From Prochlorococcus sp. AG-402-G10 (GTDB lineage Bacteria > Cyanobacteriota > Cyanobacteriia > PCC-6307 > Cyanobiaceae): DNA of 64,000 nucleotides. The position numbers were made by a program, and so were the translations under genes. Position 1 is the stretch's first letter. Every line of letters begins with the position of its first letter. Below are positions 1 to 64,000 of the stretch, in pieces. Below the pieces are notes generated by a model that was not told the DNA's origin, did no database searches, and saw only the letters and a list, made by a program, of their open reading frames with translations. Location: NCBI GenBank assembly GCA_003279445.1, contig QCHT01000007.1, positions 1 to 64,000 on the forward strand, in the 5' to 3' direction.

Positions 1-1
1 C

Positions 2-505
2 CAAGCCGGAGGATTAACCTTTTTCACTCCTAGTGAAGAAAGAATGGAGTCTGGTCTGTATTCAAGGTCTTATCTTCAAAATCAAATGGCAGTTGCACTT
101 GGAGGCCGCGTGGCAGAAGAAATAGTTTATGGAGAAGACGAAGTGACCACTGGGGCTTCTAATGATCTAAAGCAAGTTGCTCAGGTCGCAAGGCAAATGG
201 TTACGCGCTTTGGCATGAGCGAGAAACTTGGCCCAGTAGCCTTAGGACGCTCACAAGGAGGAATGTTCCTAGGTAGAGATATTGCTGCTGAACGAGACTT
301 TTCTGAAGATACAGCTGCCACAATTGATGAAGAGGTGTCCTACTTAGTTGACATAGCTTATAAAAGAGCCACTAAGGCCCTAGAGGACAATAGATCTGTT
401 CTTAATGAACTTGCAGAGATGCTTATTGAAAAAGAAACAGTTGATTCGGAGGACCTACAAGAACTACTAATCAAAAGAGAAGTAAAAGTTGCTGAATATA
501 TCTAA
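2..505 (+). CDS. ftsH: FtsH ATP-dependent zinc metalloprotease, C-terminal part
   Basis: Membrane-anchored AAA+ protease that degrades damaged membrane proteins, in cyanobacteria including photodamaged D1. Only the last 168 residues or so are in the window; the reading frame is open from base 2, so the first ATG at 44 is not the gene start. Visible parts are the start of the protease domain (QAGGLTFFTPSEER), the AEEIVYG segment and GASNDLKQ, which carries the Asp that is the third zinc ligand in this family. The AAA+ module and the HEXXH motif lie upstream of the window. The following gene overlaps its end by 17 bases. Which of the several cyanobacterial FtsH paralogues this is cannot be told from the C-terminus alone. 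Confidence 0.95.
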   Translation, partial: QAGGLTFFTPSEERMESGLYSRSYLQNQMAVALGGRVAEEIVYGEDEVTTGASNDLKQVAQVARQMVTRFGMSEKLGPVALGRSQGGMFLGRDIAAERDFSEDTAATIDEEVSYLVDIAYKRATKALEDNRSVLNELAEMLIEKETVDSEDLQELLIKREVKVAEYI

Positions 506-1160
506 ATCAAATTCATTTAATGTATGGAAAGAAAAGCAGGATTTCTTGATCTCTTCGCTTATTTCTCAGCCATTAATTATAGTATTGAGAATATCTCAAG
601 ACAATCTTGATAACTTATATTTCGACGACATCATTTGTTTAATAAATAGCCTCATTAGTTCTGATATTAAAAATATAGAAATTGCATGGTCTTCACATAA
701 TAATTGGGTTCCTTTTATAAAAGAACTTAAAAAGCAATTCCCCAACATCTCTTTTGGAGCAGCTTCCTTAACCGAACCAAGATCCTTAGAAGTAATTGCA
801 GAACTTGACTTTAAGTTTTCAATGTCTCCATTCTGGGACCTTAAACTACAATTAAGAGCTCGAGAATTAGGACAATTAGTTATACCCGGTGTGTTCTCCC
901 CTTCAGAGATTCAACAAGCTATTAATTTTGGATATCGAGCCATCAAACTCTTCCCAGCATCAATACTAGGAATAAGCTACATAAACCAAATAAAAGCTTC
1001 CTTTAAACCTATACCTTTTTTCATTGCTGCAGGTGGCATGAAGATCAAAGATATCAATTCATGGCTTTCAAATGGTTGTGGGGCAATCATTCTTGGGAGA
1101 GAACTAATAAAAGATTATCAAATAGATCCAGACCTTGAGAAATGGCTCAAGGAAAAATAA
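489..1160 (+). CDS. eda: KDPG/KHG aldolase family protein
   Basis: 223-residue class I aldolase of the 2-keto-3-deoxy-6-phosphogluconate (KDPG)/2-keto-4-hydroxyglutarate family, cleaving KDPG to pyruvate and glyceraldehyde 3-phosphate in the Entner-Doudoroff route. The family's catalytic Glu is at about residue 64 (NIEIAW) and the Schiff-base Lys at about 153 (IKLFPAS). The C-terminal phosphate-binding stretch IAAGGM...GCGAIILG is intact. The start is a TTG inside the end of ftsH; the next Met is at residue 112, after the catalytic Glu, so the upstream TTG is needed. The 17-base overlap suggests cotranscription or coupling with ftsH. The alternative role is the KHG aldolase reaction of the same family. 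Confidence 0.85.
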   Translation: MLNISKSNSFNVWKEKQDFLISSLISQPLIIVLRISQDNLDNLYFDDIICLINSLISSDIKNIEIAWSSHNNWVPFIKELKKQFPNISFGAASLTEPRSLEVIAELDFKFSMSPFWDLKLQLRARELGQLVIPGVFSPSEIQQAINFGYRAIKLFPASILGISYINQIKASFKPIPFFIAAGGMKIKDINSWLSNGCGAIILGRELIKDYQIDPDLEKWLKEK

Positions 1161-1265
1161 GTTTTATATTATTGGTCTCTTGATCAGAAGAATGAGAAGC
1201 TATAAATAACTTCTATTGTTCAAAATTCTATCTCTAAAGTAAAAAATAAATTATAAGAATATCAA

Positions 1266-2354
1266 CTACCAAAGACTGCATTGACCTTTTTGTCTTAAAA
1301 GATGATCTACCAAAACTATTGCAACCATTGCTTCAACCATAGGGACCGCTCTAGGGAGGACGCATGGATCATGCCTCCCTTTTGCAGCAAGGACAGTTTG
1401 GTTACCTGCTGAATCAATGGTTTTCTGCTCCTTACGAATAGTTGCTGTTGGCTTAAATCCAACTCTAAGAATTATTGGCTCACCATTACTAATTCCTCCT
1501 TGAATCCCTCCGGAGTTATTTGAAGCAGTTCGCAATCTATTTTCATCTGAAGCCAAAAACTCATCATTATGATCGCTTCCTCGCAAGTATGTTCCTCTAA
1601 AACCTGATCCAACTTCAAAACCCTTGCTTGCAGGCAATGACATTAAAGCCTTTGCAAAATCTGCCTCTAATTTGTCAAAAACAGGCATTCCAAGTCCACC
1701 TGGAGCATCACGAACAATGCATTCAATAACGCCTCCACATGAATCTCCGTCTCGACTAATCTCCTCAATTCGTTTAATCATCAAATTGGCATTTTCTTGG
1801 TCTGGACATCTAACAATATTTGATTCAATATCCTCAAGGCAGACCTTATTCATATCTATTTGGGCATCGATATCATGAATACGTTTTACCCAAGCAAGAA
1901 CTTCAGTCCCATAAGCTTTCTTAAGTATTTGCTTTGCAATAGATCCAGCTGCAACCCTTCCAATTGTTTCTCTTGCAGAAGCTCTACCACCCCCACTTTG
2001 GGCCTGAATTCCATACTTCAAGTGATATGTACCATCGGCATGAGAAGGTCGAAATACATTTTTCATTCCACCATAATCACTTGGTCTTTGGTCCTTATTC
2101 CTAACCATCATGGCTATTGGTGTGCCAAGAGTTTTCTTATCAACTATTCCACTCAAAATCTCGACGTGATCTAATTCTTTTCTTGGAGTAGTGATTTTGC
2201 TTTGACCAGGTCTTCGTCTATCAAGCTCTTCTTGTATTTTCAAAATATCTAATTCAAGCCTAGGAGGGCAACCATCTACCACAACACCTACGCCCCCTCC
2301 ATGAGATTCCCCAAATGTGGTGACCCGAAAGAAATCTCCAAAACTACTACCCAT
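1266..2354 (-). CDS. aroC: Chorismate synthase
   Basis: Last step of the shikimate pathway: makes chorismate from EPSP using reduced FMN; chorismate also feeds the menF and trpG/pabA products in this window. The protein has 362 residues, the usual length, when started at the ATG at 2354 ([19 protein letters not shown]). Longer starts add a 19-residue tail not seen in the family and run towards the psbA terminator. Signatures visible are GESHGGG near the start, [21 protein letters not shown], and [13 protein letters not shown] near the end. It lies downstream of psbA on the same strand but is separated by a strong terminator, so it should have its own promoter. Confidence 0.97.
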
Positions 2355-2446
2355 GAATTTCTTATTTTGCGGAGATACCAAGAAAGTTGATTTCAGCAAA
2401 AGCCTAATCAATCATTGGCCATTTAGCAGAAATTAAAAATTTTTCT

Positions 2447-2477
2447 AAAAAAAAGCCCCTCTTAAATAAGAGGGGCT
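2447..2477 (-). terminator. Rho-independent terminator of psbA
   Basis: On the minus strand a 10-bp perfect stem (AGCCCCTCTT with AAGAGGGGCT, arms 2468-2477 and 2454-2463) with a 4-base loop is followed directly by a run of eight T (2447-2454). It lies 46 bases past the psbA stop and ahead of aroC, the classic position for ending a highly expressed transcript. Confidence 0.93.
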
Positions 2478-2522
2478 CAAAAGCAAACAAAAGAGTTTAT
2501 TCGTTCTTATAAGAAACAAATA

Positions 2523-3605
2523 TCAACCAATTGCAGGAGCAACTAATGCCACAGAAGTGGATTCAGCAGCTGCCAAGTCAAGAGGGAAGTTATGAGCATT
2601 ACGCTCATGCATAACTTCCATACCTAGGTTTGCACGGTTTAGTACATCGCCCCAAGTTGGAACAACCTTACCATTTGAATCAACCACAGACTGGTTGAAG
2701 TTGAATCCATTGAGGTTGAATGCCATGGTGCAAATGCCCATAGAAGTCAGCCAAATACAAACAACTGGGAAGATTGCCAAGAAGAAGTGAAGACTACGAC
2801 TGTTATTGAAGCTTGCATATTGGAAGATCAAACGACCGAAGTAGCCATGAGCTGCAACGATATTGTATGTTTCTTCCTCTTGTCCAAACTTATAGCCATA
2901 GTTCTGAGACTCAGTCTCGGTGGTTTCACGAATAAGTGAAGAAGTCACCAATGAACCATGCATAGCTGAGAACAAACTTCCGCCAAACATTCCTGCAACA
3001 CCAGCCATGTGGAATGGGTGCATAAGAATGTTGTGCTCAGCCTGGAACACAAACATAAAGTTAAATGTTCCTGAAATTCCTAAAGGCATTCCATCAGAGA
3101 AAGATCCCTGACCAAATGGGTAAACAAGGAAAACAGCAAAAGCCGCTGAAACTGGTGCTGAGTAAGCAACACAGATCCATGGGCGCATACCTAAACGGTA
3201 TGAAAGTTCCCACTGACGGCCCATCCAACCGCAAATACCGATGAGGAAGTGGAAAATAACAAGCTGGTAAGGACCGCCGTTATAAAGCCACTCATCAAGA
3301 GTTGCAGCTTCCCAAATTGGGTAAAAGTGAAGACCGATTGCATTACTAGAAGGAACTACAGCACCAGAAATGATGTTGTTTCCATAAAGGAAAGATCCTG
3401 CAACAGGCTCACGGATGCCATCAATGTCAACTGGAGGTGCTGCTATAAAAGCAACTACAAAGCAGATTGCTGCCGCTAAAAGGCAAGGGATCATCAATAC
3501 ACCGAACCAACCGACGTAAATACGGTTGTCAGTAGATGTGACCCACTCACAGAATTGCGGCCAACCGCCGAGCAACGCAGAGCGCTGCTTTCTAATGGTG
3601 GTCAT
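2523..3605 (-). CDS. psbA: Photosystem II D1 protein
   Basis: Reaction-centre core subunit of photosystem II in the thylakoid membrane; binds P680 chlorophylls, pheophytin, QB and most ligands of the Mn4CaO5 cluster. Its 360 residues run one ahead of the canonical numbering. Seen are YZ (Tyr162), Asp171, Glu190, His191, the HERNAH segment (His333, Glu334, His338), Asp343 and Ala345. After Ala345 comes a 15-residue tail, which in this family is removed by CtpA. The residue equivalent to position 130 is Gln (GRQWELS), the D1:1-type choice, rather than the Glu of stress forms. Five transmembrane helices are expected. It is flanked by a leader hairpin and a strong terminator, consistent with a single-gene, highly expressed transcript. 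Confidence 0.99.
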
Positions 3606-3621
3606 GAGGACGTGAATTCAA

Positions 3622-3635
3622 ATCCCAAAAGGGAT
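3622..3635 (-). promoter_or_regulatory. Small hairpin in the psbA 5' leader
   Basis: Perfect inverted repeat ATCCC-4-GGGAT about 17 bases ahead of the psbA start codon. With no strong Shine-Dalgarno sequence visible, a leader stem just upstream could influence psbA mRNA stability or ribosome access. The structure is seen; the role is inferred. Confidence 0.4.
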
Positions 3636-3674
3636 ATCTATGTAAGAACGAGGACGAAGCCCCGCCAGGAGGAG

Positions 3675-3680
3675 TTTATA
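3675..3680 (-). promoter_or_regulatory. psbA: Candidate -10 element of psbA
   Basis: TATAAA on the minus strand, about 70 bases upstream of the psbA ATG, preceded by a GC-richer stretch with no good -35 match. Position and sequence fit a sigma-70-type -10 and would give a leader of roughly 60 bases containing the hairpin at 3622-3635. An AT run (ATATATATAT) lies further upstream near 3730-3741. Confidence 0.4.
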
Positions 3681-3954
3681 GGAAAATCTGCAATTACGCG
3701 AGCTAAAGAGAAAGGTTTCTTATAAAGAAAATATATATATATCCATTCAACATCGCATTTAGAGAATTTTCGATAAAAAAAGGATGCTTCTTCGTTATAA
3801 AATCAGCAGTTCCAATGCCTAAGATTACAACATCTAAAAGATTGGCAGAAATCAAAGAAATGTTTTGATTGCATTAAATTCTTGAAAAATAAATTTTCTT
3901 CATAAGAAAGTCCAAAGAAGGCTACATTAAGAAATAATTTATACCTAATCAATT

Positions 3955-3975
3955 AAAAAAGAGTTTATTCTCTTT
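3955..3975 (-). terminator. Weak terminator-like hairpin after the aspartoacylase-like gene
   Basis: On the minus strand AAAGAG-6-CTCTTT is followed by three more T, 24 bases past the stop codon at 3999. The stem is only 6 bp and AT-rich, so this is a modest call. Confidence 0.4.
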
Positions 3976-3998
3976 ATAAAAATCCAAATATTTGCTTT

Positions 3999-4922
3999 CT
4001 ATGAATTAATTAATCTATAAAATGCATCTTTCCAACAATCATCAAATCTCCAAACTTCCTTTTTAGTAAAGGACATCGCAATATTTTTTTCAGCATATGC
4101 TGCCTCATTAATAAAAACTGGGAACACTACATCTGAAAAAGAATTATCAGAAAGTCTGACTTTTTCTCCGCTTATATACTCAAATAATGGATATCCATTT
4201 CTAATTGGCTGCCAATCTCTACCTTCGAGATCACCATGAATATATGCAATAGGTTCTCCAGAAGAATCTCTAGGATAATCAATACTTTTTAAATGTCTAT
4301 GCACAATTAATTTATCCGGAAAACAACTTTGAGAGTGAATAGATTTAGATATCTCCTCTAAGCAAATCTTTAGGGCCTGAAACGTTTGCTGAATAATTCT
4401 GCTATTGAGAGATCCCTGAGGAACAGGTCCTATTTCCACAACAAATCCGCAAGGCCAAGCTTCTACTAAAAACCCTTTTTGCGATGGGTTCCCCTCATGC
4501 AAATATACTGGCAAGCCTATGCGGTTCTGAATCAAAGAGACTATTGCCAAGTCGACAGGACGTCTTCCATAAATAACAAGGCTTGAACCCATGCAAGCAG
4601 TAGTGCTATGAAAATCAATTGCTATTTGAGAAGCATTTTGACCATTAGGTCCATAAAGAGCAAGCAACTGCCTTGCACGAGAAACCTCTAAATCATTATG
4701 ATTTTCAGAATTAAGTAAATCTTTAGAGAAGCTTCTGTTTAAATCTCTATGCAAATATCTTTTTCCCTGTTCAAAAGCCAAAGGGTTTCCTATTACTGAA
4801 ACAACTTTTAAGCCACACTTATCTATAAGATCTTCTTTTTGTTTCCACTGATCAAAAACCCAAGGGGCATTGATTTCATTTCCATGGGTACCTGCCACCA
4901 AAAGTACCTGAAGATTTGACAT
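3999..4922 (-). CDS. Aspartoacylase-like zinc hydrolase (succinylglutamate desuccinylase/aspartoacylase family)
   Basis: Predicted cytoplasmic zinc-dependent N-acyl amino acid hydrolase of about 307 residues. The zinc ligands of the family are visible: His and Glu in GTHGNE at the start, and a His in DFHSTT. The substrate-binding RDLNRSF motif and the catalytic Glu in VVEIGPVPQG are also present. The ATG at 4922 is chosen; the codon before it is TTG. Family members cleave N-acetylaspartate or similar N-acyl amino acids; the cyanobacterial substrate is not shown by the sequence. Divergent from the GST gene with a short shared upstream region. Confidence 0.8.
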   Translation of the reverse strand: MSNLQVLLVAGTHGNEINAPWVFDQWKQKEDLIDKCGLKVVSVIGNPLAFEQGKRYLHRDLNRSFSKDLLNSENHNDLEVSRARQLLALYGPNGQNASQIAIDFHSTTACMGSSLVIYGRRPVDLAIVSLIQNRIGLPVYLHEGNPSQKGFLVEAWPCGFVVEIGPVPQGSLNSRIIQQTFQALKICLEEISKSIHSQSCFPDKLIVHRHLKSIDYPRDSSGEPIAYIHGDLEGRDWQPIRNGYPLFEYISGEKVRLSDNSFSDVVFPVFINEAAYAEKNIAMSFTKKEVWRFDDCWKDAFYRLINS

Positions 4923-4975
4923 CAAAGATTATTAAATTGTTTCCTATTTCTGAAAATATCTACAAAATAATTTGC

Positions 4976-5953
4976 ATGTCAATACCTCCAACAATTGTTT
5001 CATCCGCCCGAACGGGTTGGAAATGGCAATGGAATCAATTAATGAATGGCCTTGCTCCTGCTGACAAATCAGGGAATTATTGCCGCAAACCCAGCCAAGC
5101 ACAGAATGCAATTCTTCCGAATCCAGCCGATCTCTTAAATCGATCAATCGAAGAATTTCCTATTCTCGTAATTGGTCGAAGCTGTCCTTGGGCCCATCGA
5201 ACATGGCTGATGTATGAACTCAGAAATTTAAGTAGTTCATTAAATCTTTTAATAGCTCACCCTGACTACAAAGGAGGACAATGGAAAATATCTCCTAGTT
5301 GGAAGGGTTGTCAATCTCTTCTAGAGCTTTATAAATTCTTTAATTCTCCTCCAACTCATAGAGCAACCGTTCCTGCACTCTTTGATCCAAAACAAACTAT
5401 CAAAGACAAACCTAAATTACTAGGCAATGAGAGTGCCCAATTAATAGAAATTCTAAATCAGTGGCCTGCTCAAGATGATGTTTCAGATTTTTGTCCCAAA
5501 GAACTCCAACAAGATATAGATGCATGGCAAAGATTAATACAAGAGTCAGTCAATAATGGAGTATATAAATGTGGTTTTGCTAGAAACCAAGAAGCTTATA
5601 ACAATGCCAGCGAAGAACTTTTTCATTCATTAAAGGCTATAGAAGAAAGTCTTTCTCTTAAGGGGCCTTGGCTCTGTGGAGACAAGCTCACACTGGCAGA
5701 CATAAGACTTTTCCCAACCATCATTCGATGGGAATCTGTCTATGCTCCTTTATTTGGATGCTCGAAGGAATCTTTATCATCTTTTCCAGCAATTCTTAGT
5801 TGGCGTAAGAAGTTTTTTCATCTCCCCAAAGTTTCAAATACATGTAATGCGACAAATTGGAGAAATGACTACTACGGAGCCTTATTTCCCCTAAATCCAA
5901 GCAATATAATCCCAAAAGGGCCTAATGTGAATCAAATAGTTAATACCTATTGA
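4976..5953 (+). CDS. Xi-class glutathione S-transferase / glutathionyl-hydroquinone reductase-like protein
   Basis: Predicted cytosolic GST-fold enzyme of 325 residues that reduces glutathionylated quinols. The catalytic CPWAHR motif typical of the Xi class (ECM4/YqjG type) is present (IGRSCPWAHRTW) inside the thioredoxin-like N-terminal domain. The helical C-terminal domain includes LCGDKLTLADIRLFPT. The open frame extends upstream to a TTG at 4916, but the ATG at 4976 avoids overlap with the divergent neighbour and gives a normal family N-terminus. A role in quinone or chlorinated-phenol detoxification is inferred from the family; glutathione supply is supported by gshB in the same window. 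Confidence 0.75.
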   Translation: MSIPPTIVSSARTGWKWQWNQLMNGLAPADKSGNYCRKPSQAQNAILPNPADLLNRSIEEFPILVIGRSCPWAHRTWLMYELRNLSSSLNLLIAHPDYKGGQWKISPSWKGCQSLLELYKFFNSPPTHRATVPALFDPKQTIKDKPKLLGNESAQLIEILNQWPAQDDVSDFCPKELQQDIDAWQRLIQESVNNGVYKCGFARNQEAYNNASEELFHSLKAIEESLSLKGPWLCGDKLTLADIRLFPTIIRWESVYAPLFGCSKESLSSFPAILSWRKKFFHLPKVSNTCNATNWRNDYYGALFPLNPSNIIPKGPNVNQIVNTY

Positions 5954-5977
5954 ACTAACTTTGTTTACTCTAAATTC

Positions 5978-6619
5978 ATGGAAAATGCTCTTGAAATTGA
6001 ATTTGAAGGAGTTTATGGAAAGTACAAAATTACACAAGAAGATAAAACAGAAGTAAGAAACTATCGTTTAGCTCTTTTGACTTGTGGGATCTCATTTACG
6101 GCTGGCATCTCTCAGTGGTTATTAATTAGTGATTCTTTTGCCTGGGTGTGGCTTATCCCAATGTGTATTTCATTAGGCCTTGCCTTAAAATGGATACATA
6201 TATATGTTCAAATCCTTCACCGGACTCTTCAGCTTTTATGGGCTATAGGGGCCTTAGGAATTATTGCTCTAATTTTGAAGGGCAATTCACAAGAGCTAAT
6301 TTCTGATCTTGTATCTAGGCCAATTCTAATATTAATAATTGGCCCTTACTTTGCAGCAATGGCTGGCTTAGGATTCAAAGAGTTTTTCTGTTTTCAGCGT
6401 CCTGAAGCTATTGGTGTAACACTTTTGCTACCAATTAGTCTTGGTAGTCACTTGCTGGGAATACTGCCTCAGGCAATAGAAATGATCTTACTATGTTTAG
6501 CAGCTGTACTTTTTTTAATCCTTGCAGTGCGAAAATTTGGAATGGACGCAGCCTCTGATATTGGAGATAAAAGTGTTTTTCAATACCTCAGTAGCAAAAA
6601 TGAGACAGCAAAAACCTGA
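5978..6619 (+). CDS. DUF2301 family integral membrane protein
   Basis: 213-residue polytopic membrane protein. A soluble N-terminal stretch of about 30 residues is followed by some six hydrophobic segments (for example LALLTCGISFTAGISQWLL and LILIIGPYFAAMAGLGF). The GPYFAAMAGLGFKEFFCF segment resembles the cyanobacterial DUF2301 family. It starts 24 bases after the GST gene on the same strand and may be cotranscribed. No biochemical role is known to me and none is claimed. Confidence 0.7.
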   Translation: MENALEIEFEGVYGKYKITQEDKTEVRNYRLALLTCGISFTAGISQWLLISDSFAWVWLIPMCISLGLALKWIHIYVQILHRTLQLLWAIGALGIIALILKGNSQELISDLVSRPILILIIGPYFAAMAGLGFKEFFCFQRPEAIGVTLLLPISLGSHLLGILPQAIEMILLCLAAVLFLILAVRKFGMDAASDIGDKSVFQYLSSKNETAKT

Positions 6620-6817
6620 ACTCAAAAAAACGAAAACTAAAAGACGTTTTCCAAAAATCTAATTGATCATCAAAACCAGACATTTCAACTCTAGATTGTA
6701 TATATAGTTAGTTTCTAGAGAAAAAGGTGTTGTAAACCAAACCAACTTTTAGTGGCAGAAATGAGTAATCTATTTATTGTAAGAAAGTTGAAAGCTAAGG
6801 CTTAAAGCAACTAACCA

Positions 6818-7036
6818 ATGAAATCAATCGACGAACACATTCAGAAAGATCAAAGCGAGATTCTTTCTGCCAAAGCAGAAGGCAATGTTCCAAAGGCAAG
6901 GCATCTTGAAGAAGAGCTTCACTCGCTTGAGGAATATAAAGAGCATCATCCAGAGGATAAGCACGATCCAAATGCATTGGAATTATTCTGTGATGCAAAT
7001 CCAGATGAACCAGAGTGCCTTGTATATGATGATTAA
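6818..7036 (+). CDS. cp12: Calvin cycle regulator CP12
   Basis: Small, acidic, largely disordered protein (72 residues) that in the light-dark switch bridges GAPDH and phosphoribulokinase into an inactive complex. The C-terminal hallmark is clear: a Cys pair at 58 and 67 (FCDANPDEPECLVYDD) that inserts into the GAPDH active site. The N-terminal Cys pair found in plant and many cyanobacterial CP12s is absent, and the AWDxVEEL core is changed to a related ARHLEEELHSL. A strong bidirectional terminator follows the stop. Small size and acidity match the family (about 75-80 residues). Confidence 0.92.
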   Translation: MKSIDEHIQKDQSEILSAKAEGNVPKARHLEEELHSLEEYKEHHPEDKHDPNALELFCDANPDEPECLVYDD

Positions 7037-7062
7037 AAAAGTGGGCCTTGGCCCACTTTTTT
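7035..7062. terminator. Bidirectional terminator after CP12
   Basis: AAAAAAGTGGGCC-TT-GGCCCACTTTTTT forms a long near-perfect stem with A-run and T-run flanks. It can therefore end the plus-strand CP12 transcript and the convergent minus-strand transcript from 7270. Confidence 0.9.
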
Positions 7063-7087
7063 AATGCAAAGTACTTCAAAGTTTTCT

Positions 7088-7270
7088 TCAATAATCCATA
7101 TTAAAATCTGATGGACTGCCTGTAAGAGAACAAACTACAGATTCTTCATTTCTCATTTTTCTAACTTCTTTTATAGGTCGTCCCATTCGCCGCAGGACTT
7201 CAATATCTTGAGAAGTTTGACATCTTGCGATGACACTGCCCTGGTCATCAAAACATGTGTAAAAAGTCAT
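7088..7270 (-). CDS. Small conserved hypothetical protein
   Basis: 60-residue protein with three Cys (positions 6, 17 and 47) and a basic middle (LRRMGRPIKEVRKMR). It has an ATG start and sits between obgE and the terminator shared with CP12. I do not recognise a domain. It starts 82 bases beyond the obgE stop on the same strand, so it could be the distal gene of an obgE transcript. The call rests on position, clean start and composition, so it is moderate. Confidence 0.6.
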   Translation of the reverse strand: MTFYTCFDDQGSVIARCQTSQDIEVLRRMGRPIKEVRKMRNEESVVCSLTGSPSDFNMDY

Positions 7271-7352
7271 AAGAAAGATACCCTTAACCTATTTATGACC
7301 AATTCTTCTACTCTCGACAAGTATTAATTTGCTCTAAAACATGGAAAGAATA

Positions 7353-8342
7353 TTAAGCCTCTAATTTTTGCCAAATTTTTGTTAAAAGAATATCCAGGCC
7401 TTCATTCATCGCAGCAGATATAAACAATACATTACTACCTATTTCTTTCTTGAAATTTTCAACTAATTCCCCAAGAGTTTTCTCATCTATAAGCTCTTTC
7501 TTGTTCAAAACCAAAATTCGCGGCCGATCGACAAGTCCATGTTGATAAGCTAAAAGTTCTTTCTCAACCACTTGAGCATCTCTTAAAGGATCTGAAGAAG
7601 AGGCGTCAACAACATGAATCAACAATTTTGTTCTTTCTATATGTCTTAAAAACTCATGCCCCAAGCCAATTCCTTGGGCTGCACCAGCTATGAGACCTGG
7701 AATGTCAGCAAAGAGAGTGCCATCACCACTGGGTTTACGTACCACCCCAAGGTTAGGAATCAATGTAGTAAAAGGATAATCAGCAATTTTCGGCTTAGCA
7801 GAGGAGAGAACCGATATCAATGTACTTTTACCAGCATTTGGTAACCCAATAATCCCTACTTCTGCCAATAATTTCAATTCTAAATTCAATAGCCATTCTT
7901 CCCCATCTTTCCCTTCTGTGAACTTTTCAGGTGCACGATTTCTATTACTTAAATAATGAGCATTTCCTAAACCTCCAATTCCTCCAAATGCAACTACAAG
8001 AGTTTCGCCATCAACTGTTAGATCTCCAAAAATTATGCCTGTGTCCACATCTTTAACTTCAGTGCCACAGGGAACTTTTAATACAAGATCATTACCACAA
8101 GCTCCACTACATTTATTTGGTCCTCCTCTTCGACCATCTTCCGCAGAAATTAATTGCTTAAATTTAAAATCAAGCAAAGTCTGAAGATTTGAATCAGCTT
8201 GAAAAATCACCTTTCCACCATTACCCCCATCACCCCCAGAAGGTCCACCTGCAGGGACATACTTCTCTCTTCGAAAAGATACAATTCCATCACCGCCTCG
8301 TCCAGCTCTAACTTTTATAATTGCTTGGTCAATAAATTGCAT
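7353..8342 (-). CDS. obgE: GTPase ObgE/CgtA
   Basis: Essential ribosome-associated GTPase acting in 50S subunit assembly. The glycine-rich Obg domain fills residues 1-158 ([17 protein letters not shown]). The G domain follows with G1 GLPNAGKST (about 166-174), G2 [11 protein letters not shown]3 DIPGLI and G4 NKKE. At 329 residues it is the short form without a C-terminal OCT domain, as is usual in cyanobacteria. The ATG at 8342 is preceded by a 314-base gap. Confidence 0.96.
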
Positions 8343-8656
8343 TGTGAGTTTTTGCTGCAGTTGGTTTAAAGAATGAAAGTCGAGCTAAAACTCATCTATT
8401 AGCGCATATCATGAGGCAATAAAGAGAAAATAGTACTTAAAAGCAGGGTAAAATCCTACTTAAAACATTCACTATATTTATCAAGAGCACTATTAGATAC
8501 AGGTTTTTCTAATGCAAGTATATCAACACTGACAAGAATGAACATTAAAGGTACAGCATATTCATTGGAGTAAAGTTAGTCTGAATAGAATATTTGAACC
8601 CGAAATTTATAAAAGATAACAGACGACAACATATTCTCAGGAGAGCAAAGAATCAA
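8343..8656. other. Gap between obgE and mutS2
   Basis: 314 AT-rich bases, presumably holding the obgE promoter. The longest reading frame I could find is a 29-codon one on the minus strand (8456-8545), which I do not call a gene. No tRNA, terminator or known small RNA was recognised. Confidence 0.5.
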
Positions 8657-11074
8657 TCACTTCAACCAAATAACAGTACAACCTGCTCCTCCATCTTTCT
8701 GCTCAGCACTAATAATTTTTTCCACATAATCTAGATTTTGCAACCACTCCAACAACCCCCTCTTCAAGCGTCCTGTCCCAATTCCATGAACAATCCAAAG
8801 TGGGCCTAATGAATTACGCAATTTCTCTTCAACAGCAGCCTCTGCTTCATGAACTCTTAACCCTCTAACATCAATTGTATTTTTTTTAGTACGAATCTTA
8901 GATTGATTAGTCAAAGAAACTCTTGATTTGATTGTTACGACTGAATCCTTTGCTGGATGAATAGGTTTCTTTCCATCCAGACTTTCAACTGCATTCAAAT
9001 CAACTGTACTTCTAAAAACTCCGCACAAAACTGTTAATTGAGAGCCATCTTCAGATACTTCAATAACTTCACCCGATTTACCAATGGCACTAATTCTAAC
9101 GCGATCACCTTTTTTAGGAAGCCAACTTTGATGATAATTTTTGATTTTTTCTTGACTATAAGTCAATTCCATTTGCCGTAACCTTTGTCCAGTTTTTCTA
9201 GCCATTTCACCATCAGCCGACCCATCACGTAATCGGCGAATTAAGTCCCTAACCTCTACTTGCCCCCGACGAATAGAGCCTTCTAATTTCTTACGACCTC
9301 TTTCCTCAAAATCCTTTGATTGACGACATTGTCTCTCCCATTGATTAATTAACTCTTCATGAAGCAGTTCAGTACGGGCCAACAAAGAAGCAGCATCCTC
9401 TGCTGCTTCTTGTTGTTGACGCCTTTGCTCCTCCAGACCTTCAATAACATTATTCACATTATCTATGCCATTCCTCTGCATAAGTTGCTGAGCCTTATCT
9501 ATCACGGCCTCATCCAGTCCTAATCTGCGCGCAATTGCTAATGCATTGCTTCGTCCCGGAATGCCCCATTGCAAATGATATGTAGGTTCTATCGTTTCAC
9601 TATTAAAGCCAACAGATGCATTTTCAAAACGAGAATCACTATATTTCAAAGCCTTGAGTTCACCAAAATGTGTAGTAGCAACTGTCAAACGAGCTCTATC
9701 TGCTAATAACATTAACAATGCAGTAGCCAAAGAAGTCCCTTCGGTTGGATCAGTCCCAGCACCTAATTCATCAAGTAAAACTATTGATACTCCAGGGTTT
9801 TTGGAGATTGAATCTAAAATCTTACTAATTCGAACAATATGTCCACTAAAGGTTGATAAATTTTGTTCAAGAGATTGCTCATCACCAATATCTGCCAACA
9901 CTTGATTACACCAAGGTAAGGATGGCTCTCCTGCGCAAGGTAATAGCAACCCAAGCTTTGACATAAGAATTGCTAAGCCAAGACTTTTTAATGCAACTGT
10001 CTTACCACCTGTATTTGGTCCAGTAATTGCAAGTACTTTCAAAGTCGAAGATACTCTAAAACTAATAGGTACAACTGCAGAGCCTTTATGATAATGCTCT
10101 TGCCAAACAAGTAACGGGTGTCGGAAATCTTGAATGAGAAATGGAGCATCCAATTCTTCTTTAAGCTCAGGTGCTACTCCTCCTAGCCAATGACCATAAC
10201 GCGCCCTTGCTAAAGCAAAGTCCAACTCCAAAAGAATCTGATAGAGATGGTTCAGAGAAAGAGAATTATCACTAATTTGACTACTCCAATACGCTAATAA
10301 TCTCTGTTCTTCTACATAGATCTTGGCATCTAATTTAGCAATCTCATTCCCCAAGGGAATAACCACCTTCGGTTCAATAAAAATTGTATTACCTGAAGAC
10401 GATGTATCGTGAATAGTTCCTAAGACATGATCTACTGCTCCAGTTTTTAATGCCAGCACGGGTCTTTCATAACGTTCAGAAATAACAGTGTCCTGCAAGA
10501 CAGAATGAAATCTTCTAATGAGATCCTTTAACAGATCTTTTCTCTCTATCCTCATAACTTGGACTTGTCGACGCAAATCAGCCAACTTCTCGCTAGCACG
10601 ATCTGCAATACGTCCCCCTTCTTCGATTCCAAATTGAAGCAGTTTCTGTAACTCTGGCAAAGTAGACACATTAGAAAATAGTTCTGAAATTATTGGTCGT
10701 GTAATTGAATCTTCAATCTGACGGCGCAAACGACGCGCAGTTCTCAATGTTTCTACAACTTCTAATAGTTCAGGAGCAGAAGCAACACCTCCTTTAGAAC
10801 ATCTTAGTATAATCTTTTCTATATCATGAACTCCCGAAAGACTGAGTTCCTCTTCTAAATCTATGGCTCCTATTTCTAGTGTCTCAGCAAGATATCTACG
10901 GCTATGAATTAACTTATTAGGAATAGAGCAAGCTATACATCTTCGCCTACCTTGAGCAGTGCTAGCAAATAATGAAAGTTGTTCACAAAGCTTGTTCCAC
11001 TCCAACAGTTGAAGTGTTTCTTCAAAGGCAGAGTTAGCAATAGATAATTGAAGTTCCTTGTGTTGAGAACTCAT
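8657..11074 (-). CDS. mutS2: MutS2 family DNA/ribosome-associated ATPase
   Basis: 805-residue MutS2. It lacks the mismatch-recognition domain of MutS1 and has the core/clamp region, an ABC-type ATPase with Walker A TGPNTGGKTV (about 351-360) and Walker B LLDELGAGTDPTEG, and then a long coiled-coil clamp rich in Arg, Gln and Glu. The last 80 or so residues form an Smr nuclease domain (DVRGLRVHEAE, HGIGTGRLKRG). In other bacteria MutS2 restrains homologous recombination or rescues collided ribosomes. The VOC gene just upstream on the same strand ends 17 bases before it, so the two may be cotranscribed. Confidence 0.95.
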   Translation of the reverse strand: MSSQHKELQLSIANSAFEETLQLLEWNKLCEQLSLFASTAQGRRRCIACSIPNKLIHSRRYLAETLEIGAIDLEEELSLSGVHDIEKIILRCSKGGVASAPELLEVVETLRTARRLRRQIEDSITRPIISELFSNVSTLPELQKLLQFGIEEGGRIADRASEKLADLRRQVQVMRIERKDLLKDLIRRFHSVLQDTVISERYERPVLALKTGAVDHVLGTIHDTSSSGNTIFIEPKVVIPLGNEIAKLDAKIYVEEQRLLAYWSSQISDNSLSLNHLYQILLELDFALARARYGHWLGGVAPELKEELDAPFLIQDFRHPLLVWQEHYHKGSAVVPISFRVSSTLKVLAITGPNTGGKTVALKSLGLAILMSKLGLLLPCAGEPSLPWCNQVLADIGDEQSLEQNLSTFSGHIVRISKILDSISKNPGVSIVLLDELGAGTDPTEGTSLATALLMLLADRARLTVATTHFGELKALKYSDSRFENASVGFNSETIEPTYHLQWGIPGRSNALAIARRLGLDEAVIDKAQQLMQRNGIDNVNNVIEGLEEQRRQQQEAAEDAASLLARTELLHEELINQWERQCRQSKDFEERGRKKLEGSIRRGQVEVRDLIRRLRDGSADGEMARKTGQRLRQMELTYSQEKIKNYHQSWLPKKGDRVRISAIGKSGEVIEVSEDGSQLTVLCGVFRSTVDLNAVESLDGKKPIHPAKDSVVTIKSRVSLTNQSKIRTKKNTIDVRGLRVHEAEAAVEEKLRNSLGPLWIVHGIGTGRLKRGLLEWLQNLDYVEKIISAEQKDGGAGCTVIWLK

Positions 11075-11091
11075 TCAAAGACCTCACTAGC

Positions 11092-11499
11092 TCATTGATT
11101 GGACGGGATCCCTGCTGGAGGATGGTAAAGCATTTCCAACCAATTGCCGTCAGGATCTCGTAGATAAAAAGAAGCAGTTCCATCACGATGATCATGCAAA
11201 GATCCAACTTGGGTGCCATTTGCCCGCAATTGTGAGTGCAAATGTTCTATTTCACCTTTATCAGTAAAGTGAAAAGCAAAATGAGGCCCAGCTGCTTTAT
11301 ATCCTGGTCCCAATAAAGCAAGTCCATCATGTTGAGGTCCTGCTTCTAAATAGCACCAATCAGGATCATCCCAGATAAGTTTCATTCCCAAGCCCAGGTA
11401 AAAATTCTTTGCCCTATCGACATCATGAACACGTATAGCTACATGTCCAAGCCTTCTGACATTTACAAAGCTGTTTTCTAAATTCTGCTCGGCCATCAT
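11092..11499 (-). CDS. VOC (glyoxalase/bleomycin resistance fold) protein
   Basis: 135-residue protein of the vicinal oxygen chelate fold with two beta-alpha-beta-beta-beta halves. The first half begins RLGHVAIRVHDVDRAKNFYLGLG and the second holds HFAFHFTDKGEIEHL; the chain ends RDPDGNWLEMLYHPP. The metal-ligand positions of the fold (His in GHVAI, Glu in WLEML, His in HFAFH) are present, so a metal-dependent lyase or dioxygenase is possible. It is distinct from the canonical glyoxalase I encoded at 21.8 kb. Substrate unknown. Two consecutive ATG codons (11499, 11496) are possible starts. Confidence 0.78.
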   Translation of the reverse strand: MMAEQNLENSFVNVRRLGHVAIRVHDVDRAKNFYLGLGMKLIWDDPDWCYLEAGPQHDGLALLGPGYKAAGPHFAFHFTDKGEIEHLHSQLRANGTQVGSLHDHRDGTASFYLRDPDGNWLEMLYHPPAGIPSNQ

Positions 11500-11554
11500 A
11501 GAAAATTTACATAACTTGAATAAAGATAATTAGCATCGATTTTGCCAGCTCTCA

Positions 11555-12556
11555 TTAAACTTTCTTCAGCCATGCTGCAGCATCACATGCGTGGTAGGTC
11601 AAAATAAGATCAGCTCCTGCTCTCTTAAAGCTCAACAAAGTTTCTAAAACTACAGATCTTTCATCTAACCAACCCTTTTCTGCAGCTGCTTTAATCATTG
11701 AATACTCCCCACTGACGTTATAGGCAGCAATAGGCAATTCAGATTCCTGCCTGAGCCTATAGATAATATCCAGATAAGCAAGTCCTGGCTTAACCATAAG
11801 AATGTCAGAACCTTCTTGCTCATCTAATTGAGCTTCAGTAATAGCTTCCCTTGCATTAGCAGGATCCATTTGATAAGTACTTTTATCCTTCGGTATTGGC
11901 TTTTCATTCAGAGATCTTGGTGCAGAATCAAGAGCTTCTCTGAATGGACCATAATAGGCAGATGAATATTTAGCTGTATAACTAATAATTCCCACATTCT
12001 CAAAACCTTCATCATCCAAAGATTCCCGTATCGCTCCAACACGTCCATCCATCATGTCACTAGGTCCAATCAAATCAGCTCCTGCCTCAGCTTGAACAAT
12101 TGCTTGCTTACAAAGGCTGTCAATTGTCTCATCATTTAAAACAATTCCCTCGGCACTGACTATCCCATCATGGCCATCTATTGAGTAAGGGTCTAACGCA
12201 ACGTCAGTCATAATTGTCATTTCTGGCAATTCTTTCTTCAAACGTCTAATAGCCCTTGGAATTAAACCATTCTCGTTAAAACACTCTTCGCCTCCCTCAG
12301 TTTTAAGAGAATCATCAACCTTAGGGAATAAGACAACACATCTAACACCTAAATTCCATCCCCTTATAACTTCTTCGACCAAGCCATCCAGGGTCCACCG
12401 GTTTACACCAGGCATGGCAACAATCTGTTCAATGTCATTTCCCTCATGAACAAATAAAGGATAAATAAAATCCGACGCAGTTAAGCTGTTTTCTCTAACC
12501 ATGCTTCGTAAAGCAGGGGTTCGACGAAGTCGACGAGGACGATAAGTTAGTTCCAT
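11555..12556 (-). CDS. hemB: Delta-aminolevulinic acid dehydratase (porphobilinogen synthase)
   Basis: Condenses two 5-aminolevulinate molecules into porphobilinogen, the common precursor of chlorophyll and heme. 333 residues, normal length. The two active-site lysines are visible in YTAKYSSAYYGPFR and MVKPGLAYLD. The metal-site segment is DVALDPYSIDGHDG, with Asp/Ala in place of the cysteines of zinc enzymes, as in the Mg-dependent plant and cyanobacterial type. It is followed upstream on the same strand by a dnaJ-like gene. Confidence 0.97.
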   Translation of the reverse strand: MELTYRPRRLRRTPALRSMVRENSLTASDFIYPLFVHEGNDIEQIVAMPGVNRWTLDGLVEEVIRGWNLGVRCVVLFPKVDDSLKTEGGEECFNENGLIPRAIRRLKKELPEMTIMTDVALDPYSIDGHDGIVSAEGIVLNDETIDSLCKQAIVQAEAGADLIGPSDMMDGRVGAIRESLDDEGFENVGIISYTAKYSSAYYGPFREALDSAPRSLNEKPIPKDKSTYQMDPANAREAITEAQLDEQEGSDILMVKPGLAYLDIIYRLRQESELPIAAYNVSGEYSMIKAAAEKGWLDERSVVLETLLSFKRAGADLILTYHACDAAAWLKKV

Positions 12557-12597
12557 ATGGTCAAAAACAAATTAATTACTCATGATCGTAAAGCCTT

Positions 12598-13536
12598 TTA
12601 TAAACGAGCAGAATTAATCCAATCCTTTCGAGGATTAGAAATCCTGAGCTCTCGTAATTGATTGCATAGGTCAATCTCTTTAGAAGATAAACAAGAGGGG
12701 AAGCACAGTGCAAGAGTGAGAATCAAGTCTCCACGGCCATTATTGATTGGCCAACCCTTGTCTTTCAATCGTAAGCTTGAACCTGGCAAAGTCCTAGCTG
12801 GAATAGTTAATTGAGTTTCTCCATCTGGTGTCATAGCTGTAACAATTGAACCTAAAAGTAGCTCATCATAAGAAACCGGTAATTCTGCTTTGAGCTGATC
12901 TCCATCTAATTGCCATACCTTATGGTTTTCTACCTGGAGATTGATCAAGATGTTCCCTCTTCGTCCAGTGCCAGGCTGCAAATTACCTTTTCCTTTTACT
13001 CTGAGATGAGTACCATTAACAACTCCTCCAGGAATTCTGACTTCAACTGGCTCCTCATTTACGGATAGGGTTCGCTGGGTCCCCCAAAAAGCCTCTGAAA
13101 AAGTTATTTTCAATATAATCTGCACATCAAGATTGACTGGTTTTCGATATTCACCAGAAAACGGATTGTACGACTTAGGAAATCCTTCCATTCCTCTTCC
13201 ACCAACAAACCTTCCCAGAAGATCATTAACAAAATCGTCAAAATTGCTGTAACTTCCAAAATCAACATTAAGACCATCTATCCCTGAACCAATACCTGAA
13301 GATTGATTCCAAAATTGTCCAAATTGTTCATATTTTCTTTTCTTCTGAGGGTCAGATAGAACTTCATAAGCCTCATTGATTTCTTTAAACTTTCCCTCTG
13401 CCTGCTTGTCACCTGGATTTACATCAGGGTGAAACTTCCTCGCAAGCCTGCGGAAAGCACTTTTTATTTCATTCAAGTTTGCATCCCTATTAACACCTAG
13501 GATCTTGAAATAATCGCGATAACTATCAGTATTCAT
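12598..13536 (-). CDS. DnaJ/CbpA-like J-domain cochaperone
   Basis: 312-residue Hsp40-type protein stimulating a DnaK partner. The J domain occupies residues 1-75, with the HPD tripeptide in RKFHPDVNPGDKQAEGKFKEINEAY. A Gly/Ser/Phe-rich linker follows (about 80-125), then the two-lobed C-terminal substrate-binding domain. There is no CxxCxGxG zinc-finger, so it is the CbpA (class B) type, not canonical DnaJ. The ATG at 13536 follows a TTG codon. The same-strand hemB gene starts 41 bases after its stop. Confidence 0.88.
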   Translation of the reverse strand: MNTDSYRDYFKILGVNRDANLNEIKSAFRRLARKFHPDVNPGDKQAEGKFKEINEAYEVLSDPQKKRKYEQFGQFWNQSSGIGSGIDGLNVDFGSYSNFDDFVNDLLGRFVGGRGMEGFPKSYNPFSGEYRKPVNLDVQIILKITFSEAFWGTQRTLSVNEEPVEVRIPGGVVNGTHLRVKGKGNLQPGTGRRGNILINLQVENHKVWQLDGDQLKAELPVSYDELLLGSIVTAMTPDGETQLTIPARTLPGSSLRLKDKGWPINNGRGDLILTLALCFPSCLSSKEIDLCNQLRELRISNPRKDWINSARL

Positions 13537-13683
13537 CAATGTTTTTAATCAACAATATTTTGATGGAAATTGACTAAGACTACTAAAGATTGCAAAGAAA
13601 ACATCTCTTAAAACAGCTTTTTAACCAAAAAAAGTCGCAACTAGCCACCTTGACAAGATAAACTTCTAAAAAATAAGTGATTG

Positions 13684-13689
13684 AAGGAG
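13684..13689 (+). promoter_or_regulatory. Shine-Dalgarno sequence deciding the start of the SulP gene
   Basis: AAGGAG lies 8 bases ahead of the GTG at 13698. The reading frame stays open to a GTG at 13677, but that one would put this ribosome site inside the gene. The internal GTG gives an N-terminus the same length as in BicA-type proteins. Confidence 0.65.
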
Positions 13690-13697
13690 TCAAAGAA

Positions 13698-15359
13698 GTG
13701 GCCTTAATTCATGGATTTCACCTGAAAAATGTTAGGGGTGATGTTTTAGGTGGACTTACGGCAGCAGTTGTTGCACTTCCTCTAGCCCTGGCTTTTGGCA
13801 ATGCTGCGCTTGGTCCAGGAGGAGCTATATACGGATTATATGGAGCTGTTGTTGTTGGTTTCCTAGCTGCTTTATTTGGAGGGACACCTGCCCAAGTAAG
13901 CGGTCCGACAGGACCAATGAGCGTAACGGTTGCAAGTGTTGTGGCAACCCTTGCAGCAGCAGGAGTGTCTGACAACCTCTCTGCAGGGGAAATCATACCG
14001 CTTGTAATGGCAGCTGTTGTTCTCGGCGGTTTATTTCAAATTATTTTTGGAATTTTAAAGCTTGGCAAATACATAACACTTGTTCCCTACTCGGTTGTAT
14101 CAGGTTTTATGTCAGGTATAGGTGTCATAATCATTTGTCTTCAAATTGGACCTCTTCTTGGAATCAGCACTAAAGGTGGAGTATTAGCATCCCTTTCCAC
14201 TGTTTTAAATGGGTTTGAGCCTAATGGTGCAGCAATAGGCGTAGCAATAATGACTCTTGGAATCGTATTTTTAACTCCTAGGAAAATCAGCCAATGGGTG
14301 CCATCTCCGCTTCTAGCATTATTAATAGTTACACCTCTTTCTCTTTTTCTTGGAGTAGATGCAATAGATCGAATTGGTTCGGCTGGTCCTATCCCAGAGG
14401 GACTACCTTCGTTAACTATTCCTAGCTTCAATCAATATGGTGGAATTATTTTAAAAGCAGGACTTGTTCTTGCTGCATTAGGAGCAATTGACTCGTTACT
14501 TACTTCTCTAGTTGCAGACAATATTTCTCAAACTCGACATAACTCAGATAGAGAATTAATAGGACAAGGCATCGGAAACGCTGTTGCAGGTTTATTTTCC
14601 GGTTTACCTGGTGCTGGGGCAACAATGCGAACTGTGATCAATGTCAAATCTGGAGGATCTACACCTTTATCTGGAATGGTTCATTCAATAGTACTTTTAC
14701 TAGTTCTATTAGGAGCAGGACCTCTTGCCGAGCAGATTCCAGAAGCACTTCTTGCAGGAATATTAATAAAAGTTGGACTGGATATTATTGATTGGGGATT
14801 CTTACTTAGAGCTCATAAGCTATCTCTTAAGACTGCCACCGTTATGTATGGCGTTCTTTTAATGACGGTTTTTTGGGATCTGATTTCAGCCGTTTTAGTA
14901 GGGGTTTTTGTAGCAAATATGCTCACAATTGACTCAATCACTCAAACTCAATTAGAAGGAATGGAAGCAGATAATCCTATTCAAGCAAGAGATGAAGGTC
15001 TAAAATCATTACCTAATGACGAACAAAGTTTACTGGACAGTTGCTCAGGTGAAGTAATGCTTTTCAGGCTAAAAGGTCCTCTTAGTTTTGGAGCAGCGAA
15101 AGGAATAACTGAAAGAATGATGCTTGTAAGAAATTACAAGGTTTTAATATTAGATATAACAGATGTGCCTCGCCTTGGTGTAACTGCAACTTTAGCTTTA
15201 GAAGAGATGATTCAAGAAGCAAAACTTAATTCAAGGAAGGCTTATGTTGCTGGAGCTACAGGCAGAGTAAAAGAGAGACTTTCTAAGTTTGGAGTCGAAG
15301 GTTTAATAGGTACTAGAAAAGAAGCACTAGAGCTAGCAGTAAATGAAGTCAAAAACTGA
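13698..15359 (+). CDS. bicA: SulP-family anion transporter, BicA-like (probable bicarbonate transporter)
   Basis: Predicted inner-membrane, Na+-dependent bicarbonate transporter of 553 residues. The 12-14 helix SulP core starts RGDVLGGLTAAVVALPLALAFG and includes the family signature region SGPTGPMSVTV, LKLGKYITLVPYSVVSGFMSGIG and GLFSGLPGAGATMRT. A cytoplasmic STAS domain fills about residues 435-550 (FRLKGPLSFGAAKG, LILDITDVPRLGVTA). Its close neighbours sbtA and sbtB argue for inorganic carbon rather than sulfate uptake. Some Prochlorococcus homologues are annotated only as sulfate transporters, so the substrate is inferred. Confidence 0.82.
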   Translation: MALIHGFHLKNVRGDVLGGLTAAVVALPLALAFGNAALGPGGAIYGLYGAVVVGFLAALFGGTPAQVSGPTGPMSVTVASVVATLAAAGVSDNLSAGEIIPLVMAAVVLGGLFQIIFGILKLGKYITLVPYSVVSGFMSGIGVIIICLQIGPLLGISTKGGVLASLSTVLNGFEPNGAAIGVAIMTLGIVFLTPRKISQWVPSPLLALLIVTPLSLFLGVDAIDRIGSAGPIPEGLPSLTIPSFNQYGGIILKAGLVLAALGAIDSLLTSLVADNISQTRHNSDRELIGQGIGNAVAGLFSGLPGAGATMRTVINVKSGGSTPLSGMVHSIVLLLVLLGAGPLAEQIPEALLAGILIKVGLDIIDWGFLLRAHKLSLKTATVMYGVLLMTVFWDLISAVLVGVFVANMLTIDSITQTQLEGMEADNPIQARDEGLKSLPNDEQSLLDSCSGEVMLFRLKGPLSFGAAKGITERMMLVRNYKVLILDITDVPRLGVTATLALEEMIQEAKLNSRKAYVAGATGRVKERLSKFGVEGLIGTRKEALELAVNEVKN

Positions 15360-15424
15360 TACTAAGACTTTCATCAAAAGTAAACCTTACCTCCTGATAA
15401 CGAACTTTATCTAAAAGAAAAATT

Positions 15425-16417
15425 ATGGGGACTAATCTTGTACTTCAAAATGTCTTAACACCACCGGTACTTTTCTTCTTTCTTGGGATTATCGCAGTAA
15501 TTGCTCGCTCGGATCTTGAAATACCTGCACCTTTACCTAAATTATTTTCTCTATACCTTTTATTAGCTATTGGCTTTAAAGGTGGCTTAGAACTTGAAAA
15601 AAGTGGATTTGGGGGTCAAGTGTTGCCTACTGTTATGGCTGCAATAGTCATGTCATTGTTCATCCCACTTATATGTTTTGTAATCTTACGTTTAAAACTT
15701 GATGTTTTTAATTCAGCTGCCATTGCAGCTGCATATGGGTCAATAAGTGCAGTGACATTTATTACAGCTGAAAGCTTTCTCGCAAGTATGAAAATTCCAT
15801 TTGATGGTTTCATGGTTGCTGCTTTAGCATTAATGGAATCACCTGCAATTATTGTTGGGCTACTACTTGTAAAGCTAGGAGCTCCATCAAATCGTCCAAA
15901 TGGAAGAGTAATGAAATGGAGATCAATATTGCATGAATCTATGCTAAATGGATCTGTTTATTTACTTTTAGGAAGTCTTGTAATTGGATTCTTAACTGCT
16001 GCTAACAACCCTATAGGGGTAGAAAAAATGAATCCTTTTACAGATAAATTGTTCTATGGTGCTGAATGCTTCTTTCTATTAGATATGGGAATAGTGGCAG
16101 CGCAAAGGCTGCCTGGATTAAAGAAAGCAGGTTCGTTTTTAATTATGTTCGCAATACTTATCCCTCTAATAAATGCATTCATAGGGATTTTAGTTGCAAA
16201 ATTATTATCACTTCAACCAGGAAATGCATTATTATTTGCAGTACTTTGCGCCAGTGCTTCATACCTTGCTGTACCAGCTGCAATGCGTATGACAGTACCA
16301 GAAGCAAAAGCAAGCTATTACATTTCAACTACTCTTGGGCTAACCTTTCCTTTTAACATTGTTTTTGGAATACCACTCTATATGAGTTTGGTTAACAAAT
16401 TCATTCCTTCCATTTGA
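15425..16417 (+). CDS. sbtA: SbtA sodium-dependent bicarbonate transporter
   Basis: High-affinity Na+/HCO3- symporter of the SbtA (DUF897) family in the plasma membrane; supplies carboxysomes with bicarbonate. 330 residues with about ten hydrophobic segments in two inverted halves. The substrate and sodium region is visible in AAAYGSISAVTFITAESF and ALALMESPAIIVGLLLVKLG, with a counterpart LLFAVLCASASYLAVPAAMR in the second half. It is shorter than the roughly 370-residue beta-cyanobacterial SbtA, mostly in the loop between halves. It lies 65 bases after the SulP gene and 7 bases before sbtB, a clear operon. Confidence 0.92.
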   Translation: MGTNLVLQNVLTPPVLFFFLGIIAVIARSDLEIPAPLPKLFSLYLLLAIGFKGGLELEKSGFGGQVLPTVMAAIVMSLFIPLICFVILRLKLDVFNSAAIAAAYGSISAVTFITAESFLASMKIPFDGFMVAALALMESPAIIVGLLLVKLGAPSNRPNGRVMKWRSILHESMLNGSVYLLLGSLVIGFLTAANNPIGVEKMNPFTDKLFYGAECFFLLDMGIVAAQRLPGLKKAGSFLIMFAILIPLINAFIGILVAKLLSLQPGNALLFAVLCASASYLAVPAAMRMTVPEAKASYYISTTLGLTFPFNIVFGIPLYMSLVNKFIPSI

Positions 16418-16424
16418 TAAATAA

Positions 16425-16706
16425 ATGAAACGGTTAGATCTAATTTTTAGCGAAAGAGAGCTAGATGCAATTCTTGCAGCCCTTGAAGCCGCTGATGTGC
16501 CTGGCTATACAGTGCTGAAGCATGCAACTGGGAAAGGCCCTCAAACAATTTGTTCAGAAGATATGGAATTCACTGGTCTTGGAACTAATGCTCATGTAAT
16601 AGTTTTTTGCGAACTAGAAATGATAGATAAATTCAGAGAAAATATTAGATCTCTTCTTAATTACTATGGGGGAGTGGCTTATATATCCGAAGCAACTGAA
16701 ATGTGA
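16425..16706 (+). CDS. sbtB: SbtB, PII-like regulator of SbtA
   Basis: 93-residue PII-fold protein that binds adenine nucleotides, including cAMP in studied members, and gates SbtA at the membrane. The PII-like beta-alpha-beta pattern is visible: DLIFSERELDAILAALEAADVPGYTVLKHATGKG, then a T-loop region with ICSEDMEF, and AHVIVFCELEMIDKFRENI. It ends at SEATEM and has no CGPxGC cysteine loop, the C-terminal R-loop of the Synechocystis protein. It starts 7 bases after sbtA, so the pair should be translated together. Confidence 0.9.
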   Translation: MKRLDLIFSERELDAILAALEAADVPGYTVLKHATGKGPQTICSEDMEFTGLGTNAHVIVFCELEMIDKFRENIRSLLNYYGGVAYISEATEM

Positions 16707-16717
16707 GAACTAATAAT

Positions 16718-17674
16718 TTATGAATGGACCCAATCGACTCTAATAGATTTACGACTATTTAAGAATCTATCTATTGCCATTGCTGCAATACACCCATCTG
16801 AAGCAGCAACAACTGCCTGTTTAAATGGAGTGTTCCTAATATCTCCTATAGCCCATACTCCTTCGGAGGTTGTTGACATGAAATCATCAACAACTACTCC
16901 ACCATCTTCTTTTAATGCAATTTGATCTCCCAAAAAATCAGTAATAGGTTTTGAACCACTCATATATACAAATACCCCTTCTACTTCTAACAATTCAGTC
17001 TCTTCTTTAGATCGAGTCTTCAAAGTAACTCCAGTTACACCTGCATCAGTTCCCTCAATCTTCATCAATCTCGTCTTACTCCAATGCTTGACATTCTCTT
17101 GATTAATCAAGTCCATCGCTTCGTGATCTTCTTCTTTCGGATCATTTGATGTAATCCAATGTACGGTTGAGGCAAATTTTGTAAGTACTTGAGCTTCCTC
17201 TATAGCCTCTTTATTAACACCAACAACAGCAACCTCTCTTGATTTATAAAAAGCTCCATCGCAAGTTGCACAATAACTAACTCCTCTGCCAAGAAACTCA
17301 GCTTCACCCTTAAAGGAAGCTGGCCTACCCATTGCACCACTAGCAACAACTAGAGCACGACATTTAAATGTACCTTCAGGAGTAAAAACTGTCTTCCAAT
17401 CACCACTGGTGTCTATGCCAAAAACCTGAGCTCGTCGATAGTCTGTACCGTATTGAACAGCCTGGTCTCTCATTAATTCTAGCAAGTCCTCACCACTAAT
17501 ATCTGTAGGCACACCAGGATAATTAGCAATTTGATGAGTAATTGCAAGGGCCCCTACTGAGGGGTTTTTATCGAGAATAACTGTTTTTAAATCTGCTCTG
17601 GATGTGTAGAGAGCGCAACTGCAACCAGCAGGTCCACCTCCAATTATCACCACATCGGTTTCAATTGTTTCCAA
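16718..17674 (-). CDS. Thioredoxin reductase-like flavoprotein lacking the NADPH motif
   Basis: 318-residue member of the low-molecular-weight thioredoxin reductase family. The N-terminal FAD motif is intact (GGGPAGCSCALY). The redox-active CATC pair is at about 135-138 and the C-terminal FAD motif is WAIGDIRNTPFKQAVVAASDG. The second Rossmann motif, GxGxxA in NADPH-dependent enzymes, reads GVNKEAIEEA, and the HRRxxxR that grips the NADPH phosphate is replaced (HWITSNDPKEED). This pattern matches the cyanobacterial diflavin-linked disulfide oxidoreductase (DDOR) group rather than true NTR. The start is TTG with AGGAG about 10 bases ahead. Confidence 0.85.
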   Translation of the reverse strand: METIETDVVIIGGGPAGCSCALYTSRADLKTVILDKNPSVGALAITHQIANYPGVPTDISGEDLLELMRDQAVQYGTDYRRAQVFGIDTSGDWKTVFTPEGTFKCRALVVASGAMGRPASFKGEAEFLGRGVSYCATCDGAFYKSREVAVVGVNKEAIEEAQVLTKFASTVHWITSNDPKEEDHEAMDLINQENVKHWSKTRLMKIEGTDAGVTGVTLKTRSKEETELLEVEGVFVYMSGSKPITDFLGDQIALKEDGGVVVDDFMSTTSEGVWAIGDIRNTPFKQAVVAASDGCIAAMAIDRFLNSRKSIRVDWVHS

Positions 17675-17937
17675 AATTTTTAACGCTCCTGAAAAATTGT
17701 TTTTTGCTTAGATCAGCATAGAAGACTAAGAAAGGGAAAAGGTGTGCAAGTTTAGAGTAATCATCAATCCTCACATCCCATTTAAGTCAATTTGACACTG
17801 TCTTAATTCATTATGGTGGCCTATCTGAACAAGAACCAGATATCTAAATAGAATTAGAAAAACTCAACAGGGCACAGTTTTCCACATCCAACTTAAAGAG
17901 ATCCTTTCTAGCAATTAACATTCCTCATATCCCCAAC

Positions 17938-18144
17938 ATGAGCAAAGCGAGAAACAACTTTCAAACCGCAATCAATCTTTGGCTTCTACCATTTTTAATT
18001 GGTGGGTCACTAGCAATAGGATATGAAATTACCAGTAAAACCTTGTTTAGACTTGAGAGTAAAAACAAACATAGCCATAGGCTCCTTAAAAAAGAAATTG
18101 TTCTAACTGCCAACGTAAGCAATACGAACAAGATTACTTTCTAA
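17938..18144 (+). CDS. Small predicted single-span membrane protein
   Basis: 68 residues. A short polar N-terminus (MSKARNNFQTAIN) leads into one hydrophobic helix (LWLLPFLIGGSLAIGY, about residues 14-30) and a Lys- and His-rich tail. I recognise no domain. It has an ATG start, with 263 bases of non-coding sequence upstream and a 12-bp hairpin about 100 bases downstream. Coding potential is plausible but short, so the confidence is modest. Confidence 0.45.
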   Translation: MSKARNNFQTAINLWLLPFLIGGSLAIGYEITSKTLFRLESKNKHSHRLLKKEIVLTANVSNTNKITF

Positions 18145-18243
18145 AAAATTATCAAATCATTTAAGACCTCTTAACTAATGGTTTTCTTGAAAGTCAATTC
18201 TTTAATAGAATTTAGCTCTCCAGCAATAGTCTTAAATCACTTT

Positions 18244-18272
18244 GGATTTCTCTGCTCAAAGCAGAGAAATCC
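18244..18272. repeat. Strong hairpin between 17938-18144 and the coiled-coil gene
   Basis: GGATTTCTCTGC-5-GCAGAGAAATCC is a perfect 12-bp inverted repeat with loop TCAAA. No T-run follows on either strand, so it is not a standard terminator. It lies about 63 bases ahead of the ATG at 18335 and could be a leader structure, an mRNA 3' end or a protein site. Confidence 0.7.
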
Positions 18273-18334
18273 ACTTATGAAAGTCATTAGTCATCCAAAA
18301 TCTTCTAAAATTTGGTTCTAAGTACAGTGGTTTA

Positions 18335-18649
18335 ATGACACCCTCTGAAACTTTACTCAAAGCTATTTTTAACCGCCTTAAGGTTCGCTTAGATAATAAT
18401 GTTGCATCTTCAGTCTCCGAAGCATCAGGCTTTATAAAAGTTGCACCTAGTCGCATCAAGAAGGAATGGGATCTCTTTAAAGAAGAAATTATTGAGGAAG
18501 CTGGTCGAATTAATGAAATAGAGGATGAAGCCAAAAATCTAAAGAAGGAACCTTTCCAAAAAGACTCTTATCACACTCTTCAAGATAAAATAAATAAAAT
18601 AAGAGATGAAATTGGAACACTGTCAGATCAAATTGAGGAAATAAATTGA
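18335..18649 (+). CDS. Coiled-coil protein translationally coupled to the UbiB-type kinase
   Basis: 104-residue acidic, helix-rich protein. The second half is a strong coiled-coil pattern (KEEIIEEAGRINEIEDEAKNL, then DKINKIRDEIGTLSDQIEEIN). No known domain is recognised. Its TGA overlaps the TTG start of the downstream kinase by 3 bases (TTGA), so the two are likely cotranscribed and coupled. Such coupling hints at a partner or scaffold for the kinase, which is inference only. Confidence 0.75.
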   Translation: MTPSETLLKAIFNRLKVRLDNNVASSVSEASGFIKVAPSRIKKEWDLFKEEIIEEAGRINEIEDEAKNLKKEPFQKDSYHTLQDKINKIRDEIGTLSDQIEEIN

Positions 18650-20340
18650 TACTTCCAAACTCAATAATCAAATTCTTCCGTCAATTTTTCCGTGCTATAA
18701 GAATTTGGAGATCTGTAATCATATTATTATTTTTTTTGTGGCTCGACTCTCAAAAATGGACTTATGCAGGTGGCTTCTCCCACCAAAAAGAAACTATTAG
18801 GCAACAAGATAGAGCAAAGTGGCTTACAACAGAATTGCTTAAACTAGGCTCGGCTTTCATAAAGCTTGGCCAACTAATATCAGCCAGGCCTGATGTTTTG
18901 CCAAGAAGCTGGATAATAGAATTAGCAGGGTTACAAGATCAAGTACCAGCATTTAGCTTTGGGAAAGTTCAAGAAATTCTTGAGAAAGAGCTTGGAGAGC
19001 GATGCAAAGAGATTATCGACCTTGATGAGAAACCTATTGCTGCCGCCTCAATCGCACAAGTTCATAGAGCATGCCTAAGTAGCGGAAGGAAAGTAGTTTT
19101 AAAAATTCAGCGTCCTGGTTTAGAAACGTTCTTCAGAGTAGATCTAGAGATAATGCAACAAGTTGCTTCGGTACTGCAAAAAAAGCAATCTTTAAGTAAA
19201 GGGCGTGACTGGGTTGCAATGGCTAGAGAATGCAAAAGGGTGTTGCTAAGAGAGCTAGATTTCAAAGTGGAAGCTCAATATGCTGCAAGATTTCGCCAGC
19301 AGTTCCTTGATGAACCAAAGATCAAAGTTCCTAGCGTTATATGGGAACTAAGCACGGAAAAAGTTCTTTGCTTGGATTATCTACCTGGTATCAAAATAAA
19401 TGATCAATCAGAAATTATAAAAAACGGGATTAATCCTTCCTCAATTGTAGAACTAGGAGCCTCTAGCTATTTAAAGCAACTTATTGAATTCGGCTTCTTT
19501 CATGCAGATCCTCATCCTGGGAACCTAGCAGTTTCTGTAGATGGTTCCCTTATTTTCTACGACTTTGGAATGATGGGAATGATTTCAGATCGTTTAAAAA
19601 ATGAACTTGGTAGCATGGTCAAGGCAGCTGCTCTTGGTGATGCCACTGAGCTTGTGAAAAAGTTACAAGCAGCGGGATTACTTGCAAAAGGAATCGATTT
19701 AGGTCCTGTTAGACGATTAATAAGGATCATGCTAAAAGAAAGACTTACTCCACCATTTGACACAGATACAATAGAAAAATTATCTGTAGATCTTTATGAG
19801 TTAGTTTATGGGCAACCATTTAGGCTTCCTGTTGAGCTGATTTTTGTAATGCGAGCTCTATCTACTTTTGAAGGTGTAGGTAGAAGTCTTGATTCAAGCT
19901 TTAATCTAATCGCAATAACAAAGCCATACCTAATTGAACTGATGACATCTAGTAATTCTAATCCAAATGATTTGATCAACGAAATAGGACGCCAATTCGG
20001 CGAACTAGGAAGTAAAGCAGTAGGGCTACCAAAGCGTCTAGATGAAAACTTAGAACGACTAGAGCAAGGAGACCTCCAACTACAAATCAGACTTGGAGAG
20101 TCTGACAGGCAGCTGCGCAGAATGATAAATGCTCAGCAATCAATGGGGCAATCAATATTATTAGGCTGCCTTGGTATTTCAGCAGCTCTTCTAGCTTCTA
20201 GCAACAAAGCAATTTTCTCTTTATTACCAATGGGCATAGCCTTACCTATTTCCCTCAAATGGCTAAAACTACAAATGAAAATCAGAAGAGACGAAAAGCT
20301 TGAGCAGCTCCAAAGAAAAACTGAATCAACTACTAATTAA
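18646..20340 (+). CDS. ABC1/AarF/UbiB family atypical kinase
   Basis: 564-residue ABC1-type protein kinase-like ATPase. The hallmark KxGQ motif (SAFIKLGQLISARPD) and the AAASIAQVHRA glycine-poor loop are present, as are VVLKIQRPG (ATP-binding Lys), ADPHPGNLA (catalytic loop) and YDFGMMG (DFG). An N-terminal hydrophobic patch (VIILLFFLWL) and a C-terminal segment (SILLGCLGISAALLASS, plus a second near the end) suggest membrane attachment. In cyanobacteria these proteins relate to ubiquinone- or plastoquinone-like prenyl lipid metabolism. The start is a TTG overlapping the preceding stop. Confidence 0.88.
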   Translation: MILPNSIIKFFRQFFRAIRIWRSVIILLFFLWLDSQKWTYAGGFSHQKETIRQQDRAKWLTTELLKLGSAFIKLGQLISARPDVLPRSWIIELAGLQDQVPAFSFGKVQEILEKELGERCKEIIDLDEKPIAAASIAQVHRACLSSGRKVVLKIQRPGLETFFRVDLEIMQQVASVLQKKQSLSKGRDWVAMARECKRVLLRELDFKVEAQYAARFRQQFLDEPKIKVPSVIWELSTEKVLCLDYLPGIKINDQSEIIKNGINPSSIVELGASSYLKQLIEFGFFHADPHPGNLAVSVDGSLIFYDFGMMGMISDRLKNELGSMVKAAALGDATELVKKLQAAGLLAKGIDLGPVRRLIRIMLKERLTPPFDTDTIEKLSVDLYELVYGQPFRLPVELIFVMRALSTFEGVGRSLDSSFNLIAITKPYLIELMTSSNSNPNDLINEIGRQFGELGSKAVGLPKRLDENLERLEQGDLQLQIRLGESDRQLRRMINAQQSMGQSILLGCLGISAALLASSNKAIFSLLPMGIALPISLKWLKLQMKIRRDEKLEQLQRKTESTTN

Positions 20341-20360
20341 AGAACAAGATTGATTGAAAA

Positions 20361-21677
<1,317 letters not shown>

Positions 21678-21808
21678 TTATTAGATCTTATGAGCTCTCG
21701 GGCCCATTTACTTAGACTTTTTTAGGGTTTTGGCATTTGCCTGGCTTTTTCAAAAATGAAAACTCCAGGCAGAATGGAGATAACTTCAAATTAAAGAGTT
21801 CCTGCAAC

Positions 21809-22210
21809 ATGCGAATCCTTCATACCATGCTTCGTGTTACTGATTTAGAAAAATCAATTTGGTTTTACTGCAAAATATTAGGTATGAAACTCTTAAGACA
21901 AAAAGATTACCCTACAGGACGTTTTACACTTGCATTTCTTGGTTATGGGCCCGAAGAAGAGTCTTCTGTTCTTGAGTTAACTCATAATTGGGATACTAAA
22001 GATTATGATATAGGAAATGGTTTTGGTCATATTGCCCTAGGTGTTCAAAATATTTATAAAACCTGTGCATCAATTGAAAAAAATGGCTACAAAATTCATC
22101 GAAAGCCAGGGCCAATGAAGCATGGTAAAACAATTATTGCTTTCATTGAAGACCCAGATTCCTACAAAATTGAATTAATTGATCTTTCATCTAGAGAACA
22201 AAATAGTTAA
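21809..22210 (+). CDS. gloA: Lactoylglutathione lyase (glyoxalase I)
   Basis: Isomerises the methylglyoxal-glutathione hemithioacetal to S-lactoylglutathione. 133 residues from the ATG at 21809 (MRILHTMLRVTDLEKSIWFY); the open frame reaches a GTG- or ATG-like codon at 21737, but the longer N-terminus is not a family feature. The metal ligands are in HTMLRV, LELTHNW, GFGHIALG and KIELIDL. The protein begins and ends like E. coli GloA, with FIEDPDSYKIELI close to the end. The clpB gene starts 5 bases after its stop. Confidence 0.92.
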   Translation: MRILHTMLRVTDLEKSIWFYCKILGMKLLRQKDYPTGRFTLAFLGYGPEEESSVLELTHNWDTKDYDIGNGFGHIALGVQNIYKTCASIEKNGYKIHRKPGPMKHGKTIIAFIEDPDSYKIELIDLSSREQNS

Positions 22211-22215
22211 CTCAA

Positions 22216-24975
22216 ATGCCATATCAGACAACCCAATCACTATCAATGTCCGTGAGCCTAACTTCTACTCCTGATCGTTTTAGTGATGAAGCTTGGAATC
22301 TCTTGCTTAGTGGTGAACAAGAAGCACGTAGATGGAAGCATGAATATTTCGATGTAGAGCATCTTCTACAAGTTCTATTTAATAATGATGATTATCGTGA
22401 TCTAGTTCAAGCGCTTCCAGTTAACGACTTAGAACTACTAGACAAATTAGAAGAATTTCTTGCAAATATTCAATCTTGCAATTCATTGGAATTATTTATT
22501 GGTGAAGACCTAGAGATACTTCTCGATAAGGCAGATACATTTCGAGGAAGTTGGGGATCAAGGTTTATTGAAATATCACACATACTTTTTGCAATTTGTA
22601 GGGACAAGCGAATTGGTTCCGAACTTTTTAACGAGCTTGGTTTAACAAGTGAAATCTTAGAAGGAAAATTGAAAAGTCTTCCAAAACCAATTGTCCAAAG
22701 AACATCAAAGGAACCTGTATTTAAATCTCAAAACAACTCAATTATTTCCAATAATCATGAAACAAAGGAAAATAAAATTACTATAGATACTAAGAAGACA
22801 ACAGAAAACACTCAGCTACAGTTAGAACATGAATCTAATCCACTAGAGTTATATGGGAAAGATCTTACTCTTGCCGCAGCAAATGGTGAGCTTGATCCAG
22901 TAATTGGCAGGGACCAAGAAATTCAACTGACCATAAAAGTATTATCTAGAAGAGGTAAAAATAACCCAGTGCTAATTGGCTCGTCTGGTGTAGGTAAAAC
23001 AGCAATCGCTGAATTGTTAGCTCAAAGGATTATTAAGGGAGATATCCCTGATTCAGTAAAGGGTTTAAAGATCATTTTGCTAGATATAGGCGCCTTAATA
23101 GCTGGGACAAAATTCCGTGGACAATTCGAAGAGCGCTTTAGATCAGTTCTTAAAGAAGCAAGCAATCCTAATGCAGGCGTTGTTTTATTTATTGACGATT
23201 TGCATACAATTATAAGTAGTGAAAGATCCAGTACTGATGCAGGAAGTTTATTAAAACCTGTCCTAGCAAACGGGGACATAAGATGTATTGGAGCTACAAC
23301 ACCTGAAAGTTATAGAAAAACCATCGAGAAAGATCAAGCTCTCAACAGAAGGTTTCAACAAGTTCATATTAAAGAACCATCTCTTGAATTAAGCATAGAA
23401 ATACTAAGAGGAATTAAAGAACGTTATGAAAAACATCATGAAGTAATTATTACTGATGAATCTTTAATAACAGCAACTCGTCTTGCTGATAGATATATAA
23501 GTGATCGTTGTCTCCCAGATAAAGCAATTGATCTTATTGATGAAGCTGCAGCTCAAATTAGAATGGAGTCAACAACTAAGCCTAAACTTATTCAGGAAAC
23601 AGAGTTAAGTCTTAACAAGATAGAATCTATTTTATTAAATAATGATGAGGAAGCACTGAATCAAAATAAAGAAGAATATCTGAAGGAGAAATATCTTTTA
23701 GAGCATAAGTTAAATGATCTAAACGAAAGATGGAATAATGAAAAAGAGATCTTAGCTGAACTAAAGGAACTTTCTTTTCAAGAAAAGGATATTAATCTAT
23801 CTATTGCGGACGCTGAGCTAAGTGGCCAACTAGAGGAAGCTGCAAGGCTTCAATATAATGAACTACATCATTTACAGAAAAGAATAAATTTAATCTCTAG
23901 CGAAAGGGAAATCTTGAAGCGTGATGGGAAATCAATAATTAAAGAACATGTTGAATCAGAAGATATTGCAGATATTGTTGCTCGGTGGACAGGTATACCA
24001 GTTAATAAAGTACTTGCTGAAGAAAGACAAAAACTATTAAATCTTGAGAAAGACTTGTCTAGTAAAGTCATTGGTCAACAAGAGGCTGTTAAAGCTGTTG
24101 CTGCCGCAATCAAGAGAGCGCGTGCTGGCATGAAAGATAGTCGAAGACCTATAGGGTCTTTTATGTTTCTTGGACCAACAGGTGTTGGTAAAACAGAACT
24201 TGCCAAAACACTTGCTGCATCACTATTTGATGAATCAGAAGCTTTGGTCAGGCTAGATATGAGTGAATTCATGGAAAGAAATGCTGTGGCCCGGCTAATT
24301 GGCGCTCCTCCTGGATATGTTGGATATGAGCAAGGAGGACAACTCACCGAAGAAATTCGTAGCAGGCCATATGCGGTCTTATTACTAGATGAAATAGAAA
24401 AAGCTCATCCAGATGTATTCAATATACTTTTACAAGTTTTAGACGATGGTCGTTTAACCGATTCTCAAGGCAGATCAATCGATTTTCGCCACACTGTAGT
24501 TGTCATGACCAGCAATCTTGCAAGCAGAGAAATTCTAGAAAATGCAAAATTATCCCAGGTTCAAACAGAAAATCAAGTTCAACTAAAAGTAAAATTGGAC
24601 AATAGTATTAATGATGCATTAAGCAAAAATTTTCGTCCTGAATTCTTAAATCGAGTTGATGAGGTTATTCGTTTTAACCCGCTCACCCAAAATAATCTTA
24701 AAAAAATAATCAAGCTCCAATTAAATGAATTAACAGATTTATTAGGAGAACAAAACTTAGAGCTTCGCGTAGACGAGTCGACAATTGAAAGTCTTGCATT
24801 AGAAGCCTATGAGCCTGAATATGGTGCCAGACCTTTAAGGCGTATTCTTAGAAGGCGTATAGAAAATCCCTTAGCAACTAAATTATTAGAAAACCAGTTT
24901 ATAGGAGCAAAGGCAGTAAGAGTAACCACTTCTAAAGAGAGGTCCAAATCATTAGAGTTTTGTGCAGAAAACTAA
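22216..24975 (+). CDS. clpB: ClpB-type AAA+ disaggregase (second, divergent copy likely)
   Basis: Hexameric ATP-driven chaperone of 919 residues. The N-domain is divergent, followed by a low-complexity linker (about 160-210). NBD1 has Walker A GSSGVGKTAI and NBD2 GPTGVGKTEL. Between them is a roughly 120-residue coiled-coil M-domain (ELSLNKIESILLNN through AARLQYNELHHLQKR), which marks ClpB rather than ClpC. The IGF/IGL loop that binds ClpP is not seen, so it should act as a disaggregase with DnaK/DnaJ rather than a protease partner. Starts at 22216 or 22246 (MSVSLTS) are both possible. Cyanobacteria often carry two ClpBs, and the odd N-domain suggests this is the second type. Confidence 0.9.
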   Translation: MPYQTTQSLSMSVSLTSTPDRFSDEAWNLLLSGEQEARRWKHEYFDVEHLLQVLFNNDDYRDLVQALPVNDLELLDKLEEFLANIQSCNSLELFIGEDLEILLDKADTFRGSWGSRFIEISHILFAICRDKRIGSELFNELGLTSEILEGKLKSLPKPIVQRTSKEPVFKSQNNSIISNNHETKENKITIDTKKTTENTQLQLEHESNPLELYGKDLTLAAANGELDPVIGRDQEIQLTIKVLSRRGKNNPVLIGSSGVGKTAIAELLAQRIIKGDIPDSVKGLKIILLDIGALIAGTKFRGQFEERFRSVLKEASNPNAGVVLFIDDLHTIISSERSSTDAGSLLKPVLANGDIRCIGATTPESYRKTIEKDQALNRRFQQVHIKEPSLELSIEILRGIKERYEKHHEVIITDESLITATRLADRYISDRCLPDKAIDLIDEAAAQIRMESTTKPKLIQETELSLNKIESILLNNDEEALNQNKEEYLKEKYLLEHKLNDLNERWNNEKEILAELKELSFQEKDINLSIADAELSGQLEEAARLQYNELHHLQKRINLISSEREILKRDGKSIIKEHVESEDIADIVARWTGIPVNKVLAEERQKLLNLEKDLSSKVIGQQEAVKAVAAAIKRARAGMKDSRRPIGSFMFLGPTGVGKTELAKTLAASLFDESEALVRLDMSEFMERNAVARLIGAPPGYVGYEQGGQLTEEIRSRPYAVLLLDEIEKAHPDVFNILLQVLDDGRLTDSQGRSIDFRHTVVVMTSNLASREILENAKLSQVQTENQVQLKVKLDNSINDALSKNFRPEFLNRVDEVIRFNPLTQNNLKKIIKLQLNELTDLLGEQNLELRVDESTIESLALEAYEPEYGARPLRRILRRRIENPLATKLLENQFIGAKAVRVTTSKERSKSLEFCAEN

Positions 24976-24980
24976 CAATT

Positions 24981-25031
24981 TGCCTAGCTACTAACCTATT
25001 ATTTATGAACAGCCATTGTATTCGCTAGGCA
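24981..25031. repeat. Inverted repeat ahead of secE
   Basis: TGCCTAGC (24981-24988) and GCTAGGCA (25024-25031) are perfectly complementary 8-base arms with a 35-base loop, all within the 80 bases between clpB and secE. No T-run follows, so a terminator is unlikely; it could be a leader fold or chance. Confidence 0.4.
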
Positions 25032-25055
25032 TCATTAACCTCAGGCTGATATATC

Positions 25056-25298
25056 GTGACAAGCTCAACTCCTCAAGAAACCCCCAATTCCCTCTCCCCA
25101 CCTGAGAAAGAGAAGGCCTCTCCTAAGAAAGGCTTTCTTGGCTCAACTGTTGATGAATTGAAACTAGTTGTTTGGCCAAGTCGGCAACAACTCTTTAGCG
25201 AGTCGGTAGCAGTGATTTTAATGGTTACACTATCAGCAGCATTAATAGCCTCAGTGAGCCGTTTTTTTGGCTGGGGGGCATCACACATCTTCCCTTGA
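25056..25298 (+). CDS. secE: Preprotein translocase subunit SecE
   Basis: 80-residue minimal SecE with one transmembrane helix (VAVILMVTLSAALIASVSRFF, about 50-70) after a charged N-terminus and the amphipathic ELKLVVWPSRQQLFSES segment typical of the family. It clamps SecY in the translocon. The GTG start is followed 53 bases after the stop by nusG, the standard secE-nusG-rplKAJL order. Confidence 0.95.
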   Translation: MTSSTPQETPNSLSPPEKEKASPKKGFLGSTVDELKLVVWPSRQQLFSESVAVILMVTLSAALIASVSRFFGWGASHIFP

Positions 25299-25351
25299 AT
25301 CAAAACAGTTCAACATCTTCTTTACAACTCACTTAAATTCCAATCTCAAAC

Positions 25352-26011
25352 GTGTCAGAAATTGATCCCATACTCCAAGATTCTAGTCAGGTAATGGATA
25401 TAACACCTCCCTCAAATCCAGAGGACAGCGTTTTTACTGGAAAAACAACTATTGCTCGCTGGTATGCAATTCAAGTTGCTTCAAGTTGTGAAAAGAAAGT
25501 CAAAGCCACTCTTGAGCAAAGAGCTGTCACATTAGGTGTTAGCAATAGAATCCTAGAGATAGAAATCCCTCAAACGCCTGCTGTAAAAGTAAAAAAAGAT
25601 GGAAGCAGGCAATCTACCGAAGAGAAAGTCTTCCCTGGATACGTGCTTGTGCGAATGGTGCTTGATGAAGACACAATGATGGCTGTTCGAAGTACACCAA
25701 ATGTCATCAACTTTGTTGGAGCTGAAGATCGGAGGGCAACTGGTAGAGGAAGAGGTCATATAAAGCCAAGGCCACTAAGTAGGCAAGAAGTTAATAGGAT
25801 TTTTAAACGGGCAGCAGAAAAGAAAACAGTTGTAAAACTCGATTTAGCCGAAGGAGATCAGATTCTTGTCACGGCAGGGCCATTTAAAGATTTCCAAGGA
25901 GAAGTAATTGAGGTCTCTGGGGAGCGAAACAAGCTGAAAGCTCTTCTTTCAATTTTTGGAAGAGAGACGCCAGTAGAGCTAGAATTCTCTCAAATCAATA
26001 AACAGAGCTAA
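25352..26011 (+). CDS. nusG: Transcription termination/antitermination factor NusG
   Basis: 219 residues: an acidic N-terminal tail, the NGN domain (WYAIQVASSCEKKVKATLEQR, KVFPGYVLVRM) and the C-terminal KOW domain (GDQILVTAGPFKDFQGEVIEV). It binds RNA polymerase and couples it to ribosomes. The start is GTG at 25352. It sits in the conserved secE-nusG-rplK block. Confidence 0.96.
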   Translation: MSEIDPILQDSSQVMDITPPSNPEDSVFTGKTTIARWYAIQVASSCEKKVKATLEQRAVTLGVSNRILEIEIPQTPAVKVKKDGSRQSTEEKVFPGYVLVRMVLDEDTMMAVRSTPNVINFVGAEDRRATGRGRGHIKPRPLSRQEVNRIFKRAAEKKTVVKLDLAEGDQILVTAGPFKDFQGEVIEVSGERNKLKALLSIFGRETPVELEFSQINKQS

Positions 26012-26128
26012 CTCATTAATTGCTCATTAATTAATTAGTGGGCATGCAAATGAAGTAGGTTTGCCATAACCTTTTCAAATTTTTCCTTTTACAAGGTAAT
26101 CCGTAATTAATCATTTCCTCAATTAAAG

Positions 26129-26554
26129 ATGGCAAAGAAAGTTGTAGCTGTGATCAAATTGGCCCTTCAGGCCGGCAAAGCAAACCCTGCTCCTCCAGTT
26201 GGTCCGGCTCTAGGTCAGCATGGAGTCAACATTATGGCTTTTTGCAAGGAATACAATGCCAGAACCCAAGAGAAAGCAGGCTTAGTGATCCCTGTTGAGA
26301 TTTCTGTTTTTGAAGACAGAAGTTTCACTTTTATAACTAAAACCCCTCCAGCCTCAGTACTAATTACAAAAGCTGCAGGAATAGCTAAAGGTTCTGGAGA
26401 GTCAGCAAAAGGTCAAGCAGGTAGTATTAACCGTGCACAACTAGAAGAAATTGCAAAAACCAAATTGCCCGATCTCAACTGTAATAATGTTGAATCTGCT
26501 ATGAAGGTAATTGAAGGAACTGCTCGCAATATGGGCGTTTCTGTAAGTGATTAA
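26129..26554 (+). CDS. rplK: 50S ribosomal protein L11
   Basis: 141 residues, the family length. [33 protein letters not shown] is the conserved N-terminal domain and the rRNA-binding C-terminal domain ends with [12 protein letters not shown]. It binds 23S rRNA in the GTPase-associated centre together with L10-L12. ATG start after a 117-base gap that follows nusG. Confidence 0.98.
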
Positions 26555-26636
26555 TTCTCTTATCAATTTTCTTACAAGTAACTTTACCCACCATTAAAGG
26601 GGGAGACAAACCAGTCGATTGAACCCCAGAAATATC

Positions 26637-27341
26637 ATGACAAAAACTTCAAAAAGAATGGTCGCCCTATCCTCCAAAGTCGAGGAAAGGTTATATCTGC
26701 CTTTAGAAGCAATCCAATTAGTTAAAGACAATGCCACTGCGAAATTCGATGAAACAATTGAAGCTCACATTCGTCTAGGTATTGATCCCAAATACACTGA
26801 CCAGCAATTGAGAACAACAGTTGCACTACCAAAAGGGACTGGTCAAAAAGTACGAATTGCAGTTATAGCAAAAGGTGAAAAGGTTGCTGAGGCCAGTAAA
26901 TCAGGTGCAGATCTAGCCGGAGAAGAAGATTTAATAGAAAAAATAAACAAAGGGGAAATCAACTTTGATCTGCTCATATCCACACCAGATATGATGCCCA
27001 AAGTTGCAAAACTAGGGAGAGTACTGGGTCCTAGAGGGCTAATGCCAAATCCTAAAGCTGGCACTGTAACTACAGATCTAAATGGAGCTATACAAGAATT
27101 CAAAGCTGGAAAACTTGAATTCAGAGCAGATAAAGCTGGAATTGTTCATGTTCGTTTTGGAAAAGCCAGTTTTTCTGCAGAGGACCTTCTAGAGAATCTT
27201 CAAGTCTTATTTGAGACTATTGATAAAAATAAGCCAAGTGGCGCAAAAGGACGTTACTGGAAAAGCTTTTATATAACTTCGACGATGGGAGCTTCTGTTG
27301 AAGTAGATTTTGCTTCTTTGCAAGACAAAAAAGAAGATTAG
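26637..27341 (+). CDS. rplA: 50S ribosomal protein L1
   Basis: 234 residues from the ATG at 26637 (MTKTSKRM). A TTG 18 bases upstream extends the frame but is less likely. [25 protein letters not shown] and [20 protein letters not shown] are the L1 signatures. It forms the L1 stalk and autoregulates the L11 operon in other bacteria. Confidence 0.97.
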
Positions 27342-27390
27342 GAACCTCTTTGTTGTATCGTTAGTAGATTGGTTAATTCCAAACGGGCAT

Positions 27391-27473
27391 GCGCTCGGCC
27401 AAAGACAGCAGGTTGCAATTAATCTGAATTAATTTTCAGGTTGATTAATATAAAATCCTGCCGAGGTAAACGC
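27391..27473 (+). promoter_or_regulatory. L10 leader (ribosomal protein autoregulatory element)
   Basis: Between rplA and rplJ the sequence shows the conserved core of the L10 leader: AAAGACAGCAGG (27401-27412) pairing with CCTGCCGAGGT (27457-27467), with outer GCG and CGC ends. The GAC/GAGG bulge is the kink-turn bound by L10 or L10-L12. This controls translation of rplJ and rplL in other bacteria. Remaining bases to the rplJ start at 27581 carry further stems (GCGGCCTCGTC ... ACGGCCGTG). Confidence 0.75.
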
Positions 27474-27580
27474 AAAGATTTTCCAAAAATGGATTGAATC
27501 AATAGCGGCCTCGTCTCTTAAGAAAGTAGAGATTAAACGGCCGTGTGTCCGGCTTCTTCCCCCGATTCGATCCAATCCCT

Positions 27581-28108
27581 ATGGGCCGCACGCTGGAGAG
27601 CAAAAAACAAATTGTCGAAGAGATTAAAGGCCTCCTCGATGAAGCCGAAATGGCTTTAGTTCTTGATTACAAGGGCTTATCCATTAAAGAGATGTCTGAT
27701 TTGCGTACTCGTCTAGAGCCAAGCAAAGGCATCTGCAAGGTGACTAAAAACACCTTGATGCGTAAAGCGATTAATGGAGATGCTTCTTGGAACGGCCTTG
27801 AATCTTTATTAACTGGCACCAATGCATTTGTTCTTGTAAAAGGCGATGTAGGAAGTGCTCTTAAGGCAGTCCAATCATTCCAAAAGGAAACCAACAAATC
27901 CGAGACAAAAGGAGGGCTTTTTGAAGGCAAACTTCTTTCTCAGGATGAAATAAAAGCAATTGCTGCTCTACCTTCTAGAGAAGCACTCATGGCACAAATT
28001 GCTGGCGCATTAAATTCCATCACTACAAAAATTGCTGTTGGTATTAATGAGGTTCCCTCCGGTATAGCAAGATCGCTTAAGCAACATGCTGAAAGTAGCG
28101 AAAGCTAA
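27581..28108 (+). CDS. rplJ: 50S ribosomal protein L10
   Basis: 175 residues from the ATG at 27581 ([15 protein letters not shown]). The upstream GTG at 27545 would fold part of the L10 leader into the gene. [16 protein letters not shown] and [12 protein letters not shown] are the conserved N-domain; the C-terminal helix binds L12 dimers. It forms the base of the L12 stalk. Confidence 0.97.
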
Positions 28109-28163
28109 CTAGCAAAATCTTCGACTAAAACTTTTTCTCCCAAATACTTGTTGTATTCCAATC

Positions 28164-28553
28164 ATGTCTTCAAAAACAGACGAGATTTTAGAGTCCCTTA
28201 AAACTCTTTCCCTGCTAGAAGCCTCAGAGCTTGTAAAACAAATAGAAGAGGCCTTTGGTGTCTCTGCCGCTGCTTCTGCTGGAGTTGTTATGGCAGCACC
28301 AGGAGCTGCCGGTGGTGGTGAAGCTGCCGCTGAAGAAAAAACTGAGTTTGATGTTGTGCTTGAAAGCTTCGATGCTTCAGCCAAAATCAAAGTGCTTAAA
28401 GAAGTAAGAAACGCTACTGGCCTAGGCTTAGGTGATGCAAAAGCAATGGTAGAGGCAGCTCCTAAAACCATAAAAGAAGGCATTGCCAAAGAGGAAGCTG
28501 AAGCACTGAAAAAAGCAATAGAAGACGTTGGCGGGAAAGTAACTCTTAAGTAA
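28164..28553 (+). CDS. rplL: 50S ribosomal protein L7/L12
   Basis: 129 residues. N-terminal dimerisation domain ([26 protein letters not shown]), Ala-rich hinge (about 32-58), and the C-terminal factor-binding domain ([37 protein letters not shown]). The factor-recruiting stalk protein. Last gene of the block, followed by a terminator. Confidence 0.98.
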
Positions 28554-28599
28554 TTCCTAGCTATTATTTGAGAATAAGGTCTATCATCTGTTCTCTATC

Positions 28600-28629
28600 G
28601 CCGGTCATCTATGACCGGCTATTTTTTTC
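28600..28629 (+). terminator. Rho-independent terminator of the rplJ-rplL transcript
   Basis: GCCGGTCAT-CT-ATGACCGGC (28600-28619; effectively an 8-bp stem with a TCTA loop) is followed by TATTTTTTTC. It lies 47 bases past rplL and ends immediately before the rnhA ATG at 28631. Confidence 0.93.
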
Positions 28630-28630
28630 A

Positions 28631-29110
28631 ATGATCAAAGAACATGGTCGAGTAATAGCAGCAGCCACTGATGGAGCTTGTAGCGGGAATCCTGGCCCAG
28701 GTGGTTGGGGAGCACTCATACGTTTCGAAGATGGAGCCGTTCAAGAATTTGGTGGCTATGAAGCTCAAACAACAAATAACCGCATGGAACTTCAAGCTGC
28801 ACTAGAGATTTTCAAGCAGTTAAAAATACTTGATAGGCACCCAACGCTTTCAGTCCGAACAGATAGCAAGTATCTTATTGATGGTTTTAATACTTGGATC
28901 AAAGGATGGAAAAGGAAGGGGTGGAAAACTGCCTCAGGAAAGGAAGTCCTCAATCAAGATTTATGGAAAGCATTAGACAACTCTCGTTTATCTAATGTGA
29001 CTCTCCAATATGTCAAAGGTCATAGTGGTGATCCTGATAATGAACGAGTAGATGATATAGCGGTAAGCTTTTCAAAAAAAATTGCGATAAAACTGCAAGG
29101 TGATTATTAG
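28631..29110 (+). CDS. rnhA: Ribonuclease HI
   Basis: Cleaves the RNA strand of RNA-DNA hybrids, 159 residues. The DEDD catalytic set is visible: Asp in [15 protein letters not shown], Glu in NNRMELQ, Asp in RTDSKYL, and Asp in ERVDDIA. The open frame reaches back to 28568, but that stretch is the rplL terminator, so the ATG at 28631 is the start. pyrD follows after 8 bases. Confidence 0.96.
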
Positions 29111-29118
29111 AAGCAAGA

Positions 29119-30297
29119 ATGAAAAATAAATCAGAAGCCAGGTTTTTTTCAAGTGATTTTGTTTTTAAGCAATTCTTTGGACACATCCTAGAAAAGGATG
29201 ATGGAATTGATGCGGAGAAACTTACTCAACTTACTCTGAATAGTTTAGAGAAAGCCTCGCTTTATAGAAAATGGCCAGGCATATCAAACCTATTAGATGA
29301 ATTAGCAAAGGATCTACAAAGAAAGGATGCCAAATTAGAGCAAACTTTATTCGGATGTAACTTTAATAATCCCTTAGGTCTAGCTGCAGGGTTTGACAAA
29401 AATGGAATTGCAGCTTCTATCTGGAACAACTTTGGTTTTGGCTTTGTTGAACTTGGTACGGTCACTTGGCATGCTCAATCAGGCAATGCCAAGCCAAGAC
29501 TTTTTCGACTCTCAAAAGAAAAGGCTGCTTTAAATCGAATGGGGTTTAACAATAATGGAGCAGAGAAAATGAAAGAAACTCTTGAGAAGCAAAAGGTGCC
29601 CCCACCAGGGAACAGGCCATCAATTATTGGGCTCAACTTAGGGAAGTCAAAAACAACTTCTCTGGAACATGCACCTGATGATTACGCTTCTTCTCTTGAA
29701 ATGCTGGGATCACTAGCTGACTATGCAGTTATTAATGTCAGTTCGCCTAATACACCAGGTCTACGTCAATTACAAGACTCAAAACAGCTGAGAAGATTAA
29801 TTAAGAAACTTCGACGCTTGCCCTCTTGTCCACCACTCCTTGTAAAGATTGCTCCGGATTTAGACAATAGAGAGATTGATGGACTCGCCCAAGTAGCCTA
29901 TCAAGAAGGATTAGCGGGAATAATAGCCGTTAATACTAGTTTAAATAGATTAGGATTAGAGGAACGCATTATTTTGCAAACGGGAAACCCTCTCCGTATT
30001 GAAAAAGGCGGACTTAGTGGGAAGCCACTACGTCCAAGAGCCATAGAAGTCATTAAAAGGTTGAGAAAAAATGCTGGGGAAGATTTACCATTAATAGGTG
30101 TTGGAGGCATTGACTCTCCAGAGAGTGCTTGGGAGCGTATTGCCGCCGGCGCCTCTCTTATCCAAGTATATACAGGGTGGATTTTCCAAGGGCCTATTCT
30201 CGTTCCTAATATACTTGAAGGTCTAGTCTCTCAACTAAACCGACATGGCTGCAATAATATCTCAGAAGTGGTAGGCAGTGAGCTGCCATGGATTTAA
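29119..30297 (+). CDS. pyrD: Dihydroorotate dehydrogenase (quinone), class 2
   Basis: Membrane-associated FMN enzyme that oxidises dihydroorotate to orotate in pyrimidine synthesis and passes electrons to quinone. 392 residues. The class 2 N-terminal helical extension is present (HILEKDDG ... ASLYRKWP). [30 protein letters not shown] (catalytic Ser) and [26 protein letters not shown] are the signatures. Its last 10 bases overlap the next gene's start. Confidence 0.96.
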
Positions 30298-31412
30298 CAA
30301 ATAATTTTTCTCAGCATAATGAAAGGCTGATGCTTAAGCATGGTGGGAATCTAGAACAAGAAGCAAAAAGACTAGGGGTACATATAAATTCCCTCATTGA
30401 TGCCAGTGCATCTTTAGTTCCATTTGCCCTCCCGACTCCTCTGCAAAATTGCCTTACCCAACAGATCAATGGAAATGCTCTAAAAATCTATCCTGACCGC
30501 AGTTATTTAACACTAAGAGAAGCAATTAGTAAATTTCATAAGATCCACTCTTCTATGGTCTTACCAGGCAATGGTGCTTCTGAGATAATCACCTGGGCGG
30601 CAAGAGATGCTGCTAATCATGGAATGAGTTTTTTACCATCACCGGGATTCTTTGATTACAAAAGAGCACTTAGATGTTGGGACGGAAAATTCATAACTTC
30701 TCCCCTCCCCTTGAAATGGAACTCTACTTTCCCTCAGGTCTTCCCATTAGAGCCACATAGGCAAGTTGCATGGATTACAAACCCACACAATCCCACAGGG
30801 CAATGTTGGGGGCGCGACTCTTTAGAAGACTTACTTAACTCACAAAACCTAGTGATATGCGATGAAGCTTTTCTACCATTAGTTCCTGATGGCGAGAAAG
30901 AATCACTTATTCCATTGGTAGCTAATCACCCCAATCTAATTGTTATTAGAAGTCTCACAAAACTTTTTTCCATTGCGGGATTAAGGCTAGGCTATGCCAT
31001 AAGCTCTCCCATGAGACTTCAACAATGGCAAGAATGGAGAGACCCTTGGCCAGTTAATGGTTTAGCTGTCATGTTAGGGATAAAGCTTATGAGCGAGGAG
31101 CACCTCTTAGAGAAACAAATCGAAAAAGTTCAAAATTGGGTCAAAGAAGAAGGGAGATGGCTCCAAACAAACTTGCAAAAATTGCCAAGTATCACAGCAC
31201 ATCCATCAGCTGCTAATTTTCAACTAATAGAAAGTAATGCTTCCCTGAAAAGTTTCCGGGAAGCACTTGCTCACAAAAAAATCTTACTCCGAGATTGTAG
31301 TTCTTTTGAGGAATTGGGAGAAAACTGGTTACGAGTTAGCCTCCAAGGAAGGTCCAATAATCGAAGAATTATTAAAGCTATGCAACAAGTCCTTAGATAT
31401 ACTTCCGGATAA
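30288..31412 (+). CDS. cobD: PLP-dependent aminotransferase, CobD/threonine-phosphate decarboxylase-like
   Basis: 374-residue fold type I PLP enzyme. The HGGN motif near the start (about 18-21) is typical of L-threonine-O-3-phosphate decarboxylase, which makes the aminopropanol-phosphate of cobalamin. [24 protein letters not shown] (about 192) and [16 protein letters not shown] with the PLP Lys at about 225 complete the class I/II set. A true histidinol-phosphate aminotransferase is encoded separately at 45.6 kb. It overlaps pyrD by 10 bases. Function in a pseudocobalamin pathway is inferred. Confidence 0.75.
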
Positions 31413-32463
31413 TATCAACTAAACATAGATGTGCGTCCGGAACGGCAATAGTACCCATTCCTTTACTCATTTCCTGTAACAAGTTGTTCCTTTGACTATT
31501 AACAGTGCCATAAGTATCTAGCAATCGTACTATTGCCTTAAGCAAAGGTTGATCGGCAGAAACATTTTCATGAAGTATCAATGCTCCCCCAAACTGAGCT
31601 ACATAAGCAGCATTGACATCCTGGTGATTGTCTGCTGCATAGGGGTATGGAATAAGAATTGCAGGGGTTTTGCAAACTGCTAGTTCACTTAAGGCTCCAG
31701 CGCCTGATCTACTAATGACAAGATCTGCATGATGCAACAATCCAGCAACTTCCTCAGTAAAAGTCTTTTCTACAAGGTTCGGGTTATTAATACCTGATAG
31801 GTTGTCATTTGTTCCAATGATATGAACTATTCTATATCCTTTCTTTAATAAAGAAGGTAAAATATTTCTCACCATTTTATTTAATCCAATTGCACCTTGA
31901 CTACCTCCCAGTACAACAATCAAAGGACTAATGCCAGTAGGTATCCAAGAGGGCAAAGGATTGGGGTGTAAAAATTCAGATCTCACAGGCGTTCCCGTAA
32001 AAGTTAGATTGCAGTTTTTTAAATGCTCTTTCGCGATAGGTACACCCAGAGCAACCTGATCACAAAACCTGCCTAATAAGCGTGTGACTTTCCCTGGGAA
32101 AGCATTAGACTCATGCAATATAATAGGAACTCGGCACAACTTAGAAGCAATAATTGTAGGTGCGGCGATATAGCCTCCTGTGGTAAGAACAACTTCAATC
32201 TTTTTTCTTAGGAGTAATCGAACAACAAAAACAATTGAAAAACATAGTTTAATCCGCTGTAGGAATCCTCTAATTCCTCTAGCTTGTAAGGCCTGCACAG
32301 GAATCGTAATCAGTTCAAATTCTTTAGGTAAAACAGCTTGCTCTAGACGGTCATCAACTCCCAACCAACAGACATCCCAAGAGTCAGGCAATGCTTCTAC
32401 AACTGAGAGAGCAGGGTAAATATGACCACCTGTTCCACTAGCAGCAATTAGAAGCTTAGTCAT
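31393..32463 (-). CDS. murG: UDP-N-acetylglucosamine--N-acetylmuramyl lipid II synthase MurG
   Basis: Adds GlcNAc to lipid I at the cytoplasmic face of the membrane to make lipid II. 356 residues from the ATG at 32463 (MTKLLIAASGTGGHIYPAL). GGYIAAPTI, HESNAFPG, VLGGSQGAIGLN, ADLVISRSGAGALSEL and PYPYAADNHQ are the GT28 motifs. It converges on the CobD-like gene with a 20-base overlap of the ends. Confidence 0.97.
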   Translation of the reverse strand: MTKLLIAASGTGGHIYPALSVVEALPDSWDVCWLGVDDRLEQAVLPKEFELITIPVQALQARGIRGFLQRIKLCFSIVFVVRLLLRKKIEVVLTTGGYIAAPTIIASKLCRVPIILHESNAFPGKVTRLLGRFCDQVALGVPIAKEHLKNCNLTFTGTPVRSEFLHPNPLPSWIPTGISPLIVVLGGSQGAIGLNKMVRNILPSLLKKGYRIVHIIGTNDNLSGINNPNLVEKTFTEEVAGLLHHADLVISRSGAGALSELAVCKTPAILIPYPYAADNHQDVNAAYVAQFGGALILHENVSADQPLLKAIVRLLDTYGTVNSQRNNLLQEMSKGMGTIAVPDAHLCLVDIIRKYI

Positions 32464-32516
32464 AAAAAGTTCATCAATATGCCTACAATTAAGATATAGA
32501 TAACTCAAGGAAATCT

Positions 32517-33266
32517 GTGGTCAAGAAATCGCTAAAGCCTATTTTGACTTCTGGGTTATTTATTCTCTTAAGTTTTTGCTCTGGTAATTTTTCACAAGCT
32601 AGAGACATTGTGGTTCTAACGCAAGGACTCGAGAAAACGTTTAACACTAATAACAAATCAGAATTATTCAATCTTTTCTCAGAAGAAATCGCTCGAGGTC
32701 TAAGACAAGAATATGATGCCTTTCTAAAAGATTTTCCTAATGCAACATGGAATATAAAGTTTCTAAAGGAGTTGCCTGATCAGCGTAAATTACTTGAAAT
32801 AATTGTCCAAGGTACAAAAGATGGGAATGGTCAAAATTACAATCTTATATCAAAGCAACAAATAGTTGTTTCAATCAGTAATGGGAAAGTGGTAAAAAAA
32901 GAAACTTTCAGTGACTACTCCATTCTTAAAAGTGGCAATAAAATGCTCAATGTGACTGTTCAGATACCAGATAGAGTTCTTACTGGATCTATCTATGACA
33001 TAGATATCATTCTAGAAGAACCTCTTGAAGATTCAATCATTGCTGGTGGTTTAATAGCTATTAATGATAGTAAGTTAAGAACAAATAACTCACACAAGGA
33101 TATAGAGTTAATACAACTGGGATCAGGAGGAATATTTAAATCTGCGCGTGCACCATTGAATCCAGGTGAACAGAGATGGGCTGCTTTAATAGCTCATCCA
33201 GAAGGACTTATATCTGTAACAAAAAAAATTAAAATAGTATCTTCATCTAGTGAGTTAAGGCCTTAA
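32517..33266 (+). CDS. Predicted secreted protein of unknown function
   Basis: 249 residues with a clear signal peptide: KK at 3-4, a hydrophobic core (ILTSGLFILLSFCSG) and a likely cleavage after FSQA (about residue 28). The mature part is mixed alpha/beta with no motif I recognise; it ends in a basic, beta-rich stretch (RWAALIAHPEGLISVTKKI). It is divergent from murG and convergent with pgk. The start is a GTG. A periplasmic or lipid-associated role is possible but not shown. Confidence 0.75.
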   Translation: MVKKSLKPILTSGLFILLSFCSGNFSQARDIVVLTQGLEKTFNTNNKSELFNLFSEEIARGLRQEYDAFLKDFPNATWNIKFLKELPDQRKLLEIIVQGTKDGNGQNYNLISKQQIVVSISNGKVVKKETFSDYSILKSGNKMLNVTVQIPDRVLTGSIYDIDIILEEPLEDSIIAGGLIAINDSKLRTNNSHKDIELIQLGSGGIFKSARAPLNPGEQRWAALIAHPEGLISVTKKIKIVSSSSELRP

Positions 33267-33277
33267 ATATTTTTAAT

Positions 33278-34486
33278 TTAAAGTTGATCGTCTAATGCAG
33301 ATACACCTGGAAGGATTTTTCCTTCAAGCAATTCTAAGCTTGCACCACCACCTGTAGAAATATGAGACATCTTTGATGCTAAACCGGCCTTTTCAACTGC
33401 TGCAACTGAATCACCGCCGCCAATGATTGTGCAACAACCTTTTGAACTCAAATCAGCCAATGTTGTAGCAATAGCATTAGTACCTTTTGCAAATTTTTCA
33501 AATTCAAACACACCCATTGGTCCATTCCAAATTACTGTTTTGCAATCTGCTAAAGCATCTTGAAATAATTTTATGGAATCAGGGCCGATATCTAAACCCA
33601 TCCAACCTTCAGGTATGGAACTTATTTGAGCCAATTGACTATTAGCATCAGGAGCAAAATCATCAGCCAAAAGAACGTCGTGAGGTAAAAGTAACTCAAC
33701 ACCCTTAAGCTTAGCTTTTGCCTCTAGAGATTTAGCAAGTTCAAGCTTATCCTCTTCGACTAAGCTTTTCCCAACAGATAAACCTCTTGCCTTGTAAAAA
33801 GTAAAAATCATACCCCCACCAATCAAAACCTTGTCACATTTATCAATTAAAGATTCCAAAACTCCAATTTTACTGCTGACCTTGGAACCACCAACAATTG
33901 CAACTAAAGGTCTTTTAGGTGCATCAACAGCACCTTGCAGATATTGAAGTTCTTTTTCCATCAAGTAACCAGCTACGCTCGTATTCAAAAGCTTTGCAAC
34001 TCCTTCAGTAGATGCATGGGCTCTATGAGCTGCTCCAAAAGCATCATTAACATAGACTTCTGCTAAAGCAGATAGTTTCTTTGCAAAATCTGGATCATTC
34101 TTTTCTTCCTCGGCATAAAAACGTACATTCTCTAAAAGAACAACATCTCCTTTGCTCATTGCATTAACCTTAGATTCCGCATCAGGTCCAATGCAACTTT
34201 TAGTCTTAACAACATTTATACCTAATAGTTCGCTTAATCTTTTGCAAACAGGAGTAAGGCGCAAACCTTCATTCACTTTGCCTTTCGGCCTCCCAAAGTG
34301 TGCTGCAAGAATAATTTTTGCTTGATTCTCTATTAAATGTTGAATTGTTGGAAGAGCCGCACGAATTCGTGTGTCATCAGTTATTGAACCTTCTTCATTC
34401 AAAGGGACATTAAAATCAACGCGAACCAGAACTCTCTTGCCGCATAGGTCCTCTACGCCGAGACTTGAAAGAGAACGCTTTGCCAT
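33278..34486 (-). CDS. pgk: Phosphoglycerate kinase
   Basis: Interconverts 3-phosphoglycerate and 1,3-bisphosphoglycerate in the Calvin cycle and glycolysis. 402 residues. [55 protein letters not shown] and the nucleotide-domain [15 protein letters not shown] plus [13 protein letters not shown] are present. The catalytic Arg of RVDFN is visible near the start. Confidence 0.98.
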
Positions 34487-34836
34487 GAATAGCCTTTTAC
34501 TATGAAAAACTCGGTGAGGCTAACCCAAGAATGGTGCAAATAATTCCACTGTGGCCAGAGAATTCACCTGACCATAGTACTAAAAGCTGAAAAGCATTGA
34601 TATAACAAGAACTTAATTTCTCTCAATATAGAAACAGTAACCCTTTTTCGAAATGAATTTCAAAAACTGGTCGCAATCTCTAAGAAAAAGCAAAATTATT
34701 TTGAATAAGCCTGGTGATATAAAAAAGAGGACCTCTAAAAATACTGATTTTACTCCCACAGCTCTAGAAAGTATTAGTCTAGAGAAAAGTAATTGAAGCT
34801 AGTTGACCTAATTTAGTAATTACTCTTGTCCCTTTA
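34487..34836. other. Gap between pgk and rbgA
   Basis: 350 bases. It holds the pgk promoter region and a 47-codon reading frame at 34653-34796, listed separately. Nothing else was recognised. Confidence 0.5.
34653..34796 (+). CDS. Possible small basic protein
   Basis: ATG-started frame of 47 residues between pgk and rbgA. It begins MNFKNWSQSLRKSKIILNK, a basic first half, and ends in an acidic stretch with SISLEKSN before TGA. No Shine-Dalgarno sequence or known domain. It lies in an otherwise empty 350-base gap, which is why it is listed; it may not be translated. Confidence 0.3.
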   Translation: MNFKNWSQSLRKSKIILNKPGDIKKRTSKNTDFTPTALESISLEKSN

Positions 34837-34854
34837 TTGAATAACCGTTGTGCC

Positions 34855-35706
34855 GTGAGCACCCAAATTATCCAGTGGTATCCTGGCCACATAGCCAAAG
34901 CAGAAAAACAACTTACTCTCAGTCTTGCCAAAGTAGACCTTGTTATTGAAGTTAGAGATGCTCGTATCCCAAGGTCCACTTCCCACCCATGTCTTCAAAA
35001 ATGGATCAAGAACAAAAAACATTTATTAGTAGTTAATCGTAGAGATATGATCACTCCAGAGTCATTAGCAGCGTGGAATACTTGGTTTAAGCAGCAAGGG
35101 CAAACAGCACTATGGTGCAATGCAAAAGATGGGACGGGTACTAAGAAAATCAAAGAAGCCGCAATACAACTAGGGCAAGAGTTGAATACTCGTCGTAAAT
35201 CAAGAGGAATGCAACAGAGAGCAGTTAGAGCACTTACTCTTGGTTTCCCTAATGTGGGGAAATCAGCTCTAATAAATAGGTTAGTAAATAGAAAAGTCGT
35301 ACAAAGTTCTAGACGTGCAGGTGTGACGAAGTCTTTGAGATGGGTACGTGTTGGACAACAACTGGACTTACTTGATGCACCTGGCGTACTTCCAAGTCGG
35401 CTAGAAAATCAAGAAGCAGCATTAAAACTTGCTTTCTGCGATGACATTGGGCAGGCGTCATACGACGTAGAGTCTGTTGCAATACGATTTCTAGGAATAA
35501 TAGAGCAATGTGAAAAAACAAGTTTCTCTAGTAAGCCTGTCAATGTTCTTGAAGAACGATATGGGGTCAAACTAGGAAAAGCACACCTATGGTTAGAAAG
35601 CGCAGCTGAGCATCATACGTCGGGGAATACAAATCGTATGGCTCAACGTTTATTAGATGATTTCCGGAAAAACTTAATTGGCCCTATTGCTTTAGAGCTT
35701 CCTTAA
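34855..35706 (+). CDS. rbgA: Ribosome biogenesis GTPase RbgA/YlqF
   Basis: Circularly permuted GTPase needed for late 50S assembly. 283 residues from the GTG at 34855, with TTG 18 bases upstream possible. Permuted motif order is seen: G4 (VNRRD, a variant of NKxD) precedes G1 GFPNVGKSALIN and G3 DAPGVL. A C-terminal RNA-binding helical region follows. The stop overlaps the rluD start by one base. Confidence 0.92.
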   Translation: MSTQIIQWYPGHIAKAEKQLTLSLAKVDLVIEVRDARIPRSTSHPCLQKWIKNKKHLLVVNRRDMITPESLAAWNTWFKQQGQTALWCNAKDGTGTKKIKEAAIQLGQELNTRRKSRGMQQRAVRALTLGFPNVGKSALINRLVNRKVVQSSRRAGVTKSLRWVRVGQQLDLLDAPGVLPSRLENQEAALKLAFCDDIGQASYDVESVAIRFLGIIEQCEKTSFSSKPVNVLEERYGVKLGKAHLWLESAAEHHTSGNTNRMAQRLLDDFRKNLIGPIALELP

Positions 35707-36662
35707 TGCCTGAGAATCAAACACAAGACTTCGGTGTAGGGGATGGAGAGCTTGTAACGCTCCACTATCCAAGACCGTTGCCAATGCGCTTAGACCGTTG
35801 GCTAGTGAGCCAGAGGCCAGAGCAAAGTAGAGCAAGAATTCAAAAGTTCATTGAAAATGGCTTAGTACTCGTTAATGGGAAACAAGGCAAAGCCAAAACT
35901 CCTCTGAGAAAAAATGATGAGATTAAAGTATGGGTCCTTCCGCCTGAACCACTGCCCTATCTTAAACCAGAAAAAATAGATTTGAATATCCTTTATGAAG
36001 ATGAGCATCTAATAATTATTAATAAGCAAGCCGGCTTAACGGTTCACCCAGCACCAGGTAATAAAAATGGGACATTAGTTAATGGTTTACTACATCACTG
36101 TACAGATCTTCCTGGAATCAACGGTAAGCTTAGGCCTGGTATAGTGCACAGACTTGATAAAGACACTACGGGCTGCATTGCCGTAGCCAAAAGCCAAGAA
36201 GCATTAGTAAGTCTACAAATACAAATCCAGAAAAGAATCGCTTCTCGTCAATACCTAGCCTTAGTGCATGGAGTGCTAGATGGCGAAAAAGGGATGATCA
36301 TAGGTGCTATTGGTCGCCATCCAGTTCATAGAAAGAAATATGCAGTAGTTAATGATGAGTCTGGACGATATGCTTGTACACATTGGGAGCTAAAAGAAAG
36401 ATTAGGTGATTACTCTCTTCTCAGATTCAAGCTGGATACTGGTCGTACACATCAGATTCGTGTGCATTCCGCGCATATCGGCCACCCAATAGTTGGAGAT
36501 GCGACTTATAGTCGTTGCAAAAAATTACCAACAAATCTTGAAGGTCAAGTCTTACATGCCGTGCATCTTGGTATAAAACATCCGATTTCAAATAAAGAGA
36601 TGCTTTTCGAAGCTCCCTTGCCAGATGACTTCCTGAAAATTCTTTCTATTTTGCGCAAATAA
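35706..36662 (+). CDS. rluD: 23S rRNA pseudouridine synthase, RluD-like
   Basis: 318 residues: an N-terminal S4 RNA-binding domain (RLDRWLVSQRPEQSRARIQKFIENGLVLVNG), then the RluA-type catalytic domain with GIVHRLDKDTTG (catalytic Asp in RLDKDT), YLALVHG and TGRTHQIRVHSAHIGHPIVGD. Overlaps rbgA by one base, so both act in the same ribosome-maturation transcript. Which uridines are modified is inferred from the family only. Confidence 0.92.
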   Translation: MPENQTQDFGVGDGELVTLHYPRPLPMRLDRWLVSQRPEQSRARIQKFIENGLVLVNGKQGKAKTPLRKNDEIKVWVLPPEPLPYLKPEKIDLNILYEDEHLIIINKQAGLTVHPAPGNKNGTLVNGLLHHCTDLPGINGKLRPGIVHRLDKDTTGCIAVAKSQEALVSLQIQIQKRIASRQYLALVHGVLDGEKGMIIGAIGRHPVHRKKYAVVNDESGRYACTHWELKERLGDYSLLRFKLDTGRTHQIRVHSAHIGHPIVGDATYSRCKKLPTNLEGQVLHAVHLGIKHPISNKEMLFEAPLPDDFLKILSILRK

Positions 36663-36670
36663 GATATCGC

Positions 36671-38281
36671 TTAAATAGGTGAAATCATTGTTGGTGAAGA
36701 ACGAACTAATTCCTTTGTAAGTGAAGACTGAGGAGCTTGGAATATTTGCTCAGCAGGACCTTCTTCCGTAATTCTTCCTCGATCAAGAACAATTACTCTA
36801 TGGCAAAAAGAGCTGGCCACAGATAAATCATGAGTAATAAAAATAATGGCTAATCCAAGTTTCTTCTGTAGAAAACGAAGTAAGTTCAGAATATCTGCTT
36901 GAATTTCCAGATCCAACATACTGATACTTTCATCACAAACAAGAACCTTAGGAGATAAGGCTAATGATCGGGCAATAGCGACTCTCTGTTGCTGACCTCC
37001 GGAGAGATGGCTTGGTAGGCGATTAATAAAATCATCTACTGGAGTTAGACCAACCTGTTGTAATAATGATCGAACTTTTTCTTTTGCGCTGGTTTTTGTT
37101 GCCAAGCCATGAAGCAAAAGAGGATCCGAGACCGCTTCTAAAACAGTCATTTTAGGATTCAACGAAGCAAAGGGATCCTGGAAAATCATCTGCAAAGATT
37201 GTCTGGCAACCTTTAAATCACCTCTCTTTAATTTTGCCAAATTTATTCCTAGTAATTTAACTTCCCCTCCTCTAATTGGGATTAGACCTAAAAGAGCTCG
37301 ACATAATGTACTTTTACCACAACCAGATAATCCTACTACCCCTAAAGTTTCTCCTATACGTAACGAAAAGCTTACTTCATCAATTGCCCTAACCCAATTT
37401 GGTTTCCAAGGTGTTCCTCCCAATGCATGCCAACAACGTAATCTATCGACTTGTAAAACAACTCTCTCCACTGGCTTTACTAGAGGAGTTGATTCCTCAC
37501 GTGTTCTTGCTGCACTAACTAATCTCTTGGCGACAGAAGAAGTAGGTGAATTTATCAGTTTATGAGTAGGGCAATCTTCTACAATCTTACCTTGATCAAG
37601 GATTGCCATTCTTGAACACCATCTCGAGGCGAGTGCAAGATCATGAGTAATTAACAAAAGAGAGCTTCCAAGCTCGTCACAAAGAAAACTTAATTCACTC
37701 ATAATTTGACTAGCAATTGACACATCAAGGCTAGAAGTTGGTTCATCCGCAATTATCAAAGGTGGGTTCAAAGCAATGGCCAAAGCAATGGCCACTCGTT
37801 GACGCATACCACCACTAAACTCATGGGGATACGAATTGAAACGTTGTGGATTGATCCCAACTTTATTCAGCAATTCTTCAGCTCTAATTCTTCTTAACAG
37901 CGATGATTGGTCTGGCCGATGAGCATGCAAAGTATCAATCAGATGTTCTCCAATGGTCATTAATGGATTGAGACGAGTTCCAGGATCCTGAAAAACTAAG
38001 CCAATTAATTCACCTCGCAATTTATGCAAAGCCTCATTGGATTCTTTCAATAAGTTGTGACCACTCAACAACATTTCCCCTTTGCAAATACTCCCCGAGG
38101 GAATTATTTGCAACAAAGCCTTAGCTACAGTACTTTTACCAGAACCTGAACTCCCTAGCAATGCAAGGCGTTCTCCACACCCCAGAGTCAAATTCACCCC
38201 GTCTAAGACCCACTTCTTACTATGTGGATAAGAGACACTCAGATCTTTAATATTTAAGACATCCTTTTGAGAACAATTCAT
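36671..38281 (-). CDS. ABC transporter ATPase with two fused nucleotide-binding domains (peptide/nickel-type)
   Basis: 536 residues with two complete ATPase domains. Domain 1 has Walker A GSSGSGKST, signature FSGGMRQRVAIALA and Walker B LIIADEPTSSLD. Domain 2 has GLSGCGKST, LSGGQQQRVAIARS and LVCDESISMLD. Both carry OppD/DppF-type features, as in GsiA or fused DppDF. The permease and binding protein are not beside it, so the substrate is unknown. ATG at 38281 is chosen over a TTG just upstream. Confidence 0.88.
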   Translation of the reverse strand: MNCSQKDVLNIKDLSVSYPHSKKWVLDGVNLTLGCGERLALLGSSGSGKSTVAKALLQIIPSGSICKGEMLLSGHNLLKESNEALHKLRGELIGLVFQDPGTRLNPLMTIGEHLIDTLHAHRPDQSSLLRRIRAEELLNKVGINPQRFNSYPHEFSGGMRQRVAIALAIALNPPLIIADEPTSSLDVSIASQIMSELSFLCDELGSSLLLITHDLALASRWCSRMAILDQGKIVEDCPTHKLINSPTSSVAKRLVSAARTREESTPLVKPVERVVLQVDRLRCWHALGGTPWKPNWVRAIDEVSFSLRIGETLGVVGLSGCGKSTLCRALLGLIPIRGGEVKLLGINLAKLKRGDLKVARQSLQMIFQDPFASLNPKMTVLEAVSDPLLLHGLATKTSAKEKVRSLLQQVGLTPVDDFINRLPSHLSGGQQQRVAIARSLALSPKVLVCDESISMLDLEIQADILNLLRFLQKKLGLAIIFITHDLSVASSFCHRVIVLDRGRITEEGPAEQIFQAPQSSLTKELVRSSPTMISPI

Positions 38282-38336
38282 AAATTTCAGCAAGGCTGCT
38301 TAAGCCTTAATAAGATGAGTTAACCCACTGGGTCAA

Positions 38337-40667
38337 ATGTTAAACGCCTCTTCTGCGTCTAATACATCACAGACCACATTGGCCTGGGATTTAACCATGT
38401 CTGATGAACCTTTGCTGAGAGAAGATCTCATTAGAAGTTCTGATGACTATGGCATCCCACTACCAGAATGGTTGAGAAGTTGCATCAAGCAAGTCCCAAC
38501 TCCTATAGGAGAATGCTGCCCAACTGACTCAGAAGCATTACTAGCCTCAGCTTTTGATTTGGCATTTCGACTACATAAAGGTCAATTTAGAGTAAGTGGT
38601 GACCCATATATAATTCACCCTGTTGCAGTGGCCAACCTCCTAAAAGAAATTGGAGCCAGTCCGAAAGTCATAGCAGCCGGCTTCCTTCATGATGTTGTTG
38701 AAGATACAAATATTTCTCTTGATCAATTAGAAGAATATTTCGGGATTGAAGTTAGAGGCTTAGTTGAAGGCGTTACCAAGTTAGGAGGTATTCATTTCCC
38801 TAATAGAACAGAAGCTCAAGCTGAAAACCTTCGCAAAATGTTTCTCGCAATGGCTAATGATATACGTGTGGTTCTTGTAAAGCTGGCAGATAGATTGCAT
38901 AACATGAGAACCATAGATGCCTTGCAACGTGACAAGCAAGAGCGAATTGCTCTTGAAACACGCGAAATTTATGCGCCCTTAGCCAATCGACTGGGGATAG
39001 GTCGCTTTAAATGGGAATTAGAAGACCTTGCATTTAAACTGCTTGAGCCAGGTGCTTACAAGCAAATACAACAAGAAGTGGTGACAAAACGCAGTGAAAG
39101 AGAAAAGCGCTTAGAAAAAACAGTTGAATCACTAAGAACCCGCTTAATTAAGTCAGGTCTAAGCAATTGTGAAATCACTGGGCGTCCAAAACACTTATTT
39201 GGAATATGGAGTAAAATGCAACGTCAAGATAAAGAGTTTCATGAGATTTACGACGTTGCAGCACTTCGAATTATTGTTCCTAATTTAGAGACATGCTATA
39301 GAGCCTTAGCTGTTGTTCACGATACATTCAGGCCTATACCAGGTCGTTTTAAAGATTACATAGGACTACCAAAGCCAAATGGCTATCAATCACTTCATAC
39401 AGCTGTAATTGGTACACATAGACCAATTGAAGTACAAATAAGAACACCTGAGATGCATCAGGTTGCTGAGTTTGGAATTGCCGCACACTGGAAATATAAA
39501 GAAGGTGGTTCTCCAGCTGCAGGCAATACAGAACGGTTTAACTGGCTTCGGCAACTTGTTGACTGGCAACAAGAGGAAGGGAGCTCTGATCATAATGACT
39601 ACCTTTCATCTATCAAAGAAGATTTATTTGATGAAGAAGTGTTTGTCTTCACCCCTAAGGGAGATGTTGTGGGCCTCAGAAAAGGCTCAACTGCAATAGA
39701 TTTTGCTTATCGAATTCACTCTGAGATTGGGAATCATTGTCATGGTACACGTATTAATGACAAGTTGTGTGCATTGACTACTCCATTAAGCAATGGAGAT
39801 TTTGTTGAGATAATCACAAGTAAGACAGCTCACCCAAGTCTTGATTGGTTGAACTATGTAGCCACTCCTACAGCAAGAAACCGCATAAGACAATGGTATA
39901 AGATTAGTCATAGGGATGAAACAATTCAAAGAGGCAAGGATCTATTAGAAAGGCATCTAGGTAGAAAAGGGTTTGATACATTGCTCAATGGTGCAGCAAT
40001 GAAAAGAGTAGTGGAGAGATGTAATCTAAAATCAACCGATGATCTACTTGCAGCCCTTGGTTTTGGTGCAATCACACTTCATCAACTACTCAATCGTCTA
40101 AGAGAGGAAATACGTCTTCAAAATATGACTACTCTATCTGCAGAAAAGAAAAATGAAGTTGTTGACAATATAACAAGTCATAAAGACACATTTACGCCTA
40201 GTAAATCTTCACTAAAGAACTCGCCAATTCTGGGGTTGGAAGGACTTGAATATCGACTAGGTGGTTGTTGTAGTCCTCTCCCAGGAGAAGATATCTTGGG
40301 TACTGTTGCTTTAGGGAATCATGGTATCACCATACATCGACAGGATTGTATCAATGTAGAATCAGTGCCAAGTGCAAGAAGGTTACCTGTTAGCTGGAAT
40401 AATAGTGAGATTAGTCAAAATAATAAATTCTCTACACAAATAAGAATTGAAGTAATTGATAGAGTCGGTGTTCTAAAAGACATCTTGATGCGTCTTTCAG
40501 ATAATGGGATCAATGTGAGTGATGCACGTGTACAAACGTCTTCTGGAAGACCAGCCTGTATTGACCTCAAAATCGAGTTAAGAAATTCGGAGCAACTTCT
40601 GCTAACCATAAATAAAATTCGTTCTATGGCAGATGTTCTGGATATTGCTCGCACGGGCCAGAGTTAA
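38337..40667 (+). CDS. spoT: Bifunctional (p)ppGpp synthetase/hydrolase (RSH)
   Basis: 776-residue long RSH. HD hydrolase domain with His118-Asp119 (FLHDVVEDT), synthetase domain with RFKDYIGLPKPNGYQSLHT (about 337-354) and VQIRT, TGS domain (VFTPKGDVVGLRKGSTAIDFA) and C-terminal ACT domain (RIEVIDRVGVLKDILMRLSDNGI). RFKD in the synthetase loop is the Mg-dependent type of bifunctional Rel/SpoT rather than the EFDD of RelA. So it should both make and break the alarmone. Divergent from the ABC ATPase with a short shared upstream region. Confidence 0.95.
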   Translation: MLNASSASNTSQTTLAWDLTMSDEPLLREDLIRSSDDYGIPLPEWLRSCIKQVPTPIGECCPTDSEALLASAFDLAFRLHKGQFRVSGDPYIIHPVAVANLLKEIGASPKVIAAGFLHDVVEDTNISLDQLEEYFGIEVRGLVEGVTKLGGIHFPNRTEAQAENLRKMFLAMANDIRVVLVKLADRLHNMRTIDALQRDKQERIALETREIYAPLANRLGIGRFKWELEDLAFKLLEPGAYKQIQQEVVTKRSEREKRLEKTVESLRTRLIKSGLSNCEITGRPKHLFGIWSKMQRQDKEFHEIYDVAALRIIVPNLETCYRALAVVHDTFRPIPGRFKDYIGLPKPNGYQSLHTAVIGTHRPIEVQIRTPEMHQVAEFGIAAHWKYKEGGSPAAGNTERFNWLRQLVDWQQEEGSSDHNDYLSSIKEDLFDEEVFVFTPKGDVVGLRKGSTAIDFAYRIHSEIGNHCHGTRINDKLCALTTPLSNGDFVEIITSKTAHPSLDWLNYVATPTARNRIRQWYKISHRDETIQRGKDLLERHLGRKGFDTLLNGAAMKRVVERCNLKSTDDLLAALGFGAITLHQLLNRLREEIRLQNMTTLSAEKKNEVVDNITSHKDTFTPSKSSLKNSPILGLEGLEYRLGGCCSPLPGEDILGTVALGNHGITIHRQDCINVESVPSARRLPVSWNNSEISQNNKFSTQIRIEVIDRVGVLKDILMRLSDNGINVSDARVQTSSGRPACIDLKIELRNSEQLLLTINKIRSMADVLDIARTGQS

Positions 40668-40701
40668 TTTCTAGGGACTGTAAAATCTATAAAAACTTTA
40701 G

Positions 40702-40743
40702 AAGAGATAGAACGCCTCTTTGATAAATGAATTTCTATCTCTT
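40702..40743. repeat. Inverted repeat downstream of spoT
   Basis: AAGAGATAGAA (40702-40712) and TTCTATCTCTT (40733-40743) are perfect 11-bp arms with a 20-base loop, 35 bases past the spoT stop. Because no T-run follows, this is at best a non-standard terminator or mRNA-stabilising 3' structure. Confidence 0.5.
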
Positions 40744-40878
40744 AGTTTCGAGTCTGTTGCAAAAAATCTAGAGAACAGTATTTTCGAAAATTGTCGAAAC
40801 AGCCATATTCTCAAACATGCATAACATTTTCAAATTAACTATTGTTTGAAACACTTAGGAGTGATCCCAACAATGATT

Positions 40879-41361
40879 TTATCTGTGCCTACGGGGAATT
40901 TGAAGCGTACTTTTCTTAGAAGAGGATTTAAATAACATATACGAAATAAGACCAAAAATTAAGCCAAAGAATAATCCCACAAGTATTGAACCAAAGAAAA
41001 TCCTACTACTAATTATCCAACCCTGATTCCACATCTGCCGCTGGGTTAATCCACTCAAGTTATTTAATTCTCTTTCACTACCCAAAATGAAGGATCCAAT
41101 CTTATAGTTAAACAAATAAAGAGGAATATATGTTAGAGGGTTACTAATCCATGTCCCAATAACAGCAAGCAAATGATTACCTTTAAACAAGCTCGCCAGG
41201 CAAGCCCCCATCAGGGATTGCAATCCAAAGAAAGGGAAACAACCACTAAAAACACCAACAGCTATTCCACGTGCTCTTTTAGCAGGTGTTCCTTCAAGAT
41301 CCCAAAGCAAACGCAAGGAGTGTTGGAATTTATTAAACCACTTAAGGAGGGATCTAATCAT
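40879..41361 (-). CDS. DUF2062 membrane protein
   Basis: 160 residues. GTPAKRARGIAVGVFSGCFPFFGLQS is the DUF2062 signature. Two or three helices are visible, including a long C-terminal pair (ISSRIFFGSILVGLFFGLIFGLISYMLF). Members are sometimes found with glycosyltransferases, but the role is unknown. Divergent from mnmE. Confidence 0.8.
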   Translation of the reverse strand: MIRSLLKWFNKFQHSLRLLWDLEGTPAKRARGIAVGVFSGCFPFFGLQSLMGACLASLFKGNHLLAVIGTWISNPLTYIPLYLFNYKIGSFILGSERELNNLSGLTQRQMWNQGWIISSRIFFGSILVGLFFGLIFGLISYMLFKSSSKKSTLQIPRRHR

Positions 41362-41429
41362 TTCAAACCCTTAAATATGGTACTGCAAAGTATGAATGTA
41401 ATCGTAGAGAAAAATCGAATAATAAGTTT

Positions 41430-42797
41430 ATGACTCTGACAAATCCTACAGAAGAAACAATCGCTGCTATAGCTTCAGCAGTCTCACCAGGAGAAGGGGC
41501 AATTGCAATTGTCAAAGTATCTGGGCCTTTAGCAAAGAAAGTTGTATCAACTATTGTTCGAATCCCAGGAAAACAAGAATGGAAAAGCCACTCTATTCTT
41601 TATGGATATGTCATCGATCAAAAAACAACTAAAAAGATTGATGAAGTTTTAATATTAATAATGGATGGTCCAAGGAGTTTTACAGGGGAAGATGTAGTAG
41701 AGATTCATTGCCATGGAGGATTGATAGCAGTTCAAGCAACACTTGAACAAGTGTTAATTCAACCCAATACAAGAAGGGCCTTTCCTGGAGAGTTCAGTCA
41801 ACGTGCAGTCTTAAATGGAAGACTTGATATTACCCAAGCAGAAGCTATTCAAGAATTGATCAGTGCTCGAACTCAAAAAGCTGCTCAATTAGCCATGGCA
41901 GGAATGGATGGTGATATTAGCAATGCCATAAAGAAGATAAAGAACCAACTGATTGATCAGCTTAGTGAAATTGAAGCACGAATTGACTTTGAGGAAGATC
42001 TGCCAGCACTAAATTCAAAGACGCTCTTTGCTGATTTAATGCTAATCCGCGATCAGTTAAATCAACTTATTTCTGATGCAAAGCAAGGCTGCTTAATTCG
42101 TAATGGTTTAAAAGTTGCACTTATTGGATCACCAAATGTAGGGAAAAGTTCTCTGCTCAATTTTTTCAGTAAAAAAGAAAAGGCGATCGTCACAAGCATG
42201 CCAGGAACTACAAGAGATCTGTTAGAAAGTGACGTTATTTTAAAGGGAATTCCGATCACACTTCTTGACACTGCTGGTATTCGGGAAACAAATGATGCAA
42301 TAGAAAAAATAGGGGTCTCACGAAGCCATAAAGCCTTATTAACTGCAGATGTGGTAGTACTAATTTTTGATGTTAGTCAAGGTTGGACAACTAATGACCA
42401 AAAACTTCTGAAGCAAATTCCAACAGACACACCTAAGCTGATCGTTGGTAACAAGTCTGATCTACCAAGCCAGGATTCAGGCTCCATAGCAAATGCGACT
42501 ATGAGCGCATTAACTGGAGAAGGAGAAAATGAAGTGATTATGAAATTGTTAAAAATATGTGGAGCCAACACAACATCAGGAGTAGAAATTGCACTTAACC
42601 AAAGGCAACTTGATCTTGTAAATGATGCTGTAAATGCCATTGATCAAATAGCGGAGGTTGCCGCACAGCATTTACCATGGGACTTCTGGACCATTGACCT
42701 AAGAGAAGCTATCTACAAATTAAATGAAGTGACTGGAGAAGAACTAACGGAAGTATTGCTAGATCGAATATTTGCAAGATTTTGTATCGGCAAGTAA
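41430..42797 (+). CDS. mnmE: tRNA modification GTPase MnmE/TrmE
   Basis: 455 residues. Acts with MnmG in making 5-carboxymethylaminomethyluridine at tRNA position 34. N-terminal folate-binding domain (IAAIASAVSPGEGAIAIVKVSG), central helical domain, inserted G domain with G1 GSPNVGKSSLL, G3 DTAGI, G4 NKSD, and the C-terminal CIGK ending that carries the conserved Cys. Confidence 0.97.
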   Translation: MTLTNPTEETIAAIASAVSPGEGAIAIVKVSGPLAKKVVSTIVRIPGKQEWKSHSILYGYVIDQKTTKKIDEVLILIMDGPRSFTGEDVVEIHCHGGLIAVQATLEQVLIQPNTRRAFPGEFSQRAVLNGRLDITQAEAIQELISARTQKAAQLAMAGMDGDISNAIKKIKNQLIDQLSEIEARIDFEEDLPALNSKTLFADLMLIRDQLNQLISDAKQGCLIRNGLKVALIGSPNVGKSSLLNFFSKKEKAIVTSMPGTTRDLLESDVILKGIPITLLDTAGIRETNDAIEKIGVSRSHKALLTADVVVLIFDVSQGWTTNDQKLLKQIPTDTPKLIVGNKSDLPSQDSGSIANATMSALTGEGENEVIMKLLKICGANTTSGVEIALNQRQLDLVNDAVNAIDQIAEVAAQHLPWDFWTIDLREAIYKLNEVTGEELTEVLLDRIFARFCIGK

Positions 42798-42816
42798 AAC
42801 AACTTATTATTAAACA

Positions 42817-42906
42817 ATGAAGTCTTACTCTCCTAGAAAATCACCAATTCATCACTCTCCTAAATCCCATCTACTCAAATCTTTTTTCTATCTACCGGAA
42901 TCTTGA
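42817..42906 (+). CDS. Possible 29-residue leader peptide overlapping nadC
   Basis: ATG frame in the mnmE-nadC gap, rich in Ser, Pro, Lys and His. Its TGA overlaps the TTG start of nadC (TTGA). No Shine-Dalgarno sequence is evident. It may be chance; it is listed because a coupled leader could explain a TTG start. Confidence 0.2.
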   Translation: MKSYSPRKSPIHHSPKSHLLKSFFYLPES

Positions 42907-43772
42907 ATATAATTACACCAACAATTAAAAATATGTTAGATACATGGCTTGATGAAGATTTAGGCCGAGGAGATCTAACCCAATCAGGTATTCATAGTAG
43001 CAAGATTGTAAATGCTCATTGGGAATGCAAACAAAAGGGCATTTTCTGTGGAGGAGGACTTGTCAAATCTCTATATAGTCATCTAGATCCATCAGTCTCC
43101 ATATTGTTAAAAAAAGCTGATGGCGAAAGTTTCACGCATGGCGAAAGAATAATGAAATTAAATGGACCAGTCTCTTCGCTTTTAGCTGGGGAGCGAACCG
43201 CTCTCAACTTAGCTATGCATCTCTCTGGGATAGCTACAGCAACTGAAAAGCTAGTTTCAGAGATTCAAAATACAGGAGTTCTTCTAGCAGACACACGTAA
43301 AACGACACCAGGGCTTCGACAATTAGAAAAATATGCAGTGAGATGTGGAGGAGGAGTTAATCATCGATTAGGCCTCGATGATGCTGCGATGTTAAAAGAG
43401 AACCACATAGCATGGAGTAATGGGATAGAGAGTTCTATCAAGAATCTAAGGAAAAGCATCCCATGGACAAGCAAAATCATTGTAGAAGCCGAAACAGATC
43501 AACAAGCCAAAGAAGCTGTGTTAGCTGGAGCTGATGGGGTTCTTCTTGATGAGATGTCAGTGGATTCCATACATAAGTTAGTTCCTCAATTACGAACACT
43601 GGCAAATCAGGCCTCTAGAGAAATCATGATCGAGGCTTCAGGCATCGATCCTACAGAAATTAAAAGCTATGCATCTACTGGGGTTGACATTATTTCAAGC
43701 AGTGCACCAGTTACTAAAAGTAATTGGATTGATTTCAGCATGAGATTTAGTGAGAAAGGAGAAAACGAATAA
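42903..43772 (+). CDS. nadC: Nicotinate-nucleotide pyrophosphorylase (quinolinate phosphoribosyltransferase)
   Basis: Makes nicotinate mononucleotide from quinolinate and PRPP in NAD synthesis. 289 residues. [65 protein letters not shown] and IMIEASGI are signatures. The TTG at 42903 is the upstream limit; an ATG 30 bases in ([11 protein letters not shown]) is also possible. It is followed by argS with a 1-base overlap. Confidence 0.95.
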
Positions 43773-45583
43773 TGTATCAAATCTATCAAGAAATAAATAA
43801 GCAACTTAACAAGGCCTTGAATACTGCTTTTGCTAAAGAAGCATTAGCTGCTAAAAAGGCCGGCGAATCACTAAATCCACAATTAATGCCAGCTTCAAAA
43901 CCAGATTTTGGAGACTTTCAAGTAAATGGGGCATTAACTTTAGCTAAAAAAATTAAACAGCCTCCAAGACAAATAGCTGAGCTAATAGTCATACAACTTC
44001 AAAAGAATAAAGAATTCAACAATCTATGTTATCCACCCACAATAGCCGGTCCTGGTTTTATCAATATAACGATAAAGAATGACTGTCTTTGTCAAGAGTT
44101 ATTAAGAAGGCTGAATGATAAGCAACTTGGAGTTCCACTTGTAAAAAGTAATGATCAAACAAAGGAGTTAAAACCAATTATTGTTGATTTCTCTAGTCCC
44201 AACATTGCCAAAGAAATGCATGTGGGACATTTAAGGTCAACTATTATTGGTGATTCAATTGCACGAGTTTTAAGTTTCCGTGGTTATCAGGTCCTACGCC
44301 TAAATCATGTAGGAGACTGGGGTACACAATTTGGGATGTTAATCACATACCTTAAATTAGTTATTCCAGAAGCATTAACAACTCCTAATCTAATAAATAT
44401 TGGGGACTTAGTTGATTTTTATCGAAAAGCAAAGAAACGATTTGACGAGGACGAATACTTCCAAAAATGCTCCCGAGAAGAGGTTGTCAATCTTCAACAA
44501 GGTAAGCAAGAAAGTCTTAAAGCTTGGAAACTATTATGTGAACAATCTCGTCAAGAGTTTCAAAAAATCTATGATCGTCTTGATATTGAACTTTGTGAGA
44601 GAGGTGAATCTTTTTACAATCCTTTCTTGAGGAATGTGGTTAAAGATCTCGAAAAATTAGGGCTATTAGTTGAAGACGAAGGGGCTAAATGCGTTTTTCT
44701 AGAAAACATAAGAGGAAAAGAAGGGAAGCCTTTCCCTTTAATCATTCAAAAGTCAGATGGAGGATTTAATTATGCAACAACTGACTTAGCCGCAATTCGA
44801 TATAGGTTGCAGTGTCATCCAAATGGTGATGGGGCCGAACGGATCATCTACGTCACTGACTCTGGGCAGTCAAATCATTTCTCAAGTGTCTTTCAAGTTG
44901 CAAAACGAGCACAATGGATTCCCAAAGAATGCAAGGTTGAACATGTCCCCTTTGGACTTGTACAAGGTGAAGATGGCAAAAAACTAAAGACACGCTCAGG
45001 AGAGACAGTACGTCTCAAAGAATTACTTGATGAAGCAGTAGAAAGAGCCAAAATAGACATAGAAAAACGGCTTCATGAAGAAAGCCGTGAAGAAACGGAA
45101 GACTTTATTCATAACGTCTCAACTACAATTGGCATTGGAGCTGTGAAATATGCAGACCTTAGTCAAAACAGAACTACAAATTATCAATTTAGTTTTGATC
45201 GAATGCTCTCATTACAAGGCAATACAGCACCATACCTATTATATGCTCTAGTTCGTATTGCTGGAATTAATCGCAAAGGTGGAAATTTAGGCACCACAGA
45301 AAAGTCCCTAAAATATAACCAGCCTGGAGAATGGAGATTAATTCGAGAACTATTGAAATTTGATGAAGTCATTTTAGCTGTCGAAGAAGAATTATTGCCT
45401 AATCGATTATGTAGTTATTTATTTGAATTAAGTCAAGAGTTTAATCGATTTTACGATCAAATACCTGTTTTAAAAGCAAAGGAACCAGAAAGATCCTCTC
45501 GGCTAGTTCTATGCCAACTAACAAGAGATATTCTAAAAAAAGGATTAAGCCTCTTAGGTATTTCAACATTGGAGAGAATGTGA
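43772..45583 (+). CDS. argS: Arginyl-tRNA synthetase
   Basis: 603 residues, class I. The HIGH-type motif is HVGHL in [22 protein letters not shown]; a KMSKS-like loop is degenerate ([14 protein letters not shown]), as usual in ArgRS. The N-terminal tRNA-binding Add-1 domain and a C-terminal DALR domain ([15 protein letters not shown]) are visible. The stop overlaps the ATG of hisC (TGATG). Confidence 0.97.
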
Positions 45584-46704
45584 TGATATCTGTTAACCCA
45601 TGTTCCCCAGAGATTCCTAAAGCTCGTTTGGAGATAGAGGGAATGAATGCATACTCAGCACCTTTAGAAGGCCGCAGAAAGCTTCTGCGGCTGGATTTTA
45701 ATGAAAATACGATTGGTCCTAGTCCAAAAGTAATAGAAGCTATTCGTAATATTACCTCAGAAGAAATCGCTGTATATCCTGAATACAAAGGATTAAGGAA
45801 GGCATTTGCCAACAATCTAAATGCCTCCTTGAGTTTAGGTTCTATTGTTCCTAATCAAATAGCTATCTTTAATGGTGTAGATGCGGCAATACATTCTATT
45901 TTTTATGCCTATGGCGACCGTGGAAAAATATTCTTAACAACAACTCCTACCTTTGGTTACTATAATCCATGTGCAAATATGCAAGGGATGAAAATAATTG
46001 AAATTCCATACGAAGGTAGAAGCTTTAATTTTCCTTTAAACCAAATTTCCCTATCTCTAAGAAACCTAAAGCCAAAAATTTTAATCATATGTAATCCGAA
46101 TAACCCAACAGGAACCAGTTTAGAGGCAAGGAAGATTATTCAATTAGCACAAGAGTCACCACAAACACTAATAGTAATTGACGAGCTTTACGAGGCATTT
46201 TTAGGAGATAGCATTATTCCAATAGTTAATTTTGACCAAACACCTAACCTTATTGTGCTGAGATCTCTTTCTAAGACCTCAGGCCTAGCAGGACTACGTA
46301 TAGGCTTTGCAATAGGTCATCCGGAAGTAATTGATCGTATCAATCGAGTAACTGGTCCATATGACATTAACAGCTTTGCAGTAACAGCTGCTTTTGCAGC
46401 ACTTGGGGATCAAGTCTATATCGATAATTATGTAGCCGAGGTCTTAAAAGCTAGATCATGGATAAAAAAAGAATTATCAAAAGAGAAAATACATCATCAT
46501 CTAAATTCTGGTAATTACTTTTTACTCTGGCCGGATCAAAACCCAATAGCAATAGAAGAGCATCTTAAGACTTCAGGTATTCTCGTTAGAAATATGAAGA
46601 ACAAACATTTAATAGATGGCTCATTAAGAGTCAGTATTGGTACAACTGATCAAATGAAATTATTTTTAGATATGTATAAAAAAGCAGCTAAGTTACTTCA
46701 TTAA
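45583..46704 (+). CDS. hisC: Histidinol-phosphate aminotransferase
   Basis: 373 residues from the ATG at 45583, with GGAGAG a few bases upstream. An upstream start at 45511 runs inside argS and is rejected. RLDFNENTIGPSPKV at the start, NPNNPTGTS, VIDELYEAF and RSLSKTSGLAGLRIGFAIG (PLP Lys) are the HisC set. It makes histidinol phosphate. Its end overlaps the convergent metallo-beta-lactamase gene by 12 bases. Confidence 0.93.
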   Translation: MISVNPCSPEIPKARLEIEGMNAYSAPLEGRRKLLRLDFNENTIGPSPKVIEAIRNITSEEIAVYPEYKGLRKAFANNLNASLSLGSIVPNQIAIFNGVDAAIHSIFYAYGDRGKIFLTTTPTFGYYNPCANMQGMKIIEIPYEGRSFNFPLNQISLSLRNLKPKILIICNPNNPTGTSLEARKIIQLAQESPQTLIVIDELYEAFLGDSIIPIVNFDQTPNLIVLRSLSKTSGLAGLRIGFAIGHPEVIDRINRVTGPYDINSFAVTAAFAALGDQVYIDNYVAEVLKARSWIKKELSKEKIHHHLNSGNYFLLWPDQNPIAIEEHLKTSGILVRNMKNKHLIDGSLRVSIGTTDQMKLFLDMYKKAAKLLH

Positions 46705-47430
46705 ATTAATGATTGTCCTCTCAGGTAGTTTGCTTGGGAGTCGATAGTTTGTACCTGATTTTATCGTTTCAAGGTTCTTCATTACATCTAAAAAAGGCTG
46801 AATATCTGTCTGATCACAATTAGAAGGCTTTTTTCTACGGATATATTGCACCGGAATCACAATTCTAGGGTTCAATTCCTCAACTATTTTGGCAGCCTTT
46901 TTAGCTGTAAACACCTTTGCACCTCCTCCAACACCTATAAACAAGACATCAGGCCGACCTAAAAGCAATTTATCTTGAGGCTCTAAAGAACCTGCAATAC
47001 CTCCTAGGTGAGCAAAGTTTATGCCTCCCTGTGTCCATTGCCAAAATGTTCCATAGCCAAATCTTCTCCCTCCTACATGGTCATGTGCAGTAGAAAAACC
47101 TTCCAAGCTTAAGCCTCGAATCCGATATGAACCAGGTTTAACAAAAAAAACACCTTCCTTTCTCCAGTAACCTTCATCAGCCAACTCAGAGCTTGCAAGA
47201 ACAATGTCTGGAATAACATTGGGTTCTCTCAATCCCTTTGCACATCCGACTGCCTTAAAAGGATTTAACAAAACCGAATGACCTCCACCTCTAATTAAAA
47301 AAGAACTATGGCCAAAACTCTTAATCTCTAATACCTCAGCAAAACCTTGTGCACTTAAACTAAACACCATTGCAAAAGACATGGATACTTGCTGGAAAAT
47401 CGATTGAAATCGCAAAAATTTAGTGATCAT
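46693..47430 (-). CDS. Metallo-beta-lactamase-fold protein (UlaG-like) with degenerate metal site
   Basis: 245 residues from the ATG at 47430, with a signal peptide (SMSFAMVFSLSAQGFA, cleavage about residue 32). FGHSSFLIRGGGHSVLLNPF resembles the UlaG/MBL opening, and FIGVGGGAKVFTAKKAAKIVEELNPRIVIPVQY is the typical end. But where family members have HxHxDH this protein reads ASSELADEGYW, with no histidines. Other His remain (TAHDHVGG, AHLGG). It may be a non-hydrolytic or single-metal version in the periplasm. Confidence 0.75.
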   Translation of the reverse strand: MITKFLRFQSIFQQVSMSFAMVFSLSAQGFAEVLEIKSFGHSSFLIRGGGHSVLLNPFKAVGCAKGLREPNVIPDIVLASSELADEGYWRKEGVFFVKPGSYRIRGLSLEGFSTAHDHVGGRRFGYGTFWQWTQGGINFAHLGGIAGSLEPQDKLLLGRPDVLFIGVGGGAKVFTAKKAAKIVEELNPRIVIPVQYIRRKKPSNCDQTDIQPFLDVMKNLETIKSGTNYRLPSKLPERTIINLMK

Positions 47431-47445
47431 ACAAAACAAGAATAG

Positions 47446-48039
47446 TTAGGCCTCAGCCAATCCTAAAAAGTTACCGAGCAAGTGATGTCCAGATTCAGTC
47501 AGTACGCTTTCAGGGTGAAACTGTACTCCATACAAATTTTGGAAGTCTTTATGGCGTAGTCCCATTATTGTGCCATCTTTTAGCCAAGCAGTAACTTCCA
47601 AAGACTTAGGCAAAGAGGCTCTATCAGCAATTAAGCTATGATATCTAGTCGCAACAAGAGGGTCTGACAATCCTGAAAAGATACCCGTGCCATGATGAAA
47701 AACCTTAGATGTTTTTCCATGCATGAGTTCCTTAGCTCTAATGATTTTGCCTCCAAAAGTTTGAGCAATTGCCTGATGGCCTAAACAAACCCCAAGAATA
47801 GGTTGATTGCTAGATAATTCATTTAAAATATCTAAGCACACTCCAGATTGATCAGGGTCTCCTGGTCCAGGAGAAAGAACTATTGCAGCAGGTTTGAGAG
47901 CCTTTATTTGAGAAATGGAAATCTCATCATTGCGTCTTACTAAAATCTCTTTTGCTAAGGGATATGTTCCAGAGAGCTCACCAAAGTACTGCACAAGGTT
48001 AAAGGTAAAGCTGTCATAATTGTCAATAACTAAAAGCAT
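47446..48039 (-). CDS. trpG: Glutamine amidotransferase of anthranilate / aminodeoxychorismate synthase
   Basis: 197 residues from the ATG at 48039 (MLLVIDNYDSFTFNLVQYF). Class I GATase: oxyanion region SPGPGDPDQSG, nucleophile Cys in GVCLGHQAIAQ, and the His-Glu pair in GVQFHPESVL. Provides ammonia for anthranilate (TrpG) or aminodeoxychorismate (PabA); many bacteria use one protein for both, and the two cannot be told apart from this chain alone. Starts 13 bases after dgkA. Confidence 0.9.
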   Translation of the reverse strand: MLLVIDNYDSFTFNLVQYFGELSGTYPLAKEILVRRNDEISISQIKALKPAAIVLSPGPGDPDQSGVCLDILNELSSNQPILGVCLGHQAIAQTFGGKIIRAKELMHGKTSKVFHHGTGIFSGLSDPLVATRYHSLIADRASLPKSLEVTAWLKDGTIMGLRHKDFQNLYGVQFHPESVLTESGHHLLGNFLGLAEA

Positions 48040-48052
48040 GGGGTTACAATTT

Positions 48053-48511
48053 CTATGCCCCAAATTTGTCTAAAATTGAGGGAACTATCAAGAGAATAGC
48101 AATAATTAATGCAGTCATTGATCCAATTAATACAGAGGCTGCCGCACAATCCTTAGCAATTCTCGCCAAAGGATGAAAACGCCTACCAATAGATAGATCA
48201 ACCACTGCTTCAATAGATGTATTAATTAATTCCAATATCAAAACAACACCAATAGTATTAGCAATGATTGCAAGATGAATCAAGGGTAGCTCTAACCAGA
48301 TAGCAAAAGATGCAACTATTAAACCAATGAAAATATGAATACGAAAGTTTCTTTGACTCTTAAATGCATATCCAATACCTTTCGCAGCAAATTGAAAACT
48401 TGAAGGCAAATCTTTTGAGATTTTCCAGGAAATTCTCCTAGAAGAGTTATTTATATGGTCAGATAAATCTGGAACTTGCTCAATATTCTTTTTTTGATTA
48501 TAAAGTTTCAT
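48053..48511 (-). CDS. dgkA: Diacylglycerol/undecaprenol kinase
   Basis: 152 residues with the DgkA core: SFQFAAKGIGYAFKSQRNFRIH, then ELINTSIEAVVDLSIGRRFHPLARIAKDCAAASVLI (the ExxNTxIE...D motif) and three membrane helices. Recycles diacylglycerol or undecaprenol in the inner membrane. The neighbours ybeY and dgkA are adjacent on the same strand, as is common in bacteria. Confidence 0.93.
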   Translation of the reverse strand: MKLYNQKKNIEQVPDLSDHINNSSRRISWKISKDLPSSFQFAAKGIGYAFKSQRNFRIHIFIGLIVASFAIWLELPLIHLAIIANTIGVVLILELINTSIEAVVDLSIGRRFHPLARIAKDCAAASVLIGSMTALIIAILLIVPSILDKFGA

Positions 48512-48514
48512 CTA

Positions 48515-49099
48515 TTAATCAAGTTTAACAGATTTATTAGACGGCATTTGATCTTTTATTTTGATTAGCTCTTCTTGCAAAGTCAACATATTGCTACGAC
48601 TTTCTGCACAAGGATGATCCCACCCAAGCAAATGCAAAATCCCATGACTGACCAACCATCTGAGTTCCTGTCCTAATGATTGATTATAAAAACTTGCTTG
48701 ACGAACAGCAGTCTCCACTGAAACAAAAATATCCCCTAACTCTAAAGCAGCACTTGAAGGTGGAAAGAAGTCTCCTTCAAGTGCTGCGAATGAAAGCACA
48801 TCTGTTGGCGTATTTTTCTTTCTCCATGTCTTATTTAATTCTGCAATCGCTGAATCATCAGTAAATACTAACCCTAGACTTAAAGAGTTGTTTGTCCGGA
48901 CAAGTTCTGGACAAGTTAATTGAGGATTCTCTCTTACAAAATAAATCCATTTTGTCAAAGTAAATTGCCAAGTATTTAAATCTGTTAGAAGGCTTCTGCT
49001 CTCTTCATCAATATGATCTTTAACTGTAAAAGGGATACAGCTGCTGAAAGCAAGATCAAGACTTAAAGCCTCGGAACTTAAAGGCTGCTCTATCTTCAT
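48515..49099 (-). CDS. ybeY: Endoribonuclease YbeY (rRNA maturation factor)
   Basis: 194 residues from the ATG at 49099. The zinc-binding HGILHLLGWDHP (HxxxHxxxxxH) is intact, and TDVLSFAALEG and ELGDIFVS precede it. Processes the 16S 3' end and takes part in ribosome quality control. It ends 3 bases before dgkA starts and begins 2 bases after the DUF3285 stop. Confidence 0.94.
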   Translation of the reverse strand: MKIEQPLSSEALSLDLAFSSCIPFTVKDHIDEESRSLLTDLNTWQFTLTKWIYFVRENPQLTCPELVRTNNSLSLGLVFTDDSAIAELNKTWRKKNTPTDVLSFAALEGDFFPPSSAALELGDIFVSVETAVRQASFYNQSLGQELRWLVSHGILHLLGWDHPCAESRSNMLTLQEELIKIKDQMPSNKSVKLD

Positions 49100-49101
49100 A
49101 A

Positions 49102-49293
49102 TCAATGAGGAACAGATGGTCTAACAAAAAATGCAAGTAGCAAAATGAAGCCAAGAAACCCTACAGCAGTCAAAGAAAAGTGAAACAAACTTTGATTGCC
49201 TTTGCGGACCATATTCTTCATAGCTAATTTCACAAAGCTTGATGAAGGGGCTTTCTTATCGGAAGTTTTGGTCGAAATGAGATTTTTGTTCAT
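49102..49293 (-). CDS. DUF3285 small membrane protein
   Basis: 63 residues: a polar N-terminus, LVKLAMKNMVRKGNQSL-like core (FVKLAMKNMVRKGNQSLFHF) and one helix (LTAVGFLGFILLLAFFV). Fits the cyanobacterial DUF3285 family. The ATG overlaps the prfB stop by one base (TAATG), so translation is probably coupled to prfB. Function unknown. Confidence 0.8.
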   Translation of the reverse strand: MNKNLISTKTSDKKAPSSSFVKLAMKNMVRKGNQSLFHFSLTAVGFLGFILLLAFFVRPSVPH

Positions 49294-50427
49294 TAATCTT
49301 CACTCTCAAATTGATGATCTTGTTTGTCAATTCCTTTTAATAGGAGAGCTTGAATAAATAAATCTAAATCACCATTCATAACTCCCTCAACATCAGTAGA
49401 TTCTTTCTCAGTACGCAAGTCTTTCACCATCTGATAAGGGTGGAAAACATAATTTCTAATCTGGTTTCCCCAAGCGGCCTCAACCATGTCACCACGAATA
49501 TCTGCAATCTCTGCAGCACGTTGTTCTTGAGCAATTACCATCAATTTTGCTTTTAAAAGCGCCATAGCCTTCTCTTTATTTTGAAGCTGAGAACGTTCCT
49601 GAGTACAACGAACTGCTAAACCTGTTGGTATATGAAGAATGCGGACCGCAGTTTCAACTTTATTAACATTTTGCCCTCCTGCCCCACCAGATCGACTTGT
49701 AGTTATCTCTAAATCTTTTTCAGGAACCTCTAGTTGAACATCCTCATCAAGTTGAGGCATGACCTCTACTCCTGCAAAACTAGTCTGACGTTTCCCGTTG
49801 GCATTAAAAGGCGAGATTCTCACTAAGCGATGAGTGCCTTTCTCATGTTGTAAATACCCATATGCATAGCGTCCCTCTATCTCAATAGACGCACTTTTGA
49901 TTCCTGCTTCTTCACCTTCAGAAAGTTCATTTAGCTTAACTTTCATACCATGTGCCTCGGCCCATCGTGTATACATTCTCAAAAGCATCTGCGCCCAATC
50001 TTGTGCATCTGTCCCTCCAGCCCCAGCATTTATTGCCAAGACTGCTCCATCCTTGTCATAAGGACCACTCAAAAGCCTTTCTAGTTCCCACAGATCCAGT
50101 TCTGCTTCTAATTTATTCAAACCATTTTGAGCCTCTGTAAGTAATTCATCATCTTGCTCAAAATCATTTAGTTCTAAGACAGCGTTAGCATCTTGGAGAA
50201 TGTTCTGCCATTCTATTAATTTATTTAATTGATGCCTAACCTCATCTAATAGGCGCATTTGTTTTTTAGCTTTCTGTTGATCGTTCCAAAAGTCAGCTTG
50301 AGCTGCAATCTGCTCAAGATCCAACTTCCTTGCATTTAAGGCCGGTACGTCAAAGACAGTCCTGAGCATTGCTCAGGCGATCACTCAGTAAAGAAATAGA
50401 CCTTTTAAAGTCAATCAGATCATGCAC
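49293..50427 (-). CDS. prfB: Peptide chain release factor 2, with programmed +1 frameshift
   Basis: Releases peptides at UGA and UAA. GGQ in [11 protein letters not shown] and the RF2 tripeptide SPF in [15 protein letters not shown] are visible. A frame from the ATG at 50369 gives 358 residues, but its first six codons (MLRTVF) read a different frame from the true start. The upstream frame begins at a GTG at 50427 (with AGAGG 8 bases ahead) and runs 25 codons ending CAG GAC TGT CTT TGA. At CTT TGA C (50355-50349) a +1 slip gives [16 protein letters not shown] frameshift-stimulating AGGA lies 4 bases upstream of CTT. Full product is about 377 residues, close to the family length. Confidence 0.9.
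50349..50362 (-). promoter_or_regulatory. prfB: prfB programmed frameshift site (AGGA ... CTT TGA C)
   Basis: AGGAC TGT CTT TGA C on the minus strand: an internal Shine-Dalgarno-like AGGA is spaced 4 bases from the slippery CTT, which is followed by in-frame UGA and C. Same arrangement as in E. coli prfB, where RF2 level controls reading of the stop. Confidence 0.85.
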
Positions 50428-50506
50428 AACGTAAACCTCTAAAACTACTAAAAAATCCCAGCATAACAATCATAGTTAAGATAATCAGCAAGTAAGCATT
50501 GAGTTC

Positions 50507-50770
50507 ATGGCAAAAGTTGAGATTTACACATGGCAATACTGCCCTTTTTGCATTAGAGCAAAAGCATTATTCGATCAAAAAGGAATAAATTATCAAGAGT
50601 ACTCAATCGATGGTGACCAAGAAAAACGATCAATAATGGTCGACAGAGCAAATGGTCGTAAGACCGTTCCACAAATTTTTATTAACGATGAAGGTATTGG
50701 AGGCTGCGACGAACTTTATTCATTGGAAAGTACCGGTCAATTAGACAAACTGATTAAACAAGGCAAATAA
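50507..50770 (+). CDS. grxC: Glutaredoxin, dithiol (CPFC) type
   Basis: 87 residues: [18 protein letters not shown] holds the CPFC active site, [19 protein letters not shown] holds the TVP and GG/D glutathione-binding motifs. Reduces glutathione mixed disulfides. It directly precedes gshB, 4 bases apart, so supply and use of glutathione are joined in one transcript. Divergent from prfB. Confidence 0.94.
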
Positions 50771-50774
50771 AAGC

Positions 50775-51701
50775 ATGAAGCAGTTATTTGTCCTTGACCC
50801 AATCGAGCTAATTAATCCTGTTAAAGATTCTTCAGCAGCCTTAATAGAAGCTTGTTATCGTGCATCTATTGAAAGCTGGGTTTGCACTCCTTCAGATCTT
50901 CAAGCAAAAGGTGCTAAAGCAGGTGTAGTAGCTAAAACTATAATTCCGGAGCCTTGGTTAACACTTGGTGAACCACGCAATCTTTCCCTCAATGAATTTC
51001 ATTGTATTTGGATGCGTAAAGATCCTCCAGTAGATGAAGCCTTTTTATACGCAACCCATTTATTGGAAGTTGCAGAGCGCAATGGAGTTCTTGTTCTAAA
51101 TAAACCATCATCTCTAAGAGCATGGAACGAAAAACTTGGTGCACTCAGGTTTAGTAACCTAATGGCACCTACACTTGTTGCTAGTAGAGTTAATGAATTA
51201 AAAGAATTTGCTCATGAGCAAGGAGAGGTCGTTTTAAAACCGCTTGGTGGAAAAGGAGGGCAAGGGGTAATTCGAATAGGAGATGCAGCGGCAGGACTTG
51301 ATGCATTGTTGGAATTGGTTACATCACAAGAGCAAATGCCTGTAATGATGCAGAAGTTTCTGCCAAAGGTAATTGAAGGAGACAAGCGAATTTTATTAGT
51401 CAATGGAGATCCTTTAGGCGCCATTAATCGTAAGCCCAAAGAAGGAGATTTCCGAAGTAATCTAGCTCTAGGTGGTCAAGCTGAAGCCACAACACTTTCA
51501 ATTAGAGAGCAAGAAATTTGTGAAGAATTAGGAGCTTCATTAAAAAGCGAAGGTCTCTTCTTTGTAGGCATTGATGTAATTGGAGGAATGTTAAGTGAAA
51601 TCAATGTCACCAGTCCTACAGGCATTAGAGAAGTAGAGCGTTTAGCATGTGTTCCACTTGCAGATCAAGTAATAGAACGTCTACTAAGAGATTTCCCTTG
51701 A
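50775..51701 (+). CDS. gshB: Glutathione synthetase
   Basis: Second step of glutathione synthesis (gamma-glutamylcysteine + glycine + ATP). 308 residues, ATP-grasp. [63 protein letters not shown] and [12 protein letters not shown] are the GshB set. Overlaps menF at the 3' ends by 37 bases. Confidence 0.96.
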
Positions 51702-53092
51702 GGAGAGGAATTAAGCTCTAACTGATCAGCCAAAACAGCCAATTTCAATTCAACTTCATGTAACTCACTCTCTAACAATGATCCTTTAACCAATCCTGCT
51801 CCAGCCATTAAGAACAAATGACTACCTTTCGTATATCCGCATCGAATAGCAACTCTAAAGTCGGCATTACCAAGATTATCTACCCATCCAATAGGGGCAG
51901 CATAAGATTCACGATCAAAAGGTTCCAAAGTTCTTAACCATTTCATTGCTTTACTTCTTGGCAAGCCAGCAACCGCAGGGGTGGGGTGTAATGTTTCGAC
52001 CAATTCAAGAGCAGAAAGGCCTTTTGAGGAAGCTTTTAATGGCGTATGTAAGTGAATGAGATGGCCGTGCCTTGCTAATCGAGGAGGTCTAAGACGGATT
52101 GGATCTAAGCCTTTCTCAATCAATTGATTAGTTATGGATGAAACAACTAATTCATGCTCTCTTAAGTTTTTATCAGACCTAAGCAAATCCCACCCTTCAT
52201 CATGACAACCTGCTGTACCTGCAAGAGCATCAGTTTGCAAAATAGTTTTCTTGATACTTAACAATCGTTCGGGCGAAGCTCCAAAGAATGATTCATCATG
52301 AGAACGCTTCCAAAGAAAACGGCAACTTCCCTTTTGATATCTTCTCAAACTAGTAAGTAATGCAAGATGATCTAAAGGCTTATTAAGCAAGACCAACTGT
52401 CGAACTGCAAGAACCAATTTATTCAATTCACCAGAATTAACTAAATCAATACCTTTTTCAAGTGCTAATCGATAACTTTTCTGCCAGGTCTGAGAGACTG
52501 GTAACGTTAAATCTATTTTCATTAGCTTGGGAACCTTGTCGAAAGCTGATATTGATCCATTAACCTTTTGACGCATCAACCATAATTGCTCTACAAAATC
52601 TCTTACATCAGTTTCATTAGCAACTACAGCATTCAATCTTAACCAGCAACTCCCAGCTTGACGGGCCAATTGCCAGCGAGGGAGTACTGCCTGAACGCCA
52701 GGAGTACTTTTAACCACCTTTTTATTATGAGCAGCTTGCTCAAAGAAAGTAAATTTGAATAAAACCCTAGGCTTCGCATGATTAGGAGACTCAGGGGATA
52801 AATCAATCAACCTTTCAAGAGTCTCATCACTGAACCTTTGTGCTAATTCAAATCTCCGAGGACCAATTAAATCAAAATTTTGGCATTGACCTGAAGCAGC
52901 CATAGAAAGACCAGGCAACTGATCCCAAAGAAAGCTAAATTGCAACTGATCAGCAATTACAGTTAAGGAATTAACTGGATCAACAGTATTTATTGGTAAT
53001 GCCAGACTTAAGACACACTCATCAGATCGCCTTAAAGCCCAGTTTCTTAAAGAAACTTGAAGAATTTCACTGAAAGTGAGACTAGTCTTCAT
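51665..53092 (-). CDS. menF: Isochorismate synthase
   Basis: Converts chorismate to isochorismate, the first step to phylloquinone. 475 residues from the ATG at 53092. The chorismate-binding domain covers the second half: [67 protein letters not shown] and [17 protein letters not shown]. Divergent from menA; with menC and menE it makes a phylloquinone block. Confidence 0.92.
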
Positions 53093-53172
53093 GGCTGATT
53101 TGGGCAATGATGAAAGAGACTAATCAAATAGATAAATCGTAATTCAGACTAGGAGCGGGAGCTCAAAATCCT

Positions 53173-54129
53173 ATGAAAGACAAAAATGCTGTTGCATCAC
53201 TTCATTCTTCAAGAAACAGCAGAAAGAAATTATGGAAAAAAGCAATTAAATGGCCACTCTATTCAGTCGCAATTATGCCAATAATATTGGCCGCAGGCTG
53301 GAAGCATGGAACAGGCGAAATTATTCGCATCGATCACCTTCTAGGTTTTCTGCTTGCATCTATTTTGCTTTTAATTTGGGAGAACCTAACAAACGATCTT
53401 TTTGACGCATCGACAGGGATAGATGAATTCAAGCTTCATTCAGTTGTAGCACTAACTGGCAAACGCAAGCTTATTCGCAATCTCGCTTATTGCATGCTTG
53501 CCTTAGGTCTTGCATTAATTCTAATGCTCGCATTAAAAAGTCACTTTGCAGTTTTCCTCTTAGTAATAGGCAGCTGTTGCCTAGGCTATTTATATCAAGG
53601 TCCTCCATTTCGACTTGGCTACCAAGGGTGGGGGGAACCGTTATGCTGGATTGCATTTGGCCCTTTAGCAACAGCTGCAGCCCTCTTAGTCCTTGCACCT
53701 TACTCAAGCAATGTAAATTCAATCCCTTGGGGAACAGCCACGTTGCTTGGTGCAGGTCCTGCAGTAGCAACATCATTAGTTCTGTTTTGCGCCAATTTCC
53801 ATCAAGTCAGAGAAGATTCAGCTCACGGGAAAAAAACATTATTAGTTCGTATAGGTACACAAAAAGCAGCTGAACTTATTCCATGGTTTATTGGGCTAAG
53901 TCTTAGCCTTGAATGGATTCCAATATTTTTAGGCAAATGGCCAATTACTGCCTTCCTAGGGATAATTGGAGTACCTCCTGCGATAACACTCATACATCTA
54001 CTTAAGAAACACCACAATCAACCCACATTGATTAGTGGAAGTAAATTTATGGCTTTACGTTTTCAAGCTCTAAATGGCATTGGTTTGAGCGTGGGTTTAG
54101 CCCTAGGTAAGTATTTAAATACATTCTGA
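53173..54129 (+). CDS. menA: 1,4-dihydroxy-2-naphthoate phytyltransferase
   Basis: UbiA-family prenyltransferase in the membrane that attaches phytyl to 1,4-dihydroxy-2-naphthoate. 318 residues, eight or nine helices. NDLFDASTGIDEFK is the first aspartate motif; NFHQVREDSAHGKKTL is the second. menC follows 16 bases later. Confidence 0.92.
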   Translation: MKDKNAVASLHSSRNSRKKLWKKAIKWPLYSVAIMPIILAAGWKHGTGEIIRIDHLLGFLLASILLLIWENLTNDLFDASTGIDEFKLHSVVALTGKRKLIRNLAYCMLALGLALILMLALKSHFAVFLLVIGSCCLGYLYQGPPFRLGYQGWGEPLCWIAFGPLATAAALLVLAPYSSNVNSIPWGTATLLGAGPAVATSLVLFCANFHQVREDSAHGKKTLLVRIGTQKAAELIPWFIGLSLSLEWIPIFLGKWPITAFLGIIGVPPAITLIHLLKKHHNQPTLISGSKFMALRFQALNGIGLSVGLALGKYLNTF

Positions 54130-54145
54130 GGAACTGACATAATTT

Positions 54146-55120
54146 ATGGAACTAAGATTAGAAATCAAACCTTTTTCGTTTCATCTGCTGAAACCTATCC
54201 AAACATCTCAGCAAATTATTACCAGAAAAGAAGGATGGCTCATAAAACTTCAAGATCAAGACAATCGAGTTGGATGGGGAGAAATTTCTCCACTAAATTC
54301 TTCAGAAGTAAATCAATGCAAAAAGATACTTGCAAAGCTTGGTAGCTCACCAACCAAAGAGAGTTTAGAGAGTCAAATTAAAACATGGCCAGGTCCCATA
54401 GGATTTGCATTTGGAGCGGCGCTCGCTGAAATGAACTGTCTAATTGGGGATGGTACAAAACAAAAATGGCTGCCAGTTTCTTCATCAGCAGTTTTATTGC
54501 CCAGCAATGAATTAGAATTGCTCAGGTGCCTGGATTACACTCTTGAAAATCAATATGATAATTGCACAAAAGCACTAACTTTTAAGTGGAAGGTTGCTAA
54601 TTACTCAAATGAAGTTGAATCAGTTCTCCTCCAAAAAATCTTGAAAAAATTACCAAATGACGCACTTTTAAGAATTGACGCAAATTGTGGTTGGAATCGA
54701 AATCAAGCTAAAGAATGGGCCCAAGAATTGCATCAAGAGCCAAGGCTAGAATGGCTAGAGCAACCTCTTCCTGTAGGAGATATTGAAGGCTTAGAAGAGC
54801 TCGCCCAATACATTCCTGTAGCTCTTGATGAATCCCTAATCAAAACGCCATCTTTGCGCAAGACCTGGAAAAGCTGGCAGATTCGTAGGCCAGTATTAGA
54901 AGGAGATCCTAGGATTTTACTGAAAGAATTAACTAATAAAACAGGTTATCGAGTTATAAGCACTTCTTTTGAAACAGGAATCGGTCGACGATGGGTCGAA
55001 CATCTAGCAGCATTGCAACAAGAAAGTTCTACGCCTACTCAACCTGGGCTTGCCCCAGGTTGGTTACCAAGTAGTCCTCTATTTAACAAAAACCCAAGGA
55101 CAGTTTGGGAAGCAGCATGA
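54146..55120 (+). CDS. menC: o-Succinylbenzoate synthase
   Basis: 324 residues of the enolase superfamily. GWGEISPLNSSE opens the barrel; catalytic KxK is in TFKWKVAN, metal ligands are Asp in RIDANCGWN, Glu in WLEQPLP and Asp in VALDESL. Dehydrates SHCHC to o-succinylbenzoate. The stop overlaps the menE ATG by 4 bases (ATGA). Confidence 0.92.
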   Translation: MELRLEIKPFSFHLLKPIQTSQQIITRKEGWLIKLQDQDNRVGWGEISPLNSSEVNQCKKILAKLGSSPTKESLESQIKTWPGPIGFAFGAALAEMNCLIGDGTKQKWLPVSSSAVLLPSNELELLRCLDYTLENQYDNCTKALTFKWKVANYSNEVESVLLQKILKKLPNDALLRIDANCGWNRNQAKEWAQELHQEPRLEWLEQPLPVGDIEGLEELAQYIPVALDESLIKTPSLRKTWKSWQIRRPVLEGDPRILLKELTNKTGYRVISTSFETGIGRRWVEHLAALQQESSTPTQPGLAPGWLPSSPLFNKNPRTVWEAA

Positions 55121-56355
55121 AAAAAGTTACGGCAATCTTCTGCGATCGTAATAAGCTAGAAGAATGCTCCCAGAAGCTTAAGTATAACCTAAATGCTGGA
55201 AAGTGGGTTCAATTACTAGCTGATGGAGATGAAAACGAAAAGCTTATAACAAAGGATATTCTAGCTAAAGAAACTGGGGTAATTGTTAGGAGTGGAGGAA
55301 GTCTGAATGGACATAAGCAATGTCTACACCCTTGTAGCAATCTAAATATGTCTGCGTTCGCAACAGCCCAGTGGCTAAGAGCTCAAGGAATAGAGCCTAG
55401 ACAGTGCAATATCGTAAACACGTTACCCCTTCACCATGTAAGTGGATTACTACCTTGGTGGAGGAGCCTTTGCTGGGGGGCAGAGCATCTTTGGATCAAG
55501 CCAAGCATGATGCATCTTCCAAGACAACTAGAAATGGCAATCCATAGCATGATTTCTATGAATACAGGACCGCTGCTTACATCGTTAGTGCCAACTCAAC
55601 TCTCTCGCCTCATTGATGACTCTTCAGGGGTTAAATGTTTACAATTATTCTCTGTTATATGGATCGGGGGTGCTTCTATTTCAGACAACCTAGCCGCAAA
55701 AGCAAGGAGTCTAAGAATTCGTTTAGCACCATGCTATGGAGCAACTGAAACTGCGGCAATGGTAACAGCCCAAAACCCAAATGATTTTTTATTAGGCATA
55801 GACTCCGTAGGAGAGGCATTAGAGGATATTGAATTAAAACTTGAACAATCAAATGCGTTGCATGTTCGTACAAAAAGACTAGCCAACCTACTCAATGCAG
55901 ATGGAAGCCTTCAATCAATTGCAAATAAAGATGGTTGGTGGGAATCAGGAGATGCCGCACAACTAACTATTCGTGATCATATCCAACAATTAAAAATTGT
56001 CGGAAGAAGAGATACTGCCATAAATTCTGGAGGAGAGACTATTTTTCCTGAACAACTTCAAACTCTTCTGCTGAATGATGCTAAAAAGAGAGGTCTTCCT
56101 ATAGACAATATTTTACTCGTACCTAAAAAGAATGAGGAGTGGGGAGAAAGATTAGAGGCACTTGTAAAGTTTCAAACTTCACAAGAGAAAATTAATTCAT
56201 TCGAGCTATTCCATCAACTAAAGGAAATTGTTGCAAATTGGTCTTCTGTTGAAAGACCAATTGCATGGCACAACTGTCCTGAACTATCAACTAATCCCTT
56301 AGGCAAATGGGAAATAAAGAAATGGCAGTCTTGGTTAAACACTAAAGAGATCTAA
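55117..56355 (+). CDS. menE: o-Succinylbenzoate--CoA ligase
   Basis: 412 residues of the ANL adenylating superfamily, activating o-succinylbenzoate as its CoA thioester. The P-loop is unusual (RSGGSLNGHKQC instead of TSGTTGxPK). APCYGATETAAMV is the A5-like motif, WWESGDAAQL the A7 Asp, and NPLGKWEIKKW holds the catalytic C-terminal Lys. The start at 55117 overlaps menC by 4 bases. Confidence 0.9.
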   Translation: MKKVTAIFCDRNKLEECSQKLKYNLNAGKWVQLLADGDENEKLITKDILAKETGVIVRSGGSLNGHKQCLHPCSNLNMSAFATAQWLRAQGIEPRQCNIVNTLPLHHVSGLLPWWRSLCWGAEHLWIKPSMMHLPRQLEMAIHSMISMNTGPLLTSLVPTQLSRLIDDSSGVKCLQLFSVIWIGGASISDNLAAKARSLRIRLAPCYGATETAAMVTAQNPNDFLLGIDSVGEALEDIELKLEQSNALHVRTKRLANLLNADGSLQSIANKDGWWESGDAAQLTIRDHIQQLKIVGRRDTAINSGGETIFPEQLQTLLLNDAKKRGLPIDNILLVPKKNEEWGERLEALVKFQTSQEKINSFELFHQLKEIVANWSSVERPIAWHNCPELSTNPLGKWEIKKWQSWLNTKEI

Positions 56356-56365
56356 TCCCTCTCCT

Positions 56366-56812
56366 TCAGGAGGATGCTTCTAACCAACGATCAATTGGCT
56401 CAGGTAAGTCACAAGGGTGGCGTAACTCAGTATGAATTGCACGATGTCTGATTAAAGAATGTGCGACTATATTTTTACCTTTTTTAAAACCATATTTAAC
56501 TTGAAAACAACCAGTATCTAATCTCAACGGGGATAATTCAATGTCTAAGTGATCTTCTATCCGAATAGGAGCCATAAAATCTGCCTCACAATGCACAATT
56601 GGTAAAGCAATAGGAATCAAAGACTTTATATCTACTAGAGAAGGAAAAATATCTATTGCCTTGAGTCCAAAAACCTGCAAACTTTCTTCCCAAGCCTCAT
56701 GGGACCAGCTTAATAAATGATAAAAGTGAATAACACCTGCAGCATCAGTATCCCCAAAGCGAGCAATGCGTTCTAAAAATAGCCAATCTTTAGGATTAGT
56801 AGATGACAACAT
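56366..56812 (-). CDS. menI: 1,4-Dihydroxy-2-naphthoyl-CoA thioesterase
   Basis: 148-residue hotdog-fold thioesterase of the 4-hydroxybenzoyl-CoA type. ARFGDTDAAGVIHFYHLLSWSHEAWEESL carries the catalytic Asp. Position next to menE and the family it belongs to (cyanobacterial DHNA-CoA hydrolase, Synechocystis Slr0204 type) support a role in releasing DHNA for MenA. Convergent with menE, and ends next to ndhH. Confidence 0.85.
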   Translation of the reverse strand: MLSSTNPKDWLFLERIARFGDTDAAGVIHFYHLLSWSHEAWEESLQVFGLKAIDIFPSLVDIKSLIPIALPIVHCEADFMAPIRIEDHLDIELSPLRLDTGCFQVKYGFKKGKNIVAHSLIRHRAIHTELRHPCDLPEPIDRWLEASS

Positions 56813-56814
56813 AA

Positions 56815-57999
56815 TTATCGATCTACTGAACCCATAATAACGTCTATCGAGCCAAGAATGGCCATAATATCCGCTACTTTCGCACCTTTTAAAATATGAG
56901 GGAGAATTTGTAGGTTATTTAAATCAGCAGCACGTATTTTAAATCTCCAAGGTGTGACATCATTATTCCCTTGAATAAAAACACCTATTTCTCCCTTGCC
57001 TGATTCTAAGCGTGTATACAGCTCACCATTGGGGATCTTAAAAGTTGGTGCAACCTTCTTAGCAACGTACTGATAGTCAAATCCTACAAAAGGACTATTT
57101 TTTCCCTCTGCCTGTCGAGAAGCCTCAAGATTCTCGGTAGGTCCACCAGGGATAGAGTCACATGCCTGACGTAAAATCTTTAAAGATTGGCGCATCTCCT
57201 CAATTCTTACTCTGTACCTAGCAAAACAATCACCCTCCTGTTCACATGCAACATTCCAATCAAAATCGTCATAACATTCATATTGATCAACCTTCCTCAA
57301 GTCCCAAGGGACACCTGATGCTCGTAACATTGGCCCAGACAAGCTCCAATTAAGTGCTTGTTCTTTAGAGATTGCCCCCAACCCTTCAATACGGCGTCTG
57401 AAAATTGGGTTATTAGTAATAAGTTTTTCATATTCATCAATCTTTGGGGCAAACCAATTACAAAAATCCCTACACTTCTCAAGCCACCCCCATGGCAAAT
57501 CACAAGCAACTCCTCCTATTCTAAAGAAGTTATTGTTGATTAACCTTTGGCCAGTTGCTGCCTCCCAAAGGTCATAAATCATTTCACGCTCTCTAAAAAT
57601 ATAGAAAAAGGGAGTTTGAGCGCCGACATCTGCTAAAAATGGTCCTAACCAAAGAAGGTGATTAGCGATCCGATTTAATTCCAACATCAAGACACGAATA
57701 TAACTTGCACGCTTAGGTATAGAGATATTTGCTAAACGTTCAGGCGCATTGACAACAATTGCCTCATAAAACATTCCTGCCGCATAGTCCATACGACTTA
57801 CATAAGGAACAAACATCACATTTGTTCTATTTTCAGCAATTTTCTCCATGCCACGATGTAGATATCCAATTACTGGCTCACAATCAATTACATCTTCTCC
57901 ATCAAGTGTGACTACTAAACGCAGAACACCATGCATTGAAGGATGATGAGGGCCAAAATTGACCACCATTGGCTCCGTTCGAGTTTCCAGCTGCGTCAT
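56815..57999 (-). CDS. ndhH: NAD(P)H-quinone oxidoreductase subunit H (NDH-1)
   Basis: Core 49-kDa-type subunit of the peripheral arm of photosynthetic NDH-1 (cyclic electron flow and CO2 uptake). 394 residues from the ATG at 57999 ([28 protein letters not shown]). GPHHPSMHG and the quinone-site stretch are conserved, and the end [18 protein letters not shown] is typical. It directly follows menI's reading direction, both on the minus strand. Confidence 0.98.
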
Positions 58000-58043
58000 G
58001 GGGCCAAACATTTACAGAGACACTTAGATATTAGGAACTACTT

Positions 58044-58949
58044 ATGAAAGAAGAATCAAGGATTGTCACATCTAAGTTCAAACACACACCTGTTCTCTCT
58101 CGAGAAGTAATAGATGCAATTAGCCAACTTCCAGCAACCTTACTGACAAAAGGGAAGCTAATTGATGCAACTATTGGCGGAGGGGGACATGCATCATTAG
58201 TCCTCGAAACCTATCCAAATCTTCACATAATTGGCTTAGATCAAGACCCAACAGCTATCAGTGCAGCCACAGATCGACTAGAAAATTATGGTTCAAGAGT
58301 CAAAATTCTTGCATCAAATTTTGCTGACTTTGTTCCAGAAGAAAAAGTTTCATTTGTTTTTGCTGATCTAGGGGTCAGTAGTCCACAAATTGATGAAGCA
58401 AAAAGGGGGTTTAGTTTCCGTTTAGATGGACCATTAGATATGCGAATGAACCCTCAAAAAGATCTTACAGCTGCAAAATTAATACAAGAAACTGATGAAA
58501 AAGCTCTCGCTGATTTAATCTATAAATTTGGTGAAGAGAGATTCTCAAGACGTATAGCAAGACGCATAAAACAAGATTTTTTGGCCAATAACCCTTATGC
58601 AGGGACAGCTTCTCTTGCTTCCACAATCGCAAGTTGCTATCCAGCAAAGTTTCGCAATAGACGCATTCATCCTGCGACTAAAACTTTTCAGGCTTTACGA
58701 ATAGCTATTAACAATGAACTAGAAGCTTTAGAAAAGCTGTTGGTAGAAGCACCAAATTGGCTGTTGCCAGGAGGTTTTATAGGAATAATTAGTTTTCATT
58801 CTCTTGAAGATAGATTAGTCAAACATTCGTTTATGAAGGATGAACGTTTAGAGAGAATCACTCGTAAACCAATTGTTGCAAGCGCTGAAGAGAAATTATT
58901 GAATATTCGTAGCAGAAGTGCCAAATTTCGAATAGCAATGAAAGCTTAA
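58044..58949 (+). CDS. rsmH: 16S rRNA (cytosine-1402-N4)-methyltransferase RsmH/MraW
   Basis: 301 residues. [13 protein letters not shown] at the start, [16 protein letters not shown] (SAM motif), GLDQDPTAI and [21 protein letters not shown] plus [15 protein letters not shown] are the MraW signatures. Modifies C1402 in the ribosomal P site. Divergent from ndhH. Confidence 0.97.
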
Positions 58950-58957
58950 GATGTCTA

Positions 58958-60106
58958 TTATCCACGTAATTTTCGCACCACATTTGAAATAGCTTGTACA
59001 GCTATATCGACATCCTTTAATGTTGTTGAGCGACCGACACTAAGACGCAATGATGCCTCAGCCTGCTGAATTGTCCTTCCAAGAGAAATAAGCACATGGG
59101 AAGGAGATCCATTACTGCATGCAGAACCACTACTACAAGAGATGAGGGGTCTTAATTGTTTATGTAAAAGAGAGCCAATGACCCCACCTACCGTGAAATT
59201 TAAATTATTAGGCAATCTCCTTTCCAACGAACCATTAATGATCAGATCAGGAATTTCATTATTTAAACCTTGCCAAAGTTGATCTCGAAGATCTTTAAGA
59301 TATTTGTAATGAACATCTAAGTGTTCAATTGCAAGTTCTGCGGCCTTCACAAATCCAACCACTAAAGGTACGGGAAGAGTTCCAGCCCTAATTCCATTCT
59401 CTTGATTACCTCCCCATTGTAAAGGCATGAGACTACAAGTTTCATTAGCAATTAATAGTCCAATACCTTTGGGACCATAGAGTTTATGACCACTAATGCT
59501 TGCAAAATCAATGCCTATCTTCTTAAAATCAATTGGAACATTTCCAAAGCCTTGTGCAACATCTGAATGGAAAGTAATTCCACGAGATTTACATAAAGAA
59601 GCAATTTCGGGAATAGGTTGAAGCACTCCAATTTCATTATTAGCAACCATTGCACTCACCAAAAAAGTATCCTCTGAAAACACATTCTTCAAACTATCTA
59701 AAGTAATCATTCCATCGGAATTAGGAGTTAACTCCGTAACACGAAAACCTTCTTTTTGCAATTGTCTCAACGGCTGAATTACAGCGTGATGCTCCGTAGA
59801 TATTGTGATCAAATGACCAGGTCTCCCATATTCCAAAGCTTTGGCCCTTGCATGACCAAGCAAGGCCAAATTATTGGCTTCAGTAGCACCGCTGGTAAAA
59901 ATTAGTTGCTTAGAGGGAACATCCAGCAGAGCTGCTAATTTATCTCTTGCAACAGTTATAGCTGCTGACGCATTAAGGCCGAGGCGATTCTGTTTACTTG
60001 AAGGATTTCCCCAAACCTCAGTCCAGTAAGGGGACATGGCCTTCAACACCTCTTCAGAGCAAGGTGTAGTTGATTGATAATCAAAAGCTAGTGGCGTAGT
60101 CTTCAT
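58958..60106 (-). CDS. Cysteine desulfurase (NifS/IscS family)
   Basis: Supplies sulfur for Fe-S clusters and thio-modifications. 382 residues from the ATG at 60106; a TTG 21 bases upstream is less likely. FDYQSTTPCSEEVLKAM opens like IscS, FTSGATEANNLALLGHARA follows, SISGHKLYGPKGIGLL has the PLP Lys, and SCSSGSACSNGSPSHVL has the persulfide Cys. The short active-site loop is group I (IscS-like). Divergent from the response regulator. Confidence 0.9.
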   Translation of the reverse strand: MKTTPLAFDYQSTTPCSEEVLKAMSPYWTEVWGNPSSKQNRLGLNASAAITVARDKLAALLDVPSKQLIFTSGATEANNLALLGHARAKALEYGRPGHLITISTEHHAVIQPLRQLQKEGFRVTELTPNSDGMITLDSLKNVFSEDTFLVSAMVANNEIGVLQPIPEIASLCKSRGITFHSDVAQGFGNVPIDFKKIGIDFASISGHKLYGPKGIGLLIANETCSLMPLQWGGNQENGIRAGTLPVPLVVGFVKAAELAIEHLDVHYKYLKDLRDQLWQGLNNEIPDLIINGSLERRLPNNLNFTVGGVIGSLLHKQLRPLISCSSGSACSNGSPSHVLISLGRTIQQAEASLRLSVGRSTTLKDVDIAVQAISNVVRKLRG

Positions 60107-60189
60107 TAACTCATTCGTGAAAGTCAACCAAACATCAATATCCTGGATGATATTGCTTTACAAGTCTCAAAGCCTCAATACTAAATTTA

Positions 60190-60918
60190 ATGGAAGAACT
60201 ACTAGCTCAAAATCCAGAAAATCAAGAAAAAGCTCGTATCTTACTAGTAGATGATGAGCCTGGTATTAGAACAGCTGTACAAGCCTACTTAAAAGATGAA
60301 GGCTTTGATGTTACGACTGCAATTGATGGAGAAGATGGCTTGCAAAAAGCAACTCAAATGATGCCCGATGTTGTAATTACTGACGTAATGATGCCTCGAT
60401 GTGATGGATTCGAGCTCCTAAAAAAACTTCGTTCAGACGAACGTCTTGGCGGAACACCTGTGATTTTTCTAACTGCAAAGGGGATGACATTAGACCGAAC
60501 TCAGGGCTATGAAGCGGGAGTTGATGATTACATTTCGAAACCATTCAATCCTGATGAGTTAGTTGCAAGAGTCAAGAATGTAGTAAGGCGGCAAGAACGT
60601 TTACTAGCAGAAGCCGCACGTTTTGCAGATACAGATGTTGGTCAAATGGCTAAACAAATTACAGAGATCAAATCGATGCTGACTCAGAACGATACAAATT
60701 CAGCAAGAAAAGATCTAATTCTTCCAAGCTTTACTCCTAGAGAGGCAAGTGTTCTTCAACTTGTTGCAGAAGGACTTATGAATAAGGAAATAGCAAGGCA
60801 ATTAGAAACATCTATTAGGAATGTAGAGAAGTACGTCAGTCGACTATTCATAAAAACAGGAACTTCAAGTAGAACAGAATTAGTAAGATATGCACTTGAG
60901 AATCACCTTGTAACTTAA
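60190..60918 (+). CDS. Two-component response regulator, LuxR/NarL type
   Basis: 242 residues: receiver domain (ILLVDDEPGIRTAV, phospho-Asp in VVITDVMMPRCDG, Lys in YISKPFNPDEL), linker, then a LuxR-type helix-turn-helix (TPREASVLQLVAEGLMNKEIARQLETSIRNVEKYVSRLFIKTGTSSRTELVRYALENH). A DNA-binding output regulator. It resembles the plastid/cyanobacterial Ycf29-type group, but its histidine kinase partner is not in the window. Confidence 0.9.
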   Translation: MEELLAQNPENQEKARILLVDDEPGIRTAVQAYLKDEGFDVTTAIDGEDGLQKATQMMPDVVITDVMMPRCDGFELLKKLRSDERLGGTPVIFLTAKGMTLDRTQGYEAGVDDYISKPFNPDELVARVKNVVRRQERLLAEAARFADTDVGQMAKQITEIKSMLTQNDTNSARKDLILPSFTPREASVLQLVAEGLMNKEIARQLETSIRNVEKYVSRLFIKTGTSSRTELVRYALENHLVT

Positions 60919-60921
60919 AAA

Positions 60922-61638
60922 CTATTTTATTTTTTCAAATTCAACTAATTGCGAAAAATAAAAAGGTGCTTGATTAAGTTTTCTTTGTTTAACTCTAAAG
61001 CCACATTGAAATGCTGCATTCACTATTCCTTTTTCTCTAAGAATATAAGCTCTTGTAGTTTTGCTTGGGCCAGGGAAAAATTGACCAATTGTCTTTAACA
61101 AAGCTAGCAATGGAGTATATGGTGCAAAACTTACTATTAGCCTATTCTCAGTTAAATTACATAAATGTCGCACCATTTCTTCAGCTGCTTTCTGTGGGTA
61201 ATGAATAAATACATCCAGGCAAATTACAGTATGAAACAAACCATTCAAACTCTCTAAATCAGAAGTTGTAAAAATCACTCGAGTTAAATCCAACCCAGCT
61301 AATTTTGCTCTTCGCTTAGTCTCTGCAACCATTGCGTCTGAAATATCACTTGCTGCAACAGAAGCAGCTCCCAATGATAAAAGAGGCAAAGAAAGGCTCC
61401 CGACACCACATCCTGCATCGCAAAATGATTGTTCACTTATTCCACCAGCTTCTTTAATCCAAGAAAGCACATCATCAACAGTTTTTTGGTGCCCTATTCG
61501 AATATTCCGTTGCACCTTATTAACATCATCACTATTGCTATAAATTCTATTCCACCTTTCAAAACCAGTCCCATTAAAATAAGTCAAGACTTCAGCCTTC
61601 TCAGACTGCTTTTGTTCTTGTAAACCTTCCTCTTTCAT
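60922..61638 (-). CDS. chlM: Magnesium protoporphyrin IX methyltransferase
   Basis: SAM-dependent enzyme of chlorophyll synthesis, adding methyl to Mg-protoporphyrin IX. 238 residues. YFNGTGFERWNRIYS and KVQRNIRIGHQKTVDDVL are ChlM/BchM features; DAGCGVGSLSLPLL is the SAM-binding motif; FAPYTPLLALLKTIGQFFPGPSKTTRAY follows. Convergent with the response regulator. Confidence 0.95.
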   Translation of the reverse strand: MKEEGLQEQKQSEKAEVLTYFNGTGFERWNRIYSNSDDVNKVQRNIRIGHQKTVDDVLSWIKEAGGISEQSFCDAGCGVGSLSLPLLSLGAASVAASDISDAMVAETKRRAKLAGLDLTRVIFTTSDLESLNGLFHTVICLDVFIHYPQKAAEEMVRHLCNLTENRLIVSFAPYTPLLALLKTIGQFFPGPSKTTRAYILREKGIVNAAFQCGFRVKQRKLNQAPFYFSQLVEFEKIK

Positions 61639-61665
61639 TGAAAAAAAGATTGATAGACGACGATA

Positions 61666-62829
61666 CTACTCAGCTGGCTTCCAATTGAGTAAATTAGATT
61701 CCAAATGAAACTGCCATCTCAATAATTCCTTTAAAGAACGTCCAATAAAGAATTCCTGAATTTTTTTCCCTTTTTGAAATAACAGTCTAGGAGAAACTGT
61801 TGCTGCCCAGATAGCGGAAGAAGGGTTTCCAGTCCATTTGGCAAGTTTTATGCAGCCGTTCAACAAAGGACAAGTTGTTCCAGCCAAAGTGCCATCTCCC
61901 AATCTACATGAACCCTCTTCAATGTATAAAAACCTTTGATCCCATTTAAAACATTTATCTTGCAAGCCATAAGGAGCCAAAGCATCACTAACTAAAAATA
62001 GTCGATTAGCAGCCAACTTATGCAGGATCAACGCCACATTAGGGTGCACATGGACGCCATCCGCTATTAATCCCAACGCAATTTCATCTTGCAAAAGGGC
62101 AACGCCAACAGGGCCGGGCTCTCTGTGATTTATTTCAGGCATTGCATTGAAGCAATGGGTAATCATGCTGACACCTAAATCAAAAGCAGCTTTGCATTGT
62201 TCAGTATTTGCTGCGGAATGCCCCAATGAAACAAGAATTCCCAGTTCATTTAATTTTCGTATAACTTCTGTAGAGCCTTCTAACTCAGGAGCCAGAGTAA
62301 CTAGAGCGATTTCCTCTTCAAACCCTCTAATTCTTTCATTTAAAGCATGCAAGCTTGGCAAACAAATCTGAGTAGGATCATGAGCTCCTTGAAAAGTTGG
62401 TGCCAAAAAAGGACCTTCAATATGAGCTCCAAGCAACTTGCATCTCCTATTAGAGCTTTGCTTTCTGGCTTCTCTAAAAGCCATTAAAGAGTTTCTTAAA
62501 GATGAAATGCTACAACTGACCAGTGTTGGTGCAATCGCTTCAACGCCATCACTCCAAAGAAGATCCAATAATTCATTTAGCTGCGGTAATTGTTGAACAT
62601 TGAAATCTGTAAAAGATAAGCCAAGCCCACCATTGATTTGAAGGTCTACTCCTCTTGGGCTCAATAAATCACCCTGCCAATCTTCACTCTTAAGAGATGG
62701 CTCTGCTCTATCTAACATTGGTTTTAAGGAGCATATTTCATCATTTTTATCAACCTGAACCCACCACAACTCTTCATTTAGAGGTGTATTCAATGGTCCT
62801 GGTATTCGAATATTGATTAAATTGCGCAT
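61666..62829 (-). CDS. nagA: N-acetylglucosamine-6-phosphate deacetylase
   Basis: 387-residue amidohydrolase. DLQINGGLGLSFTDFN replaces the usual GxDxHxHG with GVDLQINGG. HIEGPFLAP, SLGHSAANTEQCKAAFDLG, THCFNAMPEINHREPGPVGVAL, GLIADGVHVHP and FLVSDALAPYG are NagA signatures. It recycles amino sugars from murein or from chitin oligomers; which source applies here is inferred. No nagB or PTS gene is nearby. Confidence 0.92.
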   Translation of the reverse strand: MRNLINIRIPGPLNTPLNEELWWVQVDKNDEICSLKPMLDRAEPSLKSEDWQGDLLSPRGVDLQINGGLGLSFTDFNVQQLPQLNELLDLLWSDGVEAIAPTLVSCSISSLRNSLMAFREARKQSSNRRCKLLGAHIEGPFLAPTFQGAHDPTQICLPSLHALNERIRGFEEEIALVTLAPELEGSTEVIRKLNELGILVSLGHSAANTEQCKAAFDLGVSMITHCFNAMPEINHREPGPVGVALLQDEIALGLIADGVHVHPNVALILHKLAANRLFLVSDALAPYGLQDKCFKWDQRFLYIEEGSCRLGDGTLAGTTCPLLNGCIKLAKWTGNPSSAIWAATVSPRLLFQKGKKIQEFFIGRSLKELLRWQFHLESNLLNWKPAE

Positions 62830-62907
62830 GTCAATGAATAGTTCGAAGAGCTAATGCAGAATTTATAATTCTCGTCATTATTATTAATGAACCTTGCCTC
62901 CTAAAAC

Positions 62908-63444
62908 GTGACTTCAGCAAATGCTGAACCTAGCAACTTAGCAGCTGTGATAATGGGTAGCGATTCAGATTTACCTTCACTTCTACCAGCCATTGAAATT
63001 CTAGAAGATTTTGGTATCAAAGTAGAGACACGAATACTTTCAGCACATAGGACTCCTCATAAAATGATGGAATTCGCAGATGAAGCAGAAAATAAAGGTC
63101 TCAAAGTAATCATTGCTGGAGCTGGAGGAGCGGCTCATCTGCCAGGGATGGTTGCCTCACTTACGAATATCCCTGTTATTGGCGTACCAATTTCAACCAA
63201 AACTCTAAAAGGTATTGATTCCTTATACTCCATTGTGCAAATGCCTGGAGGAATACCAGTTGCAACAGTTGCAATCAACGGTGGCTTAAACGCAGGATTA
63301 TTGGCAGCACAAATCTTAGGAACTGCAATCCCATCAATAAACTCAGCAGTAACAAAATATAGAAAAAAACTACGTAATGAAGTTATAGCAAAAGATCAGA
63401 AGCTAATTGGCATTGGAGCCTCCAAATATATCGCCGACATTTAA
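62908..63444 (+). CDS. purE: N5-carboxyaminoimidazole ribonucleotide mutase PurE
   Basis: 178 residues, class I PurE. VIMGSDSDLPSLLPAIEIL, SAHRTPHKMMEFA, IAGAGGAAHLPGMVASLTNIPVIGVPI and MPGGIPVATVAINGGLNAGLLAAQIL are the family motifs. Acts in purine synthesis. GTG start. Convergent with cysC. Confidence 0.97.
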   Translation: MTSANAEPSNLAAVIMGSDSDLPSLLPAIEILEDFGIKVETRILSAHRTPHKMMEFADEAENKGLKVIIAGAGGAAHLPGMVASLTNIPVIGVPISTKTLKGIDSLYSIVQMPGGIPVATVAINGGLNAGLLAAQILGTAIPSINSAVTKYRKKLRNEVIAKDQKLIGIGASKYIADI

Positions 63445-63451
63445 GCTGTCT

Positions 63452-64000
63452 TTATTCAAAAATATTCAACTGAATTAATTTACTGATCACATCGTCGACA
63501 GATTCATCTAAACCCTTTAATCCAGTATCAACCTTCAACTCTGGTTTTTGAGGCTCTTCATAAGGACTAGAGATGCCAGTGAAATCTTTAATCTGTCCTG
63601 CTCTTGCTTTTGCATAAAGACCCTTGGTATCACGTTCTTCACAAACCTCTAAGTTCGCAGCGCAATAAATCTCCACGAAATCATTTTCGTTAACCAAACG
63701 TCTCGCCTTGTCCCGATCACTACGAAAAGGAGAGACAAAAGCGGTTAGAACTATAATTCCAGCATCTAAAAATAGCTTGGACACTTCACCAATGCGGCGA
63801 ATATTCTCTTCCCTATCAGAATCAGAAAACCCTAAATCTTTGCACAAGCCATGGCGAATGTTATCTCCATCTAGTACATAAGTAGATAGTCCTTTATTAA
63901 ACAAAGCTGCATTCACAGCATTCGCTAAAGTACTTTTCCCTGATCCTGATAACCCTGTAAACCAAAGAATGGCACTTTTATGATTTCTTTTCTGCTCTAT
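63452..64000 (-). CDS. cysC: Adenylylsulfate (APS) kinase, N-terminus outside the window
   Basis: Phosphorylates adenylylsulfate to PAPS in sulfate assimilation. The frame is open past the ATG at 63916 to the window edge; the extra codons read [20 protein letters not shown], i.e. the P-loop, so that ATG is internal. [26 protein letters not shown] and [13 protein letters not shown] are CysC motifs. Only the first residues are missing. Confidence 0.95.

Follow-up and report, generated by a model that had tools for sequence, protein, structure and literature searches.

A conserved hairpin upstream of the prfB +1 frameshift site in Cyanobacteriia, a probable stimulator of slippage

The window, a 64,000-nucleotide stretch of contig QCHT01000007.1 from Prochlorococcus sp. 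AG-402-G10 (source assembly of 1.62 Mb in 37 contigs), carries on its reverse strand a prfB gene that is read in two frames (Table 1). The downstream frame, ORF2, encodes RF2: it scores 468.5 bits with TIGR00020 (cut-off 370) and contains the Pfam domains PCRF and RF-1, and the closest named genomes in a protein search were those of Prochlorococcus sp., with at best 97% identity over RF2. A sequence-only reading of the window had proposed that ORF1, running from a GTG to CTT TGA C, is joined to ORF2 by a programmed +1 frameshift. Its coordinates are correct to the base, recomputed ORF coordinates give the claimed joined product of 25 + 352 = 377 amino acids, and the SD-like AGGA lies, as described, with a spacer of 4 nt to the CTT. 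The wording 'exon-like' for the first frame is loose, since no splicing is involved. A mechanical ORF call from the ATG within the hairpin region gives a protein of 358 amino acids. Between prfB and ybeY sits a small DUF3285 protein (49102-49293, reverse strand).

Table 1. Features of the prfB frameshift region in the window.
Feature	Position	Strand	Basis
ORF1, zero frame, GTG start, 25 codons to the slippery CTT	50353..50427	-	sequence; start position conserved
GTG start codon of ORF1	50425-50427	-	
RNA hairpin CCTGAGC-AAT-GCTCAGG (predicted), 7 bp, 3-nt loop, -22 to -6 from CTT	50361..50377	-	covariation, codon null
ATG, start for a plain ORF caller, spans the hairpin loop, not conserved	50367..50369	-	
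SD-like AGGA, three of four bases within the hairpin 3' arm	50360..50363	-	
Slippery CTT (50355-50353), stop TGA (50352-50350), weak-stop context C (50349)	50349..50355	-	identical in 193 unique sites
ORF2, RF2 body, +1 frame, GAC (50351) to TAA	49293..50351	-	profile and domain matches

The prfB sites of relatives were collected by protein search and by region, which gave 216 alignable sites (193 unique stretches) in the class Cyanobacteriia. All 216 carry CTTTGAC and an open upstream zero frame at the same place; hence, the frameshift site is not a product of chance. This class-wide conservation also rules out a sequencing error or a pseudogene. No relatives were found in this set that lack CTTTGA and start RF2 at the equivalent of ATG 50369: CTTTGAC is universal, while a +1-frame ATG upstream of the GAC is missing in 122 of the 216 sites. 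Together with the identity of ORF2 as RF2, the full conservation of the shift site and the upstream frame supports the proposed programmed frameshift. Sister classes and other phyla likewise have CTTTGAC preceded by an open frame, and a 2025 survey reports a prfB frameshift in 64% of 12,753 genomes (PMC12421855). In four sister-class prfB genes (L228, L230, L243, L246) a script scan found no CTTTGAC site, so some members of a sister class may no longer have the frameshift. By comparative evidence, the programmed prfB frameshift is real and in itself textbook.

The GTG start of ORF1 is retained in the nearest relatives, and GTG or TTG occupies this position in nearly all picocyanobacteria. At the usual place of the ORF1 start, 130 of 135 sites from the Prochlorococcus/Synechococcus family have only GTG or TTG, and other cyanobacteria have ATG in 78 of 83 sites. 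The weak start codon in picocyanobacteria may add to a low RF2 expression. The concern that such a gene escapes annotation is largely answered by a curated 'exception' model for prfB at NCBI and by RefSeq plasmid copies, which are annotated as CDS. Their lengths of 1114, 1099 and 1117 nt are not multiples of 3, consistent with a +1 join, which requires that.

Although the frameshift proposed in the sequence-only reading is supported, the reading was incomplete, as it overlooked the weak SD and a conserved palindrome just upstream of the shift site. The palindrome would fold into an RNA hairpin with a predicted energy of -10.0 kcal/mol, and the distance between stem and CTT is fixed at 5 nt. 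Standard pairs fill 95.7% of the pair cells in 73 unique sites; with the partner slid by 1-3 columns as a control, at most 56% of the cells were paired. Cells changed on both sides numbered 29, compared with 13.9 in shuffles, and none of 500 shuffles reached 29. Five of the seven stem pairs hardly vary and reveal little about covariation. For the pair -18/-10 we counted GC 41, GU 17, AU 14 and AC 0, and for the pair -16/-12 CG 37, UA 14, UG 9 and CA 1. As the G-U wobble is kept and the mirror A-C mismatch avoided, the element is an RNA stem rather than a DNA palindrome. The pair -16/-12 links the synonymous third base of a Gly codon with the first base of an Ala/Thr codon, and this tracking cannot be explained by coding. 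A tree with 93 rows, built from the RF2 bodies without the hairpin, requires at least 12 changes at base -18 and at least 11 at base -12. Independent pairs on strongly supported branches amount to 4 and 3, respectively; on average the partner changed the same way or showed no difference, and never went the opposite way. As these 4 and 3 pairs are too few for significance, the tree supports covariation in direction but not formally.

Searched as an exact pattern, stem, AGGR and CTTTGAC together match 349 of 381 genomes (142 of 154 genera), nearly always with a single occurrence in a genome; a reversed control pattern was absent among the matches listed. No Rfam family matched the window at gathering score, or the surroundings of the site at E values up to 1. 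In three sites, L011 (G004), L020 and L096, CTTTGAC is intact although the stem is poor or broken (CGTCTGAAGAATTCTCAAGAC; CGCTTGAAAAATGCACAGGAC); a hairpin is therefore no strict requirement. As a structure the hairpin is well supported by these comparisons; its function we infer.

The SD-like stretch is weak in most of the class, with about -4.0 kcal/mol for the duplex of AGGA and the anti-SD, compared to -8.3 kcal/mol for AGGGGG. The anti-SD core of this genome is normal, because the 3' end of its 16S rRNA reads GGATCACCTCCTAACA; this end carries CCTCCTAACA, unlike a TTT-containing pattern. Sister classes within the phylum have AAGGAG, GGGAGG and AGGAGG stretches, which reach -6.5 to -9.2 kcal/mol, and their prfB sites showed no such hairpin. 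For other phyla, a small sample of twelve prfB genes from plasmid records was compared, ten of them with a shift site. At the hairpin position, none of these ten sites reaches six pairs; within this small sample most have a strong SD, with two weak ones (Monoglobus and Acetoanaerobium). In the cyanobacterial hairpin, the 3' arm takes up the A, G and G of the AGGA. Because of this overlap, full pairing of both the hairpin and the AGGA duplex is impossible. One site, L259 (G363), has lost the AGGA (AGCA) and retains five stem pairs (CTGGG/CCCAG) as well as CTTTGAC.

According to published work, +1 slippage is promoted by an SD duplex close behind the P-site codon. A designed hairpin at the upstream position also stimulates the +1 shift at CUUUGA, reaching about 60% of what the SD achieves when assayed in a 70S system that lacks RF2 (PMC6321510), and a 5' stem-loop has been proposed to pull the mRNA in the bypassing of T4 gene 60 (PMC5009743). 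We infer from the sequence comparison that frameshifting takes place at the cyanobacterial site under stimulation by the hairpin. At low RF2 levels, a ribosome holding CUU in its P site and UGA in its A site would stall, its tRNA-Leu would slip from CUU to UUU, and translation would go on in the +1 frame to yield complete RF2; with ample RF2, the 25-residue peptide would be released. The 7-bp hairpin could reform right behind the stalled ribosome, 5 nt short of the P-site codon, and would take the place that an SD duplex usually fills. There it would most likely act like an SD duplex, straining the mRNA or pulling it 5'-ward, i.e. in the +1 direction. With the stem formed in its upper part only, the hairpin may also cooperate with the AGGA. 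We thus regard prfB of this class as probably an autoregulated +1 frameshift gene whose slippage is stimulated by an upstream hairpin, with or instead of an SD duplex. That the hairpin has replaced the SD across the entire class, as a natural stimulator of a kind that at this site we have seen reported only for designed hairpins, is a further step that we favour by a small degree.

The main alternative is that the hairpin has the opposite effect. As its 3' arm covers three bases of the AGGA and stem and SD duplex are mutually exclusive, it could serve as a damper that hides most of the AGGA and keeps the shift low or conditional on temperature, ribosome speed or a helicase. Such masking would predict a strong SD combined with a hairpin, but the AGGA alone is already weak. 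The five stem pairs retained in L259, which has lost the AGGA, and the published upstream hairpins, which increase +1 shifting (PMC6321510), likewise speak against a damper, and we consider this role unlikely. A plain textbook frameshift, with the palindrome as a by-product of the protein sequence RLGxAQ/RLGxTQ, codon bias and the SD-like CAGGA, would agree with the conserved amino acids and with the near invariance of five of the seven pairs. In a codon null, synonymous codons were drawn from each gene's own usage in 161 genes. Full 7-pair stems were observed in 144 of these genes, but 16 were expected, or 19 with CAG-GA held fixed. The synonymous third positions -22 and -19 in the 5' arm are 98-100% fixed, in comparison to 38-70% further up in ORF1. 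With two pairs covarying, G-U retained and A-C avoided, an origin of the palindrome as a mere by-product is quite improbable.

A short perfect palindrome near a gene start could also be the DNA site of a regulator. The stem sequence, however, occurs once in this genome, its distance to CTTTGAC is fixed, and mismatches of the G-U type are common while those of the A-C type are nearly absent, a distinction that a DNA site would not make; we give this explanation very little credence. Translation of RF2 from ATG 50369 without any frameshift has in its favour that this codon opens the ORF of 358 amino acids, but the lack of an equivalent in the 122 sites mentioned above and the invariance of the upstream frame and CTTTGAC make it the least credible of the alternatives. 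The codon null, covariation, copy number and ATG conservation thus disfavour the coding-constraint, DNA-site and internal-start explanations.

For +1 frameshifting, prfB serves as the model case, and across bacteria an SD duplex is assumed to be the stimulator. If stimulation by the cyanobacterial hairpin holds true, a hairpin that naturally replaces or supplements the SD in a whole class would allow one to tell whether the shift is caused by an exit-channel duplex as such or by base pairing to the 16S rRNA. The stems with A-U or G-U pairs and the broken stems are ready natural variants for tests, and L011, L020 and L096 are suited for reporter work. In that case, logos compiled from all bacteria can conceal such lineage-specific stimulators. 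The frameshift itself is already known. No description of the hairpin was found in the searched literature on prfB/RF2 frameshifting with cyanobacteria or a hairpin, Baranov 2002 and ARFA being outside its coverage. The elements that the available part of the 2025 survey (PMC12421855; 12,753 genomes) describes are the SD-like, slippery and stop ones; a hairpin is not among them, and cyanobacteria are not named in the text. The hairpin is undescribed as far as this literature and Rfam show, and priority is not certain. Hairpin and weakened SD together apparently constitute a lineage-specific version of the classic switch in photosynthetic cyanobacteria.

In its layout, the cyanobacterial site resembles the autoregulated +1 frameshift of E. 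coli-type prfB, with the same short ORF1, CTT TGA C, +1 continuation into RF2 and an internal SD-like stretch. It differs in having AGGA with a 4-nt spacer rather than AGGGGG with 3 nt, and in the covarying hairpin that overlaps the SD-like stretch. The hairpins designed for CUUUGA (PMC6321510) occupy the same place just 5' of the same shift site and were proposed to mimic the SD duplex; they are engineered, GC-rich and 12 bp long, whereas the stem described here is natural and has 7 bp at 5 nt from the P-site codon. The 5' stem-loop of T4 gene 60 (PMC5009743) is likewise an mRNA hairpin at the exit channel that is proposed to pull the mRNA 5'-ward. It acts in a long bypass, however, rather than a single-nucleotide shift, and is not homologous to the cyanobacterial hairpin.
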